Source: Serratia symbiotica (GTDB lineage: Bacteria; Pseudomonadota; Gammaproteobacteria; Enterobacterales; Enterobacteriaceae). Taken from it: a DNA stretch of 64,000 nucleotides. Shown in pieces: positions 1 through 64,000 of this stretch. Under the pieces are notes generated by a model that searched no databases, had not been told where the DNA came from, and was given only the letters and a program-made list of their open reading frames with translations. Every line of letters begins with the position of its first letter. Position 1 is the first letter of the stretch. The DNA lies in contig NZ_CP050855.1 of assembly GCF_000821185.2 (NCBI RefSeq), forward strand, positions 310,001-374,000, given 5' to 3'. A program made the translations under genes and the position numbers.

Positions 1-1902
1 TCACTTCCGCCATACATTAGGGAATTAATCGTCTATAGAAATCATCTCAGTAAATTACCTGACAATTTACCGGAAACATTGATTTATATTAATGTTTCCG
101 ATAACGAACTTATAGAAATTCCCGCAAATCTCCCTCCCAGGCTTGTTGAGTTTAATTTAGAAAATAATCAGTTGGAAAGCATTCCTGGTGACCTGCCCAA
201 TACTATTAAAAAGCTTAATTTAGCTGAAAATAGATTATCAATCCTGCCAGACCATCTACCTGATAGCCTGCAGTATTTAGATTTACAGGATAATCAATTT
301 CACACACTTCCTGTTTCAACCGGACGTATTTCACCGGAGGCTAATGTTTTTGTCGAAGATAATCCGTTTCCAGAACGAACCCTCCGCAGACTCATGGATC
401 TGGCTCAAATGGGAGATTATACCGGGCCACAGTTCTATTTCTCCATGTTAGAAGATGAAGCTGATGTCGTGTCCTGTCCCCTGACCGAAGTGGTGAAAGA
501 CTGGCTGTCAGCACAGTTATCAGACAGCACATGGGCAGCCATTGAAAAGGAGGACAACGCGGCGACCTTCAGCGCGTTCCTCAGCCGCCTGGGCGAGACC
601 CGAAACGCGCGAGAAAATCCGGCATTTAAGGCGCGGGTGTCTGACTGGCTGACCCGCCTGGCAGAAACCCCCGCGCTGCGGGAGACAACATTTGCCGTGG
701 CCCAGGAGGCCACCACAAGCTGCGAAGACAGGGTGACACTCGCCTGGAACGATATGCAGAAAGTGGCGCTGGTGTACGACGTTGAAAACGGTGCCTGGGA
801 CGACAGACTGCCGGAATTAATGACTGTCGGCTGTGAGATGTTCCGCCTTGAACAGCTTGAGCAGGCAGCCCGTGACAAGGTTAAAACGCTCCGGTTCGTT
901 GATGAAGTTGAGGTTTACCTGGCATACCAGACCGGCCTGCGCGATGCACTGAGGCTGACCTCTGCGGGAGAAAGAATGCGCTATGGTGACGTCTCCGGCG
1001 TGACGCAGGAAGACCTGGATCGGATACTGGTACAGGTCAGAGAGCGGGAAAAACGGGCGTTTCCCACCTGGCTGGCACAGTGGACTCCCTGGAAAACGGC
1101 ACTGTACCGGACCAGCCCCGGATTTGTCGAGAACATGCAGGAGCAGCAGACAGGGGCTTTAAACGACACTTATCGTCAGCGCGTGGATGCAGAACTGAAG
1201 GCCGCTGGGGTGAAGGGCATTGCTGATGCCGAAGTGGCTGTTGGCAAAAAAGTCTGGGATGAAATGACGGGTGAGAACGACACCGCCCTTACCCGCGCGT
1301 TCCTGCAAAACCGGTACTGTGCCCTGATGGCTGATAAGCGCCCGGAGCAGGCCCTGAAAGCCGTGACTGAACTGACTTCGGTTGCTGCCTCCGCCCCTGC
1401 GGTGGCGGCTATGGCAGTCCGACCCGGCAATGTCAACGAGGTTCACCCCGGCAGCCTGCTGGCAACCAAGGTGGCAGCAGGCGGAATGGCTCCCCTTGCA
1501 GAGGCATGGGTTTCTTTATTACACCGGTTGTACGAGAACAAATACCTCGACAAAGAGGAGGTAATATCAGCACTGCTGCCGCATAAAAAGGAGCACAGCG
1601 TTGGATCCCTCGCCCATGCCATTGCCGGCGCAGCATGGAATTCTGAGGCTGCAACGAAGCTTTGCGCCCTGCTGTCTGACGTTGCCGGCAGCGATGAAAA
1701 TTCACGTCAGGACATCATGGCGCGTCTGTCGCTGAAATTGCCCGGCGACAGGTTCAGTCAGCTTAACCCTGACCAGGCTGCAGATTTCTATGAACGCGCA
1801 AAAAATGCAGATAAATTCAGCCGAAATGAAGCGGCCAAGGCACACCTGAAAGAAGGGGGGCTCATTCAGGAAAGCCGCGAACTGTACAGGATGGTCGGGT
1901 AG
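1..1902 (+). CDS. LRR-NEL E3 ubiquitin ligase effector (IpaH/SspH type), 5' end outside window
   Basis: The reading frame is open to base 1, so the gene begins upstream of the window; an in-frame TTG at 79 is not a convincing start. The visible N-terminal part is a run of leucine-rich repeats with the LPxxLP spacing of bacterial LRR effectors (to about base 350). A NEL (novel E3 ligase) domain follows, with the catalytic Cys-Glu-Asp motif at bases 721-729. Known members are injected by type III secretion and attach ubiquitin to host proteins chosen by the LRR. The protein extends well past the usual NEL end with a helical region also present in the two minus-strand paralogues (5412-7637, 8276-10179). 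It ends at about the point where those paralogues also stop, but the sequence after this stop is unrelated to theirs. Family assignment is firm; substrate unknown. Confidence 0.9.
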   Translation, partial: SLPPYIRELIVYRNHLSKLPDNLPETLIYINVSDNELIEIPANLPPRLVEFNLENNQLESIPGDLPNTIKKLNLAENRLSILPDHLPDSLQYLDLQDNQFHTLPVSTGRISPEANVFVEDNPFPERTLRRLMDLAQMGDYTGPQFYFSMLEDEADVVSCPLTEVVKDWLSAQLSDSTWAAIEKEDNAATFSAFLSRLGETRNARENPAFKARVSDWLTRLAETPALRETTFAVAQEATTSCEDRVTLAWNDMQKVALVYDVENGAWDDRLPELMTVGCEMFRLEQLEQAARDKVKTLRFVDEVEVYLAYQTGLRDALRLTSAGERMRYGDVSGVTQEDLDRILVQVREREKRAFPTWLAQWTPWKTALYRTSPGFVENMQEQQTGALNDTYRQRVDAELKAAGVKGIADAEVAVGKKVWDEMTGENDTALTRAFLQNRYCALMADKRPEQALKAVTELTSVAASAPAVAAMAVRPGNVNEVHPGSLLATKVAAGGMAPLAEAWVSLLHRLYENKYLDKEEVISALLPHKKEHSVGSLAHAIAGAAWNSEAATKLCALLSDVAGSDENSRQDIMARLSLKLPGDRFSQLNPDQAADFYERAKNADKFSRNEAAKAHLKEGGLIQESRELYRMVG

Positions 1903-2129
1903 CAGCACCTTGCTGCGCCTTGCCTTCCATCAATTAATGAGCTTTCGGATTTTTAAATCAGCGTGACACTTCAGGCCTGATTCATATTTACCTTTCACTC
2001 TCTGGTTTTCAGCGCTTCCGTGAGCACTTCTACAGCCCATTCCGGGCAAGTTCTGGAACTGGGCTTGTCCGGGTCATTTACCCACGATCTGACCGTTCTG
2101 ACGGAGCAGGGGCGGCGCGTGTACCCCAG
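1903..2129. other. Intergenic, no gene recognised
   Basis: The sequence after the effector stop has short open frames only. None carries a recognisable motif or a good ribosome binding site. It does not match the regions downstream of the two other effector copies, so a rearrangement breakpoint probably lies just after base 1902. Confidence 0.4.
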
Positions 2130-2347
2130 CGCTGAAGCGTTGAATGGTCAACGACAATACCGCGTTTGGCCATCATCTCTTCCAGGTTCCGCAAACTCAG
2201 TGAGTAAGCGAGATACCAGCGAACACATTGCGCGATAACATCGACAGGGTAATGCAGGCGACTGAAGGCTTTTCGCATCAGAGACAGGGTCAGGGAGCAT
2301 CAAGAAAAACAGTATCTTACCTGACGCCGCCTTAATGCGACAGAACC
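2130..2347 (-). pseudogene. IS6-family transposase, N-terminal fragment (left copy)
   Basis: The minus strand encodes about 50 residues of an IS6/IS26-type transposase N-terminus, with the family signatures CVRWYLAYSLSLRNLEEMM and VDHSTLQRW. It then runs into unrelated sequence near 2130. The upstream part, 2279-2347, is a near-perfect inverted copy of 3646-3714, ending in the terminal sequence cagaacc at 2341-2347. The DDE catalytic domain is absent, so it cannot encode an active transposase. Confidence 0.75.
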
Positions 2348-2489
2348 GCGCGGCGAATCTGTCTTGTTGTCGAGGAAGCGGGATTTCACAGATGTGAAAA
2401 CTGACACGATAACCTAATTCGTTATGCTCAAACTTGTGGCTTCAAAAGACCTATTATTGCCCTTACTAACCGACATAGTAAATTTTGAC

Positions 2490-2522
2490 TATAATTGATC
2501 TCTTGAGGAAGTGGATCCTCAA
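2490..2522 (+). promoter_or_regulatory. Promoter -10 box and leader hairpin of the small secreted peptide gene
   Basis: A perfect TATAAT lies at 2490-2495. Just downstream, TTGAGGA (2503-2509) and TCCTCAA (2516-2522) form a 7-bp stem with a 6-nt loop, at about the expected start of the transcript. This could be an operator or a stabilising 5' hairpin. No clear -35 box is seen. Confidence 0.45.
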
Positions 2523-2569
2523 ACATTATTTTACTAATCATCAATTAAATCAAAGAGGAATGTATCATT

Positions 2570-2734
2570 ATGAACAAATTTAGCAAATTACTCACTGCTA
2601 TGTTGCTTGCTGGTTCCGCGTTTTCTGCTACAACTGCTACTTCCCATGCTGACCCTGCACCTATCCAGTGCCAGGATGGTGAAATCGCTGCACTGGATCT
2701 TGCAGGCAAATGGATTTGCATTGTAGTTAAATGA
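2570..2734 (+). CDS. Small secreted two-cysteine peptide, unknown function
   Basis: A 54-codon gene with an ATG at 2570 and a GAGG ribosome binding site about 12 bases upstream. Residues 1-27 form a clear Sec signal peptide: a lysine-containing start, a hydrophobic core LLTAMLLAGSAF, and a predicted cleavage after SHA. The mature peptide would be about 27 residues, with cysteines at mature positions 7 and 23 that could form one disulphide in the periplasm, and a hydrophobic end WICIVVK. Its own -10 box lies upstream and a terminator directly downstream, so it is a stand-alone transcription unit. It sits between two IS6 fragments, next to a toxin-antitoxin pair. I do not recognise the family; a toxin-like peptide, bacteriocin or regulatory peptide are all possible. 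Confidence 0.65.
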   Translation: MNKFSKLLTAMLLAGSAFSATTATSHADPAPIQCQDGEIAALDLAGKWICIVVK

Positions 2735-2757
2735 TACCGGAATAACCAAAACTTTAA

Positions 2758-2790
2758 GGCCTGCTTTAGCGGGCTTTATTATTTTAATGG
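2758..2790 (+). terminator. Rho-independent terminator after the secreted peptide gene
   Basis: A gcctgc/gcgggc hairpin with a short TTTA loop (about 2761-2776) is followed by a T-rich tract, 24 bases after the peptide stop codon. Confidence 0.65.
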
Positions 2791-2869
2791 GCCGCGTGAC
2801 AATTTTGGGGATGCAGTTTAGAGCTAGCGGGCTTTTGCTTAAGTGACGTGGTGTGAAGAAAAGCGCAGC

Positions 2870-3307
2870 CTATTGCAGGACTGCGCCAGTATCAAAGCGC
2901 TTCGTCACAATAGCTGGGGTTACGATACGTGTGCGGCCAATGTTGCTGCGTTGCAGCAGTCCGGCGCGGTAGTCGCCGGTCACCAGGTAGTCGGCCTCAC
3001 CCGCCAGTGCCATTGCCAACAAGAAGGCGTCGTTCGGATCATCCGCTTCTATGCCTTCTGGCAGAGGCGGCAGCGCGTTTAGCACGATGGCCCGTTGTAT
3101 GTTGTTAACCATTGTGCCGACGCGGTGCGCAGGAAGGATGGACTTTAGTTTGGGGTAACGGCTCACTCGCCGCAGTTCGTCGAGCTGCGCGGCCCCTGTT
3201 ACCAGGTTGAAGCGGCCCGCCTGCCAAGCGCGATAGATGATGTCGGGCGGACTATACGGTGAGATCAGTGCAGCAAGCAGCACGTTGGTGTCCAGGATGA
3301 CGATCAT
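2870..3307 (-). CDS. PIN-domain toxin (putative RNase)
   Basis: A 145-residue PIN-domain protein of the kind that cleaves RNA as the toxin of a type II toxin-antitoxin pair. The N-terminal ILDTNVLLAAL motif supplies the first acidic residue (Asp6); the middle DDPNDAFLL and the late DYLVTGD motif supply the others. The start codon overlaps the stop of the upstream ribbon-helix-helix gene as ATGA, so the two are translationally coupled. G+C is visibly higher than in the flanking IS sequence, which points to transfer as a cassette. It belongs to the broad PIN toxin group; the target RNA is unknown. Confidence 0.85.
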   Translation of the reverse strand: MIVILDTNVLLAALISPYSPPDIIYRAWQAGRFNLVTGAAQLDELRRVSRYPKLKSILPAHRVGTMVNNIQRAIVLNALPPLPEGIEADDPNDAFLLAMALAGEADYLVTGDYRAGLLQRSNIGRTRIVTPAIVTKRFDTGAVLQ

Positions 3308-3546
3308 CAGTGCTCACGCGCCCACTGCACCGCCTCGTCGATAAGGTCGTTCAGTTCGGACTCGTTCATACCAGCTGCGGCGGTCTTGGCTTGCTCGACA
3401 GCCTGCTCAAAGAGGTAGGCACGCACCGCCTCCTCAATGAATCTTGATAGGTCGCCCTTGCGTCCGCCGCCTTGCGCGGCAATGAACATGCGCACGGACT
3501 GATCTACGTCCGGCGACACGGCGATATTCCAGCGAACGGTATTCAT
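3307..3546 (-). CDS. Ribbon-helix-helix antitoxin
   Basis: A 79-residue protein with an N-terminal beta strand (TVRWNIAVSP) followed by two helices, the pattern of RHH DNA-binding antitoxins. Its acidic C-terminal half (NESELNDLIDEAVQW) is the likely toxin-binding part. The ATG at 3546 is chosen because GGAGAG lies just upstream (3553-3558). It probably neutralises the PIN toxin encoded next and represses the operon at the palindrome 3570-3591. Confidence 0.8.
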   Translation of the reverse strand: MNTVRWNIAVSPDVDQSVRMFIAAQGGGRKGDLSRFIEEAVRAYLFEQAVEQAKTAAAGMNESELNDLIDEAVQWAREH

Positions 3547-3569
3547 TTCACTCTCCAAATCACTATTTG

Positions 3570-3591
3570 AGTGTATAAGTGTTTATACGCT
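3570..3591. promoter_or_regulatory. Palindromic operator upstream of the RHH/PIN operon
   Basis: GAGTGTATAA and TTATACGCTC form 10-bp arms (9 of 10 matching) around GTGT, 24 bases upstream of the antitoxin start. This is the expected place and size for autoregulation by an RHH dimer pair. Confidence 0.6.
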
Positions 3592-3645
3592 CAACTGTTT
3601 GTCCTTGCAATGGTTAGATAAAACAAAGGTTTCTATCTCTTAAGA

Positions 3646-3934
3646 GATTCTGTCGCATTAAGGTGGCGTCAGGTAAGATACTGTTTTTCTTGATGCTCCC
3701 TGACCCTGTCTCTGATGCGAAAAGCCTTCAGTCGCCTGCATTACCCTGTCGATGTTATCGCGCAATGTGTTCGCTGGTATCTCGCTTACTCACTGAGTTT
3801 GCGGAACCTGGAAGAGATGATGGCCGAACGCGGTATTGTCGTTGACCATTCAACGCTTCATCGCTGGGGTATCCGCCTGGTGCCGTTGCTGGATAAGGCG
3901 TTGCGTCGGCATAAACGAGGGTCTTCCGCAACTT
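3646..3934 (+). pseudogene. IS6-family transposase, N-terminal fragment (right copy)
   Basis: From 3715 the plus strand encodes the same N-terminal domain as 2130-2347 (CVRWYLAYSLSLRNLEEMM, VDHSTLHRW), and continues further before being cut at 3934 by the IS256-type element. The upstream 3646-3714 segment is the inverted twin of 2279-2347. With the left copy it brackets a 1.3-kb passenger segment. Only about the first 70 residues remain, so it is not functional. Confidence 0.75.
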
Positions 3935-5250
3935 GAACCCTGTCAGTAATTCTGTGTAACTGCCACCGTATTAAAGGTGCTCGTTTAAGCGATCACCGAA
4001 CTCGATAATAAAACGACTCATTGCCAGCCGCCAGTTCTTGATCGGCATACTCCATTTTTTTGATGCATCCTTGATCGCCAGATAAATAACCTTTCGCACT
4101 GAGTCGTCTGTCGGGAACACTTTGCGTTTTTTGATGGCTGCACGGATCACGCTGTTCAGCGACTCGATAGCGTTGGTCGTGTAGATGGCTTTGCGGATAT
4201 CGGCTGGATAGCCGAAGAACGTATTGAGATTTTCCCAGTGCGTACGCCAGCTTTTACTGATTTGCGGATACTTGTCATCCCAGACACCCGCGAACGCATC
4301 CAGTGCCATCAGCGCGGCTTCTTCTGTCGGGGCCTGGTAGACCGTCCTCAACCCGCGGGTGACGGCTTTATAGTCCTTTCACGCCACGTATTTCAGGCTG
4401 TTGCGGACCCTATGGATGATACAGAGCTGGAGATGCGTCTGAGGATAGACGCTGTTTATTGCATCCGGGAAGCCCTTCAGCCCATCCACGCAGGCAATCA
4501 GGATATCCTGAAGACCCCGGTTTTTAAGCTCGGTCAGCACGCTAAGCCAGAACTTTGCACCTTCATTTTCTGCCAGCCACATGCCCAACAGTTCTTTCTG
4601 GCCTTCGGTGTTAATGCCCAGGGCAAGGAAGACAGCTTTGTTAATTACGCTGCCACTGTGGCGGACTTTCACGACAATGCAGTCAAGGTAAACAATAGGA
4701 TACAGGGCATCCAGAGGTCGATTTTGCCATTCAGCGACCTGCTCTTTAACGGCATCGGTCACTTTAGATATCAGCGTTGGCGACACATCGGCGTCGTACA
4801 TTTCCTTGAACGTGGCGACGATTTCCCGCGTGGTCATGCCTTTGGCGTACAGGGATAAAATCTGGCTGTCCATCTGCGTGATACGCGTCTGGTTTTTCTT
4901 TATCAACTGCGGCTCGAAGGTGTTTTCACGGTCACGTGGCGTGTTCAGTTCGATTTCGCCATCGTCGCACAGCAGCGTTTTAGAGGAATAGCCATTACGG
5001 GTATTCGAACCGGATTTTGGGGCATTTTTCTCGTGCCCGAGGTGGTCGGTCAGTTCAGCGTTCAGCGCCGTTTCAACGGTTAGCTTCGTCAACATGCGGG
5101 AAAACTGATTGAGATCAGCGTCGGTTTTAAGACCTTTAGCCAGTTCAGCAGCGAGTGCCCTGAGTTTCTTTTCGTCCATAATTTGCCTGTCTCCATTGTT
5201 GGAGTGAACATATCAAAAACAGGCAGATACACAATTTAAATTACAGGCTC
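3935..5250 (-). mobile_element. IS256-family insertion sequence
   Basis: About 1.32 kb. The ends gaaccctgtcagtaattctg (from 3935) and, inverted, gagcctgtaatttaaattg (from 5250) match imperfectly as terminal inverted repeats. The right boundary is supported by the second copy at 63482-63920, which shares sequence up to the same point. No convincing target duplication was found. Confidence 0.75.
3971..5179 (-). pseudogene. IS256-type transposase with in-frame nonsense mutation
   Basis: The transposase would be about 402 residues. The start at 5179 encodes MDEKKLRALAAELAKGL; the mutator-type DDE domain shows YLDCIVVKVR, CVDGLKGFPDAI and, after the break, TTNAIESLNSVIR. At 4379-4381 a TGA follows LKYVA, exactly where the reading continues in the same frame as KDYKAVTRGLRTVY; the family usually has Trp here, so TGG to TGA is the likely change. 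The break falls between the second and third catalytic blocks, so neither half should be active. Confidence 0.85.
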
Positions 5251-5281
5251 GAATTAGGGACAGGCTCTCTTACCATAAAAC

Positions 5282-5308
5282 CGTGGACAGTTTTACTTGA
5301 CCACTACA
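5282..5308. repeat. Remnant terminal repeat of an IS911-like element
   Basis: This 27-bp stretch ends in agttttacttgaccactaca and matches the right end of the complete IS911-like element (11402-11428) at 24 of 27 positions. It marks a lost or deleted IS copy at the left border of effector copy 1, directly against the decayed effector tail. Confidence 0.6.
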
Positions 5309-5411
5309 CATTAAGTACATTAACGTTCAGTCTGACGTCCAGATACACATGTGATATTAAACCTGCAGCATAATCACCAAAGTTTCCTGACCAGTTTCCT
5401 CTTATTGCCAC
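5309..5411 (-). pseudogene. In-frame continuation of effector copy 1, OTU-like C-terminal block, cut by IS end
   Basis: Beyond the TAG at 5412-5414 the same frame reads VAIRGNWSGNFGDYAAG and continues to about VLN before meeting the IS911-like remnant. The identical frame follows copy 2, where the codon at the matching place is TGG, not TAG. The NWSGN...AAGL...L-N-V pattern resembles the middle/C-terminal block of OTU-fold cysteine proteases. This is by eye and not certain. Confidence 0.45.
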
Positions 5412-7637
5412 CTATCGCTTCAGCGCTTCTGTACGGGCCTCCCTGTTAAGGCTTCCGGTTTGTGCTCCGGAAACCATCCCGTACAGTTCCCGGCTTTCCG
5501 GAATGAGGCGACCTTCTTTCAGGTGTGCCTTGGCCGCGTCATTTCGGCTGAGTTTATCTGCCTTTTTTGCGCGTTTGTAGAAATCTGCAGCCTGGTCAGG
5601 GTTAAGCTGACTGAACCTGTCGCCGGGCAATTTCAGCGACAGACGCGCCATGATGTCCTGACGTGAATTTTCATCGCTGCCGGCAACGTCAGACAGCAGG
5701 GCGCAAAGCTTCGTTGCGGCCTCAGAATTCCATGCTGTGTCGGCAATGGCATGAGCGAGGGATCCCCCCCTGTGCTCCTTTTTATGCGGCAGCAGCGCTG
5801 ATATTACCTCCTCTTTGTCAAGGTATTTGTTTTCGTACAACCGGTGTAATAAAGAAACCCATGCCTCTGCAAGGGGAGCCATTCCGCCTGCTGCTACCCT
5901 GGTTGCCAGCAGGCTGCCGGGGTGGGCCTCGTTGACATTGCCGGGTCGGACTGCCATAGCCGCCACCGCAGGGGCAGAGGCGGCAACCGAAGTCAGTTCA
6001 GTCACGGCTTTCAGGGCCTGCTCCGGGCGCTTATCAGCCATCAGAGCACAGTACCGGTTTTGCAGGAACGCGCGGGTAAGGGCAGTCTCGTTCTCACCCG
6101 TCATTTCATCCCAGACTTTTTTGCCAACAGCCACTTCGGCATCAGCAATGCCCTCCACCCCAGCGGCCTTCAGTTCTGCATCCACGCGCTGACGATAAGT
6201 GTCGTTTAAAGCCCCTGTCTGCTGCTCCTGCATGTTCTCGACAAATCCGGGGCTGGCCCGGTACAGCGCCGTTTTCCAGGGGGCCCACTGTGCCAGCCAG
6301 GTGGGAAACGCCCGTTTTTCCCGCTCTCTGACCTGTACCAGTGCCCGATCCAGGTCTTCCTGCGTCACGCCGGAGACGTCACCATAGCGCATTCTTTCTC
6401 CCGCAGAGGTCAGCCTCAGTGCATCGCGCAGGCCGGTCTGGTATGCCAGGTAAACCTCAACTTCATCAACGAACCGGAGCGTTTTAACCTTGTCACGGGC
6501 TGCCTGCTCAAGCTGTTCAAGGCAGAACATCTCACAGCCGACAGTCATTAATTCCGGCAGTCTGTCATCCCAGGTACCGCTTTCAACGTCATACACCAGC
6601 GCCACTTTCTGCATATCGTTCCAGGCGAGTGTCACCCTGTCTTCGCAGCTTGTGGTGGCCTCCTGGGCTACGGCAAATGTTGTCTCCCGCAGCGCGGGGG
6701 TTTCTACCAGCCGGGTCAGCCAGTCAGTCACCCGCGCCTTAAATGCCGGGTTTTCTCGCGCGTTTTGGGTTTCGCCCAGGCGGCTGAGGAACGCGCTGAA
6801 GGCCGCCGCGTTGTCCTCCTTTTCCATGGCTGCCCAGGCACTTTCTGCCGTCTGTGCTGACAGCCAGTCTTTCACCGCTTCACTCAGGGGACGGGGCGGG
6901 GCATCAGCCCTATTTTCTGACATGGAGAAAAAGAACCGTGGCCCGGTATAATCTGCCATCTGAACCCAATCCATGAGTCTGCGGCGGGTGCGTGCTGAAA
7001 ACGGATTACCGTCCAAAAAAACTCTGGCCTCCGATGGAAGACGCCAAAGGGAAGCAGGAATTGTTTGCAATTGATTATTTTGTAAAAATAAATACAGTAG
7101 GCTATCAGGTAGATGATCCGGCAGGGTTGATAATCTATTGTCAGCTAAATCAAGCGCCTCAATAGTATCGGGCAGATTACCGGGAATACTTTCCAACTGA
7201 TTGCTTTCTAGAGTTAATTCCTTAAGCCCGGGTGGTAGATTTTCGGGGATTTCTGTAAGTTCATTATAGGAAACAAAAATATCAGTCACTGTCTCAGGGA
7301 GGTTATCCGGTAATTTGCAGAGGTGGTTGTCACTAACGTTCAGTAACGTGATGTTGGGGGGAAGTCTTTCGGACAATGAACTGAGGCGTAGTCCAGCCAG
7401 GTAAAGCTCCTTATAGTCTGTTTCTAGACACGCGCACATTCTTGCCACGGCAATGTCCCGTCTCTCCCCCCCACCTGACGGGGCGTTTTTTTCCCACTCA
7501 GACCAGAGGGCATAATACTCATCGGGTCTGAGTGGAACGGTTGTCGTGTGAGAAACATTGCCTGAGGATGTGGCATCCCTTGCAGAACGGAGACCCGTCT
7601 GAAAAGGCTGATAAGGGTTATTATTGACAGGAAGCAT
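5412..7637 (-). CDS. LRR-NEL E3 ubiquitin ligase effector, copy 1
   Basis: 741 residues with a full N-terminus. Residues 1-40 are Ser/Thr/Asn-rich, as in type III secretion signals. Residues 41-70 contain YYALWSEWEKNAP, seen before the LRR of SspH-type effectors. LRRs run about 75-215 and the NEL domain about 245-540, with catalytic Cys331 (CEDRV). About 200 further residues follow that standard SspH/IpaH proteins lack. It likely ubiquitinates a host protein after injection. The ATG at 7637 follows AAGAGAG; a promoter lies at 7689-7717. The gene ends at a TAG (5412-5414) where copy 2 has TGG, so the ancestral protein was longer. Confidence 0.9.
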   Translation of the reverse strand: MLPVNNNPYQPFQTGLRSARDATSSGNVSHTTTVPLRPDEYYALWSEWEKNAPSGGGERRDIAVARMCACLETDYKELYLAGLRLSSLSERLPPNITLLNVSDNHLCKLPDNLPETVTDIFVSYNELTEIPENLPPGLKELTLESNQLESIPGNLPDTIEALDLADNRLSTLPDHLPDSLLYLFLQNNQLQTIPASLWRLPSEARVFLDGNPFSARTRRRLMDWVQMADYTGPRFFFSMSENRADAPPRPLSEAVKDWLSAQTAESAWAAMEKEDNAAAFSAFLSRLGETQNARENPAFKARVTDWLTRLVETPALRETTFAVAQEATTSCEDRVTLAWNDMQKVALVYDVESGTWDDRLPELMTVGCEMFCLEQLEQAARDKVKTLRFVDEVEVYLAYQTGLRDALRLTSAGERMRYGDVSGVTQEDLDRALVQVREREKRAFPTWLAQWAPWKTALYRASPGFVENMQEQQTGALNDTYRQRVDAELKAAGVEGIADAEVAVGKKVWDEMTGENETALTRAFLQNRYCALMADKRPEQALKAVTELTSVAASAPAVAAMAVRPGNVNEAHPGSLLATRVAAGGMAPLAEAWVSLLHRLYENKYLDKEEVISALLPHKKEHRGGSLAHAIADTAWNSEAATKLCALLSDVAGSDENSRQDIMARLSLKLPGDRFSQLNPDQAADFYKRAKKADKLSRNDAAKAHLKEGRLIPESRELYGMVSGAQTGSLNREARTEALKR

Positions 7638-7688
7638 GACACTCTCTTAATTATTCTAATGAAGTGGGTAACTTCGCCCGAAAAAAAG

Positions 7689-7717
7689 AATATAATTGAA
7701 AACTGACCAGGCAGCAA
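7689..7717 (-). promoter_or_regulatory. Putative promoter of effector copy 1
   Basis: On the minus strand TTGCTG (7717-7712) and TATATT (7694-7689) are separated by 17 bp and lie about 50 bases upstream of the ATG at 7637. No binding site for a known virulence regulator is claimed. Confidence 0.45.
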
Positions 7718-7822
7718 ATACAGCGCAACATTGCCACTGTGGGTATTTACGGTGTTAACCCTCTTTAAAATTCGGCTGTAGTGTATCAGCGTTCATGGTT
7801 AGGAAGCTCAAAAAAGGCCGAT

Positions 7823-8275
7823 TCAGTTTCCTGCCCCTCCAGATACCGTCTGGGCATCGATAAAATAAGCAAGCTCATCATTGCGCTGTATATAACTGGC
7901 CATAGGGTTACGAAGCCGCTGAATATTGTCACCAGAAGGTGTTTCGCTATTTAATGCAGTAAGAAAACTGTAAAAAAAATAGTCCCCGTCCGAAGGGGCA
8001 TTCGTTTATTCTCCCTTGATGACCGGGGGAATAATGGCCATTTTGCAGTCTCTCAGTTTAATAACCCGACCCAATGTCCTCCTGTCATCCCCCGTCGATA
8101 TACGGTTGATTGCTTCCCCCTGCACATTAAGTACATTAATGTTCAATCTGACGTCCAGATACACATGTGATATTAAACCTGCAGCATAATCACCAAAGTT
8201 TCCCGACCAGTTTCCTCTTATTGCAATCCATCGCTTCAGCGCTTCTGTACGGGCCTCCCTGTTAAGGCTTCCGGT
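7823..8275 (-). pseudogene. In-frame continuation of effector copy 2 with two OTU-like blocks
   Basis: After the TAG at 8276-8278 the frame stays open for 89 codons (GSLNREARTEALKRW, then NWSGNFGDYAAGLISH) to a TAA at 8006-8008. It then stays open in the same frame for 60 more codons to a TGA at 7823-7825. The second block, APSDGDYFFYSFLTAL...RNDELAYFI, resembles the N-terminal catalytic block of OTU deubiquitinases (DGDC), with Tyr where the nucleophile Cys would be. The first block resembles the later W-x-G part of the same fold. The order is therefore C-part then N-part. There is no ribosome binding site for a separate gene. It is likely a decayed effector tail or a scrambled second effector. 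Confidence 0.5.
7972..7998 (-). terminator. Possible terminator inside the decayed region between effector copies
   Basis: On the minus strand a CCCC/GGGG stem with a TTCGGA-type loop is followed by eight T residues (7979-7972). It overlaps the codons of the OTU-like block, so either the block is non-coding today or the hairpin is accidental. Confidence 0.35.
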
Positions 8276-10179
8276 CTATGTTCCGAAAGCCATCCCGTAC
8301 AGTTCCCGGCTTTCCGGAATGAGGCGACCTTCTTTCAGGTGTGCCTTTGCCGCTTCATTTCGGCTGAGTTTATCTGCCTTTTTTGCGCGTTCGTAGAAAT
8401 CTGCAGCCTGGTCAGGGTTAAGCTGACTGAACCTGTCGCCGGGCAATTTCAGCGACAGACGCGCCATGATGTCCTGACGTGAATTTTCATCGCTGCCGGC
8501 AACGTCAGACAGCAGGGCGCAAAGCTTCGTTGCGGCCTCAGAATTCCATGCTGCGCCGGCAATGGCATGAGCGAGGGATGCAACGCTGTGCTCCTTTTTA
8601 TGCGGCAGCAGCGCTGATATTACCTCCTCTTTGTCAAGGTATTTGTTTTCGTACAACCGGTGTAATAAAGAAACCCATGCCTCTGCAAGGGGAGCCATTC
8701 CGCCTGCTGCTACCCTGGTTGCCAGCAGGCTGCCGGGGTGGGCCTCGTTGACATTGCCGGGTCGGACTGCCATAGCCGCCACCGCAGGGGCAGAGGCGGC
8801 AACCGAAGTCAGTTCAGTCACGGCTTTCAGGGCCTGCTCCGGGCGCTTATCAGCCATCAGAGCACAGTACCGGTTTTGCAGGAACGCGCGGGTAAGGGCA
8901 GTCTCGTTCTCACCCGTCATTTCATCCCAGACTTTTTTGCCAACAGCCACTTCGGCATCAGCAATGCCCTCCACCCCAGCGGCCTTCAGTTCTGCATCCA
9001 CGCGCTGACGATAAGTGTCGTTTAAAGCCCCTGTCTGCTGCTCCTGCATGTTCTCGACAAATCCGGGGCTGGCCCGGTACAGCGCCGTTTTCCAGGGGGT
9101 CCACTGTGCCAGCCAGGTGGGAAACGCCCGTTTTTCCCGCTCTCTGACCTGTACCAGTGCCCGATCCAGGTCTTCCTGCGTCACGCCGGAGACGTCACCA
9201 TAGCGCATTCTTTCTCCCGCAGAGGTCAGCCTCAGTGCATCGCGCAGGCCGGTCTGGTATGCCAGGTAAACCTCAACTTCATCAACGAGCCGGAGCGTTT
9301 TAACCTTGTCACGGGCTGCCTGCTCAAGCTGTTCAAGGCGGAACATCTCGCATCCGGCAGTCATTAATTCCGGCAGTCTGTCATCCCAGGTACCGTTTTC
9401 AACGTCATACACCAGCGCCACTTTCTGCATATCGTTCCAGGCGAGTGTCACCCTGTCTTCGCAGCTTGTGGTGGCCTCCTGGGCCACGGCAAATGTTGTC
9501 TCCCGCAGCGCGGGGGTTTCCACCAGCCGGGTCAGCCAGTCAGTCACCCGCACCTTAAATGCCGGGTTTTCTCGCGTGTTTTGGGTTTCGCCCAGGCGGC
9601 TGAGGAACGCGCTGAAGGCCGCCGCGTTGTCCTCCTTTTCCATGGCTGCCCAGGCACTTTCTGCCGTCTGTGCTGACAGCCAGTCTCTCACCGCTTCACT
9701 CAGGGGACGAGGCGGGGCATCAGCCCTGTCTTCTGACATGGAGAAAAGGAACTGTGGCCCGGTATAATCTGCCATCTGAACCCAATCCATGAGTCTGCGG
9801 AGGGTGCGTGCTGAAAACGGATTACCGTCCAAAAAAACGCCAGCCTCCGATGGAAGACGCCAAAGGGAAGCAGGAATTGTTTGCAATTGATTATTTTGTA
9901 AAAATAAATACAGCAGGCTATCAGGTAGATGATCCGGCAGGGTTGATAATCTATTGTCAACTAAATCAAGCACCTCAATAGTATCGGGCAAATTACCGGG
10001 AATACTTTCCAACTGATTTTTCCCTAAAATTAATCTCTCAAGCCTGGGGGGGAGGTTTTCGGGAGTTTCTGTAAACTCGTTATCGGAAACAATAAGATCA
10101 GTCACTGTCTCAGGGAGGTTATCCGGTAATTTGCAGAGGTGGTTGCCACTAACGTTCAGTGATGTGATGTTGGGGTGTA
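8276..10179 (-). pseudogene. LRR-NEL E3 ubiquitin ligase effector, copy 2, 5'-truncated by IS911
   Basis: Nearly identical to copy 1 from the first LRR (NITSLNVSGNHLCKLP) onward, including NEL Cys-Glu-Asp and the helical extension. The secretion signal and pre-LRR region are missing: at 10180 the sequence changes to the end of the IS911-like element. A frame starting inside the IS (10228) would add a short foreign N-terminus without a type III signal. It ends at TAG 8276-8278, where copy 1 has CAA. Secretion, and hence effector function, is unlikely unless the IS supplies expression and the product has another role. Confidence 0.85.
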
Positions 10180-10251
10180 TGTAGTGGCACACTGAATTTG
10201 GCCACCTGAACAGAGGTGATATGCTCACCTCAGGACATTACAGGTGCTTCA

Positions 10252-11420
<1,169 letters not shown>

Positions 11421-11429
11421 CCACTACAG

Positions 11430-12221
11430 CCTGAACTCACTCCGCCCATTGAACGGCCTGCTGGTCGGGAGCGCACAGAACCGCCGGTCACCCACCTTCC
11501 TGCTGATACCACATCAGAATCCCCGGTCACCAACCTGCGCAGCGGTACGCTGACCACGTCCGGCCACCCTGAACCCGCGCCGGAACTGTCTGACAGCATT
11601 GCGATGCCAGAATACGAGGGAGCGAATGTCGGCAGGGTACCGCGTCGTGAAGTGCAGAACGACCACTTGGACGGACGTCAGGTCATTACCGGCGAGAGCG
11701 GTAGCGCTGACGATAATGCAGGGAGCGTCCTGAGTGATTTCAGCGCCGGTACGCTCGTTTCCGCGTTCGGCGAGCAGCTTGAGTCTCCTTCTGCGGCAGT
11801 GAATTCTGTGGCGTTCGCGGCTACCGGACTTGAACCGGTCAACGACATCTGGCACATCCCGGCGTTGCAGGATGACACTGAGCACCTTCAAGACATGGCC
11901 TTCCGCCTTGTCTTCGAAATTGCAGAGGCGATGGGCTGTCCTGACTGCGTGCGTGAAGACAAGCATCCAACATCAGTTGGCTTCTCCGTGTCCGCGAACG
12001 CCGGTGAATTTTCTCTCTTCCTTGCGGGGCTTTCTGGCTCGTTGCCTAATGGTCAGTTAAATATGTTCATGTTCTGCCTGAACTTTTTCGGCTCTCAGCA
12101 CCCAACTGATACACCCGTTTTTGACGATATTACGGTGGTTAAAACGATGCGTCTTATCCGCGTTATCCGCCGACTGCGCGAGCTGCAGCGCCTGGCTGCC
12201 AAGGGAGGGGACAATGACTGA
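11430..12221 (+). pseudogene. ParB-like ICE protein, C-terminal part, 5' end removed by IS911
   Basis: The frame is open from the IS911 end (11430, PELTPPIERPAG) to TGA at 12221, so the ATG at 11604 is not the native start. The C-terminal block (NDIWHIPALQDD...FRLVFEIAEAMGCPDCV) resembles the C-terminus of the PFGI-1-class ParB-like proteins that start the replication module of SPI-7-type ICEs. The N-terminal ParB nuclease/DNA-binding part is absent, so partition activity is probably lost. The gene order that follows fits this identity; similarity is judged by eye. Confidence 0.55.
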
Positions 12222-12468
12222 TGACCTGAACGATGAAATGGCGCAGGCCAGTACGGCGATGTTTACGCAGCGCAGTATCGATGCCATCCGGGCACAGGTG
12301 CATACTGCGTTGCCATCAAAGGAAATCTGCGGATGCTGCGGCGTTAATATTCCCTTAGACCGTCAACTCGCAGTTCCAGGCGTGGAGCTTTGCGCGGGCT
12401 GTCAGGATGTCAAGGAGCGTCGGGATTGGCATCACCCAGCTAGCAAAAAGGGGATGCGTTATGTCTGA
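12214..12468 (+). CDS. TraR/DksA-type C4 zinc-finger protein
   Basis: 84 residues. The C-terminal CGCCGVNIP...GVELCAGCQD arrangement gives the four cysteines of a TraR/DksA zinc finger; the preceding helix (TQRSIDAIRAQV) resembles the coiled-coil stub of short TraR-like proteins. Such proteins bind in the RNA polymerase secondary channel and shift promoter preference. The start at 12214 follows GGGAGGGG and overlaps the end of the ParB-like frame, suggesting translational coupling. Its role here is probably control of ICE gene expression. Confidence 0.75.
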   Translation: MTDDLNDEMAQASTAMFTQRSIDAIRAQVHTALPSKEICGCCGVNIPLDRQLAVPGVELCAGCQDVKERRDWHHPASKKGMRYV

Positions 12469-13204
12469 TAATCAGAGGCTTATCATGCGCGTCCGGCACT
12501 TGATGGCGCTGGGTACCCGCAACGATAACCCGCATGAAGCGGCACGCGCCGTTGCGCTGGCTCAGCGCCTCATGCAGCGTCACAACCTTACTCAGGACAT
12601 GTTCTCCCTCACAGAGGTCAGCGAGTCGGTCTGCGATAGCCTGACCAGTAACGCGGAGAGGGTGCCGGCCTGGCTCAACTCCCTTGCAACTGTTGTCTGT
12701 ATGGCCACGGGTTGCCGTAGCTGGTTCGGTTGGTACGTCTATACCAGCATGGGTGGTAATAAAATCCATCGCCGTTCGTTGCACTTTTACGGCTTCAGTG
12801 AGCGGCCAGAAATCGCGCGTTACATCTTCACCGTGTTGCAGCGTCAGTTGCGGGTCGCAACTGACCGCCATATGAAAAGTTATCGCTCTCGCCGTATCCT
12901 TCTGCGCACGCTCCGCTGTCGGGCAGACCAGTTCCGTGAAGGCTGGGTATCGGGCGTCTGGCAGGTACTGCAGTCTTTTGCTCCCTCATCGGGGGAAACG
13001 TCGGTGCTGCAGCGCTGGTTGGTGCAGCGTCATAGGGGCAACGCCTTGACCGGCCTCACCATCCGTGAAGTCGGCAGTTGCCGCGGTGATAAAATGGCCC
13101 GTATGGTGGGCTGGCTCGCCGGGCGTGATGCCGATGTGCATCAAGGCCTTTACGGGGCACAGGCTCCACATCAGATCACGGAGGGAGGTACCGCGTATGA
13201 CTGA
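12461..13204 (+). CDS. DUF2786 protein of ICE replication module
   Basis: 247 residues. The N-terminal segment (RVRHLMALGTRNDNPHEAARAVALAQRLMQRHNL) is typical of DUF2786; the remainder is basic and rich in Arg, with SYRSRRILLRTLRCRADQFREGW. Function is unknown; it recurs between ParB and DUF2857 genes in this ICE family. The ATG at 12461 overlaps the preceding stop. I see no catalytic motif. Confidence 0.7.
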   Translation: MSDNQRLIMRVRHLMALGTRNDNPHEAARAVALAQRLMQRHNLTQDMFSLTEVSESVCDSLTSNAERVPAWLNSLATVVCMATGCRSWFGWYVYTSMGGNKIHRRSLHFYGFSERPEIARYIFTVLQRQLRVATDRHMKSYRSRRILLRTLRCRADQFREGWVSGVWQVLQSFAPSSGETSVLQRWLVQRHRGNALTGLTIREVGSCRGDKMARMVGWLAGRDADVHQGLYGAQAPHQITEGGTAYD

Positions 13205-13292
13205 CGTTATTTTATGGAGCGCCTGCCTGTCGGGTTGGCTTTTTGATGTTCTGCTCGTTGCAAACCAGGTGATATCCAGAGGAGCCTTATGA
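13197..13292 (+). CDS. Possible 31-residue membrane peptide
   Basis: An ATG at 13197 overlaps the DUF2786 stop, and its TGA (13290-13292) overlaps the DUF2857 start. The peptide is one hydrophobic stretch (WSACLSGWLFDVLLVANQVI). GGAGG lies upstream. The exact fit between two genes favours a translated coupling peptide, but no homologue is recalled. Confidence 0.4.
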   Translation: MTDVILWSACLSGWLFDVLLVANQVISRGAL

Positions 13293-13885
13293 GCCACCAC
13301 AATCTGTCACAGGCTACCACGGCCATTCTTTCATCACTGCTGATGGACGTAAAGAGCGGAAATATTCGCCGATGCGAGTCGCTGGGCATGTCGGTCGAGG
13401 AAATCCGCGCGCTAAGCCAATTGAGCCTGGATGAACTGCATTATATCAGCCAATCACACGTTTCCGTCCTGGACGTCACCCTCAATCACGAGAATTTCTG
13501 GCTGATGTTGAACCAAGCGCGTAATGAGCAGAAACGCATGCTGATGATTGATCGTGCGTTGGAACTGGGTGGTTCGATGGAACTGATGGAGACTTACTTT
13601 GGCATGTCGCCATCAGAAGTTAGCGCCCGTCGGCGAATGATGGGCATTGAAACGCGCCAGGGCCGCACTCAGTCACTCAGCGAACCGCAGGATACGTTGC
13701 TGTGGTCGGAATGGAAGGTGGCGGGTATGTCTTCGCCAGACTCGCACCAGGCTCTGGAGGTCATGATGCTGGCGGCTGAGCAATACAGCCTGTCCCTAAC
13801 CGCCGTCTGGACCCGCGTCTGCCTGTGGTGTCGTGAAGCAAAGACTGTCCGTAAAACAGATGTCAGTGTGCGTAAGGCGACATGA
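13289..13885 (+). CDS. DUF2857 protein of ICE replication module
   Basis: 198 residues, helical, with LDELHYIS, NARNEQKRMLMIDRALELGGSMELMETYFGMSPSEVSARRRMMG and a C-terminal half resembling a second helix-turn-helix-like unit. DUF2857 proteins lie between the ParB and STY4528 genes of SPI-7-type ICEs; the MSPSEVSARRR helix suggests DNA binding, possibly as a regulator. ATG at 13289 follows AGAGGAG. Confidence 0.75.
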   Translation: MSHHNLSQATTAILSSLLMDVKSGNIRRCESLGMSVEEIRALSQLSLDELHYISQSHVSVLDVTLNHENFWLMLNQARNEQKRMLMIDRALELGGSMELMETYFGMSPSEVSARRRMMGIETRQGRTQSLSEPQDTLLWSEWKVAGMSSPDSHQALEVMMLAAEQYSLSLTAVWTRVCLWCREAKTVRKTDVSVRKAT

Positions 13886-13950
13886 TGCAGGTGGGTGATG
13901 AGAGCTATAACCATGAAATGCGCTGTTAAGGGATTGTCGCTGACAAACAT

Positions 13951-13977
13951 ACAGTGCCGGGTTAATCCCGGCACTGT
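13951..13977. promoter_or_regulatory. Perfect 11-bp hairpin in the leader of the replication gene
   Basis: ACAGTGCCGGG and CCCGGCACTGT flank TTAAT, 30 bases upstream of the ATG at 14008. There is no T-tract after it. It could attenuate translation or transcription into the replication gene, or mark a terminator of the upstream operon that works in another way. Confidence 0.5.
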
Positions 13978-14007
13978 GCTGTCGCAGGGTAAAGAGGGGA
14001 GTAAAAA

Positions 14008-15246
14008 ATGACCATGCCGCCCGATAGCATTGTGGCACTCACACTGTCCCGGATGCAGCAAAACCTGGAGCGGAGGGCGGATAGCTGCGATGTCAGCCAG
14101 GAGCGCAGCGGGCTGCTATTTATGGGGAACGTGCACGATGCGTATCCGCGCAGGCTGTTTCTCGACACGCGCCTTTCACCGCTCGATAAAACCGCGTGGG
14201 TAATGATCCGGCTTTATGCACAGCAGAATGAGGGGGCTGTCTTCCCGACCTACGATGAACTACAGATACAGCTCGCATCGGCGCATTCTGAGAAAGCCTC
14301 CAGGGATACCGTCAGCCGTGTTCTTCTGATGCTGCGTCTGACAGGCTGGCTCAGTTTGTGTAAGCGCGTGCGTGATGACCGCGGCCGCATACGTGGCAAT
14401 ATCTATGCACAGCATGATGAACCGTTGGGTTACCGGGATGCAGAGACGTTCGACCCGGGCTGGCTGACGCTGGTTGAAGAAAGCTGTTTGAGTAAGAATA
14501 AGTCTGTCCGTATGACGGCGTTAGCCGTGATAAATGACATGCTTCAGGATCCGGGTATGCGTCACCGCCACAGTCGGCTGGTACTCATTGAGAATCGGCT
14601 GAGTGTACCTGCTACACCTGCTGAAATGGTCCGTCGTAGCAGGGCGCAGTCAATGAGTCCAGAAAACGGACTTGGTAAAAAACGCTTAAAAAACCTCTTG
14701 AATCCACTAAGTCCGAAAAACGGACTTAGTACCCCACAGCACGAAGAAACACTGAGTTCGAAATCAGGACTCTGCAAGAAATCAATGAGTTACGCCGGAG
14801 TCCGAAAATCGGACTGTAACGTACGTAATTTCACACAAAGTGTGAATAAAAAAACGTACGTACTGGGCCGAGGACTTTCGTTGCTGCCTGAAGATTTCAT
14901 GACCGGACTGAACAGTGAGGATCGGCAGATGCTGGCTGACCAGATGGCCTCACTGCCCGAAACGACTGCGAAGATACTGGCTGGGATGCTGTGTGAACAA
15001 CTGAGACAGGGCAGGCTGTCCAATCCTGTTGGCTGGATGTTTTCGATGCTGCGACGAGCTCGCAATGGCAAATTAAAATTGTCAGAAGACGCTGGGCATG
15101 CAGACTCTGGCTGCATCGCATCTACCCCTGCAGAAAGCCCGCCCCCAGTGCCTGCAGTATCGCTTCCTGTTCTGCCTGCGAACAGAGCTTCTCAGGAGCA
15201 GGTCAGGACGATGATTGCTGCTATCCGGAAACAATCGTGTAAGTGA
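14008..15246 (+). CDS. STY4528-family ICE replication protein
   Basis: 412 residues. The N-terminal half (residues about 45-190) has the winged-helix look of plasmid/phage replication initiators: LSPLDKTAWVMIRLYAQQNEGAVFPTYDELQIQL, DTVSRVLLMLRLTGWLSLCKRVRD. The middle (about 210-290) carries repeated peptides SPENGL, SPKNGL and SSKSGL, encoded by palindromic DNA repeats (14650-14815). The C-terminus (residues about 370-410) is partly duplicated downstream (15325-15438). ATG at 14008 follows AGAGGGGAG. It likely initiates autonomous replication of the excised ICE, binding its own gene or the downstream repeat array. Confidence 0.75.
   Translation: MTMPPDSIVALTLSRMQQNLERRADSCDVSQERSGLLFMGNVHDAYPRRLFLDTRLSPLDKTAWVMIRLYAQQNEGAVFPTYDELQIQLASAHSEKASRDTVSRVLLMLRLTGWLSLCKRVRDDRGRIRGNIYAQHDEPLGYRDAETFDPGWLTLVEESCLSKNKSVRMTALAVINDMLQDPGMRHRHSRLVLIENRLSVPATPAEMVRRSRAQSMSPENGLGKKRLKNLLNPLSPKNGLSTPQHEETLSSKSGLCKKSMSYAGVRKSDCNVRNFTQSVNKKTYVLGRGLSLLPEDFMTGLNSEDRQMLADQMASLPETTAKILAGMLCEQLRQGRLSNPVGWMFSMLRRARNGKLKLSEDAGHADSGCIASTPAESPPPVPAVSLPVLPANRASQEQVRTMIAAIRKQSCK
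14650..14815. repeat. Four palindromic ~18-bp repeats inside the replication gene
   Basis: Imperfect inverted repeats of the form AGTCC-GAAAAA-CGGACT lie near 14656, 14708, 14755 and 14802, at spacings of about 46-54 bp. Copy 2 is flanked by extra complementary bases (ACTA/TAGT); copies 1 and 3 have mismatches. They are followed by a longer nested palindrome (14820-14866). Arrangement inside an initiator gene parallels lambdoid origins inside O. Confidence 0.7.
14820..14866. repeat. Nested palindrome inside the replication gene
   Basis: ACGTACGT-type arms at the outside (near 14820 and 14859) enclose TTCACAC-AAA-GTGTGAA (about 14829-14846) and an A-rich run. It directly follows the four short palindromes and could be part of an origin. 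Confidence 0.55.
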
Positions 15247-15437
15247 TAATTGTGATTGTACAAAAAACAACCTTTCCACCCAGTGGTGGCAAGAGCAAAA
15301 AACAACCAATCAGAGGAGATGTTACATCAGCCCCTACAGAAAGCCTTTACCTAGTGCCTGCGGTATCGCTTCCTGTTCTGCCAGCGAACAGATCTCCTCA
15401 GGAGCGCATGAAGGCGGTGATAGCGGCGATACGGCAT
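15247..15437 (+). pseudogene. Decayed duplicate of the replication gene 3' end
   Basis: 15325-15438 repeats 15113-15235: both encode a Pro/Ser-rich stretch with VSLPVLPANR followed by an AAIR helix. The first copy ends soon after the helix with a stop; the second continues to GAQQGLK and into the 98-bp array. The duplicated segment has no own start. Between the two lies a short AT-rich stretch without a gene. Confidence 0.6.
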
Positions 15438-16728
15438 GGGGCGCAACAAGGTTTGAAAATTAACAAACTGATTCGAGAATTAAGCAACAACGCCAACCTG
15501 AGACAGCAAGATTGCTCAAATAATAACCTTGTTGCGGGGCGCAACAAAATTAAAAAACGAGCAAACCGATTCGAGAATTAAGCAACAACGCCAACCTGAG
15601 ACAGCAAGATTGCTCAAATAATAACCTTGTTGCGGGGCGCAACAAGATTAAAAAACGAGCAAAACGATTCGAGAATTAAGCAACAACGCCAACCTGAGAC
15701 AGCAAGATTGCTCGAATAATAACCTTGTTGCGGGGCGCAACAAGATTAAAAAACGAGCAAACCGATTCGAGAATTAAGCAACAACGCCAACCTGAGACAG
15801 CAGGGTTGCACAAATAATAACCTTGTTGCGGGGCGCAACAAGATTAAAAAACGAGCAAACCGATTCGAGAATTAAGCAACAACGCCAACCTGAGACAGCA
15901 GGATTGCACAAATAATAACCTTGTTGCGGGGCGCAACAAAATTAAAAAACGAGCAAACCGATTCGAGAATTAAGCAACAACGCCAACCTGAGACAGCAAG
16001 ATTGCTCAAATAATAACCTTGTTGCGGGGCGCAACAAGATTAAAAAACGAGCAAACCGATTCGAGAATTAAGCAACAACGCCAACCTGAGACAGCAAGAT
16101 TGCTCGAATAATAACCTTGTTGCGGGGCGCAACAAGATTAAAAAACGAGCAAACCGATTCGAGAATTAAGCAACAACGCCAACCTGAGACAGCAGGGTTG
16201 CACAAATAATAACCTTGTTGCGGGGCGCAACAAGATTAAAAAACGAGCAAACCGATTCGAGAATTAAGCAACAACGCCAACCTGAGACAGCAGGATTGCA
16301 CAAATAATAACCTTGTTGCGGGGCGCAACAAGATTAAAAAACGAGCAAACCGATTCGAGAATTAAGCAACAACGCCAACCTGAGGCAGCAAGATTGCTCA
16401 AATAATAACCTTGTTGCGGGGCGCAACAAGATTAAAAAACGAGCAACCTGATTAGAGAATTAAGCAACAATGGCAACCTGAGACAGCAAGATTGCTCAAA
16501 TAATAACCTTGTTGCGGGGCGCAACAAGATTAAAAAACGAGCAAACCGATTCGAGAATTAAGCAACAATGGCAACCTGAGACAACAGAATTGCTCAAATA
16601 ACAACCTTGTTGCGGGGCGCGGCAAGGTTAAAAAACGAGCAAACCGATTCGAGAATTAAGCAACAATGGCAACCTGAAACAACAAGATTGCCCAAATAAT
16701 AACCTTGCTGCGGGGTGCGGCAAGGTCA
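15438..16728. repeat. Tandem array of thirteen 98-bp repeats, each with a hairpin
   Basis: The word AACCTT recurs at 15525, 15623, 15721, 15819, 15917, 16015, 16113, 16211, 16309, 16407, 16505, 16603 and 16701, always 98 bp apart. Each unit contains TTGTTGC-GGGGC-GCAACAA, a perfect 7-bp stem with 5-nt loop, plus a further GCAACAA and two runs of A. Four variant units occur in the same order twice (from 15623 and from 16015), showing a 392-bp duplication. In the last two units both stem arms changed so that pairing is kept. Units carry stop codons, so the array is non-coding. It sits directly after the replication gene: origin, partition or transfer site are candidates. Confidence 0.95.
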
Positions 16729-16839
16729 GAATACGTACATGTGATAATTTCAGCGTTGAGATTATGAGTTTTACATTGTTGTAAACCCTGATATTTCAGG
16801 ACTATGCCACCTCATCTTAACTGAACACAGGTGACAACG
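16729..16839. other. Leader region between repeat array and TIGR03761 gene
   Basis: About 110 bases of AT-rich sequence with a TACATTGTTGTAA-like short palindrome (near 16772). It probably holds the promoter of the next operon; no clear -35/-10 pair was picked. Confidence 0.35.
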
Positions 16840-17559
16840 ATGGCAGACAAGAAAACCAGGGCGGGTGCACTCCAGTCCGAACTTCATATCGAACTCCACA
16901 CTAATTATGCCATTGGATTGTGGGAGGGTCGTAAGGCAGAGAAACGTGATGACGGTAAGAAAGGAAAGCAGCCTATTATGGGCATGCCGCAGTTTCTTCA
17001 CCGTGCCACGCTGATTAACAGAGATTCTTTGCAGAATGATCCGTGGGCCGATATGGCGATGCTGGCCCTGGAAGAAAAAATTGAGTACGCCAGCCAGCAG
17101 ATGCAAAAGCTGATTGAAACACTGGATAAACAGATGAGCTTTGTTCCGGCAGGCGTCACCATCAGCGATGCTCAAGCTGTGGAAACAGTCGACCTCACTG
17201 TTTTTAGCAGCACCCCACTGGGATATCGCTGTGTTTTTCTGCTGATGGGCTTTGATCAGTTTGCTAAAAAGGTTCTCCAGGCCGCGCATTATGGCGTTAT
17301 TTCACGCACTCAGCGCTATGATCTGCTGGGCGACGGCAGCCGACTTCTACGTGAAATTTACGGATGCGTGCTTCGTTATCGCAAAATCGGCGCAACCCGC
17401 CTTGATGCGGTTGAGAATAATGAGGTGTGGAATAAAGCCTGCGAAGAAGCTGGCGAACCTGATCGTACCGTTCTGCTCGGAGAAAAACGTTCCACGTTCT
17501 CTCCGCCCGTTAATGAAGCGAGCATAAATCTTCTGCGCTTGCGCTATCAGGCGACCTGA
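16840..17559 (+). CDS. TIGR03761-type ICE protein
   Basis: 239 residues, no signal peptide or membrane segment. GALQSELHIELHTNYAIGLWEGRKAE at the N-terminus and LMGFDQFAKKVLQAAHYGVISRTQRYDLL in the middle are like the PFGI-1-class proteins encoded just before topB in this ICE family. Function unknown; position suggests a DNA replication or processing role. The ATG at 16840 is preferred over the GTG at 16831 because AGGTG sits at the right distance. It ends 11 bases before topB, so the two are probably co-transcribed. Confidence 0.75.
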   Translation: MADKKTRAGALQSELHIELHTNYAIGLWEGRKAEKRDDGKKGKQPIMGMPQFLHRATLINRDSLQNDPWADMAMLALEEKIEYASQQMQKLIETLDKQMSFVPAGVTISDAQAVETVDLTVFSSTPLGYRCVFLLMGFDQFAKKVLQAAHYGVISRTQRYDLLGDGSRLLREIYGCVLRYRKIGATRLDAVENNEVWNKACEEAGEPDRTVLLGEKRSTFSPPVNEASINLLRLRYQAT

Positions 17560-17570
17560 GGAGACCGACC

Positions 17571-19583
17571 ATGCGGCTTTTTATCTGTGAAAAGCCCTCG
17601 CAGGGGCGCGATCTGGCGGCAGTGCTTGGGGCATCCCGCCGCAGTGACGGTTTTATGGCGGGTAGCGGCGTCACCATCACCTGGGCGGTGGGTCACCTGC
17701 TTGAGACTGCACCGCCAGAAGCTTATGGCCAGCAGTACGGCAGACCCTGGTCGCTCTCTGCCCTGCCGATACTGCCCGCACCCTGGCAGGTCATTGTGAA
17801 AAAAGAAACGCAGGATCAGTTTAAGGTAATCGAGCGGCTGCTACGCCAGGTTGATGAGGTGGTGATCGCAACCGACGCTGACCGTGAGGGTGAGGTCATT
17901 GCGCGCGAGCTACTCGATTACTGCCGCTGGGAAGGTCCGGTGCAGCGGCTCTGGCTCTCGGCGCTGGATGAACTCAGTATCCGTGCTGCATTGCAGGATC
18001 TTCGTCCGGGCGCAGATACACTCGGCATGTACCACGCCGGGTTGGGACGTGCGCGCGCAGACTGGTTGATAGGTATGAACCTCTCTCGCCTCTATACCCT
18101 GCGCGCGGCTGAAGTCGGTTTTGACGGTGTGGTGTCGGTCGGGCGCGTGCAAACTCCGACACTGGCACTGGTTGTGCGACGTGACAGGGAGATTGCGGCC
18201 TTTGTGCCTAAGCCTTACTGGCAGGTAAAGGCGCAGCTCACTGCGGGTGGTCTCACGTTCCCGGCGCAGTGGGTACCGGCGAAGGTTTATACCGATGAGG
18301 AAAAGCGCTGCGTGCATCAGAACATCGCGCAGCAGGTGGCGCAGCTTTGCCAACAGGCTGGCGTCGCAGTAGTGACGGAGTGCGAGACAAAACGGGAGAA
18401 GGCCGCCGCGCCGCTAGCCTTTTCTCTCGGCTCCCTGCAGCAGGCCTGTGGCAGGCTTTGGGACATGTCGCCCCAGCAGGTGCTGGATACAGCGCAAAGC
18501 CTGTATGAAAAACACAAGGCTACTACCTACCCCCGCACCGACTGCGGCTACCTGCCGGAGTCCATGCGTAAGGAAATTCCCAGTGTGCTGGACGCTATTG
18601 GCCGCACTGATCCAGAGTGTGCCCCACTGTTGTCCCAACTCGATAAGACGATGGTCTCACGCATATGGAACGACAAAAAAATCACTGCCCATCATGGTAT
18701 TATCCCCACGCGTAACGCATTCCAACTGTCCGCACTAAACGAGGTTGAGTGCCGGGTGTATACACTGATCCGCCGCAACTATCTGGCACAGTTCCTGTCG
18801 CTGCACGAGTCAGATATTACCCGGCTGCAATTTGACATCGGCGGCCAGTTGTTTCGCACCCTTGGTCGAACGGAGATGATAAAAGGCTGGAAGGTATTAT
18901 TTGAAAAGGCCGATGAGGACGAGGTGCCGGCAGAGGATGAGGCAGCAGTGGCACTGCCTCCGCTCAGTAGAGATGCGCGCTGTGGGGTAAGTCGTGCAGA
19001 GGTGGTACCACTGATGACCCGCCCGCCGGCGCATTACACCTTTGCCACCCTTATCGGTGCCATGATGAACGCTGCGGCATTTGTTACTGACGTTTCGCTG
19101 CGCAAGGTGCTGAAAGACAACGCTGGACTGGGCACCGAAGCCACCCGTGCCGGTATTGTCGAGCAACTGCTAAACCGCCGCTTTATCGCGCGTAAAGGCA
19201 GCAAGCTGATGGCTACGGATCTCGGCGCTGACGTCATTGATGCTCTGCCACCCCAGTTGACGGAGCCGGGAATGACGGCGCTGTGGGAACAGGCGCTGGA
19301 TGAGGTCGCCGCAGGTCGCATGACGCTCAGCGCCTTTTTGCAACGGCAGGCGGGCTGGACGCGCAACTTGGTAAGCCAGGGTGCGCAGCAGCAGGTTCAC
19401 ATCCGCGTACCACCCACGCCGCCTTGTCCGTTGTGCGGCGGGAAAACCCGTCTGCGTAAGGGGGACAAAGGCGAGTTCTGGAGTTGTCAGCACTACCCTG
19501 AATGTAAGGGGATCATTAACAGTGATACCAGGAAGCGAAAAAGCCCGCGCCGGGCTAAGTCACCAAAATCCAACAAGAATTAA
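17571..19583 (+). CDS. topB: DNA topoisomerase III (type IA)
   Basis: 670 residues. The N-terminal Toprim domain has EKPSQGRDLAAVLG and the metal-binding TDADREGEV (101-109). The active-site tyrosine is Tyr320 in TTYPRTDCGY. VGRVQTPTLALVV (about 190-202) and the TRAGIVEQLLNRRFI block complete the type IA core. A C-terminal zinc ribbon (about 617-645, CPLCGG...CQHYPEC) and a basic tail follow. It passes and decatenates single DNA strands, probably to resolve ICE replication intermediates. ATG at 17571 with GAGGAG upstream. Complete, no anomalies. Confidence 0.95.
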   Translation: MRLFICEKPSQGRDLAAVLGASRRSDGFMAGSGVTITWAVGHLLETAPPEAYGQQYGRPWSLSALPILPAPWQVIVKKETQDQFKVIERLLRQVDEVVIATDADREGEVIARELLDYCRWEGPVQRLWLSALDELSIRAALQDLRPGADTLGMYHAGLGRARADWLIGMNLSRLYTLRAAEVGFDGVVSVGRVQTPTLALVVRRDREIAAFVPKPYWQVKAQLTAGGLTFPAQWVPAKVYTDEEKRCVHQNIAQQVAQLCQQAGVAVVTECETKREKAAAPLAFSLGSLQQACGRLWDMSPQQVLDTAQSLYEKHKATTYPRTDCGYLPESMRKEIPSVLDAIGRTDPECAPLLSQLDKTMVSRIWNDKKITAHHGIIPTRNAFQLSALNEVECRVYTLIRRNYLAQFLSLHESDITRLQFDIGGQLFRTLGRTEMIKGWKVLFEKADEDEVPAEDEAAVALPPLSRDARCGVSRAEVVPLMTRPPAHYTFATLIGAMMNAAAFVTDVSLRKVLKDNAGLGTEATRAGIVEQLLNRRFIARKGSKLMATDLGADVIDALPPQLTEPGMTALWEQALDEVAAGRMTLSAFLQRQAGWTRNLVSQGAQQQVHIRVPPTPPCPLCGGKTRLRKGDKGEFWSCQHYPECKGIINSDTRKRKSPRRAKSPKSNKN

Positions 19584-19643
19584 TCCATCGTCTCTGTATT
19601 GCAGGCCAGTGTGGCCTTTGCTATTGTTAACCCGGCTCTGAAG

Positions 19644-19876
19644 CCGCACTCCGTGACTGCGGGTTTCGTCAGCATCTAATGCATGTGCTGGCGGGATACA
19701 GTCTGATCGGTCCGTCCACACCTGAACGGGAGCCGGTAAGGCACGAAAACTCCGTGAAACCCGTGCCGGGAATTGAACACGCCAGCGGAGCTACTGCAGC
19801 ATTAAGCAGCTAAACCTCAGGTCGATGGTGCAGACCTCAGAAGGCGGTGCCGTCAGGTACCGCTTTTTTTATTTTT
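19644..19876 (+). ncRNA. Candidate structured RNA: chain of hairpins ending in a strong terminator
   Basis: No gene fits here. Successive stems are CCGCA/TGCGG (19644/19658), GTCAGCA/TGCTGGC (about 19668/19686), CCGT/ACGG (about 19712/19726), GGCACG/CGTGCC (19740/19762), CTGC/GCAG (19795/19806) and AGGTC/GACCT (19819/19833). The end is GCGGTGCC-GTCA-GGTACCGC at 19844-19863 followed by a T-rich tract to 19876. It may be a small RNA, a topB 3' UTR or an attenuator. It does not match a tRNA or a riboswitch I know. Confidence 0.5.
19844..19876 (+). terminator. Strong rho-independent terminator
   Basis: An 8-bp GC-rich stem with a GTCA tetraloop (one G-T pair) is followed by TTTTTTTATTTTT. It closes the topB transcript or the candidate structured RNA. 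Confidence 0.85.
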
Positions 19877-20226
19877 CACGACTGATGATTTTCTGCGCGC
19901 AGCAGCGTTGACATATGCTGTGTCTGAATCAATGATAAAGAGGCTTATCGTTGTCATCACGACAACTGCCAATGTTCCAGTGATTTGAGAGGAGCGCCTT
20001 CGGGTAATCACATGCCAATGCCATCACAACCTGAGAGATGGCGCTTTCGGGCGGTTCAAACCTGTTAACCTTTGCGAACAGGGGCCTGATAATCAGGTTA
20101 AGGTCCACTTCACCAATACAGCCAGTCGGCGCTTACTGCTGACTTCCCTGCGGGAAACACTTCCCGTACGGGACAGATGTTTCTCCGCTACCTGTTTATG
20201 TTCAGTTTTACTCCGGAGAAAACATC
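19877..20226. promoter_or_regulatory. Long leader of the STY4534-type gene with several hairpins
   Basis: Non-coding. Stems seen include CCTGTT/AACAGG near 20062-20083, CCTGAT/ATCAGG near 20087-20099, TTCCC/GGGAA near 20143-20157, and TCCC-GTAC-GGGA near 20161. Two similar GCGCYTTCGGG elements occur near 19995 and 20041. This much structure before an abundant-type DNA-binding protein suggests translational or antitermination control; no known riboswitch was recognised. Confidence 0.4.
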
Positions 20227-20721
20227 ATGACTGCAAACACTCATACTGCCCCTGCTTCAAACGGCTCTTCTTCTGGCACTCAGAAAAAAGAGTATTTCAA
20301 CCTCAACGTTAGCGGTATCGGTTATCTCAATTCGATCCGCCGTGTTCAGGGTCCTAACGGTGAGTTCACCTGCGCTGTTATCAACGCTCTGACAGGACCA
20401 ACGGACAATGCTTCCTATACCCGTTTCGATGTCACCATCGCGGGTTCGGACACAACCAAGCTCATCAACCGCTGTCAGAAAGCGGTTGATGAAGAGGAGA
20501 AAGTCCTGATTGGCTTTGTGCTGAGCGGTCTGAAAGCCGACGTTTTTACCCTTCAAACGGGTGAACACGCCGGTGAAGCCCGAACCTCTCTGAAAGCCCG
20601 CCTGATTAAGGTGGACTTTATCAAGAAAGGCCAGGACGTGGTATACCAAGCACCCAATGCTTCTCAGACGCCGGAATCTGGTTCATCTGCTGCTAAAGAG
20701 TACGATCCGAACTCCTTCTAA
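20227..20721 (+). CDS. STY4534-family ICE protein (DUF3577)
   Basis: 164 residues. The core FNLNVSGIGYLNSIRRVQG...FTCAVINALTGPTDNASYTRFDVTIAG resembles DUF3577 proteins placed between topB and ssb in SPI-7-type ICEs. The strand-rich pattern and position next to ssb suggest a single-strand DNA-binding or recombination accessory role, which is inference. N-terminal 20 residues are Thr/Ser-rich and the tail (EYDPNSF) is acidic. ATG at 20227 follows CCGGAGAAAA. Confidence 0.75.
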   Translation: MTANTHTAPASNGSSSGTQKKEYFNLNVSGIGYLNSIRRVQGPNGEFTCAVINALTGPTDNASYTRFDVTIAGSDTTKLINRCQKAVDEEEKVLIGFVLSGLKADVFTLQTGEHAGEARTSLKARLIKVDFIKKGQDVVYQAPNASQTPESGSSAAKEYDPNSF

Positions 20722-20798
20722 GCGTCACGGACACACCACCGGAATACATCCCGGTGGTTGTGCTCCTCTCAACCCCCTATTTTTAAGAGGAAATCATT

Positions 20799-21296
20799 AT
20801 GTCCGCACGCGGCGTCAACAAAGTCATCCTCGTCGGTAACCTCGGCCAGGATCCAGAAGTACGTTACATGCCTAACGGTAATGCAGTGACCGGTTTAAGC
20901 CTGGCCACCTCGGAATCCTGGCGTGATAAACAGAGCGGTGAAAACCGTGAGAATACCGAATGGCATCGTGTCGTGCTGTTTGGCAAGCTGGCAGAAGTGG
21001 CCGGTGAATACCTGCGTAAAGGTTCACAGGTCTATATTGAAGGCCAGTTGCGCACCCGCAAATGGACGGATAACAGCGGCACTGACCGCTGGACGACGGA
21101 AGTGGTGGTGGGTATAAACGGAACGATGCAGATGTTGGGTGGTCGCAATACCAGCACCACTACCAGCGGAAACAAAGTGCAGTCAGGTCAGCAGAGCAGT
21201 TGGGGCCAGCCACAGCAACCTCAGCAAGCACAGTCTGCACCACGAAATCCGGCGAATGAGCCTCCAATGGATTTTGACGATGACATACCTTTCTAG
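20799..21296 (+). CDS. ssb: Single-stranded DNA-binding protein
   Basis: 165 residues. The OB fold (about 1-110) begins [23 protein letters not shown] and includes [29 protein letters not shown] Gln/Ser/Pro-rich linker follows, and the C-terminal tip DFDDDIPF is the docking peptide for replication and repair proteins. It protects single strands during ICE transfer and replication. ATG at 20799 with AAGAGG upstream. Its last ~70 bases recur in decayed form at 24253-24327. Confidence 0.95.
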
Positions 21297-21390
21297 GATT
21301 TACCTGAGAGTTATTTGTAAAGAATAAATACACAGACCCCTGTTAAGGTGCCTGTCGCAAAGCTATCTATGCGATTTCCTAATGATAACT

Positions 21391-21415
21391 GCGCCAGTTT
21401 GACTGGCGCTTTTTT
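21391..21415 (+). terminator. Rho-independent terminator after ssb
   Basis: GCGCCAG-TTTGA-CTGGCGC followed by six T residues, about 95 bases after the ssb stop. Confidence 0.85.
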
Positions 21416-21453
21416 ATTCAAGATAATTGAGTCAGAAGCGAGGTATCTCATTA

Positions 21454-21696
21454 ATGCCGGTTATACTCAGACTTAATGGATTTAAATTTTTTTTTTACTC
21501 AAATGAGGGGAACCCTCGTGAGCCAGCCCATATTCATGTCCGCAATGCCGAAGGTGAAGCAAAGTTCTGGACAGACGATGGGGTTAAACTGAGCAGAAAT
21601 GATGGCTTCAATGCCAGCACGCTCAGGGAGTTAACAAAAATGGTTGAACAGAACCAAACGCTCTTTGTGGAGGCCTGGAATGACTATTTCAGTTAA
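21454..21696 (+). CDS. DUF4160 protein
   Basis: 80 residues. MPVILRLNGFKFFFYSNEG and EPAHIHVRNAEGEAKFWTDDG are the DUF4160 core, with the conserved PxHIHV motif. These genes occur paired with DUF2442 genes, as here, in an arrangement resembling toxin-antitoxin modules; biochemical function is not established. The ATG at 21454 is preferred over an upstream TTG because GAGG precedes it and the family starts at MPxI. Confidence 0.8.
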   Translation: MPVILRLNGFKFFFYSNEGNPREPAHIHVRNAEGEAKFWTDDGVKLSRNDGFNASTLRELTKMVEQNQTLFVEAWNDYFS

Positions 21697-21928
21697 GAAT
21701 GTGCGCTTTGATGAAACCACCATGTGGGTCGAATTGAGTGATGGCAGAGTCATGGGGGTTCCGCTGGCTTGGTTCCCACGACTGCTCAACGCCTCTGCAA
21801 AGGATCGCAGAGATTATGAACTCAGTAAACGCGGTATCCACTGGGATGCTCTGGATGAGGATATCTCAGTGGACGGTTTGCTGGCAGGCTGCGGTGATGT
21901 GACCCATGTTCCGCATCACGTTGCATGA
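21680..21928 (+). CDS. DUF2442 protein, partner of DUF4160
   Basis: 82 residues. FDETTMWVELSDGRVMGVPLAWFPRLL and YELSKRGIHWDALDEDISVDGLLAG are the DUF2442 core. The start at 21680 overlaps the DUF4160 end by 17 bases and follows TGGAGG, so translation is coupled. The pair forms the first cargo item after ssb. The 3' end is repeated at 24081-24145. Confidence 0.8.
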   Translation: MTISVKNVRFDETTMWVELSDGRVMGVPLAWFPRLLNASAKDRRDYELSKRGIHWDALDEDISVDGLLAGCGDVTHVPHHVA

Positions 21929-22093
21929 CACAATAAAGGCCTTATTGACTCTATATGGCATCTGCAGAAAAGGCCATGTGAGAAATCTGTTAGCAGATTC
22001 AATTAATTACACTCTCTTGTGCGCCGATTTAGTCTGGCGCTTCTTTCTTCTATAATGGGGTTCAATAATCAGGAATGTCACTGGAGATCTACC

Positions 22094-22525
22094 ATGAACA
22101 CACGATACGAAGCTGATGTTGTTGCCTGGGCTCAGGAGCAGGCAGCTTTACTGCGTGCCGGTCGGTTCTCTGAGATTGATATTGCTAATATCGCCGAGGA
22201 GATCGAGGACGTGGGCAAAAGCGAAAAGCGTGAACTCGCCAGTCGTATGGCCGTTTTGCTGGCACATCTTCTCAAGTGGAAGTTTCAGACGGGCCGTCGC
22301 GGTTCTAGCTGGCAGCGAACCATCAAAGAACAAAGAAAAGCATTGGCATTACATATTAAAGGAACACCCAGCCTCAAAACTACGCTTTCCAACAGTGACT
22401 GGATTGCAGTTGTGTGGGCTGATGCGGTTTCTTCTGCGGCACAGGAAACACAGCTTGATGTGTTTCCTGAGGACTGCATCTGGGAAATGGGACAAATCCT
22501 GTCTCAGGAATTTTACCCGGAATAA
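22094..22525 (+). CDS. DUF29 family protein
   Basis: 143 residues with the DUF29 signature: YEADVVAWAQEQAALLRAGRFSEID, NIAEEIEDVGKSEKRELASRMAVLLAHLLKW and RGSSWQRTIKEQRKALALHI. Function unknown; members are scattered among mobile cargo. ATG at 22094 with GGAG upstream. Its natural terminator (aaaagcgcc/ggcgctttt) is split by the IS4-type insertion. Confidence 0.8.
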   Translation: MNTRYEADVVAWAQEQAALLRAGRFSEIDIANIAEEIEDVGKSEKRELASRMAVLLAHLLKWKFQTGRRGSSWQRTIKEQRKALALHIKGTPSLKTTLSNSDWIAVVWADAVSSAAQETQLDVFPEDCIWEMGQILSQEFYPE

Positions 22526-22564
22526 CCTCTGTCAGCATATCTGACGATAAAAGCGCCTTTATGG

Positions 22565-23953
22565 TAATGCCGGTCACTTAAGGTGACCGGCATTGTTTTT
22601 TATAGGTTATTTTCGTTTCAATGATTTCAGTTCCCGGGGATAACTGCGCTCCCTTCGACCTGGTAGCACCAAACTCCCTGCAAGCTCATAAAAATACTTC
22701 AGATGCCCAGGTACCGCGACCGGTGAACATAACGGTAACCCTATCAGTAACCTCAAGATTTCACTTATTGTTCCGCTGAAGCTTAACTGATAGGGCAGAT
22801 AATCCCCCTTCAGATTGAACGCCATTTTTACCATTTGATATCGCACCAGATTATAGGTCAGCTGCACTCCCCATAGCTCCTGCCTGATCATCTCTGGCAG
22901 TTTACTTCTCAGCGTCCACCGGTTGCCCAGCAGCTCCTGTTTCACTTCCCGGTAACCCAGCTCTATTTCCCAACGATGCTGATAAAGCTCGCTCACATCT
23001 GCCGCCGGATAACGCATCGTATCTGTCAGCGACGTCAGCACCTCCCGTTCCTTGCCCTTTATCGTTCGCACGATTAGCCGTGCTATCACCTCTTCGGGTA
23101 ATCCATCCCATTGTTTACGTGACAGTGGGCTTGTTTTCAGCTTCACCAGCCTGTCCTGACGGCCCAGCTTTCGTATCTCCTCATATTGCGTGTTTTTCTT
23201 CAGTGGCAGCAGCCAGTGACGATTTTCCCCGCTGTTCTGCCAGTGGTGAAGCAGGCCCAGTGAGTAAAAGCCCTTATCGAACAAGGTAATACTGTTGTCT
23301 GGTGTGCCCTTTGTCAGCCGTGCGGCCAGGTGCATCTCATTCGTTCCGTAGCGGTCGAACTCACTGGCAACCAGCAGATGACTGCTGAGCTCCATCTGAC
23401 ACACCATCTGCACCTGAGGGTAGGCTGTATCGCCGTGTTGAGTCCGGCTTTTACCGAAGGCGGCCTCATTTTCTGGCGTGTCCGGTGTTCGCCAGACTAC
23501 GCCATCGACGCCCAGCAATTTTAAGCCGTGCCACAAGGGATGGCGTGCCTCCTGATGCCAGTAGTCTGCGGTCAGTTTAAACAAGGTTTTAATGGGGTCT
23601 TCACCGAGTGTTTTACGCCGCTGGATTACGGAGCTGGGGGCGGTAAACGGGCGACCTGTCCGGTCAACAATGTCCATCAGATTCACGATTTGCGACAGGG
23701 GACGGTTGTTATAGATAGCCATGCCAATGACCAGCCAGACCATGGATTCAAGAGGGAGTTTACGTTTTCTGAGTGTGACGGTATCAGTCAGGGAGAAAGC
23801 CTGCTGAATGAGGTCAGGAGGCAACAGATCAGCCAGCGTCTGAACCTGTTCAGGGGCGGTAAAGATGCATAAAAAAGGGTTCCAGTCATGTCCTGAAACC
23901 CTTTTTACAGCAACCACTGGATCGTTCAACCGATCCTTAAACGATCGGCATTA
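22565..23953 (-). mobile_element. Complete IS4-family insertion sequence with 9-bp target duplication
   Basis: 1389 bp. The ends TAATGCCGGTCACTTAAGG and, inverted, TAATGCCGATCGTTTAAGG are terminal repeats. CCTTTATGG occurs at 22556-22564 and 23954-23962 as a direct target repeat, so the boundaries are exact and the insertion is recent. Closing the gap restores the hairpin aaaagcgcc-tttat-ggcgctttt followed by T residues: the element went into the loop of the DUF29 terminator. Confidence 0.93.
22607..23929 (-). CDS. IS4-type transposase
   Basis: 440 residues, full length for IS4. It has the DDE domain: LLGVDGVVWRTPDT (first Asp), ITLFDKGFYSLGLL (second Asp) and the IS4-family Y-R-E-K signature YQHRWEIELGYREVK carrying the Glu. 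No stop or frameshift, so activity is possible. The start at 23929 lies 24 bases inside the IS end. Confidence 0.93.
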   Translation of the reverse strand: MNDPVVAVKRVSGHDWNPFLCIFTAPEQVQTLADLLPPDLIQQAFSLTDTVTLRKRKLPLESMVWLVIGMAIYNNRPLSQIVNLMDIVDRTGRPFTAPSSVIQRRKTLGEDPIKTLFKLTADYWHQEARHPLWHGLKLLGVDGVVWRTPDTPENEAAFGKSRTQHGDTAYPQVQMVCQMELSSHLLVASEFDRYGTNEMHLAARLTKGTPDNSITLFDKGFYSLGLLHHWQNSGENRHWLLPLKKNTQYEEIRKLGRQDRLVKLKTSPLSRKQWDGLPEEVIARLIVRTIKGKEREVLTSLTDTMRYPAADVSELYQHRWEIELGYREVKQELLGNRWTLRSKLPEMIRQELWGVQLTYNLVRYQMVKMAFNLKGDYLPYQLSFSGTISEILRLLIGLPLCSPVAVPGHLKYFYELAGSLVLPGRRERSYPRELKSLKRK

Positions 23954-23962
23954 CCTTTATGG

Positions 23963-24373
23963 CGCTTTTTTTTCGGTTCGAGTCGGAGCAAGGCAAGGCT
24001 TTCGACCTGTCCCTATTATTAAAATCTCCACTTTTTTCTTCAGTTTGCTGTAAGAGTTTCACATTGTCTGCTTTTTCTTTGGTTTGCTGGCAGGTGCGCT
24101 GATGTGACCCATATTCCGAATCACGTTGCATGACACAGTAAGGCGAAACGCCAGATAACCGACGTTTTTATGAAAAGTATCTACGGCCAGTATCGTTGTG
24201 AACGCGCACGTCCCGTACAGGCTAACCCCATTAGTGCAAAACTCTTCATCCATAGCAACCTCAGCAGGCCCTGTCTGCACCACTAAATCCGGCGAACAAG
24301 CCACCGATTGATTTTGACGATAGCCGTAGTTAACATTACTATATTAGCTAACTTAGCTAATAAAGGGTGTTTT
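23963..24373. other. Scar region with decayed copies of DUF2442 and ssb 3' ends
   Basis: 24081-24145 copies the DUF2442 3' end (21875-21940), and 24253-24327 copies the ssb 3' end (about 21217-21288) with about 80 percent identity. A segment near 24046-24080 (agtttcacattgtctgcttt) recurs at about 25270-25300. No intact gene. The order suggests that successive cargo blocks were added at the ssb 3' side. Confidence 0.65.
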
Positions 24374-24604
24374 ATGACCATACAGGCAAATATGCACGAA
24401 GCGAAATCTCACCTCAGCCATCTGGCCGATCAGGCTGCAGAGGGTGAAATTGTCATCATTGCTAAATCCGGAAAGCCATACGTTCAGCTGATCCCTGTTA
24501 TGCAGAACGACAGGACACCTGGAGGTTATAGAGAAGACATCTCCATGGACAACTGCTTTAATGAAGCTGATGCTGAAATCCAGAGAATGTTTGAAGGTAA
24601 CTGA
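24374..24604 (+). CDS. Phd/YefM-family antitoxin
   Basis: 76 residues. ANMHEAKSHLSHLADQAAEGEIVIIAKSGKPYVQLIP is the Phd/YefM fold that binds operator DNA; the C-terminal acidic part (SMDNCFNEADAEIQRMFEG) would wrap the toxin. ATG at 24374 chosen because it matches the family start. The stop overlaps the VapC start as ATGA. Confidence 0.88.
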   Translation: MTIQANMHEAKSHLSHLADQAAEGEIVIIAKSGKPYVQLIPVMQNDRTPGGYREDISMDNCFNEADAEIQRMFEGN

Positions 24605-24990
24605 TGAAGCGTCTTCTTATTGATACGCATGTCTTTATCTGGTGGCTAACTGATGACCATGCTCTGGGATCTATGGCCAGAAGCGTGATTTCCAGGGGGA
24701 GTAACGTTGTTTATGTCAGCGCTGTGACCCCGTGGGAGATTTCTATCAAACGCTCTTTAGGTAAACTGCAGTTTGAGGCAGATATTGATGAGGCAATGGA
24801 ACGAAATCGCTTTTTTCCTCTCTCTATTACACATTCTCATGCAGAGCAGGCAGGCGAATTGCCAAGACACCATGGCGATCCGTTTGACCGTATGCTGATA
24901 GCGCAGTCGCAGATGGAAGGACTCATTCTGGTCTCTGCCGATACTGTTTTCAGCCAATACGGCACAAGGCTGATGAACGCCAGAACCTGA
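24604..24990 (+). CDS. vapC: VapC-type PIN toxin
   Basis: 128 residues. LIDTHVFIWWLTDD supplies the first PIN aspartate (Asp7), AVTPWEISIK the conserved Glu, and GDPFDRMLIAQ...LVSAD the remaining acidic residues. Phd-linked VapC-like ribonucleases of this type stop translation and act as addiction modules that stabilise mobile elements. Coupled to the antitoxin. All motifs are intact. Confidence 0.88.
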   Translation: MKRLLIDTHVFIWWLTDDHALGSMARSVISRGSNVVYVSAVTPWEISIKRSLGKLQFEADIDEAMERNRFFPLSITHSHAEQAGELPRHHGDPFDRMLIAQSQMEGLILVSADTVFSQYGTRLMNART

Positions 24991-25348
24991 TGGTGATTTT
25001 TTTCATTTTGGCGCTTTTTTTCGGAGCGGGTCATTTAGCCGGTACAAATCAGCCGCCACACAACGCGGGTCAAGATTGGAGCCTCGACAGGCTATATAAC
25101 TTGCTTTTGTGGCCTTACGGGGTTGTCCCTAAGGGAAATTCTCCAGCAATACAGATAGATTTATCGGTGTTCTCTGCCCCGTAAAGAAACAGAATAATCA
25201 GCATTCTTTTTCAGATACACCTGCTCGTTCACTCCAATCGACCACGCATTGTTTTTCTTTGGTTTGCAGTAAGAGTTTCACATTGTCTGCTTTTTCTTCA
25301 CCGCCAGAATAGCACTCCTGACCAAGACTATGACTGGGGTGAATCCTG
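24991..25348. other. Intergenic between VapC and pil operon
   Basis: Contains the right copy of the short direct repeat (about 25258-25300) that also lies left of the toxin-antitoxin pair. A GTGGCCTTACGG...TAAGG-like partial hairpin is near 25110. The pil promoter is probably in its last 100 bases, but I cannot place it. Confidence 0.4.
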
Positions 25349-26632
25349 ATGGCAGTACCTTCCAGACGCGCCGCAACAGGCGCAGGCCTGTTCGCCTGCT
25401 CTGTAATATTGGCAGGCTGCACCAATACGGCCTCCACCGCGATACCTAATCCAGTGGGCCACTATCAGCAACCCGTGCGTTTTGATGATATTTACCGTAA
25501 TCGCTCACCAGACGTGGTGCGCTATGACCGTTATACGCTTGTCAGCACGCGTCCGGCCGCTGCGCAGCGCGATCCACTCAATCAGATTGTGGAAATTACC
25601 ATGCCGGCGCAGCTGGTCAGCAGCGTCGGTGAGGGATTTCGCTATCTGCTGCTGGAGTCGGGTTATTCACTGTGCTCCGCCACTTCTTCAGCATTTTCGG
25701 CGCTTCTCAGTCGGCCATTACCCGCCGTACAGCGTGACATTGGCCCGCTAAAGCTCAGCGAGGCGTTACAAGTTTTGGCCGGTCTCGCTTGGCGACTGAA
25801 AGTCGACGAAGTTAACCGCGAGGTCTGTTTTGAACTTCGTGATCAGTATCGCAGCTTCTCTGCTCCTGCACAGATCATCACATCACCGACACCGCGCGGC
25901 GTACCCGTAACTCGGACTTCTGGAACCTCTGCCAGTTTGCCGGTTCCGTCTACCGCTGCGGTCGTGGCGTCATCTACTGCACCGTGTAGCCCCATTACCG
26001 GCGAAGCGCTGAACGCATCAGCAGCAACGAAAAAATCCGCGCTTACGCCGCAGAGCCTGGCGGTACCCTCACCGGCGCTCACGGCGGATAAGCTTCCAGT
26101 GTTACAGAGCGCGTCTGGCACAGCGGCGGCAAACATCAGGCCGACATCCGTACTTGCGCCAGCGGTTGGCATCCCTGAGAAAACAGCCCCCGCCTCTATG
26201 GTTCGCTCCTCTGCGGCACAGCTGACGACAGTGAACCCTTTCTCATCCCACCTGGTTCGCCCCGTTACCACGCTGCCACCGCCTCTGCCTGTTGGCAGTC
26301 ATGTCTCGCCGATCTCTCCGACAGGGGCACCGGTAACCGTGCTTCCCGTTGGTCAGACATGGCGTGCAGAGCCAGGCTCCACGCTGAAAGAGACCCTGAC
26401 CCGTTGGGCATCAAAGGCCAACTGCAGCAATGGGGGGAACTGGGTTGTCATCTGGCCTGTGACGCTCGATTATCGCATCGATGCGCCACTGGTTTTTCAC
26501 GGCAACTTTGAGTCGGTGCTGGTGCAGGTCTTTGGCCTTTATCGCAAAGCTGAAAAACCGCTCTTTGCCGAGGCCAGCCGTATTCAGTGCCTGATCTCGG
26601 TAAGCGACACACCTACGGGCGGAGGCCACTGA
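25349..26632 (+). CDS. pilL: PilL-like lipoprotein of ICE type IVb pilus
   Basis: 427 residues. A lipoprotein signal ends in ILAGC (about residue 24). The N-terminal domain (about 35-170) contains ITMPAQLVSSVGEGFRYLLLESGYSL, typical of PilL of SPI-7/PAPI-1 pili; a long Pro/Ser/Ala-rich linker follows; the C-terminal TcpQ-like domain (about 335-425) has WRAEPGSTLKETLTRWASKANC. It probably links the PilN secretin to peptidoglycan. First gene of the pil operon; the ATG at 25349 fits. Confidence 0.8.
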   Translation: MAVPSRRAATGAGLFACSVILAGCTNTASTAIPNPVGHYQQPVRFDDIYRNRSPDVVRYDRYTLVSTRPAAAQRDPLNQIVEITMPAQLVSSVGEGFRYLLLESGYSLCSATSSAFSALLSRPLPAVQRDIGPLKLSEALQVLAGLAWRLKVDEVNREVCFELRDQYRSFSAPAQIITSPTPRGVPVTRTSGTSASLPVPSTAAVVASSTAPCSPITGEALNASAATKKSALTPQSLAVPSPALTADKLPVLQSASGTAAANIRPTSVLAPAVGIPEKTAPASMVRSSAAQLTTVNPFSSHLVRPVTTLPPPLPVGSHVSPISPTGAPVTVLPVGQTWRAEPGSTLKETLTRWASKANCSNGGNWVVIWPVTLDYRIDAPLVFHGNFESVLVQVFGLYRKAEKPLFAEASRIQCLISVSDTPTGGGH

Positions 26633-26633
26633 A

Positions 26634-27077
26634 ATGGGATTCGCCCTGCCAGTATTCGCGCTCTGCCTGTTTATCGCGTTGATGGCCAATGATGCGCAGC
26701 AGCGTTCGGCTGATCACATGCGTTTGTCATTACAGCAGTACCTGCCGGCTCAACTGGCAGCGGATATGCTGCGCACCGCAGCCGCCGTGAATAACTGGCG
26801 ACACGGAAGAACCGTGGCTGATGGCCCTGTTTCACCTGCTCAGACCGGCATGGTGCCGGTACCTGACCCCCGTATTCAAAGCGTTATATACAGTGGTCGC
26901 CTCTGGGTCTGGGTACCTGCCGCTGAGGGCGTTTATAGCGCGCTCAGCGCGCAGTCCGTGACCTCAGCGCTGGCACTGACAGTCAGCGAAGGTCGACTCA
27001 GAATGGCCGATGGCACCGACATGAACCTGGCTCTGCCGTCCAGCGTCACGGAGGGCAGCATTGTTTACCTCAACTAA
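26634..27077 (+). CDS. pilM: PilM, type IVb pilus accessory protein
   Basis: 147 residues with one N-terminal membrane segment (GFALPVFALCLFIALM) and a periplasmic part containing ADMLRTAAAVNNWRH and VYSGRLWVWVPAAEGVYSAL-type strands. It matches PilM of the R64/SPI-7 pilus in size and position. Exact role unknown; pilN lies 20 bases downstream. Confidence 0.75.
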   Translation: MGFALPVFALCLFIALMANDAQQRSADHMRLSLQQYLPAQLAADMLRTAAAVNNWRHGRTVADGPVSPAQTGMVPVPDPRIQSVIYSGRLWVWVPAAEGVYSALSAQSVTSALALTVSEGRLRMADGTDMNLALPSSVTEGSIVYLN

Positions 27078-27096
27078 CAGAATCAAGGATCTACGG

Positions 27097-28755
27097 ATGC
27101 CGCGCCTACCTTTCTGCCTGACAATGCTTGCCGCCACGCTCGCGCTGTCATCATGTTCACTGAATGAAATCAATAAAATGGACAAAGAGGCCATGGGTCA
27201 GGCTAACACCGCTCAGCGTGTTCTGCATAGCCAGCAGGCCGTGTCACAGCCCTCGGTGATCTGGTCTGATAAGCCGTGGGTTAACCTGCAGCCGGTTACA
27301 CCCGTGGTGTCCACGCCAGATGAAAAAAATCTCCCTGCCTGTCAGATAACCATTAACCGTCCTGACGGCATCTCATTGCCTGAACTGGGGCAGCGGGTCA
27401 CGGCACTCTGCGGCGTGCGCGTATCTATAACGCCGGATGCAATTGCTGCACTCGGCAACGTGACCAGCGGTAGCGTCATCACCTCGCAGATGGGTAGCCA
27501 ACTGCCCGCGCCAGACGATAATGGTCGAATACCCCTGTCGCAGATGGGTGGGGCTACTGCTCGGCAGAGTGTTTCGCTTATCCATGGTCTGAAGTATCAG
27601 GGCGATATTCGCGGCCTGCTGGACATGGCCGCCAGTGGCCTGGGGCTTTCATGGCGCAGCGATAGCAACGGCATCTATTTCTATCAGTTAGATACGCGTA
27701 CGTTCCAGCTCGTTATCCTTAACACCAAAATAAACAGCAGCGCCTCGATCACCTCCGGCTCCGGCAACCAACTGGGTAGCGGCGGCGGCTCGACAGGAGG
27801 GACCACGGGCGACGTCAGTTCGAACCAGAAAACGGACTACGGCATGAACAGTGATCTGTATGCAGATATCCGTAAGACCATCGAGCAGATGGTGACACCG
27901 AAAACCGGTCGTTTCTGGCTGTCAGACGCCACCGGTACGCTGAGCGTCACCGATACCCCGGATGTGCTGGAGCGCATTGGCCGCTATATCGAATACCAGA
28001 ACAAGGTGCTGAGCCGCCAGGTACAGCTCAATATCCAGATTGTCAGCGTCAGTCAAACCCATAACGAGCAACTGGGGCTGGATTGGGGGCTGGTCTATAA
28101 ATCGCTGCATAGCTTTGGAGCCATCCTGACTGGCTCTATGGTGAATACCTCTTCTTCCGCAGCCAGCGCTGGCATTTCGATTCTGGACACCGCAACCGGC
28201 AGCGCCGCGAAGTTTTCTGGCTCCAGTCTGTTGATTAAGGCTTTGTCAGAACAGGGCAACGTCAGCATGGCGCTGAACCAGACCGACCCCACCGCGAACC
28301 TGACCCCCGTTGCTTATCAGCTTTCCAGTCAGAGGGGGATATTGTCCAGTTCCAGCTCCACCGCCACCGCGAATGTCGGTGTCACGTCTTCCATGACCAC
28401 CACCACCCTCACTACTGGCCTGTTCATGACCATGTTGCCATTTATTCAGGAGAGCGGCGATGTACAGCTGCAGTTTGCCTTCAGCTACACCAGTCCGCCA
28501 AAGATTGAGAGTTTCATCAGTCAGGATGGCAACACCCGTAACGATCTGCCCACTACTTCTACCGAGGGGCTGGCCCGCAAGGTCAACCTCCGTTCTGGAC
28601 AGACTCTGGTTCTGACCGGCTCCGAACAGCAGAACGTGTCATCCGACAAGCGGGGCACGTTTACGCCGGGCAACTTTATCCTGGGGGGAGGCCAGAACGG
28701 CTCACGCGGGCGTACCACGCTGGTCATCATGATCACCCCCGTTCTGTTGAGGTAG
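27097..28755 (+). CDS. pilN: PilN, outer-membrane secretin of type IVb pilus
   Basis: 552 residues. A lipoprotein signal ends in ALSSC (about residue 20). The N-domains (about 80-240) include KYQGDIRGLLDMAASGLGLSW; the secretin domain (about 320-552) has VQLNIQIVSVSQTHNEQLGLDWG and ends with VNLRSGQTLVLTGSEQQ and TTLVIMITPVLLR. It forms the pore through which the pilus exits. ATG at 27097 is preferred over 27061, since AAGGAT precedes it and the signal peptide starts there. Confidence 0.88.
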   Translation: MPRLPFCLTMLAATLALSSCSLNEINKMDKEAMGQANTAQRVLHSQQAVSQPSVIWSDKPWVNLQPVTPVVSTPDEKNLPACQITINRPDGISLPELGQRVTALCGVRVSITPDAIAALGNVTSGSVITSQMGSQLPAPDDNGRIPLSQMGGATARQSVSLIHGLKYQGDIRGLLDMAASGLGLSWRSDSNGIYFYQLDTRTFQLVILNTKINSSASITSGSGNQLGSGGGSTGGTTGDVSSNQKTDYGMNSDLYADIRKTIEQMVTPKTGRFWLSDATGTLSVTDTPDVLERIGRYIEYQNKVLSRQVQLNIQIVSVSQTHNEQLGLDWGLVYKSLHSFGAILTGSMVNTSSSAASAGISILDTATGSAAKFSGSSLLIKALSEQGNVSMALNQTDPTANLTPVAYQLSSQRGILSSSSSTATANVGVTSSMTTTTLTTGLFMTMLPFIQESGDVQLQFAFSYTSPPKIESFISQDGNTRNDLPTTSTEGLARKVNLRSGQTLVLTGSEQQNVSSDKRGTFTPGNFILGGGQNGSRGRTTLVIMITPVLLR

Positions 28756-28757
28756 CC

Positions 28758-30038
28758 ATGTTTTTACGTAGAAGATCAGCCCTGCGCCCCGGGGTGAAGA
28801 TTTTTCATCGCCGTCGTGACTGGATAGCGGGCCTACGCTGGGAGCCGCTGCGGGGCAATGTTTCGTTTCTGATGTGTGGAAAAAAATACCCAGATACGCA
28901 CGGTATTGTCGTTGGCCGACGTATTGCGGCGATGGCGGGATTCGTCTCACCGGGACGCGTGCGCCGCAGCATGTACTCCCTGGCCGTGGCATTCCAACTG
29001 GCTGAAGGCGAGAATGCCTGGGGGATTTACCGCCTGAGCCGGGAACAGGATCTGTGGGTATTTCTTGCAGTCAGCGGCGGGCAGCTCTCTGTCATGGGTG
29101 ACGTGACAGGCTCGCGTGCTTTCGTGGAGTCTGCCGCGCAGAACTTTTTGCGTTTCAACGATGCCGATGCGCCGGGGCGGCGCTGTGCGGCAACGGCGGA
29201 TGATGGAAAAGACGCCACGCAGTTGACCGATAGACTTACCCGGCCTCAGCTTAGGCGTTGCCGGCTGCGTAAGCGCCTGACGTCTGCCGCCGTTCTCTTG
29301 TCTGTAGTCGTGATCACGGCGATATCTGTTGCTGGCGCTTACTGGCATGACACTGTGCAGCAGAAAGCTGAACAGGCAGCTGCGATGGCCGCTTTTCGCG
29401 CCCGGCAGGCGATGACACGTGAAAAACCGGTCACGCCGGTGCGTGCACCACATCCATGGGTTTCTCAGCCGTCGGTACAGGCGTTGCTCAGCCATTGCTG
29501 GCTGACTCGTGCACCGCTTTATGCATCGGTTGCCGGCTGGCGCTTTGATGACGGTGAGTGTGTGCCGCAAGGCCTTCGCCTACGCTATGTTGCCATGCCG
29601 GGCTCTACCGTGGAGGATTTCTCCCGGCGTGCCCGTGAGTTGCTTGGTCACGCCGCAATATTTAACCTTCAGGAAGGCGGCAAAAGAGGCGATGTTTTTA
29701 TCCCTTTCCCTAAAACGTTTGCACCGGATCTTGGGGAGGAAGCTTTACCCAGTGCAGATGCTCAGCTGATGCGCTTTATCTCCCACCTGCAGCGGCGCAA
29801 CCTGGATGTGACGTTTACCGAAGTCAGGCCGCCAGCTGTTGCACCGGGACAGGTTCAGTTCACCCCGATTCAGGACTGGCGAGAGTTTACCTTCTCAATC
29901 AGCGCACGCCTGCAGCCGGAACGGCTGCTGCAGGGCTTCGATGCCTCCGGGCTTCGCCTGACAAGCGTGTCGCTCACCATGAGCCCGCAGGGGCAGTTTC
30001 ACTACACCATCAAGGGGAGCATTTATGCGCAGAACTGA
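28758..30038 (+). CDS. pilO: PilO, type IVb pilus biogenesis protein
   Basis: 426 residues. The N-terminal cytoplasmic domain (to about 175) has WIAGLRWEPLRGN; a membrane segment follows (about 178-198, AVLLSVVVITAISVAGAYW); the rest is periplasmic. PilO of R64-type pili is an inner-membrane platform component. Starts 2 bases after pilN; the pilP start lies inside its end. Confidence 0.8.
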   Translation: MFLRRRSALRPGVKIFHRRRDWIAGLRWEPLRGNVSFLMCGKKYPDTHGIVVGRRIAAMAGFVSPGRVRRSMYSLAVAFQLAEGENAWGIYRLSREQDLWVFLAVSGGQLSVMGDVTGSRAFVESAAQNFLRFNDADAPGRRCAATADDGKDATQLTDRLTRPQLRRCRLRKRLTSAAVLLSVVVITAISVAGAYWHDTVQQKAEQAAAMAAFRARQAMTREKPVTPVRAPHPWVSQPSVQALLSHCWLTRAPLYASVAGWRFDDGECVPQGLRLRYVAMPGSTVEDFSRRARELLGHAAIFNLQEGGKRGDVFIPFPKTFAPDLGEEALPSADAQLMRFISHLQRRNLDVTFTEVRPPAVAPGQVQFTPIQDWREFTFSISARLQPERLLQGFDASGLRLTSVSLTMSPQGQFHYTIKGSIYAQN

Positions 30039-30510
30039 CTCTGTCCGCTACCGCCTGTTCCTGTCTGTGTTGTTCAGTGGACGGGTGTTGGCAGTAGATG
30101 CACTGCCTCCAAACGTCACGATCGGCGAACTTGAGGCTGCACAGGCACGCAATCTCATTTTGGAGCAGAAGGTGCAGACCGCCCGTTTGCAGCAACAGCT
30201 TCGCGAGAGTGAGTTTCCGCAGTCTCCGAACCGTAATTATCTGGCCAACTCACTGCAACCTTCCGCCCCGCTGATGGCGTTGCCGACAACAGCGCATGCT
30301 TCTGACACCTCAGCAGATAAATTGCGAGACAGCGTTCGGTTGCAGGAAATTTATGGTCGCGGCACGCAGCTCCGTGCGCGCATTGTCCTGCCCGACGGTG
30401 GCGTGACAGAAGTCGTAAAAGGTGACCAGATCCCTGGTACGTCAAAACGTGTCATAGAGATCACGGCTACGGTCGTGCGCCTCAGCGACAACTCCGACCT
30501 GTCCTTCTGA
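30025..30510 (+). CDS. pilP: PilP, type IVb pilus protein
   Basis: 161 residues with a signal peptide (RLFLSVLFSGRVLAVDA) and an initial helix TIGELEAAQARNLILEQKVQTARLQQQL. The C-terminal beta-rich part (LRARIVLPDGGVTEVVKGDQIPGT) resembles PilP/GspC-like domains that connect platform and secretin. Overlaps pilO by 14 bases. Confidence 0.8.
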   Translation: MRRTDSVRYRLFLSVLFSGRVLAVDALPPNVTIGELEAAQARNLILEQKVQTARLQQQLRESEFPQSPNRNYLANSLQPSAPLMALPTTAHASDTSADKLRDSVRLQEIYGRGTQLRARIVLPDGGVTEVVKGDQIPGTSKRVIEITATVVRLSDNSDLSF

Positions 30511-30517
30511 GGTGATC

Positions 30518-32092
30518 ATGACACCCGATAAAGACATCATGGAGTTTGTATTCGTTGAACGGTACCCTACCCGTGGTGTGATACTGCTTGTCGACGGCAA
30601 CCGGCGCAAAGAGGCGGCCATTCAGCGCTGGGTGATGGATGTTACGCGCGCGTATCCTGGTGCAAAAACAGAGTTTGTGTCACTGAGTGAGCTCAATCGC
30701 CGCAGGGAGGCTTCCGAACGTCAGGGGTATGGACTGAGCCAGGGTGTCAGCGAAGCCGATCTAAAAAGCCGCGACGTCAGCGTTTCGCAGGATAAGGTCA
30801 TCAGCTATTTCAAGTTGGCACAAGAGTTCAATGCTTCTGATATTCATCTCGAAATCAGTGCCGACCGACGACTCACCATTGTGCAGTTGCGTATTCACGG
30901 TGAGCTGGAAGTCGTGGATGAGGTTAAATATGAAGAAGGCCTGACGCTGGCTTCAACCATATATATCTCAATGTGTGATGTACGTGAGCAGTCATTCTTT
31001 GCTGGCCGTGAGCAGTCTGGCCGCATTGATGCCAAATTTGCGCGGCGCGCCGGTCTTTTTGGTACCCGCTACGAGCACCGTCCAACACCGGATGGACTGA
31101 TTGTGGTCATGCGTACCATCCCCGATGACGGCGATAACGTGCCGACGTTGCAACAGTTGGGTTTTCTTGCCGAGCAAATCAGCCTCATCATGCGGATCCT
31201 GCGACTCCCGGAAGGGATGGTGCTGTTAACCGGTCCAACGGGATCGGGGAAAAGCGCCACGCTACGGGTGTTTAGCGATATCTGGCTTAACCTTACCGGT
31301 GGAAAGAAACGCCTGCTGACGCTAGAAAACCCGCCTGAGGGGCGCATCCGTGGTGCCATTCAGACGCCCGTAATGCCGGAGGATAATTCACCTGAGGCCA
31401 TCAGTCGCGCCTGGAGTAATGCCAACGCTTCGGCGCTGCGTCTCGATCCTGACGCCATCCTGACGGGTGAAATGCGCGACCTTCATTCACTGATAGCCGC
31501 TATCTATGCCAGTGAAACGGGACATGCGCTATTCTCGACCCTGCATACGCAGAGCGCGATCGGGGCGCTGCGTCGCATGGAGCACTTTGGCGTAGACCGT
31601 CATCTCATTGCGGACGCGTCACTTGTTACAGGTCTTGTAGGTCAGCGACTTGTCCCACTGCTATGTGAAAAATGCCGTATCCCCTGGGTAGAAAAAGCCC
31701 CTGAGCTTGCGAGTGATATTCGCACCCGCCTGGAAAGATACTGCACCGTTGAAGGGGGCTGTGAGCCCGGCAAGCTGTATTTTCGCAACCACGAAGGGTG
31801 TGACCATTGTCGTAAGACAATCCCGCTGACTGGCCGCATCATCAGCCGTGGTGTGACAGGTCGCACGGCCATTGCAGAGGTTGTACGCACTGATGCCCGC
31901 CTGATGCAGCTCTGGCTTTCGCACGGCCCGGCAGTTGCCCGGCAGCACTGGATAAACCAGGGGGGCATCACCCGCCGTATGCACCTGATGCGCTATCTGA
32001 CGGAGGGGCGCGTCGATCCGCTGGAAGGTGATCTCATCTGCCCGCTGGATGAAGACGACCTCATGAAGTGTGAGGTGCCGGATGGCTGCTAA
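30518..32092 (+). CDS. pilQ: PilQ, pilus assembly ATPase
   Basis: 524 residues, GspE/PilB superfamily. Walker A is GPTGSGKSAT (239-248); LTLENPPEGRIRG and LDPDAILTGEMRD form the Asp/Walker B boxes; FSTLHTQSAIGALRRM is the His box. Two Cys pairs (LCEKC, GCDHC) in the C-terminal third form a zinc site. It powers pilin assembly at the inner membrane. The ATG at 30518 with AGG six bases upstream is preferred over the GTG at 30512. Confidence 0.9.
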   Translation: MTPDKDIMEFVFVERYPTRGVILLVDGNRRKEAAIQRWVMDVTRAYPGAKTEFVSLSELNRRREASERQGYGLSQGVSEADLKSRDVSVSQDKVISYFKLAQEFNASDIHLEISADRRLTIVQLRIHGELEVVDEVKYEEGLTLASTIYISMCDVREQSFFAGREQSGRIDAKFARRAGLFGTRYEHRPTPDGLIVVMRTIPDDGDNVPTLQQLGFLAEQISLIMRILRLPEGMVLLTGPTGSGKSATLRVFSDIWLNLTGGKKRLLTLENPPEGRIRGAIQTPVMPEDNSPEAISRAWSNANASALRLDPDAILTGEMRDLHSLIAAIYASETGHALFSTLHTQSAIGALRRMEHFGVDRHLIADASLVTGLVGQRLVPLLCEKCRIPWVEKAPELASDIRTRLERYCTVEGGCEPGKLYFRNHEGCDHCRKTIPLTGRIISRGVTGRTAIAEVVRTDARLMQLWLSHGPAVARQHWINQGGITRRMHLMRYLTEGRVDPLEGDLICPLDEDDLMKCEVPDGC

Positions 32093-33197
32093 CCCCCTTT
32101 TTTATCCCACCCGTGACATGTCACTGCCAGAAAGGGCGCGCTATCGGCTGGTAAGGGCCACCTTCTCCGGCCAGTATCGGCAGCCATTCTATGAAACCCT
32201 GCGCTTCCTGTTGGAAAACCGCAAGGCGCTGAAGGACGCGCTTACCATGATAGGTGACGTCCATACTGATTTCGGTACCCGCTGGCATCCGTATCACGAA
32301 CTGGTGCAGGACTGCGTAGAAGGCCTAAAGGACAACCGCCCGGGTCGTGCCCTGCAGGATGTGCTGGCCGTCTGGGCACCGGTTGAGGAGGCGGCACTCA
32401 TTAGCGCTGGCATGGAGACCGGCAGCATTCCCCGTGCGCTGATGCAGGCCGATAAGCTTATCGTCGCGCGTCGGCGCATACTGACGCAGGTGATATTCGC
32501 CTCTGTCTTCCCAACTGCGCTCGTCATCTTGAGCGCTGGTCTGCTCAGCGTCAACAATCTTGCCCTGGTGCCCTCCATGAGCAAAATCTCAGATCCCGAA
32601 CGCTGGACCGGGGCGCTCGGGATGATGAACGGGGTGGCACAGTGGACCGGTGATTGGGGCATGATGGCGGCAGGTGCCACGGCAGGTATTATGTTGCTGG
32701 CCTTCTGGTCACTGCCGCGTTGGCGCGGCAGGCTAAGACGCGTTGCTGATTACCTGTTGCCCTGGTCGGTTTACAGTGATCTGCAGGGCGCTGTTTTCTT
32801 GATGAATATTGGTGCCCTGCTGGGGGCTGGTGTACCGGAGCTGAAAGGCCTTCAAACGCTGCACGGCTTCGCCTCACCCTGGCTTCAGGAGCGCATTGAG
32901 GCAGCGATGGATTGCATGAGCGAAGGCAATTCGCTTGGACTTGCACTGCGCAATAGCGGCTATGACTTCCCCAGCCGGGAAGCGGTAAATTATCTCTCAC
33001 TTCTTGATGAAGGCGACAGTGCGGCGGATCTCATCAGCAACTACGCCGACCGATGGCTAGAGCAGGCACTGTCACGTGTGGCGCGCCGCGCCAATGTCAC
33101 CAAACTTTTTTCCCTGGTTCTGATTATGAGTTTCTTCTTACTCATCCTGCAGATGGTGATGCAGATTCAGGAGATGAACACTTTCAACGTACAATAA
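32082..33197 (+). CDS. pilR: PilR, inner-membrane platform protein
   Basis: 371 residues, GspF/PilC family. Two repeats of cytoplasmic helices and membrane segments: VIFASVFPTALVILSAGLL (about 145), WGMMAAGATAGIMLLAFW (about 200) and LVLIMSFFLLILQMVMQI near the end. ISAGMETGSIPRAL is a family motif. Works with PilQ. ATG at 32082 with GAGGTG upstream; overlaps the pilQ end. Confidence 0.88.
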   Translation: MAANPLFYPTRDMSLPERARYRLVRATFSGQYRQPFYETLRFLLENRKALKDALTMIGDVHTDFGTRWHPYHELVQDCVEGLKDNRPGRALQDVLAVWAPVEEAALISAGMETGSIPRALMQADKLIVARRRILTQVIFASVFPTALVILSAGLLSVNNLALVPSMSKISDPERWTGALGMMNGVAQWTGDWGMMAAGATAGIMLLAFWSLPRWRGRLRRVADYLLPWSVYSDLQGAVFLMNIGALLGAGVPELKGLQTLHGFASPWLQERIEAAMDCMSEGNSLGLALRNSGYDFPSREAVNYLSLLDEGDSAADLISNYADRWLEQALSRVARRANVTKLFSLVLIMSFFLLILQMVMQIQEMNTFNVQ

Positions 33198-33206
33198 GGA
33201 ACAACC

Positions 33207-33800
33207 ATGTTAGTTCAGACATCAGATCGTCATCAGCCAAAGCCCGACCGTGGATGGGGCATTCTTGAACACGGCAGCATTGCCCTTGTAACAATTGTAG
33301 TACTTGCCATTGTGGGAGCCATGGTATGGGGATTGTGGGGGAAAAAGTCTGTCGCGGTGGAAACATCAAATCTCCAGGCCATCGTGACGAATGCTCAGCA
33401 GCTTAAACAGGGCCAGGGCGGGTATAACTTTACCAGCGGTACCACCATGACCGGCACGCTGATTCAAATCGGCGGTGCCCCGAAGGGGATGACTGTTCAG
33501 GGAACAACCAGTTCCGGCACTGCAACGCTCTGGAACAGCTACGGTGGTCAGGTTGTCATTGCCCCGGTAGCCGCGAACGGATTCAACAATGGCTTTTCGG
33601 TTACCTCGCATAAAGTCCCCCAGGCAGACTGTATCGCGATTGCCACGCAGCTCGGTTCCGCAGGTGCCTTTAGCGCGATTACCATCAACAGCACGGCATA
33701 CAATGATGGCGTCGTCAGCACCGAACTTGCCGGCAAGGCCTGTTCATCTGACACGGGAATGACCGGTAACAACACGCTCGTTTTTATCCATAATGGTTGA
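33207..33800 (+). CDS. pilS: PilS, major type IVb prepilin
   Basis: 197 residues. The leader ends at Gly16, and the mature protein begins WGILEHGSIALVTIVVLAIV: the fifth mature residue is the conserved Glu21 and the hydrophobic assembly helix follows. Two cysteines (ADCIA, KACSSD) in the C-terminal half form the probable D-region disulphide. Processed by PilU. ATG at 33207, with AAGGA upstream. Confidence 0.9.
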   Translation: MLVQTSDRHQPKPDRGWGILEHGSIALVTIVVLAIVGAMVWGLWGKKSVAVETSNLQAIVTNAQQLKQGQGGYNFTSGTTMTGTLIQIGGAPKGMTVQGTTSSGTATLWNSYGGQVVIAPVAANGFNNGFSVTSHKVPQADCIAIATQLGSAGAFSAITINSTAYNDGVVSTELAGKACSSDTGMTGNNTLVFIHNG

Positions 33801-34281
33801 TGACATGCTGCGCCTGTTTGCTGTTCCGCTGATAATTTTGTTCTGCCCCCATGCGGGGGCATTCTGCTTTGAGGCGGCAGGCGCAAAATACCATATTGAT
33901 CCACTTCTCATAAAAGCTATCGCTATTGGTGAAAGCACCCTGCATGCAGAAATTACCAATACAAATAGTGATAAAAAATCTGGCCGCGCACTGAGTATCG
34001 ATTACGGGCTGATGCAGGTGAACTCCACGCATATCCCGAGGTTGATTGCGCTGGGCTATATTGGCAGTGCGCAGGAACTGCTGACCCGTCCCTGCCTGAA
34101 TGTACAAATCGGGACATGGATCCTGGCGAAACATTTTCAGGTCTGTGGCATCAGTTGGAACTGCCTCGGCTCTTACAACGCCGGTTTTCGTAAAGACCGA
34201 CATGAAACCCGTGAGTCTTATGCCAACCGTATTTACGCTATCTACCGCAGACTTTTGCATCAGGAACGGGAAATTAAATGA
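33793..34281 (+). CDS. pilT: PilT, lytic transglycosylase of the pilus operon
   Basis: 162 residues with a signal peptide (FAVPLIILFCPHAGA) and a lytic transglycosylase (SLT) domain: KYHIDPLLIKAIAIGES with the catalytic Glu, YGLMQVNS and LGSYNAGF. It opens peptidoglycan for the pilus; this is not the retraction ATPase also called PilT elsewhere. Overlaps pilS by 8 bases; an alternative ATG lies at 33805. Confidence 0.88.
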   Translation: MVDDMLRLFAVPLIILFCPHAGAFCFEAAGAKYHIDPLLIKAIAIGESTLHAEITNTNSDKKSGRALSIDYGLMQVNSTHIPRLIALGYIGSAQELLTRPCLNVQIGTWILAKHFQVCGISWNCLGSYNAGFRKDRHETRESYANRIYAIYRRLLHQEREIK

Positions 34282-34925
34282 TGACGCTGCTGACGCTGAG
34301 TATGCCGTGGCCCTATCTGGTGGTCATTTATCCGCTTTGCCTGCTCGCCTTTCATGTGATGGCACAGCAGGTTCGCGCTACGCTTGTGACGTTTGCGTCG
34401 TGGAATGACTGCATCACAGCCGTGATCATCTGGCTGTATGCCGCCGCGGCAACAGGCATGATAATGGCACCGGTGCCTGCCGTAGAACGTTTGATCCCCC
34501 TGCTGCTCAGCCTGTTTCTGTTTCGTATGACGCTCACTGACGCCCTGACGGGATTTCTGCCACGTGAAATGACAGTGAGCTGCCTGCTGGCAGGCATGAT
34601 AGCGGCTCTCGGCGTGCCAGGGTTTTGGGAGCACTCATTGTCTTCAGCCTCTGCACTGTTGATATTCGGCGGTTGGCGTTTTGTGGCCTCAAAACTGTCC
34701 GGTCAGGAGGCCATCGGACTGGGAGATATGTGGTTGGCTGGCGGCATCTGTGCCTGGCTTGGTGGCCTGGGACTGTATGCGCTGCTTACCGGCGTAGTGC
34801 TTTTTGTACTGTGGCAGTTGTCAGTGCGCCGTACTACCGAGGGTGGACCGATGGGACCCTGGCTTTGTGCCGGTGCACTTGTCTTGACTCTGTTTACGCT
34901 TTATCAGCCCCTGATAACATGGTGA
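34278..34925 (+). CDS. pilU: PilU, prepilin peptidase
   Basis: 215 residues, mostly membrane. The two catalytic aspartates are visible in LTDALTGFLPREM and GLGDMWLAGG. It lacks the N-terminal cysteine-rich methylase domain of larger PilD enzymes, as usual for R64-type PilU. It cleaves PilS, probably PilV, at the G-W junction. Overlaps neighbours at both ends. Confidence 0.88.
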   Translation: MMTLLTLSMPWPYLVVIYPLCLLAFHVMAQQVRATLVTFASWNDCITAVIIWLYAAAATGMIMAPVPAVERLIPLLLSLFLFRMTLTDALTGFLPREMTVSCLLAGMIAALGVPGFWEHSLSSASALLIFGGWRFVASKLSGQEAIGLGDMWLAGGICAWLGGLGLYALLTGVVLFVLWQLSVRRTTEGGPMGPWLCAGALVLTLFTLYQPLITW

Positions 34926-34930
34926 CTCTG

Positions 34931-36307
34931 ATGGCCGCACACAAAAATACTGACCGGGGCTGGGCCATACTCAGCACCGGTGCCGCGTTAATTATCCTGC
35001 TGCTGGTCAGCGTCTGGGGATATTCGCTGGTGAATGACTGGCTGGCAAAACGCACCTGGATGACCACTGCTGCACAGGTCTCGCGCTACACCCAGGCGGT
35101 GAAAAGCTACACGGGACGCTACTACGACACGCTGCTCAGCAGCGCCACCGTAACGGCACCGGTCACGGTGACTCCTGCGATGCTGAAAAACACTGGCTTC
35201 CTGGAGCAGGGCTTCAGCGAGACCACCTTCAGCGGTCAGAGCTACCGTGCGGCTATTGTGCGCAACGCCACGAATGCCGACCAGCTACAGGCGCTGGTCT
35301 ATACCCAGGATGGCGCGGCGTTGCCGTTCCTGGCGCTGCGTCAGATATCGATGGATATCACCACAGGGATGGGCGGCTATATCTGGATCTCAGGCATTGC
35401 CACGGGGGCCATGAGCAGTTGGACCGTGCCGCTGGCGAGCTTTGGTGCCAACGCCACACAGGGGCATATTGCGGCACTGTTGACCAGTGACGAGCTGGGC
35501 GCAGCGCGTGGCGAGAATGACCGTCTCTATCGCTTCTCAGTGACGGGTAAGCCAGACCTGAACACCATGCATACCAGCATCGATATGGGCGGTAACAACC
35601 TGAATAACACCGGCACAGTTAATGCCGTGACCGGCGCGTTTGGCAATGCGATCACAGCTAACAACGATATTCGTTCAAATAACGGGTGGTTTATTACGCG
35701 TGGCGAAAAGGGTTGGATCAATGAGACCTACGGAGGCGGATTTTACATGTCGGATAATGATTGGGTCAGGGTACTCAACAACAAGAATATTTATACCGCA
35801 GGACAGGTGCGTGGCGACAGCATTCGCGCGGACGGGCGTTTGTCTACGGGAGATGTTCTTCAGCTTGATGGCGTCAACACAGTCGATGCAGGGTGTTCAC
35901 CCAATGGATTGGTGAGTCGCGATGCGGCTGGTGCCATACTTTCCTGTCAATCCGGTGTGTGGAGTGGTGCAAAAAGCAATGGGCGTTACATTGGCTTAGG
36001 TACTTACACGTTACAATATAATGGCTTCAACTCAAGCAACGCCACCATTACTGTGTATGCTTTGGGTGGTAACTCAATCGTCAATAAAGATCTGGGTCAT
36101 GGTGATGGTTGTAGTAACACGTGGGCGCTATCTGGTAATGCGGGTGGAGTGACTGTGGCCAATGCGGCAGATAATAACCCATCATGGTACAAACCTGGAA
36201 CAATTTCATTCCAAGTTCCAGCCAATACAAGTTACTCAATTACTTCTAACCCTTTACCCAGTGAGGGATGTTCTCCAGGCAGGTTCACTGCTTATACATA
36301 TCAGTAG
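34931..36307 (+). CDS. pilV: PilV, minor pilin/tip adhesin with fixed C-terminus
   Basis: 458 residues. The prepilin-like N-terminus (TDRG, then WAILSTGAALIILLLVSVWG) has Ser at mature position 5 instead of Glu. A long constant part follows, with GGNNLNNTGTVNA. The constant region ends in the motif GLVSRDAAGAILSCQSGVW, the place where R64-type shufflons switch; a matching DNA site is at 35944-35962. The last ~115 residues are more AT-rich and form the receptor-binding tip. No rci recombinase is nearby, so the tip is probably locked. The ATG at 34919 is an alternative start. Confidence 0.85.
   Translation: MAAHKNTDRGWAILSTGAALIILLLVSVWGYSLVNDWLAKRTWMTTAAQVSRYTQAVKSYTGRYYDTLLSSATVTAPVTVTPAMLKNTGFLEQGFSETTFSGQSYRAAIVRNATNADQLQALVYTQDGAALPFLALRQISMDITTGMGGYIWISGIATGAMSSWTVPLASFGANATQGHIAALLTSDELGAARGENDRLYRFSVTGKPDLNTMHTSIDMGGNNLNNTGTVNAVTGAFGNAITANNDIRSNNGWFITRGEKGWINETYGGGFYMSDNDWVRVLNNKNIYTAGQVRGDSIRADGRLSTGDVLQLDGVNTVDAGCSPNGLVSRDAAGAILSCQSGVWSGAKSNGRYIGLGTYTLQYNGFNSSNATITVYALGGNSIVNKDLGHGDGCSNTWALSGNAGGVTVANAADNNPSWYKPGTISFQVPANTSYSITSNPLPSEGCSPGRFTAYTYQ
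35944..35962 (+). repeat. sfx-like shufflon recombination site in pilV
   Basis: CTGTCAATCCGGTGTGTGG agrees, as I recall it, with the R64 sfx consensus GTGCCAATCCGGTNNNTGG at all but two defined positions. It lies exactly at the boundary between the constant and variable parts of PilV. No second, inverted copy was found. Confidence 0.55.
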
Positions 36308-36552
36308 TTACCTATGGGCATAGATCACATAACTAGTAATAGTCGTTCTAGGCATGCGGCAGCTCAGCCAATACCAGTAGAAGTACTCCATTTAGGATGT
36401 CCATCGGAACCGGAATAACATGGCCTCCGCCGCCAATTGAAATTTCGTCCAATGCACAATCGACAGTAATGGTTTGGGATGCTACTACCGCCGAAAACCA
36501 GTTTGCCATCAGCGGAAAATGGGAACCCAAACAAGTCAATTTCATCCGTATT
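36308..36552 (-). other. Non-coding remnant after pilV, possible lost shufflon or ORF fragment
   Basis: Two minus-strand frames are open through here, one reading MANWFSAVVASQTITVDCAL then ISIGGGGHVIPVPMD. Neither has a start outside the heptanucleotide tract. It could be an abandoned alternative pilV end in inverted orientation; I cannot show that. Confidence 0.3.
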
Positions 36553-36615
36553 ATTGAGCATTGAGCATTGAGCATTGAGCATTGAGCATTGAGCATTGAG
36601 CATTGAGCATTGAGC
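36553..36615. repeat. Heptanucleotide tandem repeat, 9 copies of ATTGAGC
   Basis: Nine uninterrupted 7-bp units. Because 7 is not a multiple of 3, gain or loss of a unit shifts any frame read through it. On the minus strand it reads as repeated LNAQCSM leading into the fragment 36308-36552. Such tracts slip during replication and often mark phase-variable surface genes. Confidence 0.92.
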
Positions 36616-36645
36616 ATGTAAGCTGTTGCTGCTCTGCATCCCCTT

Positions 36646-38628
36646 TCAGGGATGAACTTCCCTAAAGGGGTTACCTTTCAGTTGAAGGTACTGTTCACCA
36701 AAAACGTGAGCCGCATAGTCATTGAGATGCCCCACATCCCGGAAAACAGATATGCCGTTAACCTCGGTCATACAGTGGTTATCGGCGCACTGTACATCTT
36801 TTATATCGATAACGATCAAAGACGGATAATCTTTTTTCAGTGCAGTAAACTCTTCGTCAAACCATGAACGCGGCGGAACCGCAACACTCGGGACATTACA
36901 GGAACCATCCTGGTAACTTTCCCTGTGTATAATCTTTTCCTTCATGCATGACTCATATCCGGTGGGTCTAGTAAATATCTCTTTCATGACCACAGGAACA
37001 GCGCCTGATTTAGTTATGATGTTGAACGCGTCCCGAAGGGCGATATCCAGTCGGGTTTTCGCCAGTTCAGGGCTTCGGGCGTCAGAGGGATGATTAATAA
37101 TTTTATCACTGACGTACATGGGCCATAATTCTCCGATGATGACGTAATTGAAATGCTCGGAGGCTATTTTACGGTAATACTCATTCGTATTTATATGACA
37201 CTGGCTGTAAACAGTGTTGTGGTGTATCCACCAGTCATATTGGTAGAGGCCGGGCAGCGTCAGGCATGTTGCCGTACTGCGCGCGGTCACGGCCAGTCCA
37301 GCATCCCGCGCAAGAACGTTCAGGAACATCCAGTAATGATTTGAATTGGAGTCGCCGATAAAAAATGCTTTGCTGGTAGGATGAGATGAGCCGAATGTGC
37401 AATGCTCGTCTGAGTATTTACCCTCAGCATCATCGGTCAGGCAGTCCGGCCGGTTACCCGCCAACTGCTTGTATTCATTCTGCATGTGAACTGCATGCGC
37501 GAATGTGCTACCAAAACGCCACGGATAGAATTCAAATTTTTTGCCTGCCTCGTAAATTCCGGTTGCTATTAACAGTGGAAGCACGATGAGCAGTCCTGAG
37601 GTGATCCATAAGCTTGTCTGTGTTTTCCTCAAGGGCATTTCAATTAGACTGTACGAAGCACACGCCAGCAGAAGTGACGCGCAAAGCACTGTGGTGAGGG
37701 CTATTGTGTTACTGAACATGTTCAGGTAGTGCAGAGTAGCCAGACCTGGCCAGTGCCAGAGGTAAAGCGAGTACGAACGCTTGCCAATGCCTGTTAAAAC
37801 GCGGTTAGAAAGTAAATGTGACATCAGGGTTTGTTTGTGTTCTCCGGATATAATAAGAGCACCGGAGGCCAGAACGATAATGATCGTATACCCATTGGGA
37901 TACCCGGCAATCACATCGGTTTTGATTGCCAGCGCGATAATACCTAACAGCGATACAACGCTAGCTACATGAGCCCCTTTCTTGCTTATTTTGAGCCTGC
38001 CAAACGCGAGGCAGCTTCCTATCTGCAACTCAAAACATCTGGAGAGGAAGTCATAGTACCTGTCGGTATGTGATGTTAATGACAGATATATTGTCATAAA
38101 GGTGAGAAGCAGTGTTGCAGCACAGCAGGCCAGAAATGTGTTATTTCTTCCCACGTACTTTAATGCGAGATGCATGATTAGCGGAAAGCACAAGTACCAC
38201 TGCCATTCCACAGAGAGAGACCACGTGTGAAGCAATATGAGATAATTTGCATCTTCTGATGCATAACTGGTTGTTACATCTGAGAAATATTTGTTTGAGG
38301 TAAAAAATAGGAGATTTTTGACGCTGTGAAGAAATGTGTTGAAATCATCGGACAGGTAAAAAATGCCGCTAATAATCAATGATAAAAGTACGATTACAAG
38401 AAGGGAAGGCTGTAAGCGCCATATACGGCGATTATAAAAGTCACTAATACTGAACTTTCCTGATTCGAAATTTCCGAGAACTATTCTGGTTATTAAATAA
38501 CCGGATATCACGAAGAAGACATCTACACCAATAAATCCTGAGGCGATGGTGCTACATCCTGCATGAAAAAGTATTACCAGGGTAACGGCTACGGCGCGTA
38601 GTCCGTCAATATCACTACGGTACTTCAT
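36646..38628 (-). CDS. OafA-type O-acyltransferase with SGNH domain
   Basis: 660 residues. The N-terminal acyltransferase-3 domain (about 1-370) begins YRSDIDGLRAVAVTLVILFHAG and has about ten membrane segments, with GVDVFFVISGYLI. The C-terminal periplasmic SGNH hydrolase-like domain (about 410-655) has FFIGDSNSNHYW and a late DVGHLNDYAAHVF carrying the Asp-x-x-His pair. Such proteins acetylate O-antigen or other surface glycans. Minus strand, opposite to the surrounding pil and transfer genes, so it is cargo. ATG at 38628. Confidence 0.9.
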   Translation of the reverse strand: MKYRSDIDGLRAVAVTLVILFHAGCSTIASGFIGVDVFFVISGYLITRIVLGNFESGKFSISDFYNRRIWRLQPSLLVIVLLSLIISGIFYLSDDFNTFLHSVKNLLFFTSNKYFSDVTTSYASEDANYLILLHTWSLSVEWQWYLCFPLIMHLALKYVGRNNTFLACCAATLLLTFMTIYLSLTSHTDRYYDFLSRCFELQIGSCLAFGRLKISKKGAHVASVVSLLGIIALAIKTDVIAGYPNGYTIIIVLASGALIISGEHKQTLMSHLLSNRVLTGIGKRSYSLYLWHWPGLATLHYLNMFSNTIALTTVLCASLLLACASYSLIEMPLRKTQTSLWITSGLLIVLPLLIATGIYEAGKKFEFYPWRFGSTFAHAVHMQNEYKQLAGNRPDCLTDDAEGKYSDEHCTFGSSHPTSKAFFIGDSNSNHYWMFLNVLARDAGLAVTARSTATCLTLPGLYQYDWWIHHNTVYSQCHINTNEYYRKIASEHFNYVIIGELWPMYVSDKIINHPSDARSPELAKTRLDIALRDAFNIITKSGAVPVVMKEIFTRPTGYESCMKEKIIHRESYQDGSCNVPSVAVPPRSWFDEEFTALKKDYPSLIVIDIKDVQCADNHCMTEVNGISVFRDVGHLNDYAAHVFGEQYLQLKGNPFREVHP

Positions 38629-38983
38629 TATAACCTCGGTAAATTGTTCTGATTTTGTTATTCATGGCTTGCAGCCTTATTCTACCCTGTTGGACATGGC
38701 GGCGGGGGATACCTGACCTAAATACTTCCCCTGAACTTTATTGCCCCCCTGACAAGTTAAGACAGCGCTATCCTCCAGCACTTACGTATGAATACCTTCT
38801 TCGATGCTTTCTTTCGCAGCGGCCAGATTGGTCACCTCACCTCTGATCTCACCGCCATGGAAACACGCCTTAAAGCCGTGGGGAGGCGTGCGGTTTCCCT
38901 TTGCGGAAAATGATATTCTGTGCTTTTGTGTTAAGTTATACCGTCTGGCATGGTTGGATTACTTGTTTAAAGGGGAAGTAAAA
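38629..38983. other. Intergenic with duplicated fragment of the 40459 gene
   Basis: 38788-38872 encodes a frame starting MNTFFDAFFRSGQIGHLTSD, a clear partial duplicate of residues about 75-105 of the gene at 40459 (NTLDAAFRSGQIGQLTSN). It runs into unrelated sequence and stops. The duplicate suggests that the second acyltransferase arrived by insertion or recombination at this gene. Confidence 0.6.
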
Positions 38984-40069
38984 ATTAACAAGTTAGTAAG
39001 TGTTCAGATGCTCAGGGGACTGGCCGCGATGGCGGTTATGTTTTTTCATTTCAGATGGAATATTAACCTCGTTTCTCCCAACGTTGGTGACGCCTTGTTT
39101 GGCTGGGGGGCGATGGGTGTCGATTTGTTTTTCATCGTCAGTGGCTTTGTACTGGTGCTGTCGGCAAAAAATTTGCAGCCAGGCTGGCCAGCTGTTGTCC
39201 ATTTTATCAAACACCGGCTAGTGAGGATTCTGCCGGTTTATTATTTTATCCTTGTTGTCTCATTCCTCCTTTGCGGCGCAATGAGCACTTTTCACTATGA
39301 GGATAAAGTTATTAACCTGATGAGTGCCTTGCTGTTTCATCCTGTACTGCCCGATCATGCACCTTTTTATGTTAACGACAGTGGGTTCTATGGCGTCAGG
39401 TGGACACTGAATTATGAGCTGGCATTTTATGGCATGATGTCATTGTGCCTGTTTAGTAAATATCGCTGGTACTTACTTTTCACGGCTTTCTGTTTCCTAC
39501 AGTTCATCCTGCCATCACTCTCTGGTCAGCAGCCTTCACTGGCTACACAGGGATATCAGTTCTGGTCAATTTACCTCCAGTTGCTAACAAACCCGCTGAT
39601 GGTGATGTTTATCCCCGGTGTGTTTTTGGGGTTGGCATATCCGTACCTTAACAGCATACCTGCGACACTAAAACGGCTGATACTGATCGCAGCGGTGGGT
39701 TGTAGTATCTACTTTATCTTTGTCAGTCAACGTATCTGTCACGGCATAGACGGTTCGGGCTGGTATCTGGCTTTGTTGCTAATGGCCTGCGTGATAAATG
39801 AGGATCTGTTTAAGAAATATACGCCTTCATTCTTCATTCTCACAGGGAATGCCTCTTTCTCTCTTTACCTAATCCATGGCCTGATGAATGACGGTATTGG
39901 CAGTAGGTTTGCGACACTCGGCATTGAAGATGGCATGCCGCGCTTTATTGCGTCCTCGGTATTGTCGATTCTGCTGGCCGTGGTCTCTTACCGTTATCTG
40001 GAAAAGAAGCTGAGCGGATCATTTTTAAAAAAAAAGAATGTTCATTCCGTTGAAGACAGATACGCCTGA
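38984..40069 (+). CDS. Acyltransferase-3 family membrane protein
   Basis: About 361 residues of an acyltransferase-3 enzyme: SVQMLRGLAAMAVMFFHFRWN (conserved His), GVDLFFIVSGFVLV, HRLVRILPVYYF, and late ASFSLYLIHG, with about ten membrane helices and no SGNH domain. It probably acylates a surface sugar. The start is unclear: AGGGGAAG at 38971-38978 is ideally placed for an ATT codon at 38984 (INKLVSVQ); alternatives are TTG 38963 and ATG 39009. Confidence 0.8.
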   Translation: MNKLVSVQMLRGLAAMAVMFFHFRWNINLVSPNVGDALFGWGAMGVDLFFIVSGFVLVLSAKNLQPGWPAVVHFIKHRLVRILPVYYFILVVSFLLCGAMSTFHYEDKVINLMSALLFHPVLPDHAPFYVNDSGFYGVRWTLNYELAFYGMMSLCLFSKYRWYLLFTAFCFLQFILPSLSGQQPSLATQGYQFWSIYLQLLTNPLMVMFIPGVFLGLAYPYLNSIPATLKRLILIAAVGCSIYFIFVSQRICHGIDGSGWYLALLLMACVINEDLFKKYTPSFFILTGNASFSLYLIHGLMNDGIGSRFATLGIEDGMPRFIASSVLSILLAVVSYRYLEKKLSGSFLKKKNVHSVEDRYA

Positions 40070-40156
40070 GTTAGAGGTGAGTAATACCCGATGTATTCAG
40101 TGCCCGGATTAGGGAACTGAGCAAAGTCAGTCATTCTTTTTAAACACTTATTGCAG

Positions 40157-40192
40157 CAAAGGGTGTCCGCAAATGGGCACCCTTTGTTTTAC
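40157..40192 (+). terminator. Rho-independent terminator after the acyltransferase
   Basis: CAAAGGGTG and CACCCTTTG form a 9-bp stem with a 12-base loop, followed by TTTT. Confidence 0.75.
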
Positions 40193-40458
40193 CTGCAAGT
40201 AAGAACTTGTAACTTAAGGCCTGCACGGCTAGATGCGAAACTCCGTGTTCTTCACACTGGTTTCGCGAATGAATGCTTTACTGGTAACAGAAATGGCAAA
40301 GTCCAGGAAAGCTGTTTGCAACCCGTAACTATCGCTTAGGCGAACATTCAACCCACCGGATAAAAATCTTCAGTAATGGCTGATGAGTTAAACATCGCCA
40401 ATCAATCACGCTTTTAGCACCTTATGGCCATTCTGCAGTAGCCATAAGGAATTCAGAA
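40193..40458. other. Intergenic before the transfer operon
   Basis: About 265 bases without a convincing ORF. It should contain the promoter of the next operon; no clear promoter pair was identified. Confidence 0.35.
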
Positions 40459-41277
40459 ATGTCGCTCAGTGATGCCATACAAGACGAAAGGGTTGGCGGG
40501 GAATTGCCTCCAGAGGAGGCCTTACCCAACGCTTTTCGCTGCACACACATAAATATCAGACGCATTGCCCGTACCGGTGCCGTTGCCCTGCTGGTTGTGG
40601 CGCTTACCGGGTCTCTTGTCACGGCATGCGTACTGGTCAGTCAGCTTTCTGAGCTGACTATTCGCGTCAATACCCTTGATGCCGCCTTTCGCAGTGGCCA
40701 GATTGGTCAGCTCACCTCAAATGTCACCGCCATGGAAATACGCCTAAACACACTCGAACAGCAGGTTACCGAGCTGGCGAAACTCCCGGCTGAGGTGCAG
40801 TCAAACAGCGAGGCACAGGCCACCCTGCGTGAAGCGCTGCAGCAGTTGCGTGATGCTGACATCGGCAACCGCCAGGACGTGGCGCAGGTGCTGACGCGCA
40901 TCAGCACGCTTGAGCACGATGTGCAGCAGTCCGCGGCAGCGTTAGGTGAGATAAACCGACAGCTTACGCAGAAAGCTGTCGAACCGGAAAAGGCGAAAGT
41001 TGCCCCGATCGAAAATACGGCGACGCCTGTAAAAAAGAATAACCGGTCAGCCAGGCGAGCGGCGACGCCGGTTGCCCCCTTTGTGCTGACCGGCATTGAG
41101 CATCGTGGGGGGCAAACCTTCGCCGTGATCATTCCGCGTGGGGTATCGGAGATATCAGCCATGCACCTGCTCTCACCAGGAGACGGCATGATGGGTTGGA
41201 CGCTGCGGGCCACTGAAGGCAAACGCGCGGCTCTGTTTTTGGTAAGCGGCAGCGAGCACCGGCTGCTGGTTCAGTAA
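40459..41277 (+). CDS. ICE transfer-region membrane protein with coiled coil
   Basis: 272 residues. One membrane segment (about 36-60, GAVALLVVALTGSLVTACVLV), a long periplasmic coiled coil (about 65-175, with repeated LxTLEQQV/ISTLEHDV heptads), a Lys/Pro linker and a small C-terminal domain (VLTGIEHRGGQTFAVIIP...SPGDGMMGW). It precedes the TIGR03759 gene as in other SPI-7-type ICEs. Function unknown; a structural role in the transfer envelope complex is likely. A partial copy lies at 38788. Confidence 0.65.
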   Translation: MSLSDAIQDERVGGELPPEEALPNAFRCTHINIRRIARTGAVALLVVALTGSLVTACVLVSQLSELTIRVNTLDAAFRSGQIGQLTSNVTAMEIRLNTLEQQVTELAKLPAEVQSNSEAQATLREALQQLRDADIGNRQDVAQVLTRISTLEHDVQQSAAALGEINRQLTQKAVEPEKAKVAPIENTATPVKKNNRSARRAATPVAPFVLTGIEHRGGQTFAVIIPRGVSEISAMHLLSPGDGMMGWTLRATEGKRAALFLVSGSEHRLLVQ

Positions 41278-41284
41278 GGGAGAA

Positions 41285-41992
41285 ATGTCTGTGATAAAAA
41301 AAACAGTTCTATCGGCAACCCTGTGTGTTCCGCTGATATCCATGGCTGCCATGGTGCAAACGCCCTCCGCACAGAGCGGCATTTCTGCACTGCAGGAGTC
41401 CGCCACTGGACAGCAGAATTCCCAGTGGGGGCTGTCTGACAGCGACTGGAGCCGCTATCAGACGCTGATGAAGGGCGCGCGCGGGATAATGTCGCCGGGC
41501 TTAGATCCTCTGACAGCGCTCGGTGTTGAAACCGATAACAGCACCGAGCGCCGCCGCCTGGCCGAACTCTGGGTAAAACATGAATATCAGCGCAGCGAAA
41601 AAGAACTGGCGTTCCAGCGAGAAATTAACGCCGCCTGGCTGCGCCTGCATCCAGAGACGCTAGCCGTAAACATGGGTAGCAACACTGCCGGTATCGCGCA
41701 CGATACGCGGGGGCGTCTCGCGCTGTTTGTAAAAGAGAATTGCTCCCGCTGTGATACGCGCCTGGCAGCCGTTTTGGCAGACAACCGACCCGTTGATATT
41801 TACCTGGTGGGCGGCGACAGTGACGAATTTATCCGTATCTGGGCCGTGCGCCACACTATTCCGATTGATAAAGTGCGCAGCCGACAGATTACGCTAAACC
41901 GTGACGGAGGATTGTGGCTGCGTTATGGGCAGGGCCAGATGCCGGTGATCCTGCAGCAGGGGGAAAACGGATGGCAGCTCGCCGCATTCTGA
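41285..41992 (+). CDS. TIGR03759-type ICE protein
   Basis: 235 residues with a signal peptide (ATLCVPLISMAAM). WGLSDSDWSRYQTLMKG is a family hallmark. The C-terminal part looks thioredoxin-like: RLALFVKENCSRCDTRL with a CxxC-type pair and HTIPIDKVRSRQITLN. It may act as a periplasmic thiol chaperone for the transfer apparatus (inference). AAGGGAG precedes the start. Confidence 0.8.
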   Translation: MSVIKKTVLSATLCVPLISMAAMVQTPSAQSGISALQESATGQQNSQWGLSDSDWSRYQTLMKGARGIMSPGLDPLTALGVETDNSTERRRLAELWVKHEYQRSEKELAFQREINAAWLRLHPETLAVNMGSNTAGIAHDTRGRLALFVKENCSRCDTRLAAVLADNRPVDIYLVGGDSDEFIRIWAVRHTIPIDKVRSRQITLNRDGGLWLRYGQGQMPVILQQGENGWQLAAF

Positions 41993-42600
41993 TGAGGGTC
42001 ACCGCCGCACTGTGGTTTGCCAGTGCTACCTGCACCGCAATGCCTGTCGATGGCGGCAGTGTGCAGGCCGTTCCCGATGCCTACCGCCAGATAGCGGCCA
42101 TGGAGCGTGTACCGGCCGAGTCGCTCTATGCGCTGGCCATGGTCGAAAGTACGCGCAAAACCGCCTGGGGCTCAAAGCCATGGCCCTGGACGATTAACGT
42201 AGCAGGAAAAGGATATCACTATGACACGCGCGAGGAGGCCATGGTTGCGCTGTTGGGGTTTGTGCAACGCTGGCCGCTAAAACGCATCGATGTCGGCGTG
42301 GCGCAGGTCAACCTTGGCTGGAACGGCCATTTCTTCCCGTCCATATGCGATGCCTTTGACCCCCGGCTCAATCTGCGCGCGGCGGCGCAAATTCTCCGTG
42401 CCTGCTATGACGCTCGTCCAGGCAGTTGGGTCAGGGCAGCGGGCTGTTACCACCACCCCGCAGGTGGTCAGCTCGCCGCAAACTATATGGCTATCGTGCG
42501 ACGCAAGCTCAGCCAGATAGCGCAAGCCGATTCCGCCGCATTCAAAGACCAGTCGGTCACGCTGGCCATCTCCTCTCTTACCTGGATTGAACCCCAATGA
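41971..42600 (+). CDS. Lytic transglycosylase of the transfer operon
   Basis: 209 residues with a signal peptide (VTAALWFASATCTA) and an SLT domain: PAESLYALAMVEST with the catalytic Glu, VGVAQVNLGWN, and AAGCYHHPAGG. It cuts peptidoglycan for assembly of the conjugation channel. The start at 41971 follows GGGGAAAA; a second ATG at 41992 overlaps the preceding stop. The end overlaps the next start as ATGA. Confidence 0.85.
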   Translation: MAARRILMRVTAALWFASATCTAMPVDGGSVQAVPDAYRQIAAMERVPAESLYALAMVESTRKTAWGSKPWPWTINVAGKGYHYDTREEAMVALLGFVQRWPLKRIDVGVAQVNLGWNGHFFPSICDAFDPRLNLRAAAQILRACYDARPGSWVRAAGCYHHPAGGQLAANYMAIVRRKLSQIAQADSAAFKDQSVTLAISSLTWIEPQ

Positions 42601-43127
42601 AAAAACGCTGTTCCCTGAAGGTGTTGCTCTGTGCTGTGCTGCTGGTTGGCACTGGCAGTGCCGGTACTGCGCTGGCCCTGACCGTGGTCGGTGACCTCGG
42701 CGGTGAGTCAACCGCACCGCTGTTTGATGCGATTAATGCGGGCCCCCGTGCCACGCCAGCGAACCGCCCGGCACTGCAGCAACCGCCCAAGTCCTTATCC
42801 ATTTCTGACATGTTGCCGGTCAGCACGCCGGAGATGACCCCCGGACAGGTTGCTGCCAGACCGTTAAATCTACCCGGTATGCCGCCGGTATTTATAGTCG
42901 GCGATGACCCCAGCTCACGTCAGTGGCTGGAAACTCATGCAGCCAGCCTGCGGCAAAGCGGTGCCACCGGCATGGTGGTCAACGTGAGCGATGAGGCCAA
43001 TTTGAACGCGCTGCGCCAGCTTGCACCGGGTCTCAGCCTGGTCCCCGTGCGCGGGGGCGATCTGGCTCGTCGTCTACAGTTGGCGCATTACCCTGTACTC
43101 ATTACCGCTTCGGGAATGCAGCAGTGA
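42597..43127 (+). CDS. TIGR03765-type ICE protein
   Basis: 176 residues with a signal peptide (LLCAVLLVGTGSAGTALA). LTVVGDLGGESTAPLFDAIN at the mature start and MPPVFIVGDDPSSRQWL with a C-terminal LSLVPVRGGDLARRLQLAHYPVLIT are typical. A periplasmic, thioredoxin-like fold is plausible; role in transfer unknown. Confidence 0.8.
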   Translation: MKKRCSLKVLLCAVLLVGTGSAGTALALTVVGDLGGESTAPLFDAINAGPRATPANRPALQQPPKSLSISDMLPVSTPEMTPGQVAARPLNLPGMPPVFIVGDDPSSRQWLETHAASLRQSGATGMVVNVSDEANLNALRQLAPGLSLVPVRGGDLARRLQLAHYPVLITASGMQQ

Positions 43128-43729
43128 TGCCTGTTGATCTTATTGCACAGATGCTGTGGGCGCATCCGTTCCAAGCAGCGGTGCTCGTGGTACTTGTGCT
43201 GCTGTTGGCGCTTCAGTCATTTGGTCTGTTCACGGCGCGGCATCGCAGGCATCGCCGCTATCAGGAACAGGCAGCCCGGGCACTGCAGCGTCTGCCGCAG
43301 CTGCGTGACGATGCGGCGCGCATCGTCTGGCTGAGGAAAATGAATCCCTACGTGTTTGAAGAAATGCTGTTAAGCGCGCTGTCCGCCCAGGGACACCGGA
43401 TCAAACGCAACGCCAGTTACAGCGGCGATGGCGGTGTCGATGGCCAGGTCTGGATTGACGGGCAGCGCTGGCTGATTCAGGCCAAACGCTACGCCGCCAC
43501 CCTCAGCGCGGCTCACGTCAGTGACTTTGGCCTGCTCGTACGGCGTGAAGGCTGTCGCGGGTTGTTTATTCATACCGGCCGGACCGGCGCTGTCTGCCGT
43601 GAAGCTTTCAGCCACTACCCGGCTATCACCCTTATCAGCGGTCAGAACCTGCTGATGCTGCTGTCAGGTGACGACCGCTGGCAGCATTCCCGCAAACAGC
43701 CAGCACCACGGCGTACTACACCCAGGTAG
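43127..43729 (+). CDS. Membrane-anchored Mrr-type restriction endonuclease-like protein
   Basis: 200 residues. A membrane helix (about 14-35, AAVLVVLVLLLALQSFGLF) is followed by a basic stretch and an Mrr-cat-like nuclease domain (about 70-175): FEEMLLSALSAQGHRI, SGDGGVDGQVWIDGQRWLIQAKRYA with the Asp and Gln-x-Lys of the catalytic core. Such genes occupy this place in many ICEs of the family. It may process or defend transferring DNA; role inferred. The ATG at 43127 is preferred over GTG 43124. Confidence 0.78.
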   Translation: MPVDLIAQMLWAHPFQAAVLVVLVLLLALQSFGLFTARHRRHRRYQEQAARALQRLPQLRDDAARIVWLRKMNPYVFEEMLLSALSAQGHRIKRNASYSGDGGVDGQVWIDGQRWLIQAKRYAATLSAAHVSDFGLLVRREGCRGLFIHTGRTGAVCREAFSHYPAITLISGQNLLMLLSGDDRWQHSRKQPAPRRTTPR

Positions 43730-43783
43730 CGCATCAACAGATACCGGTTCAGTCTTATCCCGTCAATGTACTAAGGAGTCATC

Positions 43784-44146
43784 ATGCGTCTGTCCAGTAA
43801 ATCCATCTATGACCGGGCGATTACGTTTCGTAAGAGTTTTATATTCGCCGTTATCGCTGAGCTGCTGAATTTCACCTTCAGGGCAATCATCTTCCGGCCG
43901 CTGCTGATTATCTGCTGCATTTTGCTGGTATTACTGACGGCGATACCCGTCGCCGTCTTTATCAGCCCGTCATTTACGGAGCCTGCGGCAATGGCCGGAG
44001 TTGTCAGGGGGGCGCACCTGATACCGCATATGTGGCCCTGGCTGTTTATGACGGGATTGATGTTTGAACTGGTCTCCATACTGCACCGACTGACCGGCTG
44101 GCCGTGGCAAGAAAACACCTGTGGCGAAAGTGGGAGCGGAAGATGA
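43784..44146 (+). CDS. Small membrane protein upstream of traD
   Basis: 120 residues with two membrane segments (about 42-62, LLIICCILLVLLTAIPVAVFI; about 83-100, PWLFMTGLMFELVSIL). AAGGAG is well placed before the ATG. The gene overlaps traD by 4 bases. I do not recognise a family; it may assist the coupling protein. Confidence 0.7.
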   Translation: MRLSSKSIYDRAITFRKSFIFAVIAELLNFTFRAIIFRPLLIICCILLVLLTAIPVAVFISPSFTEPAAMAGVVRGAHLIPHMWPWLFMTGLMFELVSILHRLTGWPWQENTCGESGSGR

Positions 44147-46254
44147 GCAATCGCCATGTCATGGAGTCTCTGCTGCGCCCCGCCGTAGAGCTGTATTCCG
44201 CTACTGTTGCAGGTAGCGCCACCTACATTTGCTTGACCGCTCCTTGGGCGGTGGCACTCGCTCCGTCTGTAAGTTGGGTCACCGCTGCCGGTTTTGGCGT
44301 GTTGGCGCTCAGACGTACCGCGCAGGGCATGAAAATCCTTCGCTATCGTCGCAACATCCGTCGTCTGTCACGCTACGTGCTGACCAGCGATCAGATACCG
44401 GTCAGCCGCCGCCAGCTGTTTCTCGGCAGAGGATTTCAGTGGTCGCCGCGTCACACCCAGCGCCTGATGGAGGCACGTCGCCCGGAATGTGAAGTTTACG
44501 TACAGCCCTCCGTGCTGTACCGCATGGCGCGTCAGATGGAAAAAAAGATGGAGTTCAGTCTTCCCTGGCTGTGTCGGCTGACCCGCTCGGATTCGGCGCT
44601 CAACCCGTTACGCCCGCTGCCACCGGTGGGGGGTAGCCCGATATACCATGGTGTGGAGCTGGACGAAACGACGGTGACCTATGATCTGAATGAACGCGTG
44701 GGACATATGCTGGTCATCGGTACCACCAGCGTTGGCAAAACCCGTCTGGCAGAGTTGCTCATCACCCAGGATATCCGCCGTACAAACGTAGCGGGCGAGC
44801 ATGAGGTGGTCATCGTGTTTGACCCCAAAGGCGACGCTGATCTGCTGCGGCGCATGTACGCCGAGTCACATCGCGTCGGTCGGCAGGATAACTTCTGGGT
44901 TTTCCACCTCGGCTGGCCGGATATCAGCGCCCGTTACAATGCCGTTGGGCGGTTCAGTCGCATCTCTGAAGTGGCCTCCCGCGTGGCCGGTCAGCTCTCC
45001 GGCGAGGGCAATTCTGCCGCCTTTCGCGAGTTTGCCTGGCGTTTCGTCAACATCATTACCCGGGCGCTGGTCGCGCTAGGCCAGAGACCCGATTACGGCC
45101 TTATCCTGCGCTATGTGACCAACATCAGCGAACTGTATGAAACCTATGTGGAAAACCTGCTGAGAGAAAAGGCCCCCCAGTTGATGACGACCGTTGAGGC
45201 CATGATGCAGAGTGGTCTCAGCGAGAAGGATCTGCCGCGTCACCTGCAAGACAGACCCAACGGCCTGAAAATCTGGGTTTTCGAGCAGGTATTGGGTAGC
45301 CCGGAGGGCAAAAAACTCTGGGATCCGGTACTGGATGGGCTGCGTAGCGCCGTCCAGTACGACCGTACCTACTTCGATAAAATCGTCGCGTCGCTGCTGC
45401 CGTTGCTGGAGAAACTCACTACCGGCAAGACCGCGGCGTTGCTGGCACCCGATTACACCGATCTTGACGATCCCCGGCCCATACTGGACTGGCACAACAT
45501 CATCAAGGCACGCGGCGTGGTTTACGTTGGTCTAGATGCGCTATCCGACCCGGTGGTCGCTGCGGCGGTCGGCAACAGCATGTTCGCCGATCTGGTGTCC
45601 GAGGGAGGGCACATCTATAAGTTTGGCCTTGGCGATGAGGACAAGGGGAGATCCGGCAAGGTGGCCATCAACCTGCACTGTGACGAGTTTAACGAACTGA
45701 TGGGGGATGAGTTTATCCCGCTTATCAACAAAGGTGGCGGGGCGGGCTTTCAGGTGACCGCCTACACCCAGACGCTCTCCGACATTGAGGCACGCATTGG
45801 CAGCCCGGCCAAAGCGAATCAGGTGGTGGGGAATTTCAACACCCTGGTGATGTTGCGCGTGCGGGAGAAAAATACCGCCATGCTGCTCACCGACCAACTG
45901 CCCGACGTCGATGTGTATCAGAAAACACTGACCTCCGGCGTGACGGACGTATCGCGTCCCGGTGAGAAAACGGACTTTAACAGCAACGTGAATGACCAGG
46001 TGAGCCTGGTCAAAGTGCCGATGATAAGCCCCGCCGATATCATCAACCTGCCCAAGGGGCAAGCCTATGCGCTGCTGGAAGGTGGGCGGCTGTGGAAAAT
46101 CCGCATGCCGCTGCCGGCCGACAATGATGATCCGCATATGCCAGCAAGTCTTGAGCAACTGGCCGACAACATGGAGAAAAACTACCGCACCGACGAAACC
46201 TGGTGGACCGGCGGTGATATGTCGTTCGCGGGAGGGGGGGATGTCGCACCATAA
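44143..46254 (+). CDS. traD: TraD-type coupling protein
   Basis: 703 residues. Two N-terminal membrane segments (about 20-58) anchor it. Walker A is GTTSVGKT (193-200) and VVIVFDPKGD (222-231) follows the TraD/VirD4 pattern; NLHCDEFNELMGDE (late) is Walker B, and VTAYTQTLSDIEARIG is a conserved TraD box. It recruits the relaxase-DNA complex and pumps DNA into the channel. The start at 44143 follows GGAG. Complete. Confidence 0.93.
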   Translation: MSNRHVMESLLRPAVELYSATVAGSATYICLTAPWAVALAPSVSWVTAAGFGVLALRRTAQGMKILRYRRNIRRLSRYVLTSDQIPVSRRQLFLGRGFQWSPRHTQRLMEARRPECEVYVQPSVLYRMARQMEKKMEFSLPWLCRLTRSDSALNPLRPLPPVGGSPIYHGVELDETTVTYDLNERVGHMLVIGTTSVGKTRLAELLITQDIRRTNVAGEHEVVIVFDPKGDADLLRRMYAESHRVGRQDNFWVFHLGWPDISARYNAVGRFSRISEVASRVAGQLSGEGNSAAFREFAWRFVNIITRALVALGQRPDYGLILRYVTNISELYETYVENLLREKAPQLMTTVEAMMQSGLSEKDLPRHLQDRPNGLKIWVFEQVLGSPEGKKLWDPVLDGLRSAVQYDRTYFDKIVASLLPLLEKLTTGKTAALLAPDYTDLDDPRPILDWHNIIKARGVVYVGLDALSDPVVAAAVGNSMFADLVSEGGHIYKFGLGDEDKGRSGKVAINLHCDEFNELMGDEFIPLINKGGGAGFQVTAYTQTLSDIEARIGSPAKANQVVGNFNTLVMLRVREKNTAMLLTDQLPDVDVYQKTLTSGVTDVSRPGEKTDFNSNVNDQVSLVKVPMISPADIINLPKGQAYALLEGGRLWKIRMPLPADNDDPHMPASLEQLADNMEKNYRTDETWWTGGDMSFAGGGDVAP

Positions 46255-47002
46255 TGTCGATCATGACCGGCGCAGCGCACCGGCACGTCAGCAGCGGGCC
46301 GGGCCGTTTGGCCTGCTGCTGTGGGATCTGCCAATCAGCCTTATCGGTATTTTGTTCGGCTCTCTGCTGGCCAGCCTACTGATTGAGTATGTCTGTATCG
46401 CCTTGCTGTGGCCGGATGAGGGGGCTGCACATAGCTATCGTGTGATGGTAGCGGAAAGCCGCTGGCTGTCTGAGGGATACACCCGCAGCCTGCTGATGGC
46501 TACCCCGGTGACCACGGTCTGTCACTGGGTTTACGCTGCTTGGCAGTGGCTTTTTGTAGACAGCGGACTCAGCGGCGGGTTGCAGTCGTTTAAAACGCTG
46601 AGCGAGGAAGGCAGCGGGATTATTCCCGCGCTCAATGGGCTGGGAGCCTCACTGGTGAGTGGGTTGGGCGTGTACCTGCAGGCGACGATATGGGTCACGC
46701 TGATTTTCTTTATCCGGGTGATGATCCTGTTTCTAAGCCTGCCGCTTTTCTTGCTGGTCGTGATAACCGGGGTGGTGGAGGGGCTGGTGCGGCGCGACCT
46801 GCGACGATACGGGGCAGGATATGAATCGAGCTTTGTGTATCACCACGCGAAACGCTTTATCAAACCGGCGCTGTATGGCCCCTGTATGTTTTATCTGGCA
46901 TGGCCGACAGCCGTGTGGCCGAACTTGCTGCTGCTCCCTTCGGCACTGCTGGTTGGTGGGGTACTGGCGGTGGTCACAGCCTCATTTAAGAAATATCTCT
47001 AG
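46241..47002 (+). CDS. TIGR03747-type ICE membrane protein
   Basis: 253 residues with four or five membrane segments: LPISLIGILFGSLLASLLIEYV, LQATIWVTLIFFIRVMILFLSLPLFLLVVITG, and a C-terminal WPNLLLLPSALLVGGVLAVV. VEGLVRRDLRRYGAGYESSFVYHHAKR is the family hallmark. Part of the transfer apparatus in the inner membrane, exact role unknown. Overlaps traD by 14 bases. Confidence 0.82.
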   Translation: MSHHNVDHDRRSAPARQQRAGPFGLLLWDLPISLIGILFGSLLASLLIEYVCIALLWPDEGAAHSYRVMVAESRWLSEGYTRSLLMATPVTTVCHWVYAAWQWLFVDSGLSGGLQSFKTLSEEGSGIIPALNGLGASLVSGLGVYLQATIWVTLIFFIRVMILFLSLPLFLLVVITGVVEGLVRRDLRRYGAGYESSFVYHHAKRFIKPALYGPCMFYLAWPTAVWPNLLLLPSALLVGGVLAVVTASFKKYL

Positions 47003-47115
47003 TCGTTATTGTCCGCCCACGGTTTTATTTTTACCAAAGCGATAACAATTTCCAGCTGTAACCCCCGCAGCTTTGCGTCACTCTCCCGACCATCAGTTAC
47101 CCGGGAGAGCCGCCT

Positions 47116-47433
47116 ATGCGTCACATCAACCCCCTTCTTTTACTGCTGCTGGCCGCGCTGCCGGCGCTGCATTGTCAGGCCTCTGAGAAAGACGAACTGG
47201 CGCTGGTGATGCGTCAACTTGACCAGGTGCAGGCCAGTCTTGACCGTGCACGCGTGGTGGCCAACCAGGAACAGGATGCGCGTTTTTATTTCGACTATCA
47301 GCAGGCTACGCGCGATATCACCATCATGAAGCAGGGTATTTCCACTTACCTGGAGCCGTCACGAGCCCAGCCCTCATCCCGTTCTGCATCGGTTAGCGGC
47401 CAGTACCGTGCCGAGGAGCCATCATGGCGATGA
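47116..47433 (+). CDS. RAQPRD-type ICE protein
   Basis: 105 residues: signal peptide (LLLLLLAALPALHCQA), then a coiled helix ELALVMRQLDQVQASLDRARVVANQEQDARFYFDYQQA as in the TIGR01690 family. The eponymous motif reads SRAQPSS here, so only RAQP is kept. Periplasmic component of unknown function. Confidence 0.82.
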   Translation: MRHINPLLLLLLAALPALHCQASEKDELALVMRQLDQVQASLDRARVVANQEQDARFYFDYQQATRDITIMKQGISTYLEPSRAQPSSRSASVSGQYRAEEPSWR

Positions 47434-47669
47434 ACGGAGACCAGCTCTCCGGCTGGAGTGCCGGCACCGGCAACAGCCTGACGCCTGCACAGCTTAACAC
47501 GCTGATTCTGGGTTCCCTGGCCATTGTCCTGTTTCTGTTTGCCGCCTGGGCGATGGTGCAGGCCTATCGTGGGCTTGCCAGCAAAGCCGTGATGTTCCGC
47601 CAGTTCAACGAACTGCTGATACGATTGATCGTGCTCATCCTCCTGACCCTGTTTTTCTTCTTCCACTGA
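47424..47669 (+). CDS. TIGR03758-type small membrane protein (DUF3262)
   Basis: 81 residues with two membrane helices (LNTLILGSLAIVLFLFAAWAMV, LLIRLIVLILLTLFFFF). Size, hairpin shape and position next to the TIGR03745 gene fit a pilin-like or channel subunit of the GI-type secretion system. Overlaps the preceding gene by 10 bases. Confidence 0.82.
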   Translation: MAMNGDQLSGWSAGTGNSLTPAQLNTLILGSLAIVLFLFAAWAMVQAYRGLASKAVMFRQFNELLIRLIVLILLTLFFFFH

Positions 47670-47681
47670 TAGGACACTGTT

Positions 47682-48047
47682 ATGAAAGCCACATTAGTAA
47701 CGCTATACCGTGCTGCACTGCGGCGCGCCAGACTCTTGCTGCTGCCGGGGCTGTGCTGGGGCGGCCAGGTGCTGGCAGATCTGCCCTCTGTTGAACAGCC
47801 CACCACAGGCGGTGGTGGGGGGACCTATAACACCGTCATGGGCTACATCAAAATGGGCGGTCTGGCGCTCGGCCTGCTGGTCTGCGTGGCTGCGTTTCTC
47901 GCCGTGGCTCACGCTGTCATTACTTCCTTCCACGATATCCGTCGCGGCAAGGGCTCCTGGACCGAGTTTCTGCTCTATCTGGTGGTCGGTATCGGCCTCA
48001 TCCTGCTGGTTATCTATCTGGCCACCAAAGCAGCCAATATCATTTAA
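47682..48047 (+). CDS. TIGR03745-type membrane protein (DUF2976)
   Basis: 121 residues: signal peptide (LLLLPGLCWGGQVLA), a glycine-rich segment GGGGGTYNTVMGYIKMGG, and two membrane helices (ALGLLVCVAAFLAVAHAVI, FLLYLVVGIGLILLVIYLAT). It resembles the VirB2/TraA-type conjugative pilin in shape, which is an inference. Confidence 0.82.
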   Translation: MKATLVTLYRAALRRARLLLLPGLCWGGQVLADLPSVEQPTTGGGGGTYNTVMGYIKMGGLALGLLVCVAAFLAVAHAVITSFHDIRRGKGSWTEFLLYLVVGIGLILLVIYLATKAANII

Positions 48048-48056
48048 GGAGTTGCC

Positions 48057-48431
48057 ATGGCCGTCATCGACTTTCTTCCTGACAGACTGAACAACCCACC
48101 GGTGGTGTGGAAAGGGTTCACCTCCAGTGAGTTTCTGCTGGCCGCCATCATCGGTATGCTGGCCGGCATTCCGCTGGCCGTGCTGCTGTCGCTGCTACCG
48201 TTTATCGGATGGCTGGCGTTCCCCATCTGCATGCTGTTGACGCCGCTGGTTGTGGTGTTTCTCGGCGGCGGCTGGATTGCCGGCTACAAACGTGGCAAGC
48301 CGGAGAACTATATCTGGCAGCGCCTCGAGGCGCTGCGCTGCCGTGCTCGCCTGTCGCGCTCGTTGATCCTTGACAGCCGGACGTGGGAGTTGAAGCGAAC
48401 CTCGGCAGTCAAACGCGGAGGTCAGGCATGA
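48057..48431 (+). CDS. TIGR03750-type membrane protein (DUF3487)
   Basis: 124 residues. LNNPPVVWKGFTSSEFLLAA precedes two membrane helices (about 30-75), and YIWQRLEALRC follows. Its build is like VirB3/TraL, a small inner-membrane partner of the VirB4 ATPase. GGAG precedes the start. Confidence 0.82.
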   Translation: MAVIDFLPDRLNNPPVVWKGFTSSEFLLAAIIGMLAGIPLAVLLSLLPFIGWLAFPICMLLTPLVVVFLGGGWIAGYKRGKPENYIWQRLEALRCRARLSRSLILDSRTWELKRTSAVKRGGQA

Positions 48432-49087
48432 GCCGGTTTCGTAACGGTATGACCGCACGCGATAATCATATCTTTTCGTTGCGCATTGCCTGCGTACTGC
48501 TGTTCGCTGGCATGTTGATTACCGGTATAGGCTGGATGCGTGCGCCATCTGAACTCACCATCCACAATCCGCCTGATTTGCGATCCGGAAGTACCCGTAA
48601 ATGGTGGGAGGTGCCGCCGTCAACGGTATACAGCTTTGCTTTCTATATCTTCCAGCAGCTCAACGCATGGCCAAAAAACGGTGAGGTGGACTACCTGGCA
48701 AAGATTGCGCAGATGAGTGCCTACCTGACGCCGTCCTGTCAGGATTTTCTTAATAAAGATGCGCAGATGCGTAAGAACAGCGACGAGCTGCGCGATCGCG
48801 TACGTGTGGTGTATGAAATCCCGCGTCGTGGCTACAGCCGCCGCAGCGTTACCCTGCTCGATCAGGATAACTGGATTGCCCGGCTCGACCTGGTGGCGGA
48901 TGAGTATTACCACACCGAACCGGTCAAACGGGCGCTGGTGCGTTATCCGCTGAAGGTGGTGCGCTGGGAGGGCGATCCTGAACGCAACCCGTTTGGTCTG
49001 GCGCTGGACTGCTATGCCGCCATCCCACAGCGTCTGGAGGCTATCGCGCAGCCTGAACCGGAGAAAAAGTCAGGAGCGTTCAAGTGA
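48428..49087 (+). CDS. TIGR03746-type protein (DUF2895), VirB8/TraE-like
   Basis: 219 residues with one N-terminal membrane helix (about 18-38, IACVLLFAGMLITGIGW) and a periplasmic domain including PPSTVYSFAFYIFQQLNAWP and YLTPSCQDFLNKD. This topology is like the TraE/VirB8 scaffold of type IV secretion. ATG at 48428, overlapping the upstream gene by 4 bases. Confidence 0.82.
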   Translation: MSRFRNGMTARDNHIFSLRIACVLLFAGMLITGIGWMRAPSELTIHNPPDLRSGSTRKWWEVPPSTVYSFAFYIFQQLNAWPKNGEVDYLAKIAQMSAYLTPSCQDFLNKDAQMRKNSDELRDRVRVVYEIPRRGYSRRSVTLLDQDNWIARLDLVADEYYHTEPVKRALVRYPLKVVRWEGDPERNPFGLALDCYAAIPQRLEAIAQPEPEKKSGAFK

Positions 49088-49962
49088 AAAGATATTCTCT
49101 GATACTGCTGGCTCTGCTGCTGACGTCAGGCGCAGCACGGGCTGTAGAATTGATGAAGTGGGAGCGTATTCCGCTGCAAATACCCCTGACTGTCGGCCAG
49201 GAGCGCATCGTTTTCGTGGATAAAAATGTGCGCGTGGGTTTCCCGCCGTCACTGAATGACAAGTTGCGCATCCAGAGCACCGGCGGCGTGGTCTATCTCG
49301 CTGCAAAGGAGACGTTTCCGGTGACGCGCCTTGAATTGCAGAACAAGGAAAACGGTGAAATCATTTTGCTCGACGTTAGCGCCGAACCCGGTAAAACGAC
49401 GCGCGAGCCGGTGAAGCTTGTCTATGACGGTGAGGTGGCCAATGCCACTGCGAACGACAAGCAGACGGTCAGCGGTGACAGCAGCGCCCGCCAGTCATCC
49501 CAGCGCGACGTGGGGGCCAGCCGTAAGCCAGCAAAGCTCGACGCTCCACTGCCCGTGGTATTGACACGATATGCGGCGCAGAACATGTACGGCCCACCGC
49601 GTACGGTGGAAGCGGTACCGGGCATCAGCCCGGTCTCTCTCAAGCTGCCGTCTCCCCTCACCACGCTGATGCCGTCCGAACCGGTGACCCTTACCCCCAT
49701 GGCGGCCTGGAGCCTTCAGGGCAGTAGCGTGATCGCGCTACAGGTGCGTAACCGTTCTGCGGACAAGGTCATCCTCGATCCGCGGGTGCTGGAAGGTCAG
49801 TTCGTCACGGCAACCTTCCAGCACCGCTGGTTGGGTCGTGCTGGCACGCCGGAAGATACCACCGTGCTGTATCTGGTGACCGCCGGGCGGCCGGAGGGGG
49901 CATTTATCGCTGAACCGGCGATGCAAAAGGCGGTTAAAGGCAGCAGGAGAGCGAAAAAATGA
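49084..49962 (+). CDS. TIGR03749-type protein (DUF3438), VirB9/TraK-like
   Basis: 292 residues with a signal peptide (LILLALLLTSGAARA). The mature protein begins VELMKWERIPLQIPLTVGQERIV, a strand-rich domain as in TraK/VirB9 outer-membrane core proteins; the C-terminal domain has ALQVRNRSADKVILDPRVLEGQF. Four-base overlaps on both sides place it in one operon. Confidence 0.82.
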   Translation: MKRYSLILLALLLTSGAARAVELMKWERIPLQIPLTVGQERIVFVDKNVRVGFPPSLNDKLRIQSTGGVVYLAAKETFPVTRLELQNKENGEIILLDVSAEPGKTTREPVKLVYDGEVANATANDKQTVSGDSSARQSSQRDVGASRKPAKLDAPLPVVLTRYAAQNMYGPPRTVEAVPGISPVSLKLPSPLTTLMPSEPVTLTPMAAWSLQGSSVIALQVRNRSADKVILDPRVLEGQFVTATFQHRWLGRAGTPEDTTVLYLVTAGRPEGAFIAEPAMQKAVKGSRRAKK

Positions 49963-51470
49963 AAGCACCTGCTTCAAATATGTTGGTGAAGATCGCCGTT
50001 CCCCTGGTGCTGTCGGGCACTATCATGCTCGGCGTCAAATCCTGCTCTGAAAGCCGAAGCCAGACCACGGGTGGGCAGAAAAATACCCACGTGGCGTTAA
50101 AGGACCTGACGCCCGAAGACCTGAAATCCCTGGGCATTGAGGGGGATACGCCTCAGGATACGCTGCGTACCATTGTGGGCAACTTCCGTAAAGTGCAGGA
50201 TCGCCTCGATAGCCTCGCTGATGACAATAAAAAGCTCAGCGATGAAAACAAGGCGCTCAAAAAGACTCACCGCAATGTTGATGAACAGATAAGCCAGGTC
50301 GTGGGCAACGCCCGTGCCGAAGAGGTGCAGAAGCGCACACAGCTCAGCGCGCAGGTGACCGACCTGAGTGCGCAGGTTGATCAGCTTATGAACCAGCTTA
50401 AAAATGGCGGGGCCAGCACGACAGTGGCCAGTAAAAATACCGCTCCCGGTAGCGATATCCCGGTTGGTCTGGGTTATGACAACGGACTGAGCGGTGCCAA
50501 CAACGCGTTATCGTCAGATAGCTTGAGGTGGGTAGAGCCGAATGATGGCATTTCCACTGATGCCAACGGCCGTCCGCTATCGGGCAGTAACAGCAATAAT
50601 GCCACCGGCTTTGCCTTTGCCAGCACCTTTGGCGCTGTAAGCGATGCCACCAAACAGGCGGGCGCAGCGGTGAGCTCGGTCGTACAGGATACGCTGTCAG
50701 CGGACGAGAAGGCCACTGATCCGGTCTATACCCTGCCGGAGAACGCCACCCTGGTTGGTAGCCAGGCCATGACGGCGCTGTTGGGGCGCGTGCCTGTTGA
50801 CGGCAAGGTCACCGATCCGTACCCCTTCAAAGTGATGATTGGCAAAGACAACCTCACGGCCAACGGCATCGAGCTGCCTGACGTGCAGGGGGCCATCGTG
50901 TCGGGAACCGCAACCGGTGACTGGACGCTCTCCTGTGTACGCGGTGCCATTACCAGTATCACCTTCGTCTTTACTGACGGCACCGTTCGCACCTTGCCAT
51001 CACCGAACGGCAGCGGTGGTAATCAGAACGGCCAGGGCGGCAGCGGCAATAACAACAGCATCGGCTGGCTGTCGGACGACAATGGCATCCCCTGTATTTC
51101 CGGTACGCGCAAAAGTAATGCCTCTACTTATCTGCCTACCCTCGCCGTACTTGCCGCCGCTGGCGCGGCCGGTGAAACGCTGGCACAGAACCAGAATACC
51201 ACCCAGACCAACGGCTATGGCGGCGTCACCGCCAGCCTGACGGGCGATGCGGGCCAGGCCGTGCTGGGCAAGGCGTTTTCCGGCGGCATGCGAGAAACCG
51301 TTGACTGGGTCAAGGCACGCTATGGCCAGACTTTTGATGCCGTCTACGTACCCCCTGGCCAAAAAGTGGCGCTGCATATCACGCGCCAACTGGCCATCGA
51401 TTATGAAGAGAGGGGCCGCAAGGTGAAATATGACTTTAGCCTGGTCGGAAACGGCACGGGCATGGACTGA
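49959..51470 (+). CDS. TIGR03752-type protein, TraB/VirB10-like
   Basis: 503 residues. A membrane helix (about 8-24), then a coiled coil (about 70-150, LADDNKKLSDENKALKK), a flexible linker, and a C-terminal beta domain (about 260-500) with DGKVTDPYPFKVMIGKDNL and YVPPGQKVALHITRQLAIDYEERGRKV. This architecture is that of TraB/VirB10, spanning inner membrane to outer-membrane pore. Confidence 0.84.
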   Translation: MKAPASNMLVKIAVPLVLSGTIMLGVKSCSESRSQTTGGQKNTHVALKDLTPEDLKSLGIEGDTPQDTLRTIVGNFRKVQDRLDSLADDNKKLSDENKALKKTHRNVDEQISQVVGNARAEEVQKRTQLSAQVTDLSAQVDQLMNQLKNGGASTTVASKNTAPGSDIPVGLGYDNGLSGANNALSSDSLRWVEPNDGISTDANGRPLSGSNSNNATGFAFASTFGAVSDATKQAGAAVSSVVQDTLSADEKATDPVYTLPENATLVGSQAMTALLGRVPVDGKVTDPYPFKVMIGKDNLTANGIELPDVQGAIVSGTATGDWTLSCVRGAITSITFVFTDGTVRTLPSPNGSGGNQNGQGGSGNNNSIGWLSDDNGIPCISGTRKSNASTYLPTLAVLAAAGAAGETLAQNQNTTQTNGYGGVTASLTGDAGQAVLGKAFSGGMRETVDWVKARYGQTFDAVYVPPGQKVALHITRQLAIDYEERGRKVKYDFSLVGNGTGMD

Positions 51471-51919
51471 TGGGGAACATGATGCAAAATAACAACCCTG
51501 GGATGCACCGGCGCAAGCTTCTGGCCACCTCTGCTTGTGTGGCGACCATGTTGCTCATGCTTGCGGGCTGTAGCACCTCGAAAGACGAAATGTTGCCCCC
51601 GGGTGACAGTACCATGCTGGCGCTGTGGAACGCGGGTGCGTCGGCCACGCACGCTACGGTGGAAAGCCGCACCACGCTGCGTAGGCCGGTTACAGACAGC
51701 GAACGCACGCGTGCACAGCAGGCGCGCAACAGCTCCAGCCGCAGCCAGGAAAACGAGATCCAGCAGACGTTTCCCCGCTTGCCCAACCCTGACATGGTGA
51801 TGTATGTATTCCCGCATCTGGCGGAGGGCAACACGCCGGTACCGGGCTACAGCACGGTGTTTCCTTTCTACCGTCAGGTGCACTATGCGTTGCCCGGCGA
51901 GCGCACGGAGGATCTCTGA
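51470..51919 (+). CDS. TIGR03751-type lipoprotein, VirB7/TraV-like
   Basis: 149 residues. The signal ends in LMLAGCSTSKDE, a lipobox (Cys about residue 34). The rest has NEIQQTFPRLPNPDMVMYVFPHL and VPGYSTVFPFYRQVHYALPGE. It probably anchors the core complex in the outer membrane. Starts at the last base of the previous stop. Confidence 0.82.
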   Translation: MGNMMQNNNPGMHRRKLLATSACVATMLLMLAGCSTSKDEMLPPGDSTMLALWNAGASATHATVESRTTLRRPVTDSERTRAQQARNSSSRSQENEIQQTFPRLPNPDMVMYVFPHLAEGNTPVPGYSTVFPFYRQVHYALPGERTEDL

Positions 51920-54729
51920 TGACATTCAGTCTTTTCCGCCGCAGGCAAAAGCGACAGGACGCTCACCAACATGGCGACGGGCCGTTTTCCGTTAACGGCC
52001 ACCAACCCCTGACCCGGGATGGACGTCTGACGCGTTCGGACGAAGCGCGCCTGTACGCCACTGCGCCGTCTGTTATCGATCATGTGCCATGGGGGGAGTA
52101 CCTCGCTGAACACCAGTGCCTGCTGCTTGATGACGGCGTGTCGGTGGGTGCGGTCTATGAAATTACGCCGGTTGGCACCGAGGGTCGACCCGCGTCCCGG
52201 CTGGCAGAGATTCGCGACGTGGTGGAGAATGCCCTGCAGGACAGCCTACCGGAGCTCGACTCACATCAGTGGGTGGTGCAGTTTTATTGCCAGGATGAAT
52301 CTGACCTGTCCTGTTACATGGATAAGGTCAGGGGCTACGTCAAGCCATGGGCACAGGGGACCGCGTTTACCGAGGCCTGGCTCTGCGAACAGGCGCGTCA
52401 CCTGCAAAACGTCGCCGTTGAACAGGGGCTGTTTATGGATGACGCGGTGACCGGAGCCCCTTGGCGGGGTCAGATGCGCCGCACCCGCATGGTGGTCTAT
52501 CGCTGGGTGGAAACCCCATACCGTGACCCGATGGCACCGGAAGTGCTGTTGAATCAGGTGTGCGACCGCCTGATCGCTGCCATGAGCGGTGCTGGCATCC
52601 AGAGCCAGCGACAGAATGGCGAGCAGATCCACAGTTGGCTGCTGCGCTGGTTCAATCCCGAACCGAAGTGGGTTGACAAGGCGACGCTATATCGCTGCGC
52701 CCGTTACAGTGATGATGCCCCGGGAGACCTGCCGCTGCTCAATGATTTCAGCGAAAGCCTGTGGTTCACCCGTCCGCGCAGCGATGCGGAGAAAGGCGTC
52801 TGGTGGTTTGATGATGTGGCTCACAAGGCGGTACCGGTTGCCCGCCTGCGCAATCCCCCGTCCACCGGCCATTTGACCGGTGAGGTAACACGCGGCGACA
52901 ACATTAACGCCATCATGGATCTGCTGCCGCAGGGCACCGTGCTGACGCTGACGCTGATTATCCAGCCGCAGGACAGGCTCGAGGAGAATTTTTCCCGTCT
53001 GAGCCGCGACTCGATGGGGGAGAACGTCGACTCGCTACGCGCACGCGAGGATGCCGCCAGAGCGCGGACCTTCCTGGGGAACAAGCACAAGATCTATCGC
53101 GCGGCCATCTCGCTGCTGATTAAGGCCCGGGACTTGGAAACCCTGGACAAACGCTATCTCGACCTCAGCAGCAAGCTGCTGAACTGCGGCCTGGAGCCGG
53201 TAAACCCGGAACATGATATCGGGCCGCTCAGCAGTTACCTGCGTGCTATGCCGATGTGCTTTAACCCACAGCAGGATCGCCATCACTGGTATACGCGCCT
53301 GATGTTTGTCCAGCACTTTGCCTGCCTGGCACCGGTGTACGGTCGCGATACCGGCACTGGCAATCCGGGTTTTACCTTCTTTAACCGCGGCGGCGGCCCA
53401 CTGTGTGTCGATCCGCTGAATAAAAATGACCGCACACAGAACGCGCACAAGCTGCTGTTCGGCCCGACCGGTGCCGGTAAGTCGGCCACCGCGCTCTGTG
53501 AGCTGGCGCAGATGATGGCCATCTATCGGCCACGTATCTTCCTGCTTGAGGCAGGCAACAGCTTTGGCCTGTTTGGGGATTACTGCGCTTCGCTGGGGCT
53601 GAAGGTACACCGCGTCAGCATTAAGCCCGGCAAGGTGATCTCTTTGGCTCCGTTTGGTGATTCGCACCTGCTGATGCAGGTAAAGCCGGATGCGTGGCTT
53701 GTCAGCGAAGAGGCGTTGCCGGATATCGATGAGGATGTGGAAGACGATGAGGACAAGGATGAAGAGCGTGACGTGCTGGGTGAGATGGAGATTGCGGCAC
53801 GCCTGATGATTACCGGTGGGGAGGCGGCGGAGGAAGCGAGGATGACCCGCGCCGATCGCGGCATGATCCGCGAGGCGATACTGATTGCGGCCAGAACCGC
53901 TTTTGACGCAACCCGCCAGATGCTGCCAGAAGACCTGATGTATGCGCTACAGAATATCGCGCGTGATGTCAGCACCGGTGACGATGGTCGGGAGAAGCGC
54001 ACGGCCGCGCGTCGCGCGCGGGCTGAGGAGATGTCGGAAGCGCTGCGCATGTTTACCGAGGGCTTTGAGGGTGAGCTGTTTAACCGTCCTGGCACATCTT
54101 GGCCGGAGGCCGATGTCACCATCGTGGATCTGGGGACGCTGGCGCGGGAAGGGTACGAGGCCCAGATGGCGGTGGCGGTGATCTCTCTGCTTAATACCAT
54201 CAACACTATCGCCGAGCGCGAGCAGTACAGTGAAAGAGAAACCCTTGTACCGATCGACGAAGCGCATATCGTCACCGCCAACCCGCTGCTGGGGCCTTAC
54301 GCCACCAAGATCGTCAAGATGTGGCGTAAGCTCGGTGCCTGGCTATGGCTGTTTACTCAGAACCTGTCGGACTTTCCCGATACGGCAAAAAAGATGCTCA
54401 ACATGGCGGAATGGTGGGTGTGTCTTGTCATGCCACCGGACGAGGTGGAGCAGATAGCGCGCTTTAAGACGCTGACGGATGAGCAAAAGACCATGCTGCT
54501 GTCAGCCACCAAACTACCGAGAAAATACACCGAGGGCGTGATCTTGTCCCGTAAGGTGCAGGCGCTGTTTCGTGCCGTGCCGCCCAGCCTGTATCTGGCG
54601 CTGGGGATGACAGAAAAAGAAGAGAAAGCCGAAAGGCGGTCGATTATGAATGAACATCAGTGCTCAGAGCTTGAGGCTGCTTTTCATGTTGCGCGGCGTC
54701 TCGACGAGAGTCGCGGTATGGTTATCTGA
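51919..54729 (+). CDS. VirB4/TraC-type conjugative ATPase (TIGR03744)
   Basis: 936 residues. The N-terminal half lacks membrane helices; Walker A is GPTGAGKSAT (515-524), Walker B-type VPIDEAHIVTANPLLGPYATKI lies late, followed by LGAWLWLFTQNLSDFPDTA. A very acidic insert (about 598-620, DIDEDVEDDEDKDEERD) interrupts the ATPase domain, unlike classic TraC. It energises channel assembly and transport. Complete. Confidence 0.92.
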   Translation: MTFSLFRRRQKRQDAHQHGDGPFSVNGHQPLTRDGRLTRSDEARLYATAPSVIDHVPWGEYLAEHQCLLLDDGVSVGAVYEITPVGTEGRPASRLAEIRDVVENALQDSLPELDSHQWVVQFYCQDESDLSCYMDKVRGYVKPWAQGTAFTEAWLCEQARHLQNVAVEQGLFMDDAVTGAPWRGQMRRTRMVVYRWVETPYRDPMAPEVLLNQVCDRLIAAMSGAGIQSQRQNGEQIHSWLLRWFNPEPKWVDKATLYRCARYSDDAPGDLPLLNDFSESLWFTRPRSDAEKGVWWFDDVAHKAVPVARLRNPPSTGHLTGEVTRGDNINAIMDLLPQGTVLTLTLIIQPQDRLEENFSRLSRDSMGENVDSLRAREDAARARTFLGNKHKIYRAAISLLIKARDLETLDKRYLDLSSKLLNCGLEPVNPEHDIGPLSSYLRAMPMCFNPQQDRHHWYTRLMFVQHFACLAPVYGRDTGTGNPGFTFFNRGGGPLCVDPLNKNDRTQNAHKLLFGPTGAGKSATALCELAQMMAIYRPRIFLLEAGNSFGLFGDYCASLGLKVHRVSIKPGKVISLAPFGDSHLLMQVKPDAWLVSEEALPDIDEDVEDDEDKDEERDVLGEMEIAARLMITGGEAAEEARMTRADRGMIREAILIAARTAFDATRQMLPEDLMYALQNIARDVSTGDDGREKRTAARRARAEEMSEALRMFTEGFEGELFNRPGTSWPEADVTIVDLGTLAREGYEAQMAVAVISLLNTINTIAEREQYSERETLVPIDEAHIVTANPLLGPYATKIVKMWRKLGAWLWLFTQNLSDFPDTAKKMLNMAEWWVCLVMPPDEVEQIARFKTLTDEQKTMLLSATKLPRKYTEGVILSRKVQALFRAVPPSLYLALGMTEKEEKAERRSIMNEHQCSELEAAFHVARRLDESRGMVI

Positions 54730-54737
54730 CAGAGGAC

Positions 54738-55145
54738 ATGATGAAAAAGCTGACCATGACACCGCCGAGGGTTCTCCCTGACAAGGCGCTGATTGCTTCC
54801 GTTATTTTTACCGTGCCGCCACAGGGTGGGGCATCGATTGGTCAGTCTGATCGCCAGTCGCTTGAGCAGTTGCAGGGGGAAATCCTCAACCGGCTGGAGC
54901 AACCGGTGCTGCTGTCGGCCTATCCGCACCGCGTTGGCCGACGCAGCTGCGTGGCCGTTCACCTTGCAGATGTGCATGATAAAACGCTGGATATCCTTAT
55001 CACCGTCACCGGCAATACGCTGTGGCCGGGTGAGGCGGAGTTCAGGACCGGGCTACGCTGGAATATCTGCGTACCCGATGCCACCGACATGCTGTGGATG
55101 CTGAAGGAAATAGACAGGGTAACGGGTGGGCAGGGGGGTAATTAA
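54738..55145 (+). CDS. Conserved ICE hypothetical protein
   Basis: 135 residues, no signal or membrane helix. VLPDKALIASVIFTVPPQGGAS and LDILITVTGNTLWPGEAEFRTGLRWNICVPDATDMLWMLKEID are the most structured parts. It follows the VirB4-like gene by 8 bases in the same operon. No function recognised. Confidence 0.65.
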   Translation: MMKKLTMTPPRVLPDKALIASVIFTVPPQGGASIGQSDRQSLEQLQGEILNRLEQPVLLSAYPHRVGRRSCVAVHLADVHDKTLDILITVTGNTLWPGEAEFRTGLRWNICVPDATDMLWMLKEIDRVTGGQGGN

Positions 55146-55151
55146 ACCGAC

Positions 55152-55235
55152 CCTCCGTGTTTGTCAGGCAGCGAAGTTCAGCTGTCTGACAAACACGGAG
55201 GTTGCGGGTGCGGGCGGCATAGAGCCCGCTTTTAC
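55152..55235 (+). terminator. Long hairpin and terminator at the edge of the restriction-modification cassette
   Basis: CCTCCGTGTTTGTCAG (55152-55167) and CTGACAAACACGGAGG (55186-55201) form a perfect 16-bp stem with an 18-base loop. A second GCGGG/CCCGC hairpin (about 55212-55231) followed by TTTT is a terminator for the plus-strand operon. Confidence 0.75.
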
Positions 55236-56212
55236 TGATCTCCCAATTCTATCTTCATGCTGAGATCATATTCGACTGTTTCGATAATGCGGTTATAAGC
55301 TTCGATGATCTTACTGAGCGATGCCTTACGGCCAGCAGCATTGAACCTACCGAGCTCAATGACATTTGATGCGAGAAATTGTTCAAACTCAAGGATGTCA
55401 ACACGACCGTCGTATGCACCATTTCCGAAGGTTTCAAGTAAGGCTTCTAATACAACGGTACCTTTAGAGGACGTAATGACGAGCGGTTTGTACCCACCCT
55501 CCAGGTTTGTAATGCACTTGCTCAGCAGCGCTTCCGTTGGCATGTTAGTGACATGCAGCACCATGTCTTCGTAATCAAAATCACCACGACGGCTGGAACC
55601 GGAATCGTTCTGGTTGGAGTGGTGATGCTTGATATTCCCCTCCCCCAGCAGCACATCCAGTTTGGCCCCAACCATATGCTGCATCAGACTACCAACGAAC
55701 TTGGAACCTGTCCCTTCATTCTGCCTGTTCTGCGCCTGTGACAGCAAATGGCGGATAGCGCGGCGAACTCCCCATAGTGGATCGATACTCAAAATAAACG
55801 GTCTTCGTTCAAAATAGTCTTTGGCTTTAGCAATCCAGAAACACTCGCATGCAAGTAGATCTAAGGTACCATTGTTCTTGTGGAGCTGATTCAGTAACTC
55901 GATGTAGTCCATCATGAGCTGCATGCTGCCGCGGCTGGTTCGGCCTCCTTCGCTGGCTAACATTCGCATGAGCCCATGGTCACTTAACACTTTTTGTGTG
56001 GCCGGGCCACCAAGTCCTTTCACCTGACCCTGTTTACCTGTCTTCCAGTCATCGCTGTTTAACGGCCACTCCAGTGTTCCTGCTTTTTGTTTCTCAAGTA
56101 CGTGCCGGTTGATGACCAGCAGAGCTGCAATAGGTCCTTTATTACCATTTACTGCGTTGTTTATAGCAAATGCTTCCAGTACAGTATTAATTGCAGAGGG
56201 TAGGGTATTCAT
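55232..56212 (-). CDS. DUF4928 protein, probable restriction endonuclease partner
   Basis: 326 residues without membrane segments. GGPATQKVLSDHGLMRMLASEGGRTSRGSM and KFVGSLMQHMVGAKLDVLLGEG followed by RRGDFDYEDMVLHVTNMP are typical of DUF4928 proteins, encoded next to cytosine methyltransferases. The LGEG...GDFDYED...H part may hold the nuclease acidic residues. Start overlaps the methylase stop by one base. It lies against the direction of the transfer operon, so it came in as a cassette. Confidence 0.72.
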   Translation of the reverse strand: MNTLPSAINTVLEAFAINNAVNGNKGPIAALLVINRHVLEKQKAGTLEWPLNSDDWKTGKQGQVKGLGGPATQKVLSDHGLMRMLASEGGRTSRGSMQLMMDYIELLNQLHKNNGTLDLLACECFWIAKAKDYFERRPFILSIDPLWGVRRAIRHLLSQAQNRQNEGTGSKFVGSLMQHMVGAKLDVLLGEGNIKHHHSNQNDSGSSRRGDFDYEDMVLHVTNMPTEALLSKCITNLEGGYKPLVITSSKGTVVLEALLETFGNGAYDGRVDILEFEQFLASNVIELGRFNAAGRKASLSKIIEAYNRIIETVEYDLSMKIELGDQ

Positions 56213-57579
56213 TACGCAACCTTTTTCTGAGCAGATACAGCATGGTACGACTCAGAAAGGACAGGTTCAAAAATGAATCTGGCAAGATGACGGACCACCG
56301 GCACAACGACACCATCGCCAGCGATATGATAGGCATCATTATAATTATGAGGAAGCTTGTAAGTATCGGGTAGCCCCATCAGGCGAGCGGCTTCTCTTGG
56401 GGATAGGAGACGTGAACTTATCTTATCGCCTTCAACGACCAGGATACTTTGACGGCTGGAACCCCCTGCCGGGGTACGCAAACACCCCGCAATGCCATCG
56501 AATCGGACCTCTGCCCGCTGGACTTTTTCGCCGTTATCATTCATCCGGGTACGCTTGTAGAGTCCTCCGACAATACGTTTTCCAGATTTCTGGGCTGACT
56601 GAACTTTAAGAAGGTTAACAGGGGTCATCATTGCCAGTAATTGCCTGGTTTTTTCTGCGCTGTCCCATTTTACACCCTCTGGATTCTCATCAATGATGTC
56701 ACTAAACGTCGTCAATCGCTCTTCAGGTAGAGGTAAATTCCACCATAGCCATGATTGCTGCGCTTTTTTTGACAGCCCATTAAAAGCGGTGACCATTCGT
56801 TCTGGATGCCACTGACTGATAGGAGTCGGGGAAATGAGATGCTGAGGTACTTTTGCTGAAGGGTGTACGGCCACAATAAAAACACGGGAACGCGATTGCG
56901 GCACGAAGTGCTGGGCATCTATGACCATTGCACCAAAACGGTAGCCTGCATCGGATAGAACGGCCCCGATAGAGGTAAAATCCTTCCCTTTATTTGACGT
57001 CATGATGCCATAGACATTTTCGAGCACGATAATCTGAGGGGCTCGCCTTTCATCCATAAGATTCCGCATAAGTCGCCAGAATGGCCAGAATGTACCAGAA
57101 CGGGTCTGATTATGGTCATCTTCGCTGCCGATCCCTTTATAAACGCCAGCCAAAGACAGATCCTGGCAAGGGAAGGATGCCCATACCAGGTCTGCCTGTG
57201 CGGGGAGTTGTGCGCTAGTGATGTTATTTATATCTTCGACCAGCAAATCTGTGCCACCGCTCCAATTACTCCTGTAAGCATGGCCTTTCATTGGGCTGAA
57301 ATCGTTAGCAAAAAGGCAATCCCACTGAGCACCCAATCCGGCGCGGGCCATCCCGCCACCGGCAAAAAACTCATAAAAACACCGCTCTGACTGCCTGGTG
57401 TATTTCAGGTGGGTATTTGCACGCTCAATGTCACGCTGAATTCTTTCGTTGATTGCCTGAGCAATCCACGCGCTCATAGTGATTTTTCCACCATCAAGCT
57501 GACACAGTCGGGAGATGCTGTTGTATTGTGTATTTGTTAGGCGGAGACTGGTACGATAACTTGCTAAGGCGCTCATCAT
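56212..57579 (-). CDS. DNA (cytosine-5) methyltransferase with N-terminal ribbon-helix-helix
   Basis: 455 residues. From about 68: motif I FFAGGGMARAGLG, motif IV FPCQDLSLAG with catalytic Cys138, motif VI ENVYG, motif VIII QSRSRVF, and late motif IX/X AARLMGLPDTY and DGVVVPVV. Residues 8-50 (RTSLRLT strand, then two helices to NERIQRD) look like an RHH DNA-binding domain, not part of the standard enzyme. It would protect host DNA from the DUF4928 nuclease and perhaps repress its own promoter, which overlaps GCCAAA-type boxes (57597-57667). Confidence 0.9.
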   Translation of the reverse strand: MMSALASYRTSLRLTNTQYNSISRLCQLDGGKITMSAWIAQAINERIQRDIERANTHLKYTRQSERCFYEFFAGGGMARAGLGAQWDCLFANDFSPMKGHAYRSNWSGGTDLLVEDINNITSAQLPAQADLVWASFPCQDLSLAGVYKGIGSEDDHNQTRSGTFWPFWRLMRNLMDERRAPQIIVLENVYGIMTSNKGKDFTSIGAVLSDAGYRFGAMVIDAQHFVPQSRSRVFIVAVHPSAKVPQHLISPTPISQWHPERMVTAFNGLSKKAQQSWLWWNLPLPEERLTTFSDIIDENPEGVKWDSAEKTRQLLAMMTPVNLLKVQSAQKSGKRIVGGLYKRTRMNDNGEKVQRAEVRFDGIAGCLRTPAGGSSRQSILVVEGDKISSRLLSPREAARLMGLPDTYKLPHNYNDAYHIAGDGVVVPVVRHLARFIFEPVLSESYHAVSAQKKVA

Positions 57580-57596
57580 AATTAACCCTGATTTTT

Positions 57597-57667
57597 TTTG
57601 GCGCCAAATTTTGGCTCCTTATGATAAAGGATATCGAAACTGGCCAATCTGTCAATTTGATTTGGCT
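57597..57667 (-). promoter_or_regulatory. Promoter and repeated operator boxes of the methyltransferase gene
   Basis: On the minus strand the -35 TTGACA (57655-57650) and -10 TATCCT (57633-57628) are 16 bp apart. Around them lie GCCAAA/TTTGGC half-sites: near 57661-57667, TGGCCA at 57641-57646, a near-palindrome at 57604-57614 and the perfect TTTGGCGCCAAA at 57597-57608. Sites flank the -35 and cover the early transcript, as expected for autorepression. Confidence 0.6.
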
Positions 57668-57775
57668 ACAATGTTATTTAATACTCCAATTTAACCCGTT
57701 CATTCCTTAATCTCATTATTTTCCGGTACTAATAGCCATCATTCATTGTAATGACTCTGAATTTTATAACGATCA

Positions 57776-57945
57776 TCTTACTAAGCTATCGTTTATTTCA
57801 AGCATTCGTTGACCAGCTTGGACACTTTCTGCTTCTGCTTGCTACGTTGCCTTTTCTCTTGTTTTTTCCAGAGCAATTGTAAGTTCATCGACTCGGGCAG
57901 TCTGGGTTTGTGGGACTGGAGTCGCTGCAGAAATTATCAGTTTCG
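57776..57945 (-). pseudogene. Remnant of a coiled-coil protein
   Basis: One minus-strand frame reads ATPVPQTQTARVDELTIAL then EKTREKAT, a TAG, and QAEAESVQAGQRMLEIN. The pattern is like the helical part of KfrA-type plasmid DNA-binding proteins. No start is left. The rest of 57668-58021 shows no gene. Confidence 0.4.
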
Positions 57946-58021
57946 TGCTTATAGTTAATTACTGACCTGATGCGCCGCAGATCGCACCCTGAGTGGGTTA
58001 CTCACTCTGGGAGTGTTCTTG

Positions 58022-58429
58022 ATGAAATTACCCGTCTGCTGCCTGGCAGCACTGTTCCTTTCTTCCGGCACCATTGCCGGCACCGTTATTTATACCGACA
58101 GTACGCACCTGGTCGTCGGTGACATCGGTCCCGACGTCACCGTTGTGGAGCTTGATGCCCCCGACCGTCTGCAGGCGCAGCTGTTTGGCGAACTGCCCGC
58201 TGACCCTGCGCAGGCAGAGCAGCAAGCGCGGGCGGTGATAGCTTCGCCTGTCTTTCAGCAGCGCCTGCAGCAACTTGTCGGGAAGTATGCTGGTGTCACC
58301 CGTGCCTGGTCTCTGGGGTTGGAGAAATATCCTGCCGTGGTGTTTGACGACAAGTGGGTAGTCTACGGCACCACCGACGTTGCCGTGGCCACGCATCAGT
58401 TGAATGCCTGGAAGGAGAAAGCCCGATGA
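58022..58429 (+). CDS. TIGR03757-type ICE protein
   Basis: 135 residues with a signal peptide (CCLAALFLSSGTIAG). VIYTDSTHLVVGDIGPDVTVVELDAPDRLQ and the C-terminal YPAVVFDDKWVVYGTTDVAVA are family features. The build recalls TraW/TrbC-type periplasmic proteins with a thioredoxin-like fold. ATG at 58022 preferred over GTG 58013. Confidence 0.8.
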   Translation: MKLPVCCLAALFLSSGTIAGTVIYTDSTHLVVGDIGPDVTVVELDAPDRLQAQLFGELPADPAQAEQQARAVIASPVFQQRLQQLVGKYAGVTRAWSLGLEKYPAVVFDDKWVVYGTTDVAVATHQLNAWKEKAR

Positions 58430-59412
58430 GCATGACTCTCTTTCGCCCGCGTCGGCTGGCGCTGGCCACGCTAATCGCCTGCACCGGCACCCTGGCCAGC
58501 GTCAATACTGCCAGCCTGCTCGCCAGTGCCGCCAGCCCGGATTGCATCAGCTGGCGAGTCAGCGGCATCTGTTACTGGCTGTTCTGCACGCCGTTTGGTT
58601 GCTCGGTCAAAACATCCGTCAAGGTCACGCATTTTATTCCGCAAGCTGTTGTCTCCGCCTATCTCAGTCCGGGAGAAAATCCCTGGACGGAAATGTCAGC
58701 AGCCAGCGCGACGGCTGACGGCATGGAAAGTGCGCTTCTTGGGGGAGCGGCAGGCGTGGAAACCGGTGGTGGTCGCCAGGAGATGAAAGCGCCCGGTATG
58801 CGCAGGCAGAATCTGCATTTTTACTATGGTGATGCGTATGGCCATCCGGCGACAAAGATTATCGGCGGAATGTTTCCCGGCTATTCCTGCGACAGCGCCG
58901 CCACGCCCTTTATGCCGTATTTCGCCAGCGCCCTTGACGCACTCGCCTGGCGTACCGGTATGCCGGAGTCGCTTTATCCGGAAGCGCTTATACCTGGCAG
59001 CCGCGAAATCGTCAGCACGCTGTCCGGCAATATGTGGGGCAACGTGTATCCCCGCAGCGGCTTTGTTACACAGACCGACAGCTATAAGTCAGCGGCGGTT
59101 GTGGTGCAGCGGGTGGCAGACATCATCACTCGCCAGGGGCAACTACATGTTTACGGCCCACTGACCGGCCAGCGTTCTCCGGGCTACTGGCCACCTGAAC
59201 CCGTACAGGAAAACACCGGCACTAAGAACCACAAGTGGCAGCGCCTTTCGCCGCAGCTGTCACAGCGTTGTGCGGTCTTTCCTGATAGCGGTGGCCTTGT
59301 TGCGCAAAACGGTAACTATGCCTGGGCGCTCTGGCAGCCATACAGCTGCTGCAAACGCCACGGCCAAACATTCCTTTACAGCATCGATTTTTCTGAGGCT
59401 CATAAACCATGA
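58426..59412 (+). CDS. TIGR03756-type protein, TraU-like
   Basis: 328 residues with a signal peptide (LIACTGTLASVNTASLLASA). Many cysteines, e.g. CISWRVSGICYWLFCTPFGC, fit the disulphide-rich TraU group of F-type mating-pair proteins. HVYGPLTGQRSPGYWPPEP occurs late. Overlaps neighbours by 4 bases each. Confidence 0.83.
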   Translation: MSMTLFRPRRLALATLIACTGTLASVNTASLLASAASPDCISWRVSGICYWLFCTPFGCSVKTSVKVTHFIPQAVVSAYLSPGENPWTEMSAASATADGMESALLGGAAGVETGGGRQEMKAPGMRRQNLHFYYGDAYGHPATKIIGGMFPGYSCDSAATPFMPYFASALDALAWRTGMPESLYPEALIPGSREIVSTLSGNMWGNVYPRSGFVTQTDSYKSAAVVVQRVADIITRQGQLHVYGPLTGQRSPGYWPPEPVQENTGTKNHKWQRLSPQLSQRCAVFPDSGGLVAQNGNYAWALWQPYSCCKRHGQTFLYSIDFSEAHKP

Positions 59413-60827
59413 CACAGCGAAACACTCTGCGCCGGTCCTTTGCAGCGCTTGCCTTGTTCACCGTGGCATCAGTGTCGGCACTGGCTGCCGACACTGCGCA
59501 CTCTTCGTCCGGCGCGTCGGTCAATGGTGCCATTAATGACGGTCTTTTCTATTCCATTGGTGGCGGCTCGGTGATTTCACCGCCGCCGAGCCGCAGCAAC
59601 ATGTCGCGCCTAGGGCTGAACGGCGGCTGGAGCAGTGACCTGATGTGCGGCAACTTCGACCTGAAAACTACCGTGGGCAACCAGCTTAACGGCATCACCA
59701 GCGGTTTCAAGGACCTGATGGGCAATGTCATTCAAGGGGCCACCGGCGCGGTGATGAGCATGCCAGCGATGGCTATCCAACGCGCCAACCCTGGGTTGTA
59801 TGAAATGCTCACCAACGGTGTGCTGCAGGCGGGCATTAACTTTGACAAGGCACAGCTCAACTGCCAGAACATGTCGAAAAGGCTGGCCGACTACACCCTT
59901 GGCAGCAAGTGGCAGCAGGCGGCGGTATCGGAAGAGTATAAGGATATCGTAGCCACCAGTGGCGGTGATGCCGTTTCCAGCGACCAGAAGCTGCAAAAAG
60001 TCACTGGCGAGGAAGGCGTCACCTGGGTAGGGGGCCAGAAGCGTGGGGGCAAAGGTCAACATGCCATTCAGCCGACCCGGGACCTGGCGAAAGCCGGTTA
60101 TAACATGATGAACAGCCTGCCCGTAACCAGCAACAGCCGCGTGGGCTCTGCCAGTTGCAACGGCACCGTCTGCCAGCGCTATAAGTCGTCCGATGAAGCC
60201 GCTGCGGCCGTGGTGAAAGTGTTGGGTGACCGCTCTATCCGTACCTGCCGGGAAACCCGCGAATGTGGCAGTGGCGGGACTGAAAACCAGCCGGGTAGCA
60301 CGGTTGCCGGCACCGGCTTCTCACCGGTACTGGAAGGTGCGACCAAAACCAACCTGGAGCAGCTTGGTAAACTGGTCGATGGCCAGTTGCCGCCCACCGC
60401 AGATAATCTGGCCGCACTCAAAACAGGTAGCCTGGTGGTGACGCGTGGCGTCATTCATTCGCTACACGATGATCCGGATAAAGCGGCGCTGGTTCAGCGT
60501 CTTGCCAGCGAACTCGCCATGGCCGATACCGTGGAGACCGCGTTGACCATGCGCCGCATGCTCACTACCGGTGAATCCGAACCCAACGCCGCCGAACAGT
60601 CGGAGGCGATAGCCGAGGGGGATCGCCGCATTGATGCACTTGACCGTGAACTGAACGCTCTGCGTAACGAGATGGAACTGCGCAAGTCCATCAGCAATAA
60701 CAGCCTGCTCACTGCGCTGGAGCGGCAGGGTACCCGTAATCAGGATAACCAGTTGCAGCAGAAAGCCGGTAATCAGGACCAGGGCTTCAGCCAGATGAGC
60801 CAGACGCCGTCATCCGGAGAAAATTGA
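59409..60827 (+). CDS. TIGR03755-type ICE protein, TraH-like position
   Basis: 472 residues with a signal peptide (ALALFTVASVSALAA). MCGNFDLKTTVGNQLNGITSGFKDLM and LNCQNMSKRLADYTLGSKWQ are typical; the C-terminal third has helices LDRELNALRNEMELRKSI. Periplasmic component of the mating apparatus; role in pilus retraction or stabilisation is inferred from position. Confidence 0.82.
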   Translation: MTQRNTLRRSFAALALFTVASVSALAADTAHSSSGASVNGAINDGLFYSIGGGSVISPPPSRSNMSRLGLNGGWSSDLMCGNFDLKTTVGNQLNGITSGFKDLMGNVIQGATGAVMSMPAMAIQRANPGLYEMLTNGVLQAGINFDKAQLNCQNMSKRLADYTLGSKWQQAAVSEEYKDIVATSGGDAVSSDQKLQKVTGEEGVTWVGGQKRGGKGQHAIQPTRDLAKAGYNMMNSLPVTSNSRVGSASCNGTVCQRYKSSDEAAAAVVKVLGDRSIRTCRETRECGSGGTENQPGSTVAGTGFSPVLEGATKTNLEQLGKLVDGQLPPTADNLAALKTGSLVVTRGVIHSLHDDPDKAALVQRLASELAMADTVETALTMRRMLTTGESEPNAAEQSEAIAEGDRRIDALDRELNALRNEMELRKSISNNSLLTALERQGTRNQDNQLQQKAGNQDQGFSQMSQTPSSGEN

Positions 60828-60828
60828 T

Positions 60829-61176
60829 ATGAAATTCATACTTAACCGCGGCCGTGTTGGTCGCATCCTGTTTGTTGCGTTGTCGTTCCTCCTGCTGACG
60901 GTGGTCATGTTCGCCATTGCGTCCGTTTTTATGGCGTATGACCCCGACGGTCACCTTACACGCAACTGGCTGCATCAAAACCGCTGGGGCCTGTTCGGCT
61001 GGCGGCTGGCCATCTATGCCGGCATCTCTTCAGCCTGGCTGTTAAAGGTGCGACCACAGATAGTGGCACGCTGGCCGGAAACGCGCGCGCGGCTGCCACG
61101 CACGGAGTGGCTCGGCGTACTGTTTATGCTGGTCACGGAGTCTGTGGCCTGGATGAGTGTGGCAAAGGGAGATTGA
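60829..61176 (+). CDS. Small membrane protein before traG
   Basis: 115 residues with three membrane helices (LFVALSFLLLTVVMFAIASVF, GWRLAIYAGISSAWLL, WLGVLFMLVTESVAWM). It sits between the TIGR03755 and TraG-like genes as in other SPI-7-type ICEs. Function unknown. Confidence 0.7.
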   Translation: MKFILNRGRVGRILFVALSFLLLTVVMFAIASVFMAYDPDGHLTRNWLHQNRWGLFGWRLAIYAGISSAWLLKVRPQIVARWPETRARLPRTEWLGVLFMLVTESVAWMSVAKGD

Positions 61177-61177
61177 A

Positions 61178-62698
61178 ATGACGGCGAACAGTTATCTGGA
61201 GTATTTTCTCGTTCTATTTGGCTGGGTGATGAACAACGCCCTGTGGGGTATCCTCAGCAACACCGGGCTGTTTGCTCTGCCGCTGGTATTTAAAGTGTTG
61301 GGCGTCTGGCTGAAGGTGCGTGAGGAAGGTGCTGATGAGGGCAACAAAGGGCTTCTGGCGTTGCCGCGCATTGAGCACGCCATTTACGTCTCGTATCTGG
61401 TGATACTGTTCTGCTGCATCCCGCTGCTGCCAGTAGATATCAGTACCATCAAGTTCGACAGCGCGCGCGCGAAACAGTGTGGCATCAGCGTGCCAACGCC
61501 GCAAAACTCCGGCTACAAAGGGCTGGTGAATGACTTTGGCGGTCGCACGGCCGAAGTGCCAATGTGGTGGTATCTGCTGCATATGATGTCGAAAGGGACC
61601 ACTCAGGCCATGATTGCCTCCATCCCCTGTGGTACCCAACTGCGCCAGATGCGTTTTGACGTGCAGAACACCAAACTGCGCGACCCGGTGCTGCTGCAGG
61701 AGGTACAGGACTTTGCCAACCAGTGCTATTCCCGAGCCTATTTCAGGCTGAAGAACAGCAACAGCCAACTGAGTGATGCCACCATTAACTCTGTGGGTTG
61801 GATAGGCAGCGACTACTTTCTGAATACCTCTGACTATTACGACGACTACACGTCCATGACGCCCCGTCGCCAATGGCCGTACGACGACAGTCGAGACAGT
61901 GGCTACGCTGATACCGGTCAGGGAGGCTATCCTACCTGCAAGACCTGGTGGTCAGACAGCAGCGTCGGGCTGCGGAAACGCGTGCTGGAGAGCTTCAGCG
62001 ATAGCACGCGTAAAGAGATGCAGCGTCAGTTCCCTGGCTCACAATGGGAAGAGCCCGCACTGCGGTGGCTGGTGAGTCCGCGAAATGCTGGCCTGTCCGG
62101 CAGCGGTGTAACTTACATTGCTGGCAGAGGCGACACTGCTAGCGGTATTGGGAACAGCTTGTCGCGCTTCACCTCTACTATCGGACTGGGTATGAAACAA
62201 GTGGAGGCTTTACCAGGCTTTGATGCCTTAAAGCAGGCGCTGCCGATGATCCAGGCGCTGCTGCAAATGATGATCATCATAGTAATACCGGTACAGGTGA
62301 TGTTCAGCGCCTATGAGCCTAAAACGATTGTGACTATCTCGTTTGCACTGTTTGCATTGCAGTTCATTACCTTCTGGTGGGAACTGGCGGGTTGGTTGGA
62401 CGACAGGTTGATCACCATTTTGTATTCCAGCCTGGCCGCAAGTGGACTGGCATCGGGGGTGCCCATTGCGGATTTCCTGAGCTCTCCTCGTGATGGCTGG
62501 ATCATGAATCTTGTATTGGGAATGATGTACGTGGTATTTCCTGGGTTCTGGGTGGGGATGCTGGGTTGGGTGGGTGTCAAAATAGGAGGAATTGCGGAAG
62601 GGTTTATCAAGGGGGGCGCTCAGGCACAACAGGCTGGCCAAGAAGGGGGAGCTATGGCGGGGGAGGCAGTAAAATCCGGTGTAAAAAGAATTCTCTAA
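61178..62698 (+). CDS. traG: TraG N-terminal-type mating-pair protein
   Basis: 506 residues with about five membrane helices: near the N-terminus (YFLVLFGWVMNNALWGIL, IYVSYLVILFCCIPLLPV) and after 350 (MIQALLQMMIIIVIPVQVMFSA, and others to about 475). A central periplasmic part is rich in Tyr/Asp/Ser. It corresponds to the membrane part of F TraG, which stabilises mating pairs. The C-terminus (EGFIKGGAQAQQAGQEGG) is short. Last transfer gene in the window. Confidence 0.85.
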   Translation: MTANSYLEYFLVLFGWVMNNALWGILSNTGLFALPLVFKVLGVWLKVREEGADEGNKGLLALPRIEHAIYVSYLVILFCCIPLLPVDISTIKFDSARAKQCGISVPTPQNSGYKGLVNDFGGRTAEVPMWWYLLHMMSKGTTQAMIASIPCGTQLRQMRFDVQNTKLRDPVLLQEVQDFANQCYSRAYFRLKNSNSQLSDATINSVGWIGSDYFLNTSDYYDDYTSMTPRRQWPYDDSRDSGYADTGQGGYPTCKTWWSDSSVGLRKRVLESFSDSTRKEMQRQFPGSQWEEPALRWLVSPRNAGLSGSGVTYIAGRGDTASGIGNSLSRFTSTIGLGMKQVEALPGFDALKQALPMIQALLQMMIIIVIPVQVMFSAYEPKTIVTISFALFALQFITFWWELAGWLDDRLITILYSSLAASGLASGVPIADFLSSPRDGWIMNLVLGMMYVVFPGFWVGMLGWVGVKIGGIAEGFIKGGAQAQQAGQEGGAMAGEAVKSGVKRIL

Positions 62699-62744
62699 AA
62701 ATTAAACCCTTTTTCAAGACTGCCAGGAAGTTTGCTGGCAGTCC

Positions 62745-62972
62745 CTAATAATCTTTATCGATTCTGGAATCGCCCACATACCAGCCATAACCTTCGGCAC
62801 CATCACGAAAACCATCTTTCTGCTTTTTTTTCTTTATAGAAGCTGAATCCGGTATAAAAGATGCAATCAACGCCGCCGCAGAACATGCTACTCTGAAAGA
62901 ATCTTTCAAATCCTTGCCAAAGCTGCGTCCATTTTCATACTTATGTAATTCTTTTTTCCAGTCACTGGCCAT
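62745..62972 (-). CDS. Small hypothetical protein
   Basis: 75 residues. WKKELHKYENGRSFGKDLKDSF, a hydrophobic stretch VACSAAALIASFIP, then KKKKQKDGFRDGAEGYGWYVGDSRI. One possible membrane segment. ATG at 62972 preferred, with AAGGG upstream. Not recognised; opposite orientation to traG. Confidence 0.55.
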   Translation of the reverse strand: MASDWKKELHKYENGRSFGKDLKDSFRVACSAAALIASFIPDSASIKKKKQKDGFRDGAEGYGWYVGDSRIDKDY

Positions 62973-63146
62973 CGTCACGCCCTTTTTAAGATACTAATTC
63001 AATATGGCCAAGTTACTAAATTTCTCTGCAAGCAGCAACTTTTGAGCAGTATCAATTGACAATGATGGAATGGATCGCTAACAACTATCTAATATGTAAA
63101 GACAGCCCTAATATTTAAGACATTATTGGAGCTAAAATCAGAAACT

Positions 63147-63309
63147 TGTGCAAGAAGAAGTGGACGCACATGCCGTTGGCAGAAGGCCCCGCCATTACAG
63201 CGACAGCATCCTGAAGAAGCTTATCACGTCTGTGAAATCCCCGGGCAGCATGCCATTTTGTGAAAAGTTACATGATGTGTTTCTGATACTACTAACCGAA
63301 TGCTTGTGA
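63147..63309 (+). pseudogene. Possible IS5/IS903-type transposase remnant
   Basis: A frame reading VDAHAVGRRPRHYSDSILKK then LITSVKSPGSMPF resembles the GRxxxYSD start of IS5-family transposases, without the catalytic part. The rest of 62979-63481 is AT-rich and shows no gene. Confidence 0.3.
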
Positions 63310-63481
63310 TGCACAGTAGTTGAACGTTGATAAGGCTGTCTGACTGGTGCACAGAGTATTTATGTGAGCAAAATTATTCAAGATATTTTGGATAAGATGT
63401 AAGCTTGTCTATTTTTGAAAAATCTATAGTTCATTGCCAACTCAATAGGCGGAGGACGTAATTCTAATAATATTTATCATG

Positions 63482-63920
63482 GTGGCGACGATTTCACACG
63501 TGGTCATGCCTTTGGCGTACAGAGATAAAATCTGGCTGTCCATCTGCGTAATACGCGTCTGGTTTTTCTTAATCAGCTGCGGTTCGAAGGTATTTTCACG
63601 GTCACGCGGCGTGTTCAGTTCGATCTCGCCGTCATCGCAGAGCAGCGTTTTTGACGAGAAGCCATTGCGGGTGTTGGTGCCGGTTTTAGGTGCATTTTTC
63701 TCATGCCCGAGATGGTCAGTCAGTTCCGCATTGAGCGCTGTTTCGACGGTTAATTTCGTCAGCATCCGGGAAAACTGATTGAGGTCGGCTTCGGTTTTGA
63801 GGCCTTTAGCCAGTTCTGCCGCAAGGGCTCTGAGTTTCTTGTCGTCCATAATTTGCCTGTCTCCGTTGTTGGAGTGAACATATCAAAAACAGGCAATTAC
63901 ACAATTTAAATTACAGGCTC
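63482..63920 (-). mobile_element. Truncated IS256-type element (second copy)
   Basis: Minus-strand frame from 63849 (MDDKKLRALAAELAKGLKTE) matches the first ~122 residues of the IS256-type transposase at 3971-5179, including GMTT.EIVAT, and is cut at 63482. The IS end at about 63920 is the same as that at 5250. The catalytic domain is gone. With the first copy it brackets the whole ICE in the same orientation. Confidence 0.82.
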
Positions 63921-64000
63921 GTACGGTGCTTTAACGTGAAGTTCATCTGATATCGTTCCATTGTCTGTCTTGGTTTTCCCAATCTTCCCTTTCTGCTTCC

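Follow-up and report, generated by a model that had tools for sequence, protein, structure and literature searches.

The 64-kb stretch of DNA analysed here (the window) comes from Serratia symbiotica, an aphid-symbiont bacterium, and it raises the question of what a long array of 98-bp repeats, each with a hairpin, does between the STY4528 and PFL_4669 genes of an ICE. We give a probability of roughly 60% to the reading that the array is a tandemly amplified palindrome element, called P below, and that P is an accessory part of the replication origin region of ICEs of the pKLC102/SPI-7 class. This class carries varied cargo across the Proteobacteria, yet its origin is still termed putative or postulated in the papers cited here. 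The features of the locus are as follows.

14008..15246, plus strand: gene for a STY4528-family replication protein of 412 aa (NF040582, 394 bits against a cut-off of 130)
14655..14846, no strand: in-gene palindromes, clean at 14706-14730, 14799-14815 and 14830-14846, degenerate at 14655-14675 and 14754-14772 (by eye)
15262..15307, no strand: degenerate first hairpin with an A-tract box on each side, just past the STY4528 stop (by eye; missed by the one-mismatch scan)
15315..15437, plus strand: second, diverged STY4528 3' tail (residues 368-407, 62.5% identical), which enters the array
15438..16725, no strand: hairpin array, 13.0 units of 98 bp with 13 full hairpins, the last ending at about 16725
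15536-15927 and 15928-16319, no strand: four-unit block (units 2-5) and its tandem duplicate (units 6-9), 1 difference in 392 bases
16831..17559, plus strand: PFL_4669-family gene (TIGR03761, 246 bits), product matching Pfam AcaB (PF08900, 229 bits; transcriptional regulator)
17571..21296, plus strand: replication-module genes, namely topB (17571-19583), a STY4534-family gene (20227-20721) and the single-stranded DNA-binding protein (SSB) gene (20799-21296)

The initial annotation had placed the array beside an ICE replication gene, and the NF040582 match agrees with this. Type IV pilus, TraD and TraC-type conjugation genes lie further downstream of the SSB gene, and together with the replication module they assign the locus to an ICE of the SPI-7/pKLC102 class. 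It was noted that the leader before PFL_4669 (16740-16833; TTTCAGGACTATGCC...CTTAACTGA...CAGGTGACAACGATG) is strongly conserved in the closer relatives, as judged by eye. Elsewhere in the window, a perfect 7-bp tandem repeat (ATTGAGC x 9.3, 36553-36617), possibly a length-variable tract, occupies the gap between an ORF at 34625-36307 and a minus-strand acyltransferase-like gene at 36646-38628. Two further ORFs (79-1902 and 8276-10228), near an IS3-family transposase gene (10581-11420), gave partial matches to profiles of IpaH/SlrP-type secreted E3 ligases.

Architecture of the array

Tandem Repeats Finder reported one tandem array at 15438-16715 with 13.0 copies, a period of 98 bp, 95% matches and 0% indels, and the unit-to-unit distance was constant along its whole length, as first described. 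The four-unit block that had been said to repeat in order does so, units 2-5 and 6-9 being identical at 98, 97, 98 and 98 of 98 bases. Block duplication has produced the 13-copy size at least in part, and the units at the edges are the most divergent in the array, which is the pattern expected from unequal exchange. The 13-copy size itself is probably not essential, because the locus of a sister S. symbiotica contains approximately one unit. The array also looks non-coding, in line with the initial annotation; one mechanically called ORF (15243-15581) starts in the duplicated tail of the gene and covers one and a half units of the array.

We found seven matches to the 98-bp unit in the 3.55-Mb genome of the strain, all of them inside the array. 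The unit is not common elsewhere in the host chromosome, where its presence would have counted against the initial annotation, and a chromosomal repeat family is ruled out for this genome. Neither a megablast search with the array against E. coli genomes nor a distant plasmid search with the 98-bp unit returned a match. Searched at E up to 1, the Rfam covariance models did not match anything in 15438-16715, and one sub-threshold match was recorded inside the STY4528 gene (14886-14941).

The array starts with a right half-hairpin, and the 13 full hairpins have their centres at 15538 + 98k (15538 to 16714). The stem that had been read as a perfect TTGTTGC-GGGGC-GCAACAA in every unit is present, with the correction that the palindrome is TTGTTGCG-GGG-CGCAACAA, with 8-bp arms and a GGG centre, and that it is perfect in 11 of the 13. 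As single-stranded DNA, one hairpin was predicted to fold at -9.4 kcal/mol and was far stabler than its shuffles (z = -5.17). A-boxes and palindrome form triads of 36 bp, and successive triads are set apart by 62 bp.

Both arms had been thought to change together in the last two units, and selection on the hairpin had been argued from this. The last hairpin does have both arms altered, which leaves two G.T pairs and a single pair that is truly compensatory, whereas in the penultimate hairpin the right arm alone is altered, giving two G.T pairs. Covariation within the array comes to one compensatory cell and four one-sided G.T cells, and 753 of 5000 shuffles paired equally well (not significant), so that the earlier argument was overstated. 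Reading the hairpin as a structure is supported by the comparison with relatives given below and not by the window alone.

Hairpins of this kind could also be intrinsic transcription terminators, and a pattern scan found nine terminator-like minus-strand sites in the array compared to 3.2 (sd 1.8) in shuffles. However, all of these sites are on the minus strand while both flanking genes are on the plus strand, and many relatives have no T run directly after the hairpin; we regard termination as very improbable.

The STY4528 gene and its junction with the array

The product of the STY4528 gene was modelled with AlphaFold2 at a mean pLDDT of 66, the model being usable for about residues 46-200 and 293-355 only; an earlier model was poorer (pLDDT 52) and had no useful fold match. 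The predicted layout consists of a winged-helix domain at about residues 46-141, a disordered stretch at 215-290 and a small helical domain at about 293-355. For the modelled N-terminal domain, the best structural alignment was to plasmid initiators, by a small margin over unrelated winged helices. A family match to RepA_N was absent from Pfam scans of the protein at E up to 0.1 and over 29 members at E up to 1, and a profile search of solved structures returned weak repeat-protein matches, none of them significant to RepA_N. The highest identity among the STY4528 protein matches listed was 95%, from Serratia symbiotica.

A second set of palindromes was found inside the gene itself. The window has three clean examples in nt 600-880 of the gene, among them TTCACAC-AAA-GTGTGAA at 14830-14846, and the cluster overlies the predicted disordered residues 215-290. 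Among 38 STY4528 genes, a set that leaves out the truncated or broken genes of loci L037, L050 and L057, 37 had at least one palindrome with a 3-nt centre at gene nt 600-880. Judging from sequence, these in-gene palindromes are probably the initiator's own binding sites. The repeats of the array had been called iterons, and as sites bound by the initiator the in-gene palindromes may fit that term better than the 98-bp array does. In one relative (L071), palindromes of the type found after the stop (GTGATGGC-AGT-GCCATCAC) were also observed in the coding tail of STY4528, 66-207 bp before the stop.

The tail of STY4528 is present twice in the window, at 15109-15228 (residues 368-407) and, with a 62.5% match, at 15315-15434. 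In the sister S. symbiotica locus (L057) there is one tail, which by eye leads directly into about one 98-bp unit, and the flank is nearly identical. In the window, two versions seem to have been joined at this boundary, so that an intact gene end with its own degenerate hairpin is followed by a second tail with the array. The duplicated tail suggests recombination between two versions of the ICE.

The palindrome element in related ICEs

The STY4528 family was matched in 29 of 369 genomes of the class, the genome of the window included, with 16 above the family cut-off. We compared 41 loci, comprising 35 from the STY4528 scan, the window and five plasmid-borne elements; the plasmid-borne set represents 5 of 33 plasmid records with a STY4528 match, and E. 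coli was represented by 1 of 146 records. These loci are not independent, as L039 and L044 share a genome, as do L053 and L056, and many are close relatives; the three loci with truncated or broken genes were kept in the palindrome counts. pKLC102, ICEHin1056 and an E. coli island have hairpin repeats at the matching position, and so do many other elements. The tandem repeats that follow STY4528 in many relatives differ in sequence and have periods of 36, 57, 97, 105-108, 158 and 250 bp. Most of the Enterobacterales loci, and ICEHin1056 as well, have an A-rich box on one or both sides of the palindrome, at about 18 bp from its centre, with the result that the 36-bp arrays alternate box and palindrome.

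The interval from the STY4528 stop up to PFL_4669, or up to 1.7 kb, was scanned for palindromes with arms of at least 7 and a centre of 1 or 3 nt. Such odd-centred palindromes numbered 99 in 34.1 kb after STY4528 compared to 81 in 404 kb elsewhere in the 41 loci, and the other centre lengths from 0 to 8 showed no excess (20 in total after STY4528, 277 elsewhere). A strict P was located within 150 bp past the stop in 33 of the 41 loci, compared to 52 of 2663 background windows (2%); with one mismatch in eight allowed, the counts were 36 of 41 and 241 of 2663. The eight loci with no strict P within 150 bp were the window, L030, L035, L037, L039, L050, L057 and L064. Among these, L037 and L050 have truncated STY4528 genes and L057 a broken one, and the window falls outside both the strict and the one-mismatch counts because its first hairpin is degenerate. 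Thirteen further P-like matches in 11 relatives look unrelated (judged by eye), and within the 64-kb window the scan found no further palindrome of this type flanked on both sides by A- or T-runs. L031 has a second array of hairpins at 12842-13104, 5.6 kb downstream of STY4528 (85 bp x 3.1, palindrome TTGCTGCC-ACT-GGCAGCAA).

The distant set consisted of 19 of 30 loci, leaving out the window's own locus (L069) and ten weak matches (L086-L095; E of 6.8e-7 or worse), and two of its members (L075 and L076) are alike. A palindrome with a 3-nt centre was present within 60 bp past the stop in 14 of the 19, compared to 12 of 253 background windows (5%). The centre was AGT or ACT in 12 of these 14, and the arms were widely different. 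L082 and L084 have an even-centred palindrome instead, and L070, L078 and L083 had no palindrome within 60 bp past the stop.

P was found to follow the STY4528 gene, as it stays at the end of this gene when cargo separates the two neighbours. Eight loci have more than 1 kb between STY4528 and PFL_4669 with no array filling the gap, a set that leaves out the window and pKLC102, where the array itself fills it. In all eight, P lies within 50 bp of the STY4528 stop; it is also within 400 bp of PFL_4669 in three (L029, L044 and L056) and solely there in none. Five further loci lacking PFL_4669 on the contig (L031, L048, L051, L055 and L059) likewise have P within 50 bp past the stop, and it was absent from that interval in L037 and L050, which have truncated STY4528 genes. 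As a separate observation, palindromes flank inserted sequence in L029, L044 and L056 (between the genes) and in L055 (after STY4528); cargo seems to enter the array itself, which may be an insertion hot spot.

This placement bears on two other functions. Because PFL_4669 belongs to the AcaB family by Pfam (the 229-bit match), we had to weigh whether P is an operator for its protein or for another ICE regulator, acting on the downstream operon. In IncC plasmids, AcaB is described as activating transcription (PMC10954446, PMC11493245), and the array is directly upstream of PFL_4669 in most loci. Against an operator, P is at the STY4528 end in all eight separated loci and five of them have no strict P within 400 bp of PFL_4669, so that we hold this role to be decidedly unlikely.

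A centromere is a second candidate, since tandem palindromes suit one, and sopC of plasmid F is a tandem inverted-repeat centromere. The array would then be a parS-like site bound by a ParB of the ICE and moved by ParA. In pKLC102, ICEHin1056 and the elements from Citrobacter, Pantoea and Erwinia billingiae, a gene of the ParB family is found a few genes upstream, and putative partition systems are reported for this ICE group (PMC4489591). However, P tracks the STY4528 stop codon rather than parB, its sites can be as few as one, and the arms vary within one array with pairing kept, which in our judgement is unusual for a single sequence-specific protein. We therefore consider a centromere unlikely.

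Conserved pairing in relatives

Pairing between the arms was counted by array register and compared with 5000 shuffles. In pKLC102, 126 of 128 cells were paired, with 12 compensatory and 2 one-sided changes, and none of the 5000 shuffles did as well. ICEHin1056 had 32 of 40 cells paired (5 compensatory, 3 one-sided; 6/5000 shuffles), and the E. coli island 59 of 72 (4 compensatory, 4 one-sided; 11/5000 shuffles with nine units and 44/5000 with eight). Among the 12 arrays tested, L060, L061 and L036 were at or below 6/5000, L034 and L042 were at about 4%, and seven were uninformative. The centre was movable by up to 3 nt to maximise pairing in L025, L036, L042 and L054, which is a bias towards pairing, and one unit of L036 and two of L034 were misplaced in the count; for these reasons we place the weight on L060, L061 and L106. 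Arm sequences vary between elements, and in some arrays between units, and complementarity is mostly kept.

The conserved pairing is likely to be under selection. If it is, pairing that persists despite sequence drift would favour a hairpin in the DNA over a binding site read as duplex. Compensation can also be yielded when template switching corrects imperfect palindromes, so that selection is not proven. The array could be a functionless by-product, with slippage multiplying the repeats and template switching keeping the arms perfect. The contrast between 13 units in the window and about one in the sister S. symbiotica, the block duplication with its most divergent units at the edges, and the occurrence of centres in both strands' versions within one array (e.g., AGT and ACT) agree with such an origin. 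The palindrome nevertheless recurs at the matching place in most of the 41 loci and in the 14 distant ones, despite differing sequence. A by-product may well explain the copy number and explains the element itself less well; as a full account we find it quite unlikely.

A candidate part of the replication origin

The initial annotation had listed an origin, an incompatibility or copy-control element and a transfer origin as candidates. An origin or maintenance element remains the best reading, given the hairpin repeats at the matching position in relatives and the published putative oriV of PFGI-1 at this spot (PMC2647930). A putative oriV was likewise placed here in the ICEHin1056 family, where it was named from iteron-like repeats (PMC2258188), and pKLC102 is described with up to 30 copies and a postulated oriV (PMC7685784). 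ICEs of the pKLC102 group are reported to replicate (PMC4489591). As counter-evidence, the amplification of ICEclc, a relative within the class, is described as depending on TraI and oriT1 (PMC6561031). The literature searched yielded no report of a functional test of this region.

In a circular 72-kb Citrobacter element, this module is the sole candidate replicon listed, with no other initiator gene or known replicon type in a gene table that is incomplete; an excised circle need not replicate. The Pantoea plasmid offers no clean replicon evidence, since it carries another replication initiation gene, and its GC skew is too flat to read. Along pKLC102 the GC skew declines steadily and does not turn at the array, which counts against the origin reading. 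For ICEHin1056, the raw minimum is at 2.6 kb, the maximum at 43.8 kb and the detrended minimum at 20.0 kb, with the array at 6.0 kb and no clear origin.

Repeats and hairpins are common at origins of transfer, and the array had been put forward as one. The oriT of ICEclc is reported to drive replication as well (PMC6561031). The distance to the relaxase gene makes an oriT extremely improbable here: the MobH relaxase gene is at 99,964-101,883 in pKLC102 with the array at 14.5-15.4 kb, and at 55.5-57.4 kb in ICEHin1056 with the array at about 6.0 kb. In the Citrobacter element, a TraI-domain gene ends at 57,132 and P follows about 8 kb on, at about 65.4 kb, past int, parA, dnaB and parB.

As an accessory part of a replication origin region, P could act as follows. 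STY4528 would be the Rep, its winged helix binding the palindromes within its own gene and opening the DNA for the helicase, SSB and topoisomerase of the ICE. A short way downstream, the P palindromes would be accessory sites, probably working by hairpin formation, since their arms drift while pairing is mostly kept; this pairing is seen in relatives, and we infer its cause. P might recruit a primosome or primase, or might be bound as duplex in the control of copy number and incompatibility. A more specific plan would resemble that of RepA_N replicons, with STY4528 as the Rep, boxes inside its gene and, after the stop, P (13 copies here) as a single-stranded hairpin that recruits the priming machinery and whose arms are free to drift if paired; this version is tentative and, on balance, doubtful. 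The comparison reduces the origin question to two sets of palindromes and one protein.

Comparison with known systems

The array of pKLC102 (L060, Pseudomonas aeruginosa) is close in form. Like the window, it has a long array between STY4528 and PFL_4669 (57 bp x 15.2), one palindrome with a 3-nt centre per unit, and palindromes inside the STY4528 gene (at nt 681, 725, 779 and 823). The 2004 paper on pKLC102 reportedly counted 16 repeats. The initial annotation had known of no arrays of this size in the ICE class, and pKLC102 has one. It differs from the window in unit length and sequence, is G+C-rich and has no A-tract boxes, and its arms vary with compensation inside the array, whereas those of the window hardly do so.

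PFGI-1 of Pseudomonas fluorescens Pf-5 is known here from its published description (PMC2647930), in which the putative oriV lies immediately upstream of PFL_4669, as the array does in the window. It comprises four 23-bp palindromes and four 46-bp direct repeats, each with an inverted repeat, compared to thirteen repeats in the window (PMC2647930). The palindrome set inside the STY4528 gene of the window corresponds to the "first half" feature of PFGI-1, and that element is stated to encode no Rep protein (PMC2647930). The period of 98 bp also differs from the approximately 20 bp of classical iterons (PMC2647930). Because the array is at the position of the pKLC102 repeats and of the PFGI-1 putative oriV, it is a further and large example of a known feature, which the literature cited calls a putative or postulated origin. 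ICEHin1056 (Haemophilus influenzae) shares A-tracts and palindromes with 3-nt centres after STY4528 (36 bp x 4.6), in a short alternation of A-box and palindrome without the extra 62-bp spacer of the window unit.

The RepA_N replicons, such as staphylococcal pSK41, are described with a winged-helix N-terminal domain and a separate C-terminal domain (PMC5703833), a layout to which the predicted domains of STY4528 may correspond. Their binding boxes are in the middle of the rep gene, over the linker (PMC5703833), and the in-gene palindromes of STY4528 are a candidate counterpart. Unlike these proteins, which come from Firmicute plasmids, STY4528 belongs to Gram-negative ICEs and has no significant Pfam or PDB sequence match to them; the predicted resemblance is structural only, with a small lead over unrelated winged helices. 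Downstream of the pAMbeta1 origin, the primosome assembly site ssiA is described as an accessory site (PMC5703833), and by analogy with that description P would match the role of ssiA if it acts as single-stranded DNA.
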